DNA of 35,102 bases from Gloeobacterales cyanobacterium ES-bin-141 (GTDB lineage: Bacteria; Cyanobacteriota; Cyanobacteriia; Gloeobacterales; Gloeobacteraceae). Where the stretch lies: positions 1-35,102 of the forward strand of contig JACMIX010000440.1 of NCBI GenBank assembly GCA_014380935.1, read 5' to 3'. A model generated the notes under the pieces. It was not told the origin of the DNA. It did not search any database and was given only the letters and a program-made list of their open reading frames with translations. This document shows positions 1-35,102 of the stretch, one piece after another (position 1 is the stretch's first letter; the number at the start of each line of letters is the position of its first letter). A program made the translations under genes and the position numbers.

Positions 1-932
1 GTCGGGTTCAATTCGTCCAGGATGATCGTCTTGTAGAGACCCGAGGCAATCGCTGCCTGGGCGATTTCCCAGCCGCGTTCGGCCTCGACGTAATCGAGTT
101 CTTGTTGCTTGCCGCGCCAGACGATAGCGTCGCGACCACAGCGGTGGTGGTCGATCAGGTGTGGATAGCTCTGGTGCAGGGCGCGAATCGCCGCGTCCTC
201 CGTGTAGCCTGTGCCGCCCTTCAGCCACTGCATGATCAGGACCCGGTGCGAGAGATCGCGCGAGATACCCTGGCCAATTGCCTGCAGTGCCCGCCCGAGG
301 GCTGAGGTCGATTTGCCCTTGCCGGCTCCCGTGTAAATTTCGATACCCGATTCGCGTCCGTTGCCGTTGGTCTCCGGGCGGCGGTGCGCCCGCATCTCGG
401 AGTGCAGGTTGGCAATTTCCAGGATCTCGGGCGGGGCACCGCGACCGGTGATGATGACTTCCAGGTCCTGAGGCTTTTGCTGAAGCGTACTGACCACTTC
501 AGTGACCGGCAAAAGCCCCAGGTCGAGTACCGGGTTGAGTTCGTCGAGCACCAGCACTGAATAAAAACCCGAGGCGATTGCTCCTCTGGCAATGTCCCAA
601 CCCCGACGGGCCTCTTTTTTGTCAAACGGCTGGACCTGATCGGGTCCGAAGAACTCGGCCCGACCCGTGCGGACCTGGTCGATCAGGTGCGGGAAGGCAC
701 GGCGCAAGGCCCCAATAGCCGCGTCCTCGGAATATTCCCGTCCCGGCCCTTTCAAAAACTGCAGCAGCAAAACCCGGTTCTGCCGCTTCTCGGCAATTCC
801 CAGACCGATCGAGCGCAACACGACCCCAAGAGCCGCCTGGGACTTCCCTTTGCCATGCCCGTCGTAGACGTGGATCTGGCCTATCTTGCGGTCAGGAATC
901 ACCTGGGCAGTGAGAATACCGATCTCTGGCAT
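1..932 (-). CDS. cobO: Double-domain cob(I)yrinic acid a,c-diamide adenosyltransferase, 3' end outside window
   Basis: This ORF is open to the window edge, so it is absent from the ORF track. Translating the minus strand from ATG at 932 gives MPEIGILTAQVIP and then two tandem CobO/BtuR-type P-loop domains. The first Walker A reads GHGKGKSQ near residue 25; the second reads TGAGKGKST near residue 200. Each domain also carries a VLDELNP or ILDELNP segment. The family transfers adenosyl from ATP to cobalt in corrinoids during B12 biosynthesis or salvage. About 310 residues are visible, and cyanobacterial double-domain homologues that I recall run to roughly 380, so a short C-terminal part is missing. 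An AGGA-type Shine-Dalgarno lies upstream of the ATG. I saw no cobalamin riboswitch motif in front. Family identity is confident; whether both domains are catalytic is not known. Confidence 0.88.
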   Translation of the reverse strand, partial: MPEIGILTAQVIPDRKIGQIHVYDGHGKGKSQAALGVVLRSIGLGIAEKRQNRVLLLQFLKGPGREYSEDAAIGALRRAFPHLIDQVRTGRAEFFGPDQVQPFDKKEARRGWDIARGAIASGFYSVLVLDELNPVLDLGLLPVTEVVSTLQQKPQDLEVIITGRGAPPEILEIANLHSEMRAHRRPETNGNGRESGIEIYTGAGKGKSTSALGRALQAIGQGISRDLSHRVLIMQWLKGGTGYTEDAAIRALHQSYPHLIDHHRCGRDAIVWRGKQQELDYVEAERGWEIAQAAIASGLYKTIILDELNP

Positions 933-1101
933 GACTCTTCCTCGTGAGCGTGGGCTGGCTGGACCATACTCTATCATGCACATCCCACATTTAGCAGGTA
1001 AAGTTTGGTGGTGCGCTACAGGCAGTGTTCAAGGACAGAAACCACCGTATCCAGTACTAGGCTAGCCTGGGGTTTCGGTGCTTGTCTGCGGCTGGAGTAA
1101 T

Positions 1102-1509
1102 ATGCATTTTTGGGACAGGCCTATGAATGGACCGGTGGTCTACACGGGAGGGTGTCACTGTGGCGCAGTACGTTTCCGGATCCTGGTTGAAAACCACGAG
1201 GCTACTGATTGCAACTGCTCCATCTGCCGGATGAAGGGCTTTTTGCACCTGATTGTCGCGCCGGAGCATTTCACGTTGCTGCGTGGTGCAGATGCCCTCA
1301 CGACCTACACATTCAACACCAACACAGCCAAACATACTTTCTGCGGCACCTGCGGTATCCACGCCTTCTACCGGCCTCGCTCACATCCCGACGCGTACGA
1401 CGTCAATGTACGCTGTCTGGACGGAGACGTACTCGGGCAGTTCGATCTCGTTCCCTTTGATGGAGTCCACTGGGAGCAGAATGTTCACTTGATTCGTGGT
1501 GAGCACTGA
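1102..1509 (+). CDS. GFA/CENP-V family zinc-binding protein
   Basis: A small protein of the glutathione-dependent formaldehyde-activating (GFA) fold. Its cysteines match the family zinc sites: GGCHCGAVRF near the N-terminus, CNCSICRMKG, then FCGTCGIHAFYRP. In this family the motifs bind two zinc ions. Most members have no proven substrate, so formaldehyde activation should not be assumed. The ORF track starts at GTG 1078. I prefer ATG 1102 because GGAG lies four bases upstream; ATG 1123 (MNGPVVYTGG) is a shorter alternative closer to typical family length. The gene stands alone, divergent from cobO and convergent with cruG. Confidence 0.8.
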   Translation: MHFWDRPMNGPVVYTGGCHCGAVRFRILVENHEATDCNCSICRMKGFLHLIVAPEHFTLLRGADALTTYTFNTNTAKHTFCGTCGIHAFYRPRSHPDAYDVNVRCLDGDVLGQFDLVPFDGVHWEQNVHLIRGEH

Positions 1510-1573
1510 TGGCTAAAACGTGAGGCAGGGTCTTCAAAATGACCGACAAAACGGTTCATGAGTGAACATTTCT

Positions 1574-1598
1574 GAAACCCTTTCCCTGAGAGGGTTTC
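1574..1598. terminator. Hairpin between convergent genes
   Basis: GAAACCCT and AGGGTTTC form a perfect 8-bp stem around a 9-base loop, 65 bases after the GFA stop codon. No T-run follows on either strand, so intrinsic termination is only a guess. Confidence 0.35.
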
Positions 1599-1618
1599 AA
1601 GCTTTACAATGTAACAAA

Positions 1619-1643
1619 GTATGCCTGCCCTGAGCTGGCATAC
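1619..1643. terminator. Second hairpin between GFA gene and cruG
   Basis: GTATGCC and GGCATAC form a perfect 7-bp stem with an 11-base loop, 45 bases beyond the 3' end of cruG. There is no T-tract. Together with the hairpin at 1574 it probably separates two convergent transcripts. Confidence 0.3.
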
Positions 1644-1688
1644 CAGAACATACTACCTGCCTTCGCACCGAGCATTTAATGCCTGTCA

Positions 1689-2855
1689 TTACCCTGTTTT
1701 GGTGGGCCGCCCCAGGTCTGCATAATTGCGGCCTCGCCATTTGCGCGGCACCGTCAGGGTGGAGATGACAATCCGGAGTACCGCAAACGGGTCTGCGAGT
1801 GGTGAGAGCCAGAAACTCCAGCGCAAGCGATCGTAGGAACCACGAATCCCGAATAGCAGCAGTACGCGGATGGCGAGGAGCAGACCATTGACCCAGCCGA
1901 GCACACTTGCCAGGGTGCCTGTCCCGAGGGCTCCCAGTGCTAGAGCAATCAAGATGAGAACCGGCAGTCCCTGTGCCAGAACTAAGAACACGACGTCAAA
2001 AAACTGCTGAGTCGGTGTTGAGGCATCTTTTAGATCGAGGGAGCGTCCCCACTCCTTCCAGGTCTCAACCGCTCCGTCGTACATGCGCACCTTGATGAGC
2101 TTTGCCCCGTCCTGAAAGCTCACCCTGGCACCCTGGGCTGCCAGGGCACGCGCCAGGGTAACATCGTCGCAAAACGAGCGGCGAGCTGAACTGAACCCGC
2201 CCAGACGAGTGAGGGTCTGCCGATTGAAAAACGCACATTGGCCGTTAGCCATAACGCGCGATGCGTCAGTATCGGTCCCGCTCGGCCCGAACCGGTAGAT
2301 AAGTGTAATCAGCAAGGCAGGCTGGAGCCAGAACTCGGCTGTGCTCTCGAGCATAAACTGAGGTGAGAGCGTCAGGGCATCGTAGTTACCTGCATGGGCA
2401 GCCTCGATCAGGGCTGGGACCAGGCCCGGTTGGGGAACCGTGTCGGCGTCGATGCAGAGGACCCACCTGTTATCGGGGTCAGACTGCGAAAAACCATACT
2501 GCAATGCCCAGGGACGGCCTACCCAGCCAGCCGGTAACGGGTCATCGTAGACGACTCGAAAGCGTGGATCACGCTTTTGGATTCGCTCGACCAGGGCAAC
2601 TGTGCCGTCTGTTGAGCGGCTATCTACGACCAAAATTTCTGTGACCTCCGCTCCCTGACGGTGCAGGCCCTCTAGACAAGGGGAGAGCCTCGCTTCCTCG
2701 TTAAGAGTTGGAACAACCACACTCACCCGGTCCGGTCGTCTCACGGTCAAAATCGGCAATAAAGGCGGACGGCGCGTCCGACCCTTGGCCAGACGCGCCA
2801 TCAACACCAGCAGGGCAACTGCCTGCGAGGCAAGCAGGAGCACTGTTACAAACAT
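1689..2855 (-). CDS. cruG: Carotenoid 2-O-glycosyltransferase CruG (GT2 family)
   Basis: A family 2 glycosyltransferase with an N-terminal membrane helix, the nucleotide-sugar entry motif VVVPTLNEE (about residue 47), a metal-binding DADT (about 136), SFCDDVTLA, and C-terminal hydrophobic helices. In cyanobacteria CruG glycosylates the 2'-hydroxyl of myxol- or oscillol-type carotenoids. The assignment rests on the fold plus its position directly after cruF. The ORF track begins at 2909, inside cruF. I chose ATG 2855 because it follows the cruF stop codon by four bases and gives a natural membrane start (MFVTVLLLA). The sugar used cannot be read from sequence. Confidence 0.82.
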   Translation of the reverse strand: MFVTVLLLASQAVALLVLMARLAKGRTRRPPLLPILTVRRPDRVSVVVPTLNEEARLSPCLEGLHRQGAEVTEILVVDSRSTDGTVALVERIQKRDPRFRVVYDDPLPAGWVGRPWALQYGFSQSDPDNRWVLCIDADTVPQPGLVPALIEAAHAGNYDALTLSPQFMLESTAEFWLQPALLITLIYRFGPSGTDTDASRVMANGQCAFFNRQTLTRLGGFSSARRSFCDDVTLARALAAQGARVSFQDGAKLIKVRMYDGAVETWKEWGRSLDLKDASTPTQQFFDVVFLVLAQGLPVLILIALALGALGTGTLASVLGWVNGLLLAIRVLLLFGIRGSYDRLRWSFWLSPLADPFAVLRIVISTLTVPRKWRGRNYADLGRPTKTG

Positions 2856-2859
2856 TGGG

Positions 2860-3723
2860 CTAATCCGTGACGCCGGACAGTTGTGAGGAAGAAGGAAGCG
2901 TTCCTCCAAGCCAGATCCAGACCACCGGCAGCAAGCCCAGTGCGAAACCCAGCACCACCGGAATATATAACCCCGCAGCGACGCTCATGACGGCTGAGAA
3001 GAGCATGTTGCTGGTGTAAATAATCAGAGGCAGTGTGAGTTGCGCACGGTTGGGCACAGCCACATTACTCTTCCAGAGCCAGCGCGCTACGGCCATGAAC
3101 AAAAGTCCCGTCCCGAACCAGCCGGCGAAGTTCTGAAATGGCATACCGAAGAAGGGACCGCCTTCCTTCCAGCTCCAGAACCCCGACGCGACCGCCATGG
3201 CAGGGTCAAGGACCAGATCCCACGCAGTCAGGAACCAGGCCCCCAGCAGCAACGGACCGACGGTTGCAACGATCCCCCGGCTCTCGGAAAAGGCCGCCCG
3301 GGCAAGTATGTAGCAGACAAAACCCATATAGAACCAGGACAGCGGGATCGTAAAGGGGACCAGACCCAGGATCATCGGACCGAGGAGACCGGGAGTGTAC
3401 GCATAGCTGCCGAAGGGAAAACCCGTGCTGGTACCGAGCAGTTCACTCGCAAGCGAAATGAGCAAGGCAGGAACCAGGAACATGAGCAGCCGCTGCCAGC
3501 CAATCGTTTGGATACCGTAAATCAGCACGGCCACCGCGCCAAAAAGAATGTAAACTGGCCCACCCTGCGTCATACCAAAATCAAAAATTGCCTGTCCTTG
3601 GGGCGGCAGGTTGTTCATGAACTCGGGTACCAGGGGTAGAAACACCAACCCGTAGAGCCCGAAGAGCATGGAGGCAATGTGCAGGCCAGTCATCGCGTTC
3701 TTGAGCAGATTCAATGATTTCAT
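2860..3723 (-). CDS. cruF: Carotenoid 1',2'-hydratase CruF
   Basis: A 287-residue, almost wholly hydrophobic protein with about seven or eight membrane segments and the family signature region PFGSYAYTPGLLGP followed by PLSWFYMGFVCYILAR. This matches the CruF/DUF422 carotenoid synthase family, which hydrates the 1',2' double bond of lycopene- or gamma-carotene-type end groups in the membrane. cruG follows four bases downstream, so the two are an operon acting in sequence: CruF adds the hydroxyl-bearing end group and CruG glycosylates it. In Gloeobacter this chemistry yields oscillol-type glycosides; the exact product here is inference. Start ATG 3723 fits the first membrane helix. Confidence 0.85.
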   Translation of the reverse strand: MKSLNLLKNAMTGLHIASMLFGLYGLVFLPLVPEFMNNLPPQGQAIFDFGMTQGGPVYILFGAVAVLIYGIQTIGWQRLLMFLVPALLISLASELLGTSTGFPFGSYAYTPGLLGPMILGLVPFTIPLSWFYMGFVCYILARAAFSESRGIVATVGPLLLGAWFLTAWDLVLDPAMAVASGFWSWKEGGPFFGMPFQNFAGWFGTGLLFMAVARWLWKSNVAVPNRAQLTLPLIIYTSNMLFSAVMSVAAGLYIPVVLGFALGLLPVVWIWLGGTLPSSSQLSGVTD

Positions 3724-3941
3724 CGAGCGACTCTAAGTAAAAAACAATAAAGAACCGAGAGCAAGTATTTATCCAGAACCAATGAGGCCATGAGAAGCTG
3801 TGAAGCTAGAAATAAAACTTCACAGGTTGAGTATAGTTCATGTCGTAATCGGCACCATAACAAATGCACACTCTAGATCGAGGTCTGCCGGTACTCCTGA
3901 CGCTGGAGTTAAAATGACGCATTCCAAAACTGCGAAGAACC

Positions 3942-5123
3942 ATGAAGACTGCCACACGCCTCGAACGCATTCCACCCTATTTGTTTGCTGAGATCGACCG
4001 CAAGCGCGACGAAGCCATTTCCCGGGGAGTTGACATCATCAACATGGGTGTCGGCGACCCCGACCGACCCACTCCCGAGCATGTCGTCCGGGCGATGCAC
4101 CGGGCAATTGACGACAGTTCAACTCACAACTATCCGCCCTATAAAGGCACAAAAGCTTACCGCGAGGCAGCGGCGGCGTGGTTCGAGCGGCGCTTTGGTG
4201 TAGGAGGCTGGAACCCGGATACAGAAGTCGTCTCCTCGATCGGCTCAAAGGAGGCGATTCACAACACGTTTTTGGCTTTCGTCGATCCGGGCGATCTAAC
4301 CCTGATTCCCGACCCAGCCTACCCGGTTTACCGTACCGCGACCATCTTTGCCGGGGGCGAGCCCCATACTATGCCTCTGCTGGCGGAGCGCGGCTTCTTG
4401 CCCGACCTCGCGGCTATCCCCGAGCAGGTGGCCCAACGTGCCAAGCTCATCTGGATCAATTACCCCAATAACCCGACCGGCGGGGTCGCAACCCTCGAAT
4501 TTTTCGAAGAGTTAGTCCATTTTGCCAAACGGCACGACATTCTGGTCTGCCACGACCATGCCTACAGCGAGATGGCCTACGACGGCTACAAACCCCCCAG
4601 CATCTTTCAAGTACCGGGGGCGCGGGAGGTTGCAATCGAGTTTCTCTCTTGCTCGAAGGCCTACAACATGACCGGCTGGCGGGTTGGCTTCGTTATCGGT
4701 TGTCCTACCGGCATCCAGGGGTTGGGACAGGTCAAAACGAACGTGGACTCCGGTGTATTCAAAGCGATTCAACACGCGGCTGTTGCCGCTTTCGAGACCA
4801 GCGAAGCGGACTTGCAGGCGCTCATGGCGGTCTACCAGAACCGGCGCAACATCATTGTGGATGGCCTGCGCTCCCTGGGCTGGCCCCTTGAGGCACCGAG
4901 GGCAACTCTCTACGTCTGGGCACCCATACCCAAGAACTACCAGTCATCGGCCGAGTTTGTCACTGCCCTACTCGACAAGTGCGGGATTATCGTTCCGCCG
5001 GGTAATGGCTATGGCGCGAACGGCGAGGGCTTCTTCCGGATTGCCCTGACTGTGCCTGACGCACGGATGCGCGAGGCTATCGGACGTATGGAGGCCGCGG
5101 GCATCCGATTTGCGTCGCTTTAG
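3942..5123 (+). CDS. dapL: LL-diaminopimelate aminotransferase-like PLP enzyme
   Basis: A fold type I aminotransferase of 393 residues. Visible family motifs are INYPNNPTGG (about 172), CHDHAYSE with the PLP-contacting Asp and Tyr (205, 208), and SCSKAYNMTGWR with the Schiff-base Lys at 239. The opening RLERIPPYLFAEIDRKRDEA and GVGDPDRPTPEHV resemble the shorter bacterial LL-diaminopimelate aminotransferase group, which makes LL-DAP directly from tetrahydrodipicolinate for lysine and peptidoglycan. Related aspartate-type aminotransferases look similar, so the substrate is less sure than the fold. Its stop codon overlaps the convergent gene at 5120 by four bases. Confidence 0.72.
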   Translation: MKTATRLERIPPYLFAEIDRKRDEAISRGVDIINMGVGDPDRPTPEHVVRAMHRAIDDSSTHNYPPYKGTKAYREAAAAWFERRFGVGGWNPDTEVVSSIGSKEAIHNTFLAFVDPGDLTLIPDPAYPVYRTATIFAGGEPHTMPLLAERGFLPDLAAIPEQVAQRAKLIWINYPNNPTGGVATLEFFEELVHFAKRHDILVCHDHAYSEMAYDGYKPPSIFQVPGAREVAIEFLSCSKAYNMTGWRVGFVIGCPTGIQGLGQVKTNVDSGVFKAIQHAAVAAFETSEADLQALMAVYQNRRNIIVDGLRSLGWPLEAPRATLYVWAPIPKNYQSSAEFVTALLDKCGIIVPPGNGYGANGEGFFRIALTVPDARMREAIGRMEAAGIRFASL

Positions 5124-5800
5124 ACCCTGACCCGCGGACGGGTGGTAGGTAACTGGGCAAAGAGGCTCGCCAGGGATGGTTGGGCAGCACCCGGGCCGGA
5201 GACAATCTCGATGATTTTGTCGCTCGACTCGGGCGTCTGATAAGCCTCCACGCAGACCCGGGCCACATCCGCCCGGTCGATGTTGCCCTCGAAGAGGGTG
5301 TCTGCCGGGCTGATGACGATTTCTGCCCCGCCCGCGCCGTCTCGCAGACCACCGGGGCGCACAATCGTGAACGCAAGTCCACTGCGGATCAGGTGTTCCT
5401 CCGCCCTCTTCTTCCAGAAGAGCACTCCACCAAACAGATTGAGCGGGTGCAAAAGCCGCGAAACGCACAGGGACGAGACGAGAACGAAACGTTCAACACC
5501 GGCCGCCCGCGCCCGATCAACTAGATTCACAGTGCCCTCGTAGTCCACCTGTTGCGCACCGTTGCCTCCGAACCCCGTGCGCGTACCCGTGGCGCAGAAA
5601 ACAGTCGTCACACCAGCCAATGCCGGTCCGAGCGAATCCGCCCGCAACACGTCCCCCTCGAAAACCTCCGGGTCGCCCCCCAGTTCCTGTCGGGCTTTGT
5701 CCCTTGAACGGGCCAGGATGCGGGGGGGCTCCGCCGGGCGAAGTTTCTGGACAATTTGCCGGCCTGTCTGGCCCGTGGCACCCACTACTAGGATGGTCAT
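5120..5800 (-). CDS. NAD(P)H-binding atypical short-chain dehydrogenase (NmrA-like)
   Basis: The protein begins MTILVVGATGQTGRQIV, a Rossmann dinucleotide-binding motif (GATGQTG) typical of atypical SDR/NmrA-like proteins. It continues with a core containing VFCATGTRTGFGG, FVLVSSLCVSR and FTIVRPGGLRDG. There is no clear YxxxK catalytic pair, as is usual in this subgroup, so it may be a redox sensor or an epimerase-like enzyme rather than a classical reductase. The ORF track starts at 5839; I use ATG 5800 because AGGACGA lies just upstream and the Rossmann strand begins there. It is divergent from the zinc dehydrogenase at 5923. Confidence 0.78.
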   Translation of the reverse strand: MTILVVGATGQTGRQIVQKLRPAEPPRILARSRDKARQELGGDPEVFEGDVLRADSLGPALAGVTTVFCATGTRTGFGGNGAQQVDYEGTVNLVDRARAAGVERFVLVSSLCVSRLLHPLNLFGGVLFWKKRAEEHLIRSGLAFTIVRPGGLRDGAGGAEIVISPADTLFEGNIDRADVARVCVEAYQTPESSDKIIEIVSGPGAAQPSLASLFAQLPTTRPRVRV

Positions 5801-5872
5801 GTCTTCGTCCTGTCGAGCCGATTGGCGCGATCTTGGCACACGCGCACGAGCCGTGTCCTCTCACGTCGGCCA

Positions 5873-5878
5873 TATAAT
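5873..5878 (+). promoter_or_regulatory. -10 element for the zinc dehydrogenase gene
   Basis: A perfect TATAAT lies 44 bases before the ATG at 5923 in a divergent intergenic region. I see no convincing -35 box at 16-18 bases, so only the -10 is offered. Confidence 0.35.
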
Positions 5879-5922
5879 CTGGTCTAGGGATCCGTAGTTT
5901 CGATTCCTTACCCGGGACTGTT

Positions 5923-6987
5923 ATGGCCATACCCCAGACGATGCATGCAGCTGTGTTCTACGGCGTCGGCGACCTGCGCTACGAGCAAGTGCCCGTCCCC
6001 GAGGTTGGCGATGACGAGGTGCTGGTCCAGGTTCGTGCCTGCGGCCTGTGTCAGTCGGATATCAAAAAGCTGCGCTACCCCCTACTGGATCCACCCCGCA
6101 TCTTCGGTCATGAGACGAGCGGTACGATCGTGCGGGTCGGCGCGTCCGTCACCGGCTGGCAGATCGGTGACCGGGTAGTCGTTCTGCACCACATTCCCTG
6201 CTTTTACTGCGCCTATTGCCTGAACGAGAACTACTCGATGTGTCAGGTTTACCAGCAGGTGACCACCACGGCCGGGTTCGTTCCCTCGGGAGGTGGCTTT
6301 GCCGAGTACGTCAAGGTACCCGGCTACATCGTCAGTCACGGCGGCTTGATCCCCATACCTGAGGGCGTGAGCTTCGAGGAGGCAAGTTTCGTCGAGCCGA
6401 CCAACTGCTGCCTCAAAGCGGTCAAGAAAGCCCAAATTCAGCCCGGACAGTGGGTTCTGATCACCGGAGCAGGACCGATCGGTTTGATGTTTGCCATGCT
6501 GTGCAAACACTTCGGGGCACGCCCCCTGGTGACCGACTTGCTACCTTCCCGTATCGAGCGCGCCCGCACCCTGGGAGCGGAGGTTGCCCTCGACGCACGC
6601 GCACCCAGGCTCAAAGACGAAATTCTTGAGCTGACCGGCGGCCTGGGCGTGGATGTTACCCTGCTCGCAGTTCCCAGTACCCAGGCCTTCTTTCAAGCCC
6701 TCGACGCGACCCGTAAGGGTGGAAAGATTCTCTTTTTTGCCGAATTTCCCGAGCAAGTCGAGATCCCGCTCAACCCAAACGTCCTTTACCGCAAGGAAAT
6801 CGACCTGATGGGGTCCTACAGCTCGTCCTACAAAGTTCAGCACCTGGCATCCCAACTGGTCTTCGAGCGCCGCATAGACGTCGGGGCGTTGATTTCCGAT
6901 GCGTATCCCCTGCGCGACCTCGCAGCAGCAGTCGAGCAGGCCGTTCGACCGGCAGAGCAAACCTGCAAAATCGTCATCCGGCCTTGA
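5923..6987 (+). CDS. Zinc-dependent medium-chain alcohol dehydrogenase
   Basis: A full-length 354-residue MDR enzyme. The catalytic zinc site is visible as RACGLCQSD (Cys43) and GHE (His63-Glu64). The structural zinc lobe has four cysteines at 93, 96, 99 and 107. The nucleotide-binding motif VLITGAGPIGLMFA follows near residue 175. The family oxidises alcohols or polyols with NAD(P)+; sequence alone does not fix the substrate, and sorbitol- or threonine-dehydrogenase-like activity is equally possible. Its 3' end overlaps the convergent flippase-like gene by 14 bases, so antisense overlap of transcripts is likely. Confidence 0.85.
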   Translation: MAIPQTMHAAVFYGVGDLRYEQVPVPEVGDDEVLVQVRACGLCQSDIKKLRYPLLDPPRIFGHETSGTIVRVGASVTGWQIGDRVVVLHHIPCFYCAYCLNENYSMCQVYQQVTTTAGFVPSGGGFAEYVKVPGYIVSHGGLIPIPEGVSFEEASFVEPTNCCLKAVKKAQIQPGQWVLITGAGPIGLMFAMLCKHFGARPLVTDLLPSRIERARTLGAEVALDARAPRLKDEILELTGGLGVDVTLLAVPSTQAFFQALDATRKGGKILFFAEFPEQVEIPLNPNVLYRKEIDLMGSYSSSYKVQHLASQLVFERRIDVGALISDAYPLRDLAAAVEQAVRPAEQTCKIVIRP

Positions 6988-7939
6988 GGTCTCCTTTCAC
7001 CCACCAGGCAAGACCGCTCAACAGCCCGACAGACGTGAACACCGCGAACCACAGCACTCCAAAGCCCAGGGCCTGACTCCCATCCACCCCGAGTAGACCC
7101 AAAAGCAGTACATATCCTCCCTCGCGAATCCCCAGGCCGTTCAGACTGAGAGGAATCAGGCTGGCCAGGGTGACCAGTCCATACGCGGTCAGTAGCCCCG
7201 AAGCCGAGACATTCAGCTCGATGGCCGCAGCCAGCAGCAGTAAAACGCTCCAATTCAGGCACTGAACAACGAGGGTGCTTACACCTACCCGCGCCAGGCT
7301 CGTGCGACCTCGCAACCGCTCCTCCCACTGATGTACCTGCCGGGCGGCACTGCCCAACCGTCCCGGGGCACCACTAAACCATCCGCTCATTACACCCAGG
7401 ACCAGCCAGGCTACCGCAACAAGCACCGTCAACCCCCACAACCAGGGTCCCAGGACCCAACGGTAAGCTTCGACCTGTACACAGGCCAGGCTACTCAGTA
7501 CGAGCAAGAACATCAGTCCGCTATAACGGTCCGCCAGCACCGTATAGGCAATCGCCCAGCCCTCCTCGCGGGCCTCACGGCCCAGTAGTACTGCCCGGCC
7601 CGCGTCCCCGCCGACACTCCCAGGCAAGAACAGGGTGAGGAATAGCCCCATGAAATAAACACGCAGGTAGGTCCACATCCCGAAAGGCAACTTCAGAGCG
7701 CGACCAAGCCACGCCCATTTCACAGCATTCAAGACCTGGCCTGCCAGGAATACACCCACCGCCATGGCGAGGAGCCCCAGATCTGCCTGTTTGATTACCT
7801 GTAGGGTCTGTCGCGGATCGATCACCCGACTGAGCAAGCCCAACAGCAACAGGCTAACCAGTACTTTGAGTAAAAGCTTCAACCCTTTGAAGCGGTTCGC
7901 ATTGGTAGGGACAGGGACTGGTTCAGGCATCGGCATCAA
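6974..7939 (-). CDS. Flippase-like / lysylphosphatidylglycerol synthase TM-domain protein
   Basis: A 321-residue integral membrane protein with roughly eight hydrophobic segments. It has the LPG_synthase_TM/UPF0104 signature LFLPGSVGGDAGRAVLLGRE near residue 100 and a late SLIPLSLNGLGIREGG segment. Members are membrane parts of lipid-modifying or polyprenyl-linked sugar flipping systems. There is no aminoacyl-transferase domain here, so this is not a complete MprF enzyme. It overlaps the dehydrogenase gene convergently and has no same-strand partner nearby. Function is unassigned beyond the family. Confidence 0.75.
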   Translation of the reverse strand: MMPMPEPVPVPTNANRFKGLKLLLKVLVSLLLLGLLSRVIDPRQTLQVIKQADLGLLAMAVGVFLAGQVLNAVKWAWLGRALKLPFGMWTYLRVYFMGLFLTLFLPGSVGGDAGRAVLLGREAREEGWAIAYTVLADRYSGLMFLLVLSSLACVQVEAYRWVLGPWLWGLTVLVAVAWLVLGVMSGWFSGAPGRLGSAARQVHQWEERLRGRTSLARVGVSTLVVQCLNWSVLLLLAAAIELNVSASGLLTAYGLVTLASLIPLSLNGLGIREGGYVLLLGLLGVDGSQALGFGVLWFAVFTSVGLLSGLAWWVKGDLKAG

Positions 7940-8092
7940 ACTACCTTATCAGGAACCGCAGAATCGAAAAGAGGGATGCGAGAAACGTAGCAACTAATAC
8001 CCAATCAGGCTCTCCTGGTAGCTTTACAGAGAATTTACAAAAGTTATCATTAGCTCTCACTCTCCCCACGGCTTCCCCAGTTGCTCCACAAG

Positions 8093-8101
8093 TTTTCCAC
8101 A
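8093..8101 (+). promoter_or_regulatory. DnaA box-like nonamer TTTTCCACA
   Basis: A perfect match to the DnaA box form reported for cyanobacterial origins (TTTTCCACA). Confidence 0.5.
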
Positions 8102-8138
8102 GGTAAGCAACGAAACAGGCAAAGTCCTTCGACCTTCC

Positions 8139-8147
8139 TGTGGAAAA
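8139..8147 (-). promoter_or_regulatory. DnaA box-like nonamer, inverted copy
   Basis: TGTGGAAAA on the plus strand is the exact inverse of the nonamer at 8093, 37 bases after it. I found no other perfect copy in the window by eye. Confidence 0.5.
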
Positions 8148-8264
8148 CCCGAGGCCGATCGCCCTCAACGCTTTGTAAAGTTATGCAACAGAGAATGCAC
8201 AAATAAGCCGATTCATTCGTTATAAATGTCAGGCTAGCCGCCGATGGTGCTGAGGAAGGAACGA

Positions 8265-8293
8265 TTGACACAACTGACGGGCGGCCAAACAAT
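8265..8293 (+). promoter_or_regulatory. Candidate sigma70-type promoter for the DUF2811 gene
   Basis: A perfect TTGACA (8265-8270) is followed after 17 bases by AACAAT (8288-8293), 29 bases before the ATG at 8323. The -10 is weak, four of six. Confidence 0.4.
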
Positions 8294-8322
8294 GGGTTGC
8301 AACTCGATTCAAGCTCCGGTCT

Positions 8323-8523
8323 ATGAAAACAATGGTGAGTGTTCTTGCAGAGATTCCCGAAGAATTGCACGATACCCTTCAGGTTTATCTTGATGGTCAT
8401 CCCGACTGGGACCAGAACCGTATATTTACAGCTGCCCTTTCTTTGTTTCTACTTCAAAATGGCAATGGTGATCGTCGCGCCGCCCGTACTTACCTGAACA
8501 CCCTTTTTCAGAAGAGTTCGTAA
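8323..8523 (+). CDS. DUF2811 family small protein
   Basis: A 66-residue protein whose core, VLAEIPEELHDTLQVYLD then HPDWDQNRIFTAALSLFLLQNG and DRRAARTYLNTLF, matches the cyanobacterial DUF2811 family as I remember it. It has no signal peptide or membrane segment and looks like a compact helical protein. Its function is unknown. ATG 8332 (MVSVLAEIP) is an equally good start. A TTGACA promoter lies upstream, and the gene is the first one after the possible DnaA-box region. Confidence 0.75.
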   Translation: MKTMVSVLAEIPEELHDTLQVYLDGHPDWDQNRIFTAALSLFLLQNGNGDRRAARTYLNTLFQKSS

Positions 8524-8640
8524 AGCAAAGACGGGTGCTCCGCAAGCCAGCCTTGCCCAGTACAGTTTCTACTAACTGAGATAGGATCTAGCCAAGGCAT
8601 TTGCTGAGAAAATGTCTCGGTGCTGTACGTGTAGGCAAGT

Positions 8641-10047
8641 GTGGAAGCGGACTTCGGCTTGAATCAGCCTCTGGACACACTGGTTGTCGGTGCCGGTTTA
8701 ACCGGCCTGACCCTGGGCTGGCATCTTGTAAATGCCGGTCGGACAGTGTTGTTGTGCGAAGCAACCAACCGGGTTGGTGGGGCGATCTCCACCTCCGAGG
8801 CGGACGGGTTTATTCTGGAAGGCGGTCCGAACGCTTTGCAGGAAACGCCCGAGCTCAGCCAGCTCGTCCAGAAAATCGGCATGGCGGAGCGTCTGCTCTA
8901 TGCTGACTCTCGCCTGCCCCGATACGTCTGGTGGGATTCACAGTTGCGGGCCGTTCCACGCAACGTTCCTCAGTTTCTACGCTCGGACCTGCTCAGCTGG
9001 TTTGGTAAAGCCCGGCTCCTGTTTGAGCCGTTTGTTCCCCGCCTTGAAGAGGAACGGGAGGAGACCGTCACCGAATTTGTACGCCGACGGTTGGGAGATG
9101 AGGCACTCACGCGCCTCATCGACCCCTTCGTCTCGGGCATCTACGCCGGTGATCCCGGTCAACTTGGGGCAGCCGCGGCTTTTCCCGAGCTGACCGCCTG
9201 CGAGCGAGAGACAGGTAGCCTCTTGCGTGCCAAGTTGCAGGCCGGGCGGACTGGCACCCGGGCTGTGCGCCGCGTCTGCTCATTTCGCTCGGGCCTGCGT
9301 GAGCTGCCGGAGGTCCTTGCCGTCCGTCTGGGTGAGTGCTTGCGGCGTGAACACCAGGTTGTCGGTCTGGAAAGAGCCGGAGACTACTGGCGGGTGATCA
9401 TCACGCATCGGGACCATTCATTGAGTATCCTGGCCCGGTCGGTCGTATTGACCGTACCGGCCTACGTGAGTGCTCAGCTTTTGCAACCTCTCGACAACTC
9501 TCTAGGACGCTCACTAGAGAGCATCTACTACCCACCTGTGGCCGTTCTCAACCTGGGTTACCCAGTCGCCAATTTACCGCGCGCCCTGGACGGATTCGGC
9601 CACCTGATTCCCCGTGGTCAGGGCATGCGGACCCTGGGTGGTATCTGGAGTTCGAGCCTGTTTGCCCAGCGTGCTCCGGAGGGTTGGTGTCAGATTACCT
9701 GCTTTATCGGCGGTACTACCGACCCCTCTTCACAGGACCTCAGCGAACGGGAGCTCGTGCGGCTTGCCCACCGTGACCTCCAGCAAGTGTTGGGGTTACG
9801 GGGTGCCCCGAAGGTGCTCGCAATCACGCGCTGGCCACGGGCCATTCCCCAATATGCCCTTGGTCATCTGCACAAACAAATGCGCGTTGAAGCCCGCCTT
9901 ACCGGGCTTCAGGGCATCTTTCTGGCTGGCAATTACTTTGGCGGTGTGTCTTTGGGCGATTGCGTCGTACGTGCCCAAGTGCAGGCGGGGCAGGTGCAAA
10001 CCTATCTGGGGAGCGTCTCGAGTCAGGCCAGCCTGCGTTCAGCCTGA
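8641..10047 (+). CDS. hemY: Protoporphyrinogen oxidase (HemY type)
   Basis: A 468-residue FAD amine-oxidase-fold enzyme. The dinucleotide motif LVVGAGLTGLTLGWHL (about residue 14) leads to the FAD ribose-binding Glu40, followed by FILEGGPNALQ, FVSGIYAGDPGQL and a C-terminal FLAGNYFGGVSLGDCVVRA FAD segment. These are hallmarks of oxygen-dependent protoporphyrinogen IX oxidase, the step before heme and chlorophyll branch. The start is GTG: an in-frame stop (TAG at 8632) sits just upstream, and any later start would cut the Rossmann motif. Related carotenoid desaturases share the fold, but the GGPNALQ and YAGDP segments favour HemY. Confidence 0.87.
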   Translation: MEADFGLNQPLDTLVVGAGLTGLTLGWHLVNAGRTVLLCEATNRVGGAISTSEADGFILEGGPNALQETPELSQLVQKIGMAERLLYADSRLPRYVWWDSQLRAVPRNVPQFLRSDLLSWFGKARLLFEPFVPRLEEEREETVTEFVRRRLGDEALTRLIDPFVSGIYAGDPGQLGAAAAFPELTACERETGSLLRAKLQAGRTGTRAVRRVCSFRSGLRELPEVLAVRLGECLRREHQVVGLERAGDYWRVIITHRDHSLSILARSVVLTVPAYVSAQLLQPLDNSLGRSLESIYYPPVAVLNLGYPVANLPRALDGFGHLIPRGQGMRTLGGIWSSSLFAQRAPEGWCQITCFIGGTTDPSSQDLSERELVRLAHRDLQQVLGLRGAPKVLAITRWPRAIPQYALGHLHKQMRVEARLTGLQGIFLAGNYFGGVSLGDCVVRAQVQAGQVQTYLGSVSSQASLRSA

Positions 10048-10084
10048 TTGGCCCTAACATAGGGACAGCCTGTTCGATGAAGAA

Positions 10085-10645
10085 ATGTTAAAGCCAACGC
10101 AAGCACCCCTCCCTGCCGATCCCATCACAGCAGAGCTAGTCTTTCATGAACTCAATCCCACGCAACGGGCCTTTCTGGTCACGGATGGGACTGTAACCGA
10201 GCTTCTGGAGGCCGTTTTCCTTGAGGCGATTGAGGTAGTGAAACTCAGTCAGCGGACTGCACCATTAGCCAATCCAGTCGCCTCTCTAGCAGCTGGGACC
10301 GGTGAGACGGGGTACGCACGTGAAGTCCTGCTAGTCGGTAAACAAAGTAGACACCACTACGTACACGCCAGTTCGATCATCCTGCTTGATCGGTTGCCAG
10401 GAACATTGCGCATCGAACTGCTCGAGACCGGTAAAGGTATCGGGCACATCCTGCGCGATCATCACATCGAGACATTCCGGCAGATAACCGGCTACTGGTC
10501 CGAGGCAGCTGCGGGTCTTGCAGACTACTTCGGGCTGATGTCCGGAGAACTGCTGCTGGGGCGACAATATGTCGTCCATCATCAAGGCCGGCCGATCATG
10601 CAAATTCAGGAAAGGTTTGCCCAGTCCACCTTTGGTGTGTCTTAG
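10085..10645 (+). CDS. Chorismate pyruvate-lyase, DUF98 family
   Basis: A 186-residue soluble protein of the UbiC-like/DUF98 group. Visible landmarks are ELNPTQRAFLVTDGTVTELLEA, then YAREVLLVG, a central PGTLRIELLETGKGIGHIL and a late LFGR-like segment (LLLGRQYVVHHQGRPIMQI) with Glu close to the end. Cyanobacterial members cleave chorismate to 4-hydroxybenzoate, the head group of plastoquinone. The gene follows hemY by 37 bases on the same strand, so the two may be cotranscribed, linking tetrapyrrole and quinone synthesis. Its stop codon overlaps the end of convergent lexA by four bases. Family recognition is good; activity is inferred. Confidence 0.75.
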   Translation: MLKPTQAPLPADPITAELVFHELNPTQRAFLVTDGTVTELLEAVFLEAIEVVKLSQRTAPLANPVASLAAGTGETGYAREVLLVGKQSRHHYVHASSIILLDRLPGTLRIELLETGKGIGHILRDHHIETFRQITGYWSEAAAGLADYFGLMSGELLLGRQYVVHHQGRPIMQIQERFAQSTFGVS

Positions 10646-11217
10646 TATCGACGCACCAGACCGGTCACAATCCCCAGTACCTCAAGACCGCTAACCGGAT
10701 GAATCGGTGAGTAGCGGCTGTTGGCGGGCTCGAGCCAGGTTTGCTGCTGGCGGCGGCGCAGAGTCTTGAGCGTCATCTCGCCGTCGATGCGCGCAACGAC
10801 CACATCCCCGTCCTGGGCACGATTGTTGCGGTTGACCACGACGATATCGCCTTCGTAGATCCCGGCCTCGATCATCGAGTCGCCTTTGACCTTGAGGAGG
10901 AACGTTCCTGTACGGTCTTTGACCAGGTACTCGTCGAGGGAGAGACGATTGCTGAGCACGTCCTCCTCGACCGTGACCGGCACACCGGCAGGAATCCGGT
11001 TTTCTAGAAGCGGGATTCCTAACAGGTCGGGGTCTATGTAGTAACGGTTGCCCTGAGCTTTGAGGTAGCCAAGTTCCTCGAGAACCTGTAGCCAGCGGTA
11101 TACTGTCGTGCGGTGCTGATCAAGGTCCGAGGCCAGGGTCCGTATCGGTGGAAGAGGCGTGGAGCCGTAGGTTTCGATCAGCTGCTGAAGGAACTCTTTT
11201 TGCCGAGCCGTAATCAT
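10642..11217 (-). CDS. lexA: LexA repressor
   Basis: A 191-residue LexA with an N-terminal winged-helix DNA-binding domain (TLASDLDQHRTTVYRWLQVLEELGYL, about 27-52) and a C-terminal S24 peptidase domain. All self-cleavage parts are present: scissile Ala77-Gly78 in RIPAGVPV, catalytic Ser114 in GDSMIEAGI and Lys151 in MTLKTL. The Ser-Lys spacing of 37 equals that of the E. coli enzyme. The HTH is a divergent type, typical of cyanobacterial LexA, so operator specificity should differ from E. coli. It should be a RecA-dependent SOS repressor. A GGAC-N4-GTTC operator candidate lies over its own promoter, which suggests autoregulation. Confidence 0.88.
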   Translation of the reverse strand: MITARQKEFLQQLIETYGSTPLPPIRTLASDLDQHRTTVYRWLQVLEELGYLKAQGNRYYIDPDLLGIPLLENRIPAGVPVTVEEDVLSNRLSLDEYLVKDRTGTFLLKVKGDSMIEAGIYEGDIVVVNRNNRAQDGDVVVARIDGEMTLKTLRRRQQQTWLEPANSRYSPIHPVSGLEVLGIVTGLVRRY

Positions 11218-11228
11218 ATTGATGCGAT

Positions 11229-11240
11229 GAACACCTGTCC
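11229..11240 (-). promoter_or_regulatory. Candidate LexA operator in front of lexA
   Basis: On the minus strand this reads GGAC-AGGT-GTTC, a near-palindrome one base away from GAAC-N4-GTTC. It starts two bases after the -10 box and ends 11 bases before the lexA ATG, so bound LexA would cover the transcription start. Confidence 0.5.
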
Positions 11241-11242
11241 AC

Positions 11243-11270
11243 AGTATAACGATTTACCCGCGTTTGTGAA
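11243..11270 (-). promoter_or_regulatory. lexA promoter
   Basis: On the minus strand TTCACA (11270-11265), one base from TTGACA, is followed by a 16-base spacer and TATACT (11248-11243). The -10 lies 25 bases before the lexA start codon. Confidence 0.5.
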
Positions 11271-11317
11271 GTCCCCAAGCCCGTACAATAGCTTTGACGG
11301 ATTCAACAAGGGCAACG

Positions 11318-11767
11318 GTGGAACGGACGTTAATTGCAATTAAGCCGGATGGAGTACAGCGTGGGCTCGTAGGAGAGATCTTGCAGCGTTTTGAGCGCCG
11401 GGGCTACAAATTTACCGCTCTGAAGTTAATGCGAGTCAGCGAAGAATTGGCTCAAAAACATTACGCAGAACATCAGGAGCGGCCGTTTTTCAAGGGGCTA
11501 GTCCAGTTCATCACCTCGGCCCCGGTGGTGGCAATCGTTCTTGAAGGCAAAGGCGTAGTTGCAACGGCTCGCACCATGATGGGGACAACTAATCCTCTCA
11601 ACTCTGCCCTCGGCACCGTTCGGGGCGACTACGGCATCGATATCGGACGCAATATTATCCATGGCTCCGACAGCCCCGAATCTGCCGAACGCGAAATCGC
11701 TCTGTGGTTCAGTCCGGAGGAACTCGTTGACTGGCAGGCGACTATGGGTGCCTGGGTATACGAGTAG
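11318..11767 (+). CDS. ndk: Nucleoside diphosphate kinase
   Basis: A complete 149-residue NDP kinase. The start is typical, [20 protein letters not shown], and the catalytic His115 sits in [10 protein letters not shown]. The [13 protein letters not shown] tail is also canonical. It transfers the gamma phosphate of ATP to nucleoside diphosphates through phospho-His. The ORF track begins at TTG 11294; I chose GTG 11318 because AAGG lies six bases upstream and it gives exactly the usual family length. It is divergent from lexA and convergent with tatA. Confidence 0.95.
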
Positions 11768-11785
11768 GAGCGCTTTTGTCTTTAA

Positions 11786-12013
11786 CTAGTTTTCCTGGCC
11801 AGTTCTAGAAGCGACGTTCTGGGGCTGGCTTTTTTCGTCTGGCGACTCTGGCGTCTTTTCTGAAGACGCGGCATCTTCGGAGATGCCCGATTTGAAGCCA
11901 CGGATCGCCTTGCCGAGTGAACTGCCCATCTCTGGCAGTTTCTTGGGTCCAAAGATAATCAGTGCCACTAAACCGACGATTACGACTTCCGGAATACCTA
12001 AACCAAAAGGCAT
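11786..12013 (-). CDS. tatA: Sec-independent translocase subunit TatA
   Basis: A 75-residue TatA/TatE-type protein: a short N-terminus (MPFGLGIPE), one membrane helix (about residues 8-23), the FGPKKLPEMG hinge, an amphipathic helix (SSLGKAIRGFKSG) and an acidic, polar tail. TatA oligomers form the pore that moves folded proteins across the plasma or thylakoid membrane. No tatC is in the window, which is common in cyanobacteria. The absence of a long extra tail favours TatA over TatB. Confidence 0.9.
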   Translation of the reverse strand: MPFGLGIPEVVIVGLVALIIFGPKKLPEMGSSLGKAIRGFKSGISEDAASSEKTPESPDEKSQPQNVASRTGQEN

Positions 12014-12094
12014 ACGATACTCACTGCTTGAGGAATTGGTTTACTCAACCATCTTGACACACTCCCTCAGAGTGCCATACGCCATTTTATACAC

Positions 12095-12123
12095 TTGAAT
12101 ATGGACGTTCGTTCATATATAAT
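12095..12123 (+). promoter_or_regulatory. Promoter of the Rad52-like gene
   Basis: TTGAAT (12095-12100), a 17-base spacer and a perfect TATAAT (12118-12123) form a strong sigma70-type promoter 35 bases before the start codon. The LexA-like element lies inside the spacer. Confidence 0.6.
12103..12114 (+). promoter_or_regulatory. Candidate LexA operator in the Rad52-like promoter
   Basis: GGAC-GTTC-GTTC occupies the -35/-10 spacer. It is the centre of a wider imperfect palindrome, ATGGACG-TT-CGTTCAT. Both half-sites are identical to those of the element before lexA. Confidence 0.5.
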
Positions 12124-12157
12124 ATGAGCAAAGGACCACAAGTGCATCGGAGTCGCC

Positions 12158-12895
12158 ATGGAAACGCCCTTACGAAATTTGGCTCAAGCTGAGCCATTAC
12201 TCGACAAAGTCCAAATCAAGCCTCAGGTTGTCAGCCCCGACCAGGCTCGTGCTCTGGCAGTCGCCTATCTCGAGGCCCGCGATGTGGCACAGCGCCTCGA
12301 CGACGTGTGCGGACCCGAGAGCTGGTCGGACAGCTACCATTCCTTGCAGTCGGGTCCGGAGTGGGTAGTGGAGTGCCGCCTCAATATTAACGGCGTAACC
12401 AAGTGCGATGTCGGAGTAGGAGACGATGCCAAGGCAGCTTACTCAGATGCTCTCAAGCGTGCCGCCGTCAAGTTTGGCCTGGGCCGCTTTTTGTACCATT
12501 TGCCCAAGATTTGGGGAGACTACGACGCTGACAAGCAACGCTTTGTCGAGCCACTTGCTGTACGCGCCCAGATGCTCAATCCCATTCGGCTCTCGCCTGT
12601 GCCCGAGCCCGGTCAGGATACGGAGGCAGCGGCAAGCGCCTTGAGCGACAAGCAGATGACCTGGCTGTTGCAAGACCTTCTACGTCGCCCTGGCATCGAG
12701 GCAGTCCTTCAAGAAAATTGCGAGAAGATCGACACACTCTCCAGGGCTAAGCGTGCCCTGGGCTACTTGCTGGCCACCCCGCATGGAGACATGGGTGCCC
12801 GCTTTGCGCGCGTTGCGACCCTTGAGGAGTGGAAGAGGCTGATTGACGTGGCCAAGCGCTTGCCCGTCGCCCTACCAACCGCCAGTGGTCAGTAG
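12158..12895 (+). CDS. Rad52/Rad22-family single-strand annealing protein
   Basis: A 245-residue protein whose first half matches the Rad52/Rad22 fold: ARALAVAYLEARDVAQRLDDVCG, then WVVECRLNINGVTKCDVGVG, then DDAKAAYSDALKRAAVKFGLGRFLYHLP. This pattern of beta-strands ending in a helix with KRAAVKFGLGR is conserved in Rad52-type annealing proteins that coat and pair single-stranded DNA. The C-terminal half is helical and less conserved. An SD (GGAG) lies five bases before the ATG, which fixes the start. The gene has its own strong promoter with a LexA-like element in the spacer and no phage neighbours. A role in double-strand break or replication-fork repair is inference. Confidence 0.78.
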   Translation: METPLRNLAQAEPLLDKVQIKPQVVSPDQARALAVAYLEARDVAQRLDDVCGPESWSDSYHSLQSGPEWVVECRLNINGVTKCDVGVGDDAKAAYSDALKRAAVKFGLGRFLYHLPKIWGDYDADKQRFVEPLAVRAQMLNPIRLSPVPEPGQDTEAAASALSDKQMTWLLQDLLRRPGIEAVLQENCEKIDTLSRAKRALGYLLATPHGDMGARFARVATLEEWKRLIDVAKRLPVALPTASGQ

Positions 12896-12954
12896 TAGTT
12901 CCAATCGGCCTGCACAAGGCGCGGGCCGCCATTCACTATCACAAGGTAACAGTC

Positions 12955-13341
12955 ATGAACTTAAAAGCACTAACGCCCAATCTCATGGTTGAAAGCGTCA
13001 GCCAGACAGTCGAGTTCTATAAAGATGTCCTGGGTTTCGAACTGGTGATGACCCTTCCCGAGGAGGGCGTACCAGATTGGGCACTGGTCCGTAGCGCGGG
13101 CGTGGAGATGATGTTTCAGTCACAGGCAAGCATGAGCAGCGAATTTCCCAGCTTCCAAAACCGACCGGTGGGCGGTTCTTTGACGCTCTATATCCAGATG
13201 GAAGACGTTCAGGAGTTCCACGCACGGCTTCAGGAAAAAGGCATCGCCGTCGAGGACCTAAATACTACTTTCTATGGCATGCGGGAATTTCGCGTTCCGG
13301 ACTGTAATGGATACATGCTGGTGTTCGCTCAACAAGTTTGA
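12955..13341 (+). CDS. VOC superfamily (glyoxalase-like) protein
   Basis: A 128-residue protein with paired beta-alpha-beta-beta-beta modules. The first module reads LTPNLMVESVSQTVEFYKDVLGFELVMTLP; the second reads GGSLTLYIQMEDVQEFHARLQEKGIAV and ends REFRVPDCNGYMLVFAQ. This is the vicinal oxygen chelate fold of glyoxalases, dioxygenases and resistance proteins. Potential metal ligands are present, but the typical His near the N-terminus of glyoxalase I is absent, so enzyme activity is open. An AAGG SD sits eight bases before the start. It follows the Rad52-like gene by 59 bases. Confidence 0.72.
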   Translation: MNLKALTPNLMVESVSQTVEFYKDVLGFELVMTLPEEGVPDWALVRSAGVEMMFQSQASMSSEFPSFQNRPVGGSLTLYIQMEDVQEFHARLQEKGIAVEDLNTTFYGMREFRVPDCNGYMLVFAQQV

Positions 13342-13384
13342 AGTACTCACGGGGCGACGAGGATGAGTGAAGCAGGTAAACCAC

Positions 13385-14170
13385 TCAGCCAGTGCTGTCG
13401 AGAATTAGACGCGTTGCCTCCCCCGGAACATCCCAATGCGTCAGATGGCCACAATTCTCGAACCAATGCAATCGTGCATCGGGAAATAGTTCTAGTGCCC
13501 GCTTTGCCTGATTGGGAAAGCACACCCGGTCATCGCGCCCCCAACCAATGACCAGTGGACTTTTGATCGAGTTCAACGGTGCACCCTTTTGTGTCTCTCC
13601 ATAGGCGAGCTGGTACAGCAATTCGTCAAAAGACCGAGAGGTAGCAAAGCTGCGCATTTCTTCGAGCGTAAGCGTCGGGGACAGTTCCCAGGGATGTACC
13701 GAGAACTGAGCAAAGAGCGCAGTGCGACTCGCAACGTTCTCGGTCAACGTCGGCATCACAGGTTGCAGCAGGCGGACAAGGTTGACCGAACTATAAACCG
13801 AGCCATAGAAGAAGTGACGCTCCCAGTCGTTCCAGAAACCACCAGGGTTCAATGAGACAACCGCCCCGAGCACACTGCCACGTCGCGCGAGTTCGAGTAC
13901 AAGGCGCGCTCCCATTGAACTGCCCACCGCATCAACACCGGTGAGATCATTTGCACGCAGAAAATCGGTAAGGGCATCGGCGAGCGTTCGAATCGATACC
14001 TCACCAGGCAACGGTAGAGTTTCACCAAAGCCGGGCAAATCAATTGCGATGATCGCGCGTGCGCGAGCCAGGTCGTCGAGGACCGGACTCCACGAACGCC
14101 AGCTGCCGCCCAGACCATGAACGAGCAGTAGCGGCTTACCCGTTCCTCGCCGGATGTGGTGCATGTTCAT
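13385..14170 (-). CDS. Alpha/beta hydrolase
   Basis: A 261-residue alpha/beta hydrolase fold protein. The oxyanion HGLGGSWRSW motif is at about residue 18. The nucleophile elbow GSSMG (Ser85), an acid in GWGRDDRV and the catalytic His in ENCGHLTHWD complete the triad. There is no signal peptide. Related proteins include esterases and C-C bond hydrolases, so the substrate is unknown. It lies 45 bases after pirin on the same strand and may belong to the marR-pirin transcription unit. Confidence 0.8.
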   Translation of the reverse strand: MNMHHIRRGTGKPLLLVHGLGGSWRSWSPVLDDLARARAIIAIDLPGFGETLPLPGEVSIRTLADALTDFLRANDLTGVDAVGSSMGARLVLELARRGSVLGAVVSLNPGGFWNDWERHFFYGSVYSSVNLVRLLQPVMPTLTENVASRTALFAQFSVHPWELSPTLTLEEMRSFATSRSFDELLYQLAYGETQKGAPLNSIKSPLVIGWGRDDRVCFPNQAKRALELFPDARLHWFENCGHLTHWDVPGEATRLILDSTG

Positions 14171-14215
14171 CGTGGGCTATCCCTGTTGCTTACTTGCTTC
14201 AAAGCATATCCTCGC

Positions 14216-14911
14216 TCACATCACAAACAACAGCAGCTCCGAGTCAGTGCGGGCTTCGAGGGCGATGAACTCCTCGTTGCTGATTGCCGCGCCATCGCCG
14301 GCCTTGAGGGGCAGGCTGTTGAGTGTCAGTTCACCACGCGCTACTTGAAGCCAGGCGTGTTGGCCGGGTTTCAACGGGTGGCTGAGCTTCTCCGCCGGGG
14401 CCAGTACGGACGCGTAAACCTCGATATCTTGGTGAACGGCAAGAGCACCGTTCCGCCCATCTGCCCCGGCAATGAGACGTAGCCTGCCGCGCTTTTCAGC
14501 GGTGTCAAAATGACGCTGCTCATAGCTCGGCGTAATTCCCCTGCTCTGAGGCAAAATCCAGATCTGTAAAAAATGAACTGGATTCGAGGACGAGTGGTTG
14601 TACTCGCTGTGAGATACACCCGTACCGGCACTCATGCGCTGCACCTCACCCGGGTGCATAACGGAGCCATTGCCCAGGCTGTCTTTGTGCTCAAGGGCCC
14701 CTTCGAGTACGTACGTAATGATTTCCATATCGCGGTGTGCGTGAGTGCCAAAACCATGCCCGCCTAGTACTCGATCCTCGTTGATGACACGCAGGGGGCC
14801 AAAGCCCATGAAGCCTGGATCGTAATAGTCGGCAAAAGAGAAGGTGTGGTAGCTGTCGAGCCAGCCGTGATTGGCATGCCCACGTGCATCGCCTGGGCGA
14901 ATCGTGATCAT
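14216..14911 (-). CDS. Pirin family bicupin protein
   Basis: A 231-residue pirin of the YhhW/quercetinase-like group. The N-terminal cupin carries the four metal ligands: His57 and His59 in GTHAHRDME, His101 and Glu103 in GVSHSEYNH. The second cupin is more degenerate. Bacterial members bind iron or another metal; some oxidise quercetin, and others act as redox-linked regulators. A strong SD (AGGGAGGA) precedes the ATG. The 73-base gap to marR holds two palindromic candidate operators, so redox- or phenolic-responsive control by the neighbouring MarR protein is likely. Confidence 0.88.
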   Translation of the reverse strand: MITIRPGDARGHANHGWLDSYHTFSFADYYDPGFMGFGPLRVINEDRVLGGHGFGTHAHRDMEIITYVLEGALEHKDSLGNGSVMHPGEVQRMSAGTGVSHSEYNHSSSNPVHFLQIWILPQSRGITPSYEQRHFDTAEKRGRLRLIAGADGRNGALAVHQDIEVYASVLAPAEKLSHPLKPGQHAWLQVARGELTLNSLPLKAGDGAAISNEEFIALEARTDSELLLFVM

Positions 14912-14946
14912 CTCTGTTCCTCCCTACCTGGCTTAGACTTCAATTC

Positions 14947-14973
14947 TTTAATATTAAACTATTTAATCTTAAA
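14947..14973. promoter_or_regulatory. Two tandem MarR-type operators upstream of pirin
   Basis: TTTAATATTAAA (14947-14958) is a perfect 12-bp palindrome. TTTAATCTTAAA (14962-14973) repeats it with one changed base, 15 bases centre to centre, so both lie on nearly the same helical face pair. They lie in the AT-rich gap between marR and pirin, where the pirin promoter must be. Confidence 0.55.
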
Positions 14974-14984
14974 CCAAAAGACCT

Positions 14985-15437
14985 CTAGGCTGGCTCCTGT
15001 CTACCGAGTTGTCGGCATAGACGTCCCAGCTCTTCTTGCTGAGTTGCAGTTAGAACAGCCATTGTCTCGATAACAGCTTCTACGTGGTGAGGAAAGAGCT
15101 GACTGATCATTTCCTGTCCTGTCTCGGTAAGGTGGATACAGATGAAGCGGCGGTCCTCGGTTGTCCGCTCGCGTCGGACTAGGTCTCGCTTTTCGAGGTT
15201 ATCGACGACCATTGTGATGTTGCCACCGCTGGTCAGCAATTTCTGCGCCAGATCGCGTTGACAGAGCGGGCCAAGGTGCAATAGTGCTTCGAGTACCCCG
15301 AATTGGCTGGCACTCAGGCCGGCAGCAGTCAGGTGACGGTGGATGCGCGCCGTTACCGAACTGGTAGCGCGGACCAGTTTGATATAGGTATCCAGAGCCA
15401 GAACCTCCTCTGGAGTACCTTGATATCTGGTTCCCAT
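14985..15437 (-). CDS. MarR family transcriptional regulator
   Basis: A 150-residue winged-helix regulator. The helix-turn-helix spans SQFGVLEALLHLGPLCQRDLAQKLLTSGGNITMVVDNLEKRDLVRR, and the wing is TTEDRRFICIHLTETGQEMI. These are standard MarR features, with terminal helices for dimerisation. Such proteins usually repress themselves and a neighbour and release DNA on binding a phenolic or on oxidation. There are no cysteines in the visible DNA-binding core, so thiol sensing is not indicated. Candidate operators occur in front of pirin and just upstream of its own start. Confidence 0.88.
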   Translation of the reverse strand: MGTRYQGTPEEVLALDTYIKLVRATSSVTARIHRHLTAAGLSASQFGVLEALLHLGPLCQRDLAQKLLTSGGNITMVVDNLEKRDLVRRERTTEDRRFICIHLTETGQEMISQLFPHHVEAVIETMAVLTATQQEELGRLCRQLGRQEPA

Positions 15438-15458
15438 GCATCGTTCCGACTGAAATCA

Positions 15459-15470
15459 TTCAATCTTAAC
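15459..15470. promoter_or_regulatory. Third MarR-type operator-like site, upstream of marR
   Basis: TTCAATCTTAAC matches TTTAATCTTAAA at 10 of 12 positions. It sits 21 bases before the marR ATG and touches the rlmB stop codon, which fits autoregulation. Confidence 0.4.
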
Positions 15471-16417
15471 TAACCAGCCGGGAGCGTCTGTGCACGAGAA
15501 GCCTGGCTGAGGTCGATGTTCTTGGCAAGCCGCTGGCGTACGACCTCGTACAAAACAATGCCGCCGGCTACAGAAGCGTTCAAACTCTCCGTCTTACCGT
15601 CAAGCGGAATCGATATCAGATGGTCGCAGTAACGCTGGGTCAGTAAAGAGATACCCTTGCCCTCCGAACCGACAACCACGACCAATGGGCCAGACAAATC
15701 GACTGTGAAGACAGGGCGTCCACCCTGGGCCTGCGTACCGACAATCCAGAAACCAGCAGCCTTGAAGCGTTCGAGCGCCTGGTTGAGGTTGACGACACGG
15801 GATACGGGCAGGTGTTCGATAGCCCCGGCAGCTACTTTGGAGACTGTGGAAGTTACCCCGACTGCCCGCCTTTGTGGAATTACAATACCCTGTAGCCCGA
15901 GCGCCTCGGCGCTACGAATGAGTGCCCCCAGGTTGTGAGGGTCTTCGATGCCGTCAGCCGCCAGGATAACCGGGTTGCTGCTCTTGGCCTGTGCCAATTC
16001 GATCAGCTCTTCAAGTTCAAGATAGGCATGGGCTGCGGCCTGCGCTGCCACACCCTGGTGGTTTGCCCCGTCAGTCAACTGATCGAGGCGCTTTTGATCG
16101 ACAACATCAATTACCGCACCGTTGCTTTTGGCTGCCTCGAGCAAGGTCAAAAAGCGCGGGTCATAACGCAAGCGGTCAATGATCCACACCCGGTTGAGCG
16201 AGCGTTGGGCTTGCAGGGCTGAGAGCACGGACTGCTTGCCGTAGAGAAGGTCAGGATTTTCTTCCTCCCCGGCAGCCTGCACCTGAGACGTCACAGGCGT
16301 CGTAATTGACCGGGCAGGTCTTGCCGGCCTCGGTGCTCTCGCTACCGGGGTAATAGTCTTGGGATTTTTGCGTGTCCGGAGGGACCGTTTAGGCTTTTGG
16401 GGGCGCGGTAGGGCCAT
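15470..16417 (-). CDS. rlmB: 23S rRNA 2'-O-methyltransferase, TrmH/RlmB type
   Basis: A SPOUT methyltransferase. A basic, Pro/Arg-rich N-terminal tail (about 60 residues) precedes a substrate-binding domain ([24 protein letters not shown]). The trefoil-knot catalytic domain shows [34 protein letters not shown] and the terminal [23 protein letters not shown]. RlmB methylates G2251 (E. coli numbering) of 23S rRNA. ATG 16417 ([12 protein letters not shown]) is preferred over GTG 16435. The gene start overlaps the 3' end of mrnC by 29 bases, which implies coupled translation. The specific rRNA position is inferred from the family. Confidence 0.88.
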
Positions 16418-16790
16418 GATGATATATTTCGTCACAAAGTTTGAGAATTGAGACCAAGCGCTCGGGAGCGCTCAGATACAGGTAGCCCAGCAGAGTTTCC
16501 AGTCCAGAGGCGAGCCTGTAGGTTGCGGGGTCAAGGTGCCGAGGAATGGTCATCGCGGCGTTACGTCCCCTGCGTACCAGTTCTAACTCTTCTGTCATCA
16601 AATGGGGCTGTAAGTCAATCAGCAGGGAAGCCTGGGAACGCGCGCACACGCGCTCCACGGTCCTGGTGTGCATTTGAGCGGCAGATACAGGTGGACTGAG
16701 CAAGTTGCGGCGGACATGAAGTTCCCAGACTGCATCCCCCAGGTAGGCAAGGGCTACTGCCGAAAGTGTACGTGCCTGGGAAGGCTCCAC
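16389..16790 (-). CDS. mrnC: Mini-ribonuclease III
   Basis: A 133-residue RNase III catalytic domain without a double-stranded RNA-binding domain. The signature [15 protein letters not shown] contains the catalytic Asp19, and [13 protein letters not shown] near the end corresponds to the second acidic motif region. Mini-III enzymes process 23S rRNA precursors. The gene starts three bases after the STAS stop codon and its end overlaps rlmB, so the order STAS-mrnC-rlmB looks like one operon with two 23S rRNA maturation genes side by side. Confidence 0.85.
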
Positions 16791-16793
16791 ACC

Positions 16794-17147
16794 TCAAACA
16801 CCCCCGGGAAGATTAGAGAGCGCTTCATCAAGCGAACCGCGTAGTGACAGAAACTGCTCAAGGCGCACGAGACGAACCGTTTGCGTCACCCTGGGATTGC
16901 TGATGATCTGCAGGGTTCCGCCGATTGTCTGAATCTTCTTGGCCAACCGCACGAGTGCACCCAGGCCGGAGCTGTCCACAAAGTCAATCTGAGCGAGATC
17001 CAGAATGACGTTTGCAGAACCTTCATCAACGTATTTGTCCATTACCTTCCAGAAGACTGGCTCTGAGAATGCGTCCATCAAACCAGTCAAGCGGAAGATC
17101 TGGCAATTACTGCTTTCCTCGCGGGTGCCCCGCAAACTTACAGTCAA
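16794..17147 (-). CDS. STAS-domain anti-sigma factor antagonist
   Basis: A 117-residue single STAS domain. The phosphorylatable serine motif is FVDSSGLGALVRL (Ser59 or Ser60), preceded by NVILDLAQID. Such proteins are switched by a serine kinase/anti-sigma factor and a PP2C phosphatase. No partner kinase or phosphatase is in the window. The start appears to be TTG 17147 (MTVSLRGTRE), because no in-frame ATG precedes the conserved first strand and related cyanobacterial proteins begin similarly. It is probably the first gene of the operon with mrnC and rlmB, which could link stress signalling to ribosome maturation. Confidence 0.85.
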   Translation of the reverse strand: MTVSLRGTREESSNCQIFRLTGLMDAFSEPVFWKVMDKYVDEGSANVILDLAQIDFVDSSGLGALVRLAKKIQTIGGTLQIISNPRVTQTVRLVRLEQFLSLRGSLDEALSNLPGGV

Positions 17148-17255
17148 GTTTATTTGATCAGGAATGGTCGTTCCTCCGACACAGCAGAGCGCTACACCAG
17201 TGCTTTAATATAAAATTTTAATTCTCAACTGTCCAGGTTTTGGCCACCTTGGGCC

Positions 17256-18950
17256 TTAAGTAACGTCCGACTCGATGCGCTGAAGCTTGAGCATGATACG
17301 GCCAAGCGCGACGCTGAGCACTCCGACCAGGGCCAGAGCCAAAAAGGCCTCCAGGCTACGGCTACCCGTGTAGAGAACCACGGAAGAAATAAGCGCACCA
17401 ACAAACAGAACACTGTAGATGAGACCGATAATGCCCAGGTTTAGCCGCCTCAGTAAGCGGTCGGTCTCAGCAGCCTTTACCCGCAGACGCAGTTCGCCCC
17501 GGTCGGCGCGGTCAAGGGTCTGCTCGATACGCCTGGGAAGATTAACCGCAAGCGAACCAACCTGACCGACTTGCTGGCCGAGTTGATTGAATAACTCTCG
17601 TGCTCCAAAGCCTGAGTTATTTGTCAAGAGCTGATCCGCAAATGGTTGGGCGACGTCCATAAAATTAAAGGTTGGATCCAGGCCTTTGCCCAACCCCTCC
17701 AGGGTGGAGACGGCTCGAAGTACAAACGTGAAGGTAGCCGGGAAACGGAAGGGCTGGTCATAGGCCATTTCGTAGATATCATCGGTAATCTCGGCAAAGG
17801 AGAAAGACTGGCTCTCAAAAGGCTTATCGGCGAAATTTTTGAGCATAAACTCGATTGAGCGGCGGATCGGAACACGGTCCGCTCCGGGTTTGATCGCACC
17901 CAGGTCAGTCAATGAGTCGATGATCTTATCTGCATCCTGCTGGGCGACACCCAGGAAAGTGTCCATCAGCTTTTCCTTGGTGCCCGGCTGAATGTGACCC
18001 ATCATGCCGAAGTCATAGAAGATGAGCATCCCATCCGGACGGGCAGCAATGTTGCCGGGATGGGGATCGGCGTGGAAAAAGCCATCGTTGAGCAACTGCT
18101 GGAGGTAGGAGCGCGCCCCGATGCGCGCTAGGGCCTGACGGTCTAGTCCTGCCGCTTCCAGGGCCTCGTAGTTGCTGATCTTAATGCCCGGTAAATACTC
18201 GAGAGTAAGCACTTTGGGCGAGGAGTGACGCCAGTAAACCTTGGGAACACAAATTTCAGTACTATCGCGGAAGTTGCGACGGAAGGTATCAGCGTTGCTC
18301 CCCTCATTGAGATAGTCGATCTCGAGAAAGAGAATCCGGGCACACTCGTCATATATTGGCACCCACTCGCGCCCACCCTTACCGTAGCGCGGATGGTTTT
18401 GGAGATATTGGGCAATGCCGCGCAGGATGTGGAGGTCGATCTTGAAGAGCTTCTCAAGACCGGGGCGCTGAACTTTGACAACAATCTCCTCACCAGAGTG
18501 TAATTGAGCTCGGTGGACCTGACCAAGCGAAGCAGCAGCAATCGGCGTCGGGTCAAAAAATTGAAAAAGCTCCGGCAAAGGACGGCCGAACTCGCTTTCG
18601 ATCGTCTGGACAGCCATCTGATAAGGAAAAGCCGGCACCTCGTCCTGGAGCTTGGACAGTTCGTCTACATACTCTTTGGGAAACAGGTCGGCCCGGGTCG
18701 AGAACAGCTGACCAACCTTGATAAATGTCGGACCCAATTCAAGCATGGTCTCACGGGTCCAGACAGCCCGCTCAATGCGGCGCAACGTTCGACTTTGCTC
18801 TGTATCTCCCTGACGGTAGGACCAGGGCTTTTCGTCCAACCATCTATAAAACAAAAGCCGCAGGAAAAAGCTCCAAATATCAAGCAACCGCTGGAGTCGA
18901 GAATAGTTCTCCCGACTCCAGCGGTAGGAAATGGTGGTGGGCGGCGTCAA
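17256..18950 (-). CDS. ABC1/UbiB-family atypical kinase (copy 1)
   Basis: A 564-residue ABC1K protein. The family-specific KxGQ motif is FIKVGQLFSTR (about residue 78), and the Ala-rich loop AAASLGQVH is at about 138-141. Catalytic segments HADPHPGN and IFYDFGMMGHI are complete. The C-terminus has two hydrophobic helices that suggest membrane anchoring. Cyanobacterial and plastid members affect quinone and tocopherol metabolism and photosystem stability, probably through ATPase or kinase activity. A DUF6825 gene lies 44 bases upstream on the same strand. Confidence 0.9.
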   Translation of the reverse strand: MTPPTTISYRWSRENYSRLQRLLDIWSFFLRLLFYRWLDEKPWSYRQGDTEQSRTLRRIERAVWTRETMLELGPTFIKVGQLFSTRADLFPKEYVDELSKLQDEVPAFPYQMAVQTIESEFGRPLPELFQFFDPTPIAAASLGQVHRAQLHSGEEIVVKVQRPGLEKLFKIDLHILRGIAQYLQNHPRYGKGGREWVPIYDECARILFLEIDYLNEGSNADTFRRNFRDSTEICVPKVYWRHSSPKVLTLEYLPGIKISNYEALEAAGLDRQALARIGARSYLQQLLNDGFFHADPHPGNIAARPDGMLIFYDFGMMGHIQPGTKEKLMDTFLGVAQQDADKIIDSLTDLGAIKPGADRVPIRRSIEFMLKNFADKPFESQSFSFAEITDDIYEMAYDQPFRFPATFTFVLRAVSTLEGLGKGLDPTFNFMDVAQPFADQLLTNNSGFGARELFNQLGQQVGQVGSLAVNLPRRIEQTLDRADRGELRLRVKAAETDRLLRRLNLGIIGLIYSVLFVGALISSVVLYTGSRSLEAFLALALVGVLSVALGRIMLKLQRIESDVT

Positions 18951-18994
18951 TGCGATTACCTGCGGTCGAGAGAGAACACCGGATTTGCAAGGCT

Positions 18995-19345
18995 TCAGGA
19001 GGCCTGGTTGCGATTACGATAACGTTGCAGCTCCGAACGCAAACGAGCGATCTCCGCCCTTAATTCATCGATCGTTTGCTGCAGGTCAGCCGAACGAGTA
19101 CTACCGGAGCCGCCTCGATACCCGTAGACGCTCGCATCAGCTCCTAGATCACGCATCACCTCAGCCTGTTCGGCCTCGGCGCGCATCAAGACAGCTTCGG
19201 CAAATTCTCGTAGGTGCTCGCGCTGATCGGCCTCGTACTTTCCCACCTCACTCAGGAGGTCGGTGACGGAGTCCTCCAACTTCTCGAGCAGCACGTCCGC
19301 GGTCGCTCGACCAATAAAAAATGCACGGATCAGGGGATTGCTCAC
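18995..19345 (-). CDS. DUF6825 family coiled-coil protein
   Basis: A protein of about 116 residues. The N-terminus NPLIRAFFIGRATADVLLEKLEDSVTDLLSEVGKYEADQREHLREF matches a conserved cyanobacterial family that I recall as DUF6825. The middle is Gly/Ser-rich, and the C-terminus (LQQTIDELRAEIARLRSELQRY) is a clear coiled coil. There is no signal peptide. I chose GTG 19345, which has GGAG seven bases upstream, over the track start at 19360. It probably is cotranscribed with the ABC1 kinase downstream. Function unknown. Confidence 0.75.
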   Translation of the reverse strand: MSNPLIRAFFIGRATADVLLEKLEDSVTDLLSEVGKYEADQREHLREFAEAVLMRAEAEQAEVMRDLGADASVYGYRGGSGSTRSADLQQTIDELRAEIARLRSELQRYRNRNQAS

Positions 19346-19455
19346 ATCGGCGCTCCACACATTTTCAGGGGCTCACTGCATCTTTTTAGAATGCAGACTT
19401 CTTGATAGTAGCGCACAAGCTTGAGAGCAAGACGTTTATGGCTTGAAAGTGGGCG

Positions 19456-19542
19456 CGGAGAGAGAGGGATTCGAACCCTCGATAAAGTCGCCCCTATACA
19501 GCATTTCCAGTGCTGCGCCTTCGACCACTCGGCCATCTCTCC
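19456..19542 (-). tRNA. tRNA-Ser (anticodon GGA)
   Basis: An 87-nt class II tRNA. The acceptor stem is GGAGAGA/TCTCTCC, the anticodon stem CAGCA/TGCTG holds loop CTGGAAA (anticodon GGA), there is a long variable arm, and the T arm has GGTTCGAATCC. The discriminator base is G, as expected for serine. CCA is not encoded. Confidence 0.95.
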
Positions 19543-19585
19543 AGCGGCAACTACAGATTATAGTCTGTTCCGGGCCGTACGACTC

Positions 19586-20191
19586 TTAACGCAGGGTTAC
19601 AAGAATAGTCTGATTAACGATTCCCTGACCCTGTTGGCTCTGTTGGACTAAGATCCGGTCTGCACCGACTAGCCGCCCATTCAGAAAACCAAGCCCTCCC
19701 CTGGAGGAGACCAGGCTTGTGTAACCCGCGCTCAAACCCCTGAAGTCGATTCGGTTTGTTCCCGGTTTTAGCAGGCGGTTGAGAGGCACTACCAGGCTGC
19801 CACGGTCGGGGTAAAAAGTACGGCCATTGACACGTATGGTCCCACGCAGGGACTGGCCTGGTAAAGCCCGCGCAATCAAGTAGTGGGACGAGGCGCGTAA
19901 ATCCTCCGAATCGAGATCGAAGGCCGAGGTTTGATGGCTCTGATTGATTGCACTGCTGCTCTGGCTATAACTACTTTGCTGCTGGATAACGGAGCCTGAA
20001 TCACTCCAGTTGGGGGTGGTGCGGATGCGGGACTTGCCATCTACAACCGAGACGCTGCTGCTGCCGGTGTTCACTCGCACGTCTCCATGACCGCCTACCT
20101 GCACAGAGACCTGTGCCTGGGCCGCATCGATCGTGCCGAGCCTACTTACTAAGGTCAGAGCAGCAAGTAGCCAGTACAGGTATCGGCTCAT
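19586..20191 (-). CDS. Secreted protein with Ser/Gln-rich linker, last gene of a four-gene cluster
   Basis: I do not recognise the family. A 201-residue precursor has a signal peptide of about 27 residues ending AAQA. The next part is VSVQVGGHGDVRVNTGSSSVSV, an alternating beta-type sequence. A Ser/Gln-rich linker (SVIQQQSSYSQSSSAINQS) follows. The C-terminal half (about 95-201) looks like a compact beta domain: RGTIRVNGRTFYPDRGSLVVPLNRLLKPGTNRIDF. A very strong SD, AGGAGGG, lies before the ATG. It is the largest and most domain-like member, so an anchoring or nucleating role for the smaller Gln-rich proteins upstream is a reasonable but untested guess. Confidence 0.65.
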   Translation of the reverse strand: MSRYLYWLLAALTLVSRLGTIDAAQAQVSVQVGGHGDVRVNTGSSSVSVVDGKSRIRTTPNWSDSGSVIQQQSSYSQSSSAINQSHQTSAFDLDSEDLRASSHYLIARALPGQSLRGTIRVNGRTFYPDRGSLVVPLNRLLKPGTNRIDFRGLSAGYTSLVSSRGGLGFLNGRLVGADRILVQQSQQGQGIVNQTILVTLR

Positions 20192-20226
20192 CGTGTACCC
20201 TCCTATAGACCGGACAGAAGTTTGCT

Positions 20227-20601
20227 TTAGTTTTTGCCAGGGTTATTTTGAACGCCCCGCCCGTCGCGGCGGTTGAGGAAGGAATTTCCCCGAGCGCTAC
20301 CATCGAAGCGAAATTGACTGCTCTTGGCCAGACTCTTATCGGGAATATTCACCTGGGTACTCTTCACAACACCTCTGTAGTTGTCCGGGACGTAGATGTT
20401 GACGGCCTGGGATTGTTGAATGGACTGGTCGAGTACCTGAACTTGATTAGTGTCACCTGTACCACCGCCGGCGTACTGTCCCTGAGAACCGTTGTTGGCT
20501 GCCGTTTGCGTTTGAACAACTGGGATGACAATTCGATCGGCGTAGGCCGGTGCAGCAATCCAGACTGATAGGACAAGAAGTGAGGGACCGATGGCTTTCA
20601 T
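20227..20601 (-). CDS. Small secreted Gln/Asn-rich protein
   Basis: Unrecognised 124-residue precursor. A signal peptide (MKAIGPSLLVLSVWIAAPAYA) is followed by IVIPVVQTQTAANNGSQGQY, a Gly-rich turn, DQSIQQSQAVNIYVPDNYRG, and a basic Asn/Gly/Arg-rich tail ending NNPGKN. GGAG lies eight bases before the start. The N-terminal mature part distantly resembles the QTxVG repeats of the two preceding proteins, but no complete repeat is present. The 35-base gap to the next gene and the shared strand suggest one operon. Confidence 0.65.
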   Translation of the reverse strand: MKAIGPSLLVLSVWIAAPAYADRIVIPVVQTQTAANNGSQGQYAGGGTGDTNQVQVLDQSIQQSQAVNIYVPDNYRGVVKSTQVNIPDKSLAKSSQFRFDGSARGNSFLNRRDGRGVQNNPGKN

Positions 20602-20702
20602 AGGGAAAACTCCAGAAGGGTGAGAAATGGGGAGCCGGTTTGTCCGACTCCCACAAGCAACGAGAGGAGAAACACGACAGGCTTCAATTTGCTGGCCTGG
20701 AC

Positions 20703-21032
20703 TCAGGGAGCCAGGTCTGGCAGAGCTAGCTGGATTTGCTGACCGTTCTGCACGCCCACCCCGGTCTGAACGTTAGGGGAGACTCTGATGTTCTGGGAAC
20801 CGGGGTAACTGTATGTACTGCCCCGGCGACCGGACTGGCTGTACTGGTACTGGGGCTGCTGCTGGACGAGGGTACCACTCTGCTGCTTGACCCCGAACCC
20901 CAGCTGAATTTGTTGAGCATTCTGGACACCGACAGCAGTCTGGACGTTGGGGCTTACCTCGATGCTGCCGGCTTCAGCCGCACCTGCCATCAAGACCAGC
21001 ACAGTCAGACCACAGAAAACACTACTACGCAT
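20703..21032 (-). CDS. Small secreted Gln-rich repeat protein (two repeats)
   Basis: A 109-residue precursor with signal peptide MRSSVFCGLTVLVLMAGAAEA. The mature part begins and ends with the same unit: VSPNVQTAVGVQNAQQIQL and VSPNVQTGVGVQNGQQIQL. Between them is a Gln/Tyr/Ser-rich linker. About a fifth of the mature residues are Gln. The alternation and regularly spaced Asn/Gln recall amyloid-forming repeats, but the spacing is not that of curlin. The gene begins 11 bases after the preceding gene's stop with AGGGGG as SD, so translation is probably coupled. Confidence 0.7.
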   Translation of the reverse strand: MRSSVFCGLTVLVLMAGAAEAGSIEVSPNVQTAVGVQNAQQIQLGFGVKQQSGTLVQQQPQYQYSQSGRRGSTYSYPGSQNIRVSPNVQTGVGVQNGQQIQLALPDLAP

Positions 21033-21043
21033 GGCCGTCCCCC

Positions 21044-21394
21044 TTAGTAGTTGAAGTTGGGGCGGCTGCCCTGGTTTTGCTTGAGACTGCGCATATCGAT
21101 CAGAGTCTGCTGAGCGCGGCCCAAGGACTCTTGAGCCTGCCTGGATGTCTGGACACCGGCACTCGTCTGCTGAATGTTCTGACCTCTGTAGGAGGGCCGT
21201 GCGTACTGGGACTGCTCCATGTTCTGGACGCTGACACCCGTCTGAAAGCCGCCACCTGACGAGAACTGGTACTGCTCGCCTTGCTGGATGCCGACGGCAG
21301 TCTGGGTAACATCTGCCCGGGCAGTGCCCACAGCGACAATACCCACGAGCAGCGCAATACCCAAGACCTTACAAGACGCGGACTTAAAATGCAT
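21044..21394 (-). CDS. Small secreted Gln-rich repeat protein (three repeats), first gene of the cluster
   Basis: A 116-residue precursor. ATG 21394 is chosen over the track start at 21427 because GGAG lies seven bases upstream and a normal signal peptide follows (MHFKSASCKVLGIALLVGIVAVGTARA). Three degenerate units follow: TQTAVGIQQGEQYQF, FQTGVSVQNMEQSQY and QQTSAGVQTSRQAQE, with start-to-start spacing of about 20 and 25 residues. A more polar helical-looking tail ends NFNY. The units clearly share ancestry with the two in the next gene. Exported, probably to the periplasm, cell surface or sheath. Function unknown. Confidence 0.7.
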   Translation of the reverse strand: MHFKSASCKVLGIALLVGIVAVGTARADVTQTAVGIQQGEQYQFSSGGGFQTGVSVQNMEQSQYARPSYRGQNIQQTSAGVQTSRQAQESLGRAQQTLIDMRSLKQNQGSRPNFNY

Positions 21395-21457
21395 AACAAA
21401 TCTCCATGGGAAACACGTAAGCCCCACTTTCGCAGGTTGCTTTGCGTGCTCCCACGG

Positions 21458-21531
21458 GCGTCAACGCAGCGCCTAAAGCGCTTCCTAGTAGCGATTGTTG
21501 CGTCTTAGCGCAGCTTGCCGTGCGTTGATGC
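21458..21531 (-). ncRNA. Extended imperfect stem-loop before the secreted-protein cluster
   Basis: GCGTCAACGCA (21458-21468) pairs with TGCGTTGATGC (21521-21531) at 10 of 11 positions. Directly inside, GCGCCTAA (21469-21476) pairs with TTAGCGC (21505-21511) with one bulge. It lies between the 3' end of an ABC1 gene and the first secreted-protein gene, both on the minus strand, so it could be a leader structure, a small RNA or a terminator. Confidence 0.35.
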
Positions 21532-21538
21532 TCAGGCA

Positions 21539-21561
21539 ACAAGCGTCTCAGTTACGCTTGT
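21539..21561 (-). terminator. Hairpin downstream of the second ABC1 gene
   Basis: ACAAGCGT and ACGCTTGT form a perfect 8-bp stem with a 7-base loop, 25 bases after the ABC1 stop codon. No T-run follows, so this is a weak terminator candidate. Confidence 0.4.
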
Positions 21562-21585
21562 CAACGGGAAGAGCAATGCCGACAC

Positions 21586-23271
21586 TCAGATAGGAAAGGC
21601 TGGCTTGCTCCGTCCACTCAAGCGCTCACGCAGACTGGTTAAAGCGGTTTCGACAGCGGTACCGACCAGTTGGCGGGGTTTGATTGCAGGACTCACCAGA
21701 TACCACAGGCGGGCGATCTCATGCGTGTGCAGTCGATCATCCTCGGTCAGAGCCATAACCACGCGCTCACGCAGATAGGCGCCTTCCTCGGACAAAAGGG
21801 ATTGCAGACCTAAGCGCGCTGTAGGCAGCAGATCAAGGCTGCCGCCCGTCCCAGCAATCTCGATCAAGTTCTCGAGACGGTGCCACTGGAAACGGCCATC
21901 TTTGAAGAGAATATCGATCAGGCGCCCGCGGAGGCGGGGCGATTCTCCCATCAACAGCCGACGTGCGACGTAAGGATAGGCCACTTCAACGATTTTGAAG
22001 TTGGGTGACAGAGAGAGCGCTACCCCTTCTTGGGTAATGAGTGAGCGAATGATGAGTGCAAACTTGGCCGGTACGCGAAAAGGGTACTCGAAGACAAGAT
22101 CTGAGAACCGGTCAGTAATTGTTTTGAAGTTAAAGTCGGCAACTTTTTGACCAATGATGTTGCCCAGGACTGACTCCAGGGCAGGCACAATCGGTCGCAG
22201 ATCAGTGCCCGGTGCCAGAAAACCTAAGCGAACATAGTCCTGGGCGAGCACTGTGTATTCGCGGTTGATGAGGTGAACGAGCGAATCAACCAGCGTCTCC
22301 TTGGTGAATTCATCGAGCTGATCCATCATTCCGAAGTCGATGTAGGCCATACGGCCGTCGCGCAGAGCGAAAAGGTTGCCCGGGTGCGGGTCCGCGTGGA
22401 AGAACCCGTGCTCAAGCAACTGGCGCAGCCCTGACTCCACTCCGATGCGAATAAGTTTGTCAATATCCAGGCCTGCTGAGCGGATGGCCGTGGTATCGGT
22501 GAGCTTGATACCGTCGATCCATTCGAGTGTGAGTACCCGGCGAGTGCTGTATTGCCGGTGGATCTTGGGCACATAGACATTTGGGTCGCCGACGAAATAT
22601 CCGGCAAAGCGCTCACAGTTGTCGGCTTCTTGCTCGTAGTCGATCTCCTCGAACAACTTTGAGCCGAATTCATCGACGATGATTGCGAGGTCATGACCAA
22701 GGTTCAACGGCAGGTACGTCGTCAGCGGGCTGGCAGCAAATGTGCGGAGCAGGTATAAATCGAGCGCCAGTCCCTCGGTGAGGTTGGGGCGTTGTACTTT
22801 GACTGCAACTGTCTCACCAGTAGGAAGCTCGGCTTTGTACACCTGCCCGAGCGATGCCGCTGCAACCGGTACCGAATCAATTTTGGCGTAGACTTCTCGA
22901 GGGGGTCTGCCCAGTTCCTGCTCGATCAGTTGGTAGGCGACCATATTGTCGAATGGAGGCAACTGATCTTGCAGGCGGGTCAACTCTTCCATGTAAATCT
23001 TGGGCAGCAAGTCAGGCCGCGTCGAGAGGGCCTGACCAATCTTGATGCTGCCCGGTCCCAAGTCCGTGAGTAATTGCCGCAGCTGAACGGCACGCTTTGG
23101 GAGGTGCGCCTCGGTGCGCCCCTGCACCCCGTCCCACCACACGCGGCCAGCAAAACTCAGAAGCGTAAAGAGCACGGTGATAGCTCTCCAGAGTACCTGC
23201 AAGGGCCGGCGCTTGTAGTAGTTTTTGATGACCTGCGAATCGTAGCGATGAAGACTTTTAAGATCGGACAC
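21586..23271 (-). CDS. ABC1/UbiB-family atypical kinase (copy 2)
   Basis: A second complete ABC1K protein of about 561 residues. It has KxGQ in SIKIGQALSTRPDLLP, AAASLGQVYKA, the lysine strand VAVKVQRPNL, HADPHPGNLFAL and YIDFGMMDQLDE. Unlike copy 1 it has no obvious paired C-terminal membrane helices; a hydrophobic stretch near the N-terminus (VLWRAITVLFTLLSF) may associate with the membrane. GTG 23271 with AAGAGA upstream is preferred; TTG 23286 is the track start. The two copies are clearly distinct subfamilies, not a recent duplication. Confidence 0.9.
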   Translation of the reverse strand: MSDLKSLHRYDSQVIKNYYKRRPLQVLWRAITVLFTLLSFAGRVWWDGVQGRTEAHLPKRAVQLRQLLTDLGPGSIKIGQALSTRPDLLPKIYMEELTRLQDQLPPFDNMVAYQLIEQELGRPPREVYAKIDSVPVAAASLGQVYKAELPTGETVAVKVQRPNLTEGLALDLYLLRTFAASPLTTYLPLNLGHDLAIIVDEFGSKLFEEIDYEQEADNCERFAGYFVGDPNVYVPKIHRQYSTRRVLTLEWIDGIKLTDTTAIRSAGLDIDKLIRIGVESGLRQLLEHGFFHADPHPGNLFALRDGRMAYIDFGMMDQLDEFTKETLVDSLVHLINREYTVLAQDYVRLGFLAPGTDLRPIVPALESVLGNIIGQKVADFNFKTITDRFSDLVFEYPFRVPAKFALIIRSLITQEGVALSLSPNFKIVEVAYPYVARRLLMGESPRLRGRLIDILFKDGRFQWHRLENLIEIAGTGGSLDLLPTARLGLQSLLSEEGAYLRERVVMALTEDDRLHTHEIARLWYLVSPAIKPRQLVGTAVETALTSLRERLSGRSKPAFPI

Positions 23272-23389
23272 TGTTCTCTTAACCAAGCTTTACGTCGTGT
23301 AGTTCCATTTTCACTCAGTATGGACATGACGATCAAATAATTGTTAGGTAGAAATACTTGCCCGGTCAACATTGATATGACTGGCCCCA

Positions 23390-24052
23390 TCAGTTCAAAC
23401 CGAGGTCACCGGGCAGGAGGGGTTGGAGTTTGACACCAAAAACCCGTGCAAAGGCGGTACCGACAATGGGCCGAACATCGTCCAGGGTAAGCTCGGGGCA
23501 AAACTGGGTCATCGAACCCACTGGGTAATTGAGTCCGCAGGGCACAATGTGCTCGAAAGCCCTCAGGTCGGGGTCTACGTTGAGGGCAAAGCCGTGCATG
23601 GTTACCCAGCGGGAGACCTTGATACCGATGGCTCCCAGTTTGCACTCCCCCACCCAGACTCCTGTCAACCCCGCTCGTCGCTCAGCTGCAATCCCAAAAT
23701 AGCCAAGCGTCTCGATCAAAACCGTTTCGAGCTGGCGCAGGTACCAATGCAGGTCTTTGCAATATGAGTTGAGGTCCAGGATTGGGTAGCCGACAATTTG
23801 GCCCGGCCCATGATAAGTAACCTCGCCACCACGCTCAGTCCGGTGCAGGGGTGCCTCGGGGTTGGACTTGACGAACTTGAGATCCGCACCCTGGCCGAGT
23901 GTGTATACAGGCAAATGTTCGAGCAACAGCAATACATCGGACAAGCTCCGCTCTGCGATGCGGCGCTCCATCAGTTCGCGCTGCCAGCGCCAGGCAGTAG
24001 GGTAGGGAACCAGGCCGAGTTCAAGTAGAATGCATTCGGGCATGGCTCCCAT
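23390..24052 (-). CDS. lipB: Octanoyltransferase LipB
   Basis: A 220-residue LipB. Family motifs are [42 protein letters not shown] with the activating Lys145, and FEHIVPCGL with the acyl-accepting Cys172. It moves octanoyl from acyl carrier protein to lipoyl domains of 2-oxoacid dehydrogenases and glycine cleavage H protein. ATG 24043 ([10 protein letters not shown]) is an alternative start. No lipA is in the window. It shares its fatty-acid precursor pathway with fabD, three genes upstream on the same strand, though cotranscription is not indicated. Confidence 0.93.
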
Positions 24053-24134
24053 TGTCGGGTAAATCCAAAGAGACCGCTGGCGGGTGTCTCCCTGAAAAGA
24101 TGTCCGCCCCGGTATTCACCCGCTTCATACAGCC

Positions 24135-25853
24135 CTAGAACTCGTAGCTCGCACGTATGTTGCCGACAGTAAGGCCATTCTGGTTGACGTTGTTGGCATT
24201 AAGCACAAACACTGCCTCGGGAGTAATTGATAAACGGTCACTGATGCGAAAGCGGTAAGCGACCGCGATATTGCTCTCGGTGGCGTCCCGTCTTGGCAAG
24301 GAACCTAGTAAGTTGTTGGTACCCGAGCCGAATGCGGGACCACTGACGCCGACATTGGTGATGTTGATTGGCTGTAGGTAGGCGGCTTCAAGTAGATTTC
24401 CCTTACCGAGCAAGTCCGGAAAGGCAAGGCCTGCCATCCAGGTATTGGAGTCAACAGTACCGCTGATACCGGGACCATTCACGTTACCGAAGAAAGCGGT
24501 CGAGCCGTAGGAGTAGCGTCCAAAGAGGGCAATATTAGGGGTGATGTCCAAGTCGAGACGACCGTGGTAAACCGAGTGCCCGACGTTGGAGACGGTATCC
24601 GGGTTAAAGAGGAGACGGCCGTCACCGCCGGTGCGGTCCCCACCGGCCGAGCCGAAGATGAAAGAGTTTGAAGCCGACAGACCTGAGGAACTGAGGTTGG
24701 TGTAGTTGAAGCCGAGGGCAAGCTCGATAGCCGGGATCGGTCGGATGCTCAACTCACCGACAGCCTGGGTACTGCCGCCCACGATACCGCCACCGCCTGC
24801 GAACTCGGTGACCGCGGCACCACCGCTATTGGCTGCGTAGAAAGCCCGAAACGCAAACGCCGGTGAGAAACGCAGGTCGATATGGGCACCCGGGCGGTCG
24901 CCGGTCAGTACGCCGATAAAGAGCGGGTCACGCCGGAAGTTGCGGAAGGAGAAGTTTTGAACTTCGTTCTGGGTGTACTTGCTGCGACCAACGATATCGA
25001 TGTTTTGAATTTGCGGGCCGAAGCGGACGCGCAGATCCTGCCGACTGAAAATTGACAGTGGAAAGTCGTAGTAAACCTTGTCGAAGCTGGCCGTGACAAG
25101 TCCCGTAGTCGAGGCATTACCGGACGTTCCTACATAATCGATGCGACCCACGTTGTAGGGTGCCGACTCACCCGCACTGCCTCCGAGGCGCACCCGCAAC
25201 TGGTCACCTGGCGTGATGAGTGAGTTTGCCCGGAAATTTAAGCGTGTGCGGTTCAAGAAAACCGCGTTGGTCGCCCCGCCGGGGAGGGGATCCCCACCAG
25301 CTGTTGCGTCTCGAAAGATTAACGCGTCGGTATCGGCTCCCTGGATACTGACGGCGAAAACCAGTTCTGCGTCCAGTTTGGCTGTAGTTGAGAATAGCTT
25401 TGACTCGATCTCCTTGGTCTTGGACTCCAGGGCATCTACCCGCCCGCGCAGGGCGGCAAGCTCCGTTCTGAACTCATCTTGTAACCGTTGCAGGGTAGCA
25501 AGGTCCTCTTTGGTCACTCGGTCGGCGTTGCCTGCGGTAATCAGCTCGTTGACTTTTTCGAGCGCGGCGTTAAGACCGGCGGCAAATTCGTAGCGGGTCA
25601 GAGCACGGTTGCCACGGAAGGTTTTGTCAGGATAACCCTCGATAACGCCGAAGCGCTCGACCACAGACTTGAGAGCCTGGAAAGCCCAGGAATTGGGGTC
25701 AACATCGGTCAGCTCAGACACCGAGTTGACCTGGGCAGTCAGGGAATTGTTGTAGTAGACAGAATCCTGCTCTTGATCCGCACGAGCAGGCTGAGCATCC
25801 AGAATCAGGGATGCCACGGCAAGCAGGCCGAGACTTGCATAGAAATATTTCAC
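24135..25853 (-). CDS. SLH-domain outer membrane porin (OprB-type)
   Basis: A cyanobacterial-type porin of about 572 residues. Order of parts: signal peptide ending QPARA (about 25 residues); one SLH domain, SELTDVDPNSWAFQALKSVVERFGVIEGYPDKTFRG to about residue 100; a coiled coil with ESKTKEIESK around 115-155; and a long beta-barrel ending in a terminal Phe (ASYEF), the usual BAM-type signal. The SLH and coiled-coil parts hold the barrel to peptidoglycan-linked polymer. The track starts at 25889; I use GTG 25853 because AGGAG is close upstream and the signal peptide begins there. Confidence 0.88.
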   Translation of the reverse strand: MKYFYASLGLLAVASLILDAQPARADQEQDSVYYNNSLTAQVNSVSELTDVDPNSWAFQALKSVVERFGVIEGYPDKTFRGNRALTRYEFAAGLNAALEKVNELITAGNADRVTKEDLATLQRLQDEFRTELAALRGRVDALESKTKEIESKLFSTTAKLDAELVFAVSIQGADTDALIFRDATAGGDPLPGGATNAVFLNRTRLNFRANSLITPGDQLRVRLGGSAGESAPYNVGRIDYVGTSGNASTTGLVTASFDKVYYDFPLSIFSRQDLRVRFGPQIQNIDIVGRSKYTQNEVQNFSFRNFRRDPLFIGVLTGDRPGAHIDLRFSPAFAFRAFYAANSGGAAVTEFAGGGGIVGGSTQAVGELSIRPIPAIELALGFNYTNLSSSGLSASNSFIFGSAGGDRTGGDGRLLFNPDTVSNVGHSVYHGRLDLDITPNIALFGRYSYGSTAFFGNVNGPGISGTVDSNTWMAGLAFPDLLGKGNLLEAAYLQPINITNVGVSGPAFGSGTNNLLGSLPRRDATESNIAVAYRFRISDRLSITPEAVFVLNANNVNQNGLTVGNIRASYEF

Positions 25854-26067
25854 CACTATCACTCCTCGGATGACGCAATGGAGGGCCACTGACCGTCAGG
25901 TCATCAGGCGATAGCGCGCCTGTGTAGCAGCCCTCTTAGCGCTTTTTCACACTCTTCATTCATGAAGCTACCAAGTTACAGCCGTTCAATCAAGCGAGAA
26001 TCTGTAGTACTACAGTTACGGACAAAATAACAGAATCGCCACGCCTGGACCACGAGTGTGGCCCAGC

Positions 26068-26949
26068 TTACAAATTCAAAGCACTCAGGTCCTGCACGTT
26101 GTGCACTTGTAAAGACCGAACAGTCTTGCGGGCGAGTCCGGTCAGAACAGTACCGGGGCCAATCTCGACCAGTCTGGTGATGCCCAGTAGCTCTAGAGTC
26201 AGGATGGTCTCGCGCCAGCGGACCGGGTGATCGATTTGTCGGGCCAGTTTGGCCTTGAGTAGAGCCGGATCGGTCGTCGGGGTCGTGGGATCAGTATTAG
26301 AGAGGACCGGGACACGGGCTACGGCAAAGTGGACTTTCTCCAGGAGTACCGCGAACTGCTCGGCAGCCGGGGTCATCAGCGGCGAATGAAATGCTCCGCT
26401 CACGGTCAGAGGAACAATCCTTCTGGCTTTGCTCGCCTCGCTCACGGCGGCTACAGCCGCGGGAGTACCGGAGATGACTACCTGGGTGGGGTGATTGTCG
26501 TTGGCAATCACGACATCCGACCGTTCAGCACACAGGCGCTCTAGTTGGTCGCGTTCGAAGCCGATCAGCGCATTCATCGTCCCGGCCTGCTGCTTGTCCA
26601 TCAAACGGGCACGTTGTTCGACCAGCTTCAGACCAGTGGCAAAGTCAAAAACGCCCGCCGACCAGAGAGCGGCGAACTCGCCAAGCGAGTGTCCGGCCAC
26701 CGCCCGTGGCTCCTCACCAGTCTGCATGAGTGCCTGTGCGAGCGCGACCGAGATGGTAAATAGAGCGGGTTGTGTGTAGAGCGTCCGGTCAAGACGTTCA
26801 CCGGGACCGGCGCAGACCTCGGCAACAGACCAGCCTAAGATCCGCTCAGCTTCGGTGAGAATATCCCTGGCACCCGGGTGAGTCAGGAGATCCCCGCCCA
26901 TTCCCACATGTTGTGAACCCTGTCCCGGAAACACCCAGGCTGTTTTCAT
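26068..26949 (-). CDS. fabD: Malonyl-CoA:ACP transacylase
   Basis: A complete 293-residue FabD. The start MKTAWVFPGQGSQHVGMG has the oxyanion GQGSQ. The nucleophile Ser88 is in GHSLGEF, and catalytic His188 is in SGAFHSPLM. Arg in the QRARLMDKQ helix would bind the malonyl carboxylate. The enzyme loads malonyl onto acyl carrier protein for fatty acid synthesis. No other fab gene is adjacent. Its ribosome binding region is part of a perfect inverted repeat (see 26949-26995), an unusual feature. Confidence 0.95.
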   Translation of the reverse strand: MKTAWVFPGQGSQHVGMGGDLLTHPGARDILTEAERILGWSVAEVCAGPGERLDRTLYTQPALFTISVALAQALMQTGEEPRAVAGHSLGEFAALWSAGVFDFATGLKLVEQRARLMDKQQAGTMNALIGFERDQLERLCAERSDVVIANDNHPTQVVISGTPAAVAAVSEASKARRIVPLTVSGAFHSPLMTPAAEQFAVLLEKVHFAVARVPVLSNTDPTTPTTDPALLKAKLARQIDHPVRWRETILTLELLGITRLVEIGPGTVLTGLARKTVRSLQVHNVQDLSALNL

Positions 26950-26995
26950 CCACCCCTCGGCAATGCTGAGGGATCATCATAGCGTAAGGGGTGGA
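26949..26995 (-). promoter_or_regulatory. Inverted repeat able to mask the fabD ribosome binding site
   Basis: In the mRNA, TCCACCCCT and AGGGGTGGA form a perfect 9-bp stem with a 29-base loop. The 3' arm holds the fabD Shine-Dalgarno (AGGGG) and the A of its ATG. A second, nested hairpin, CCTCAGC-ATT-GCCGAGG with one mismatch (26955-26971), uses the same AGG bases, so the two structures exclude each other. Confidence 0.4.
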
Positions 26996-27008
26996 CGGCT
27001 CGAACGCT

Positions 27009-28367
27009 TTAACGCAGCGGACGGGCGAGCTTCAGGGGTTGATCGAGCCGGACGAGGATGAATTCGTTGTTGTCCGGTTCGCCCGGGGTACGCCCGGTAC
27101 TGAATGGGTAGTTGTTGTCATTGATGACCAGCAACGTCGTGCTGTTGATCGGCAGGACATCCTCGATCGTGACGAAGGGGAAAGTAAACGTGCCGTCGGT
27201 CGTGCCGTTGCCACCAAGCCCGAACGGGTCCTCGATATTCAGCAAGTCCACGAGCAGTTGCTTCTCAACAAAACCCTGGCTGTCCAGTTTGGTGATGTCG
27301 AGCTTGTAAATGCGCTTGAATTGGGCCGGGTCAGTCACGGCCGGGTTATTGGGGTCGCCCTGGCGGCTATCGCGCTCGATAACCAGAAATTCACGGTCGT
27401 TGATGGCGGTCAGATCGCCGATCGCCTGGCCACTCTCAACGGTGTTTTCCATGCGGTAGTAAAAGACCCGACCCGTGTAGCTCTTGGTCGCGAGATCGAA
27501 CTCGTTGATGAGCAAACGGTTGCGATTGGTGTCGGGGACAAGCGGGCCTTCGAGCATGGCGTAGAGCTTCGTGCCGCTCGCGTTAAGCGCAGTACCCTCA
27601 AAACCGCGTGAACCGGGCAAGTTGGGGACAGTGTCGCCCAGAAAAGGGTTGTCTGGAGACTGAACAAGCGGTAGGGGCGGATCGCCGAGCCCTAGAAAAT
27701 TAGGCAACGAGAACGGCGGCTCGATCAGCTGGCCATCCGCTGAGACATGCAACAAGAAAGGTCCGAATTCTTCCCCGAACCAGTAGGTGCCGTCGCTGAC
27801 TTTGCGGAAGGATTCGAGGTCGAAGTCTCCCCCGGTAAGCAGGCGGCCCGACTGAATACTCGAATCAACTGGAATTGAGGTTCCCGGATAGACCGACTGT
27901 GCCGCAACAAGCTCGAAGCCCGCCTGGTTTGCGCTGTCATTGAGCTGCAAAAAGCTCTCGGCGCTAAAGTCGGTCAGAGGGCGACCGGTCTCGCGGTTGA
28001 CCGGGAAGACCTCACCACTGCCGCCGAACCTGGTCAGAAAGTCCGGCTGTACGGCGTAAAAACGCAGCAGGTAGTCGGGGGAGTTGGCCTTGGCACCAAA
28101 ACCGTTGTCGGACATGACCAGAAAAGTTCCGCGCCTGGGACCGGGCAGGACCCCGGAGAAGCCCTGAACGGGTTGCTGATCGACGAAAGGAACTGTCCTG
28201 CCGTTCGTCTCGCCGGTAATGAGTTGGCCGGAGGTGGGTCCGGGTGCAAATGTGTCGGCGGGCAGGACGGCGCGTCCGACCAGCTCGACAGCTATAGCTG
28301 TTGATGACGCGCCAGAAGCAAGGCCGAGGGCAAGCGACAATAAGCCGCCAGTCAGGAGTTTGCGCAT
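27009..28367 (-). CDS. Secreted esterase-like (phytase-like domain) protein
   Basis: A protein of about 452 residues with an N-terminal signal peptide (MRKLLTGGLLSLALGLASGAS to about AIA). The body resembles the 'esterase-like activity of phytase' family: FSGVLPGPRRGTFLVMSDNGFGAKANSPDYLLRFY, WFGEEFGPFLLHVSADG, GTALNASGTKLYAMLEGPL, EFLVIERDSRQGD and the closing INDNNYPFSTGRTPGEPDNNEFILVRL. These fit a beta-propeller with acidic loops that could bind metal. A role in releasing phosphate from organic esters is plausible but not established. ATG 28382 is an alternative start. Confidence 0.75.
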   Translation of the reverse strand: MRKLLTGGLLSLALGLASGASSTAIAVELVGRAVLPADTFAPGPTSGQLITGETNGRTVPFVDQQPVQGFSGVLPGPRRGTFLVMSDNGFGAKANSPDYLLRFYAVQPDFLTRFGGSGEVFPVNRETGRPLTDFSAESFLQLNDSANQAGFELVAAQSVYPGTSIPVDSSIQSGRLLTGGDFDLESFRKVSDGTYWFGEEFGPFLLHVSADGQLIEPPFSLPNFLGLGDPPLPLVQSPDNPFLGDTVPNLPGSRGFEGTALNASGTKLYAMLEGPLVPDTNRNRLLINEFDLATKSYTGRVFYYRMENTVESGQAIGDLTAINDREFLVIERDSRQGDPNNPAVTDPAQFKRIYKLDITKLDSQGFVEKQLLVDLLNIEDPFGLGGNGTTDGTFTFPFVTIEDVLPINSTTLLVINDNNYPFSTGRTPGEPDNNEFILVRLDQPLKLARPLR

Positions 28368-28382
28368 GGATGTACGTACCAT

Positions 28383-28615
28383 CGAGAAGACCGCACCACT
28401 GTAAAACTGTCAGAGGTGCAGGCTTGTTAAGGCCAGTTTAAAATCCGGTTATCGCAGAGATAGACCCCAACGGTAGTTCTGCAGACAGCCCACCTACCTC
28501 CAAGACCGAGAACCTCAACGTGGGCGGCCCCATTGTGAGGTAGTTAGTTACTCACAATGAGTAGTAGTGTTACAACCAGCTCAGTCAGGTTAGAGTTAGG
28601 CTGGTCATCTAAAAT
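28383..28615. other. Intergenic region between the phytase-like gene and tRNA-Thr
   Basis: The 455-base interval between the two flanking protein genes (28383-28838) contains tRNA-Thr and, in this part, one perfect inverted repeat at 28531-28559. I found no convincing promoter or small ORF. The stretch after the tRNA (28688-28838) shows nothing I can name. Confidence 0.5.
28531..28559. repeat. Perfect 9-bp inverted repeat upstream of tRNA-Thr
   Basis: CATTGTGAG and CTCACAATG flank an 11-base AT-rich centre (GTAGTTAGTTA). There is no T-run. It may be an operator or a hairpin; such a repeat can also arise by chance in a window of this size. Confidence 0.4.
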
Positions 28616-28687
28616 GCTGGTGTGGCGCAATGGTAGCGCAACAGTTTTGTAAACTGTCGGTCAGGGGTTCGAATCCCCTCACCAGCT
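28616..28687 (+). tRNA. tRNA-Thr (anticodon TGT)
   Basis: A 72-nt cloverleaf: acceptor GCTGGTG/CACCAGC, anticodon stem ACAGT/ACTGT with loop TTTGTAA (anticodon TGT), and T arm GGTTCGAATCC. CCA is not encoded. Confidence 0.95.
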
Positions 28688-28838
28688 TGCAATATTTGAT
28701 TCAATCGAGCGGTTCCTCAAGGTAGCAAAGCAGGCTCACCCGACGGATCTACCCGGGTAAGGAGCGCACTGGCTCTCGGGTAACTATCCGACAAAATCAG
28801 GCTCTCTCCACGTGAGGTGTTAGAGCCGCGCAGTCCCT

Positions 28839-31800
28839 GTGAACTCTGTAAAAGCTACTTCACAGTTTTTCAACCCTGCCCGAGCACAGCTCGTCGAACC
28901 ACTTGGGGCTTGGGGAGAGCTGAGTATTGAGAGGATAAGAAGCCTGATGGGAATCTGGGGGTCAAATCCACTCGCGTTGTGGGTACCCAACTGGAGTTTG
29001 CGGCTCCGCCTGGTTGGGCTTGTGCTGCTGGCCGTTCTGCCCGCCCTCGGCCTCACCCTTTACACCGCCTCCGAGCATCGCCGCTTTGTCGCCATTGATG
29101 TGAAGGCCAACGTGCAGCAACTTGCTGGGCTTGCTTCGGGTCGTCAGGAGGACCTGGTCGAGGGAGCCCGACAACTGCTGGTTGCCTTTGCGCAACTTCC
29201 ACAAGTCCGCGACCCTGACCCCGCCGCGTGCAACAAACTGTTCGCGGACCTGTTGAACCAGTACCCTCTCTATACCAACTTCGGTGCTGTCCGGGCGGAT
29301 GGCACGGTCTTTTGCAGCGCCGTCCCTCTCAAGCGCGATTCCAACCTCCGCAACCGGCCCTACTTCCAGCGCGCAGTCCAGACCCGCAACTTCACAGTCG
29401 GGGACTATCAGGTTGGCCGCATCACCGGTAAACCCTCGCTCAACTTTGGTTACCCCATCTTCGACAGGGCGGGCCTGCTGAAGACTGTTGTCTTTGCCGC
29501 CCTGGATGTAGAACGGCTCAACCGTTTACTGGCCGAAGCCCAGCTGCCCCCGAAGGCGGCCATTTTACTGCTTGACCGTAATGGCACCATTCTTGCCCGT
29601 TCTCCGGACGCACAGCGGTGGGTTGGCAAATCTGTGCCGGAAGCAGAGCTTGTTCGAACCATCTTCAGTCAAAAAAAGGGCATAGCAGAGTTGCCGGGCA
29701 TCGACGGCGTACCACGCCTGCACGCTTTCGAGTCTTTGCGCAGCACGGTCGAGACCGGGCTCTACATGAGTGTCGGAATTCCGACTGAGGTGGCCTACGC
29801 CGAGGCAGATCAGTTGTTGCGTAACAACCTGCTTGGCCTCGGCATAGTGGCAGCTATCTCGCTCCTGGCCGCGTGGTTCGGCGGCAGGTTTATCGTCCTG
29901 CGGCCCATCGAGCAGGCACTCGAGCAGGCAGAACACAAGTACCTCAAAATTTTCGAGAACGCCGTCGAGGGCATCTTTCAGGTCACCATCGACGGTCGTT
30001 GCCTAACAGCCAATCCTATGCTCGCGTTGCTCTACGGATACGATTCGGCAGAGAGCGTGATGCGCGATGAAAACCATGCAGCGAACTATAGCCAGTTGTT
30101 GGAGCGGTTGGCTCGTGAGGATGTGATCTGGGGGCTTGAGTCCCAGGTCAGGCACAATGACGGTACTACCGTCTGGGTCTCACAGAGCGCCCGTGCTCTG
30201 CGCGACGAACAAAACCAACTCATCGGGTGCGAGGGTACGGTTGTCGATATCACTGAGCGCAAACGGGCAGAGGAGGAGTTTGCCTGGTTATTGCGACGTG
30301 AAGCGCACACACGCGCTGAGGCGCAAGCGAATGAGGAGCGTTTTCGCTTTCTGGCCGAATCCATTCCACAAATTATCTGGACTGCCAGGCCGGACGGTTA
30401 TCTCGACTATTACAACCAGCGCTGGTTTGACTACACGGGCATGAGCCTTGAGGAGACCCAGGGCTGGGGATGGGAACCAATACTCCATCCCGACGACCGG
30501 CAGCCGTGCATCGACTGCTGGGACAAGGCTGTTCGGACTGGTGAGCCCTACGAGATTAAATACCGCTTCAAGCGGGCCTCGGACGGAACTTACCGCTGGC
30601 ATCTGGGTCGGGCGCTCGCTCAGCGCGACGCCGAGGGCCGAGTCGTTAAATGGTTCGGTACCTGCACCGACATCGACGATCAACAGCATGCCGAGCAGGC
30701 ACTCCTGGAGGCACGCAGCACTCTAGAACAGCGGGTTGCAGAGCGCACCGCCGAACTTACGCACACGAATACTCTCCTTGAGGAGCAAATTTGCGAACGC
30801 GAACAGGCCGAACGCTACTTGAGTACTCAGCTTGCCGTGACACAGGTCCTGGCGGAATCAGCCACGCTTAGCGAGGCCACTCCCAAACTCCTCTGGATTA
30901 TCACCGAAAGCCTCGGGTGGGATCTGGGCGAGTTGTGGATGGTCGATAAGCAGGCAGGTTTACTGCGCTTTGTCGAGAACTGGCACAGTCCGCGGTTGCA
31001 AATCCCGCTGTTCGAGGCGGCGACGCACCTGTTGGCGTTTGCACCCGGTGTCGGGCTACCCGGCCAGATCTGGGCCAGCGGTCGGCCGGTCTGGTTTACA
31101 GACCTCATCTCAGACCAGAGCTTCCAGCGTGCCCGGACCGCCTGTGAGGAGGGACTACGCGGGGCGTTCGGTTTTCCAATCGTTGCGGGTGGCGGTGTAC
31201 TTGGGGTAATGACCTTTTTTAGCCAACAACAACAATCGTCCGATGAAGAGCTACTGGCGATCCTGGCTGCCATCGGCAGCCAGACGGGGCAGTTTATCGA
31301 GCGCAGACGTGCAGAGACAGCCCTGAACAAGGAGCAGGAGTTTTTGGAGGCGTTGCTCAACAATCTCAGCGATGGGATCGTTGCCTGCGACGCGGAGGGG
31401 GTGCTTACCCTGTTCAACCCGGCCACGCGTAAGCTCCACGGCCTGCCCGAAGAAGCAATCAGTCCCAGGCATTGGGCGGAACACTACGATCTGTACTTGG
31501 CAGACGGAGCGACACGGATGGGCAAGGAGGACATCCCGCTCTTTCGGGCCCTACATGGGGAGCACGTGCGCAACGTGGAAATGGTCATTGCCCCAAAGAA
31601 TAAAGAGGCGCGCACGGTAGTGGCAGATGGGCAAGCGATTTACGATATTCAGGGCCGCAAACTGGGAGCCGTAGCAGTAATGCGCGACATCACCGAGCGC
31701 AAGCGGGCCGAGCAAGCGCTTGAGCGGCAGGTCCAGCGCAGTCTTCTGCTCGGGCAGATCACCCAGGAAATCCGCTCAAGCCTTGATAGCAAGCAGATTT

Positions 31801-33575
31801 TCCAGACGACCGCAACGCAGATCGGACAGGCTTTCAGGGTCGATCGCTGCGTGCTGCACACCTACATCGAGACACCGTACCCGCGCGTTCCATTCGTGGC
31901 CGAGTACCTTACACCGGGCTGGGAGTCGCTTTTGTCGATGGAAGTACCCGTTGCGGGCAACCCTCTTATGGAGTGTCTACTGGCCCAGGAGCAAGCGATT
32001 GCTTCTCCCGATGTCGAGGTGGAACCGCTGTTTGAGGCAGCCCTGCCTCTCGCCCGGCGAGCCGGCATACGATCTATGCTCGCCATTCGTACCTCATACC
32101 AGGGCAAACCGAACGGAGTCATCGGTCTTCAGCAGTGCAGTGGGATCCGCCACTGGACACAAGAAGAGATTGAGTTGCTTGAGGCGGTGGCCGCCCAGGT
32201 CGGCATTGCCCTCTCCCAGGCGCAGTTGCTCGAACAGGAGCAACACCAGAGGCAGCAACTGGTCTGGCAGGCGGAGCATGATTCGCTCACAGGTTTGTGG
32301 AACCGGCGTGCCTTCAAACAAAGTCTGACTACAGCCCTTGAGGACACTCAACAGCACAGTCACCACACCCTGTGCTACCTCGATCTCGACCAGTTCAAAA
32401 TCGTCAACGATACCTGCGGCCACGCGGCTGGGGACGAACTGCTCAGGCAGGTCTCAGCTCTGTTGCAGGCCAATCTGCGCGCAAGCGACATCCTTGCCCG
32501 CCTTGGTGGTGACGAGTTTGGTCTATTGCTTTTGCACTGCCCGCTAGAGTCTGTTCAGGTGACCACCGATAGCCTGATCGAGTGTCTGAACCGGTTCCGC
32601 TTCACCTGGGGTGATAACAGCTTTACCCTTGGAGTCAGCATCGGAGCCGCCGCCGTTGACATGCACACCCATACGCTCGACAGTCTGCTCAGCGCCGCCG
32701 ATGCTGCTTGCTCAGCCGCCAAGAACAATGGTCGTAACCGCGTCTGCATCTGGAAGCCGGACGACGAGGAACTGCTTCAACAGCAGGGACAAGTTCAGTG
32801 GGTGACTCGTATCCATCGAGCCCTCGAGGAAAATGCTTTTTGTCTCTACCACCAGCCTATCGCTGCCATTTCTCCTGACGCACGCACCGGTGAGCACTAT
32901 GAAGTACTGCTGCGGCTACGTGAAGGAGACAAGATTATCTCGCCCATGGCTTTTATCCCGGCTGCCGAGCGCTACAACCTGATGGGTCTTATTGACCGTT
33001 GGGTTATTCATGCCCTGTTCAGTAGCCAAAACGAATATTACCGCCGCAATTGGAAACGTGTCCGTGAGGAGGGTTGCGAGTACCTCTACTGTGTCAATCT
33101 TTCAGGAGCAAGCATCAATGATGAACAGTTTGTCGATTTCATCACCGAGCAATTCCGGATACACGACGTTCCTCCCCAGCTCATCTGCTTCGAGATTACC
33201 GAAACCATCGCCATCGCCAACCTGAGCAAAGCCTCTCAACTCATCTACGCGCTTAAGAACCTGGGTTGCCACTTTGCACTGGACGATTTCGGCAGCGGAA
33301 CGTCTTCCTTTAGCTACCTGAAAAATCTACCGGTGGACTACCTCAAAATTGATGGGACTTTCGTCAAAGATATTGTAAAAGACCCGGTGGACCGGGCCAT
33401 CGTTGCGTCGATTACCAACGTTGCCAGGCTAATGAATGTACGAACAATTGCCGAGTACGTCGAGAACGACGCTATTCTTGATTGCCTGCGGGACCTGGGT
33501 CTCGATTACGCCCAAGGATACGGCATTGCCCGCCCGCGCCCGTTGCTCGATCAGACATCGAATATCGGGACCTGA
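28839..33575 (+). CDS. Multidomain Cache-PAS-GAF-GGDEF-EAL cyclic-di-GMP signalling protein
   Basis: A 1578-residue membrane sensor. In order: a membrane helix (about 55-75), an extracytoplasmic double-Cache-like domain (80-325) with NRPYFQRAV, a second helix (330-355), PAS (about 366-480), PAS/PAC (500-635), a short coiled coil, GAF (675-815), PAS (830-955), GAF (965-1140), GGDEF (1150-1310) and EAL (1320-1575). The cyclase signature GGDEF is intact at 1223-1227. The EAL signature reads EVL, with Glu1355 kept; N in CVNLSG, E in FEITET, DDFGSGTSS and KIDGTF are also present. Both halves could therefore be active. GTG 28839 is the track start; ATG 28947 is likely also possible. Confidence 0.88.
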   Translation: MNSVKATSQFFNPARAQLVEPLGAWGELSIERIRSLMGIWGSNPLALWVPNWSLRLRLVGLVLLAVLPALGLTLYTASEHRRFVAIDVKANVQQLAGLASGRQEDLVEGARQLLVAFAQLPQVRDPDPAACNKLFADLLNQYPLYTNFGAVRADGTVFCSAVPLKRDSNLRNRPYFQRAVQTRNFTVGDYQVGRITGKPSLNFGYPIFDRAGLLKTVVFAALDVERLNRLLAEAQLPPKAAILLLDRNGTILARSPDAQRWVGKSVPEAELVRTIFSQKKGIAELPGIDGVPRLHAFESLRSTVETGLYMSVGIPTEVAYAEADQLLRNNLLGLGIVAAISLLAAWFGGRFIVLRPIEQALEQAEHKYLKIFENAVEGIFQVTIDGRCLTANPMLALLYGYDSAESVMRDENHAANYSQLLERLAREDVIWGLESQVRHNDGTTVWVSQSARALRDEQNQLIGCEGTVVDITERKRAEEEFAWLLRREAHTRAEAQANEERFRFLAESIPQIIWTARPDGYLDYYNQRWFDYTGMSLEETQGWGWEPILHPDDRQPCIDCWDKAVRTGEPYEIKYRFKRASDGTYRWHLGRALAQRDAEGRVVKWFGTCTDIDDQQHAEQALLEARSTLEQRVAERTAELTHTNTLLEEQICEREQAERYLSTQLAVTQVLAESATLSEATPKLLWIITESLGWDLGELWMVDKQAGLLRFVENWHSPRLQIPLFEAATHLLAFAPGVGLPGQIWASGRPVWFTDLISDQSFQRARTACEEGLRGAFGFPIVAGGGVLGVMTFFSQQQQSSDEELLAILAAIGSQTGQFIERRRAETALNKEQEFLEALLNNLSDGIVACDAEGVLTLFNPATRKLHGLPEEAISPRHWAEHYDLYLADGATRMGKEDIPLFRALHGEHVRNVEMVIAPKNKEARTVVADGQAIYDIQGRKLGAVAVMRDITERKRAEQALERQVQRSLLLGQITQEIRSSLDSKQIFQTTATQIGQAFRVDRCVLHTYIETPYPRVPFVAEYLTPGWESLLSMEVPVAGNPLMECLLAQEQAIASPDVEVEPLFEAALPLARRAGIRSMLAIRTSYQGKPNGVIGLQQCSGIRHWTQEEIELLEAVAAQVGIALSQAQLLEQEQHQRQQLVWQAEHDSLTGLWNRRAFKQSLTTALEDTQQHSHHTLCYLDLDQFKIVNDTCGHAAGDELLRQVSALLQANLRASDILARLGGDEFGLLLLHCPLESVQVTTDSLIECLNRFRFTWGDNSFTLGVSIGAAAVDMHTHTLDSLLSAADAACSAAKNNGRNRVCIWKPDDEELLQQQGQVQWVTRIHRALEENAFCLYHQPIAAISPDARTGEHYEVLLRLREGDKIISPMAFIPAAERYNLMGLIDRWVIHALFSSQNEYYRRNWKRVREEGCEYLYCVNLSGASINDEQFVDFITEQFRIHDVPPQLICFEITETIAIANLSKASQLIYALKNLGCHFALDDFGSGTSSFSYLKNLPVDYLKIDGTFVKDIVKDPVDRAIVASITNVARLMNVRTIAEYVENDAILDCLRDLGLDYAQGYGIARPRPLLDQTSNIGT

Positions 33576-33586
33576 GCTATTTGCCA

Positions 33587-34204
33587 CTAGGATGACGTCA
33601 CAATCAGAGTCGGCTCAGTGGCGGACGCATTAAGCTTGGCCTCGTAAAAACGGCATGCCGCGTAGCCGAGCCCGTAGAGGGTCGCGGCATTTGTACCTGC
33701 GCTGAGCACCGTACCGATAACAGGCAGGCTGACGAGCGGTCGTAGGCCCAGCTTGAGCGCCCGGTTGCTACCCGAGGCCAGTCCAAAAATCATCGCCACT
33801 TCACCCTTACGGTCCGTGTCTTTTAGATCAAGCCCGTAAAGTGCTGCGATCTGATAGACCATTTGAGCCTGCACCAGCAGGTTGGCAGCCAGATCGATAG
33901 CGAGAAGACCCGCGAGGAAACCCGGTACAACGCTACTGGCAAGCCCCAATCCCCCCGCATACAAGGCTTTTTCGGTCATTACCCGTTGCGCAAGCTGAGC
34001 GGGTGTCTCGCCAGGGTGCTCTGCCTTCAAAGTGTTGACGGTACGCTCGACCTCGCTGACATCCACACGATCGACCGCATTGATAAGACCACTCAACCCC
34101 ACCGCACCACCAACGGAGCGCACGAAGGAATTGTTGACCACGGACTCCACGGTACGGCCCGCCTGCCTGGTTGCTTGATCTATCCACTGGTACGCTTCGT
34201 TCAA
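33587..34204 (-). CDS. EcsC/DUF697-like membrane-associated protein
   Basis: A 205-residue protein with an N-terminal helical region, a hydrophobic helical pair (ALYAGGLGLASSVVPGFLAGLLAIDLAANLLVQAQMVYQIAALYG, about 95-140), and a second apolar hairpin (LVSLPVIGTVLSAGTNAATLYGLGYAA). This pattern resembles EcsC and DUF697 proteins, which have no agreed function. There is no signal peptide or catalytic motif. It is convergent with the large signalling gene, 11 bases away. The family call is tentative. Confidence 0.55.
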   Translation of the reverse strand: MNEAYQWIDQATRQAGRTVESVVNNSFVRSVGGAVGLSGLINAVDRVDVSEVERTVNTLKAEHPGETPAQLAQRVMTEKALYAGGLGLASSVVPGFLAGLLAIDLAANLLVQAQMVYQIAALYGLDLKDTDRKGEVAMIFGLASGSNRALKLGLRPLVSLPVIGTVLSAGTNAATLYGLGYAACRFYEAKLNASATEPTLIVTSS

Positions 34205-34232
34205 GTTGAACCGTCCTCTCTTAACAAGTGTC

Positions 34233-34616
34233 TCAATCAGGCAGAATGTAGGTCACAAAGAAGTTTTTGATATCCGCAAGTAAGCCTTTCTGCCGCAGAC
34301 GCTCAAGCTCGCCGCCATCGAGCCACCTGCCCCCGCACTCAGGACAAATATCCAGCTGAACATCGGCTACTCGAATGTCATTGACCTTTTCCATAGTCGT
34401 ACTGTCCCGTGGACAGGTCAAGGGTAAAACGGTACGCACGCCCATTGCTTTACCCGTCAATTTCAGATCGCCTAGATCGTCTTTGCTGACTAGCTCGGGT
34501 ACCTCATTGGGATCAAACCAGATACCCAGGCAACTCTTGCACTGATCGACCTCAACTTCCCCAACCATCACCAGTTCCAGGTCCTGTTCGTGTATGTCAC
34601 ATCGGGGACACTTCAT
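34233..34616 (-). CDS. Double zinc-ribbon (zf-TFIIB type) protein
   Basis: A 127-residue protein with two zinc ribbons. The first is CPRCD then CKSCLGIWFDPNEV; the second is CPRDS (with one Cys replaced by Asp/Ser) then CPECGGRWLDGGELERL. The CxxCxGxWxDxxEL pattern defines the zf-TFIIB/COG3809 group. The first ribbon has all four cysteines; the second shows three, so its metal binding may be incomplete. ATG 34616 with AGGA upstream is preferred over the track start at 34631. Function unknown. It starts 16 bases after the truA stop codon and may share its transcript. Confidence 0.78.
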   Translation of the reverse strand: MKCPRCDIHEQDLELVMVGEVEVDQCKSCLGIWFDPNEVPELVSKDDLGDLKLTGKAMGVRTVLPLTCPRDSTTMEKVNDIRVADVQLDICPECGGRWLDGGELERLRQKGLLADIKNFFVTYILPD

Positions 34617-34632
34617 CGGGGTTCCTCTCACG

Positions 34633-35102
34633 TCAACTTATCATAGGGTATTCTTCTAAGGCAGATCCGTAGTCGAAATGGCCGTTGGCGGTTGTAAAAG
34701 GGTCGTCCGGATAGCCCACACCGAGCAGACACAAACCCGCGGGCGGTGCCGCGTACTTGACCGCTTCGCGGTTACCGTCCTTCCACAAGGTTTGGAAAGC
34801 CTCAACGCTCAAGCGCCCACTACCGACCTCCGCCAGCACACCGACCAACAGGCGCATCATTCCGTACAGAAAGCTGTTTGCACGCACGCGAATGTGAATT
34901 AACTCCCCCCGACGCAGACATTCAGCGGCGTAGACATGTACCAGCGAGTGGGGCCGGTTAGAACCGCTGCGGCGAAAAGCCCGCAGGTCGTGGTGACCGG
35001 TCAGGGTCGCGAGAGCCGCAGCAATCGCCCGCTCATCGAGTGGAGAGTAAGGATAAAACCAACTCCCGCGCCGGGCAAACAGATCCGGGGTAGAGTTGTC
35101 GA
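34633..35102 (-). CDS. truA: tRNA pseudouridine synthase A, 5' end outside window
   Basis: This is the C-terminal part of TruA; the reading frame is open to the window edge, beyond the 84-residue ORF listed in the track. The visible segment contains SWFYPYSPLDERAIAAALA, GHHDLRAFRRSGSNRPHSLVHV, and FLYGMMRLLVGVLAEVGSGRLS, all typical of TruA, which makes pseudouridine at positions 38-40 of tRNA anticodon arms. The N-terminal half with the catalytic Asp (RTDxGVHA) lies outside the window and cannot be judged. Confidence 0.87.
   Translation of the reverse strand, partial: DNSTPDLFARRGSWFYPYSPLDERAIAAALATLTGHHDLRAFRRSGSNRPHSLVHVYAAECLRRGELIHIRVRANSFLYGMMRLLVGVLAEVGSGRLSVEAFQTLWKDGNREAVKYAAPPAGLCLLGVGYPDDPFTTANGHFDYGSALEEYPMIS

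Follow-up and report, generated by a model that had tools for sequence, protein, structure and literature searches.

The four consecutive genes g1 to g4 lie in the window, the whole 35,102-nucleotide stretch of the Gloeobacterales cyanobacterium ES-bin-141 that was analysed, and form a real and conserved gene set that the databases searched do not describe and that extends further than the initial annotation had seen. Related sets occur through much of Cyanobacteriia. On the sequence features described below, we give about an even chance to the set exporting small Gln/Asn-repeat proteins via Sec that would build a beta-rich, curli-like fibre or matrix.

Beyond type IV pili, little is known of the fibres and matrix proteins of cyanobacteria, and within the literature searched EbfG was the only amyloid case found in cyanobacteria. 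A conserved set found both in the earliest-branching lineage and in numerous others would make the building of sheaths, mats and biofilms accessible to genetic tests, and might represent a second, CsgG-free way to curli-like fibres.

Gene set and repeat unit

All four genes were found consecutively on one strand, each with a signal peptide and a Shine-Dalgarno (SD) sequence, as the initial annotation had described (Table 1). Each starts with ATG (4/4) behind an SD of GGAG/GGGGG type, and the intergenic gaps measure 11 bp (g1/g2), 101 bp (g2/g3) and 35 bp (g3/g4). The signal peptides, judged by eye, are Sec-type with AxA-like ends (ARA-DV, AEA-GS, AYA-DR and AQA-QV in g1 to g4, respectively). 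Gln accounts for 21% of the mature chain in g1 and 23% in g2, in line with the fifth estimated earlier, and for 13% in g3 and 9% in g4. A tRNA-Ser gene (19542-19455) lies downstream of the set and an ABC1-kinase gene upstream.

Table 1. Features of the g1-g4 locus, in window coordinates.
Feature	Coordinates	Strand	Description	Evidence
g1	21394-21044	minus	116 aa, secreted	ORF, signal peptide, SD, repeat test, orthologues
g2	21032-20703	minus	109 aa, secreted	ORF, repeat shuffle test, orthologues
g2-g3 spacer	20602-20702	minus	GC-rich hairpin and conserved stretch	
g3	20601-20227	minus	124 aa, secreted	ORF, profile homology to g1 and g2
g4	20191-19586	minus	201 aa, secreted	ORF, AF2, family profile

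The g1 product carries three half-units (QTAVGIQQGEQYQ, QTGVSVQNMEQSQ and QTSAGVQTSRQAQ) and that of g2 two near-identical units (NVQTAVGVQNAQQIQL and NVQTGVGVQNGQQIQL). The best 15-residue self-match scored 66 in g2 (shuffle maximum 45; 0/1000 shuffles) and 36 in g1 (4/1000 shuffles), and the best 15-residue match between g1 and g2 scored 46 (1/1000 shuffles), which places the related repeat units noted in these two genes above shuffled controls; sequence rich in Gln readily gives spurious similarity, for which shuffling controls only in part. The third product has a single diverged copy of the unit, followed by a conserved AVN-Y-P and a variable basic tail. Profiles of the mature chains (signal peptides removed) were compared against controls whose columns were shuffled 40 times, giving scores of 31.7 for g1-g2 (shuffled maximum 14.8), 31.3 for g1-g3 (14.9) and 29.3 for g2-g3 (13.4). 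Since both comparisons with g3 exceed their shuffled maxima, this gene has a full, more diverged unit, and the "only a trace" of the motif previously ascribed to it was too low an estimate.

In relatives of g2, Gln-Gln distances of 2, 4, 6, 10 and 12 are enriched and those of 5, 7, 11 and 13 depleted, an even spacing that places the Gln residues of a strand on a single face. The corresponding peaks are at 6 and 10 in g1, at 2 and 10 in g3, and at 4, 13, 17 and 21 in A9, a repeat-protein family of the wider set. The strand motif of curlin is N-x-hydrophobic-x-hydrophobic-x-Q (PMC10192328); counted with N or Q in first position, it is enriched in g2 (22 versus 7.8) and g1 (15 versus 8.5) and not in g3 (4 versus 3.6).

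The fourth product consists of an N-terminal VSVQVGxxGDVxVxT motif, a Ser/Gln linker and a C-terminal beta domain (approximately residues 83-201). Its AF2 model has beta structure over residues 81-201, where 10-residue block means of pLDDT range from 65 to 92. A Foldseek search against the PDB returned 501 weak matches, including GH2 enzymes and the pilus adhesin Cpa, and none had an E-value below 0.001. The N-terminal motif matches family A11 over 24 columns, with a score of 27.8 against a shuffled maximum of 14.3, which suggests that two partners, separate elsewhere, are fused in g4. Between the mature profiles of g4 and g1, the score was within shuffled controls. In ES-bin-313, g4 encodes 102 aa (L025 9065-9370) without the beta domain and keeps the signal peptide, the N-terminal motif and the last strand.

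The description of the system as undescribed was upheld in the family collections searched, as none of g1 to g4 reached the cut-off of a family in Pfam, NCBIfam, PHROGs or PADLOC. By sequence, the profiles of g1 and g4 found no significant relatives of solved structure, and no description of the set was found in the literature on Gloeobacter amyloid, cyanobacterial curlin or curli-like proteins and G. violaceus loci. An origin from phages or plasmids was considered and rejected, with tblastn of g2 against phages and of an A9 protein against plasmids giving no match and PHROGs and PADLOC matches also absent.

Distribution and divergence in Cyanobacteriia

G001-G005 are members of the same family as the source genome (G000, 529 contigs), and G006 is a member of the same order. 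The order g1-g2-g3-g4 is kept in all six Gloeobacteraceae genomes (G000-G005), with a shortened g4 in G002, and G006 has g1-g2-g3 as far as the contig end; the set is absent from two further genomes of the order (G007 and G008). Among distant cyanobacteria outside the order, G027 carries two clusters and G062 carries one cluster and an extra unit-bearing gene. The g1 and g3 profiles match an identical set of genomes (9/390 Cyanobacteriia). Orthologues of g2 within Gloeobacterales are 54-66% identical, and the repeat unit is strictly conserved across distant genomes. The synteny check proposed in the initial annotation thus came out positive in Gloeobacteraceae, G027 and G062.

Between close Gloeobacter genomes, dN/dS of g2-g4 is mostly 0.08-0.20, and g1-g4 are under purifying selection; together with the gene order conserved elsewhere, these ratios identify them as real genes. 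G001 and G005 have a 13.7-kb syntenic block in common. Identity in 500-base windows is mostly 91-98% there, and g2-g4 form the divergence trough of the block at about 81-91% identity, with a dN of 0.11 in g4 versus 0.009-0.018 in flanking genes. Either an exposed structure or allelic exchange could account for the trough, which is as expected of a surface structure. The dS of g1 (L024 7361-7702, L026 7695-8036 and L028 8482-8823) is unusually low between Gloeobacter genomes, at 0.025-0.080 versus 0.24-0.62 for g2-g4.

The g4 profile matches 49/390 Cyanobacteriia genomes, and the A9 profile 42 genomes. In 31 of the 32 genomes that have both, A9 lies within 5 kb of the g4 domain; nine of the 32 had supplied A9 sequences, so the fair linkage count is 22 of the 23 others, many of them from one genus (g82). 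Because A9-type proteins adjoin the g4 domain in this way, there is a far more widespread gene set of which g1-g4 are the Gloeobacter form. The conserved gene order and this linkage also dispose of the possibility, raised earlier, that homologues are never linked. Small secreted Gln-repeat genes were found beside a g4-type beta-domain gene, the arrangement that defines membership, and g4 stands alone in a few of the g82 genomes. Beyond the first nine genomes, all 13 g4-type neighbourhoods listed of 20 have at least one gene for a small secreted Gln/Asn-repeat protein nearby on the same strand, and these 13 also contain the Cys-bearing family A8 and often A11.

Mature profile scores were 27.7 for A9-g1 (shuffled maximum 15.6) and 37.2 for A9-A7 (15.0), marginal for A9-g3 (17.6 versus 15.4), and within shuffled controls for A9-g2, A7-g1 and A8-g3. 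On the last of these scores, homology of g3 with A8 was rejected. No A8 was detected in genomes carrying the Gloeobacter form; repeats and g4 domain are thus common to both forms, and the third family is not.

Some of the wider loci have further features. A 97-aa repeat protein is encoded three times, in near-identical tandem copies, upstream of the g4-type gene at L101 3224-4429. A further secreted family, with a Gln/Asn/Ser-rich start, an NTLDASNVTV-like middle and a heptad-like tail, follows the cluster at L096 8015-8512, L097 3028-3597, L098 4576-5079, L103 4225-4722 and L123 2053-2604.

Proposed assembly and alternative readings

The assembly, export route and location of the g1-g4 products are what we infer from these features. 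Small low-complexity Gln/Asn-repeat proteins would be exported through Sec and, once past the inner membrane, would assemble into a curli-like fibre or matrix rich in beta structure, in which the units might stack as a polar zipper, with the Gln residues of short strands facing one side and Gly/Ser/Pro forming the turns. The g1 and g2 products would be the main subunits and g3 a putative variant or capping subunit, while g4 is a candidate folded accessory that may act as anchor, nucleator or chaperone. An outer-membrane exporter other than CsgG would be encoded elsewhere, or a general secretion route may be used. This reading is suggested by the signal peptides, the repeats and mature-chain homology of g1-g3 and the conserved order, by the spread of the g4 domain, its linkage with A9 and the A9-g1 homology, and by the strand-face Gln spacing, the QxGxxN core in A7, the dN/dS values and the divergence trough at g2-g4. 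Against it stand the number of units per chain (1-3, fewer than in curlin), the lack of a significant fold match for the g4 domain, and the fact that no exporter or chaperone gene was recognised beside the set among the neighbours scanned. The AF2 model of g1 is unfolded or disordered (mean pLDDT 45, 9-row alignment) and may be either uninformative or an argument against a monomeric solenoid. A more specific proposal, which we hold tentatively and rate somewhat below an even chance, is a class-wide cyanobacterial functional amyloid that would be related to neither curli nor Fap, would already be present in the Gloeobacter lineage, and would use a repeat code of its own and CsgG-free export.

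The set shares with curli small Sec-exported proteins with short repeats, regular Gln/Asn and several paralogous subunits per cluster, and within the wider family the A7 branch also has the QxGxxN core (19 occurrences versus 1.7 expected). Nevertheless, CsgG (PF03783) is absent from all nine genomes with the Gloeobacter form (G000-G006, G027 and G062; control genomes matched), which extends genome-wide the earlier observation that no csgG-like export gene is present; among the wider carriers, 3/15 have CsgG, away from the cluster. The curlin repeat (PF07012) had no match in the genomes with the Gloeobacter form or in ten proteins of the wider set, and CsgC, CsgE or CsgF were not recognised locally. 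Gln residues are spaced at 11 and 22 in Escherichia coli CsgA/CsgB and at 6 and 10 in g1/g2 (4 and 17 in A9), so the spacing is indeed not that of curlin. Moreover, the g1 and g2 families do not follow the minimal curlin repeat X6QxGx2Nx10 with Gln 11 apart, the QxGxxN core occurring 0 times in the g1 family and once in the g2 family and being enriched in g3 and A7 only. Unlike curli, the set combines 1-3 units with a beta-domain partner. Thus, it resembles curlin in logic and differs in spacing, with common ancestry a low-rated candidate. Curli membership was rejected on the absence of CsgG, the unmatched PF07012, the spacing, and g1/g2/g3 profile scores of 13-19 against CsgA/CsgB, roughly where shuffled controls also fall. 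A strongly diverged curli system with homology to CsgA/CsgB, towards which the enriched core in A7 and g3 and a weak A7-CsgA profile score (24.6) would point, is already largely refuted by the same observations and highly improbable.

EbfG proteins have double-glycine leaders, and FapC of the Pseudomonas Fap fimbriae is an exported subunit with imperfect Gln/Asn-rich repeats, a feature in common with g1-g3. As with g1-g4, EbfG1-4 of Synechococcus elongatus PCC 7942 are a cyanobacterial four-member cluster of small secreted proteins, three of which gave an amyloid signal while the fourth was negative and matters for biofilm (PMC9981879). However, the leaders of g1-g4 are hydrophobic and Sec-type, with AxA-like ends by eye in place of a double-glycine leader, and the amyloid hotspot reported for EbfG2/3 (PMC9981879) is unlike the g1-g3 unit. 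Fap (FapC; PMC3792158) is a further near parallel, but g1-g4 lack a recognised Fap-like operon beside the cluster, and neither the FapF porin nor FapB/FapC was recognised among the neighbours scanned.

Two other readings dispense with amyloid fibres or with export from the cell. The products may be exported disordered polymers that attach to the polysaccharide sheath or act as spacers in it, with the g4 beta-sandwich binding sugar or the envelope, and the disordered AF2 model of g1, the Ser/Gln-rich linker of g4, its weak fold matches to GH2 enzymes and Cpa, and the surface-like divergence at g2-g4 are all consistent with such a filler. Nonetheless, strand-phase Gln spacing and a unit strictly conserved across distant genomes exceed what a disordered filler needs, and we regard this explanation as rather unlikely. 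The set might otherwise be a periplasmic envelope module, either a scaffold or a stress protein set, with repeats mediating protein-protein contacts, since a Sec signal is all that is visible, no outer-membrane exporter was recognised nearby and CsgG is absent. Fast local divergence at g2-g4, which is typical of exposed proteins, and the curlin-like repeats of the wider family argue against a periplasmic location, to which we give little credence.

The g2-g3 spacer

A CTGTCGTGTTTC-like stretch directly follows g2, and the start of the spacer is kept in six genomes. A GC-rich hairpin (GGGAGTCGG...CCGGCTCCC) lies 3' of this conserved CTGTCGTGTTTC stretch and is a possible attenuator or processing site. 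A structured RNA was rejected for the spacer, as its fold z of -1.45 is not significant alone and an Rfam family match was absent. In some relatives, the hairpin after the CTGTCGTGTTTC-like stretch differs in sequence. The stretch just before g1 is also highly conserved between Gloeobacter genomes.
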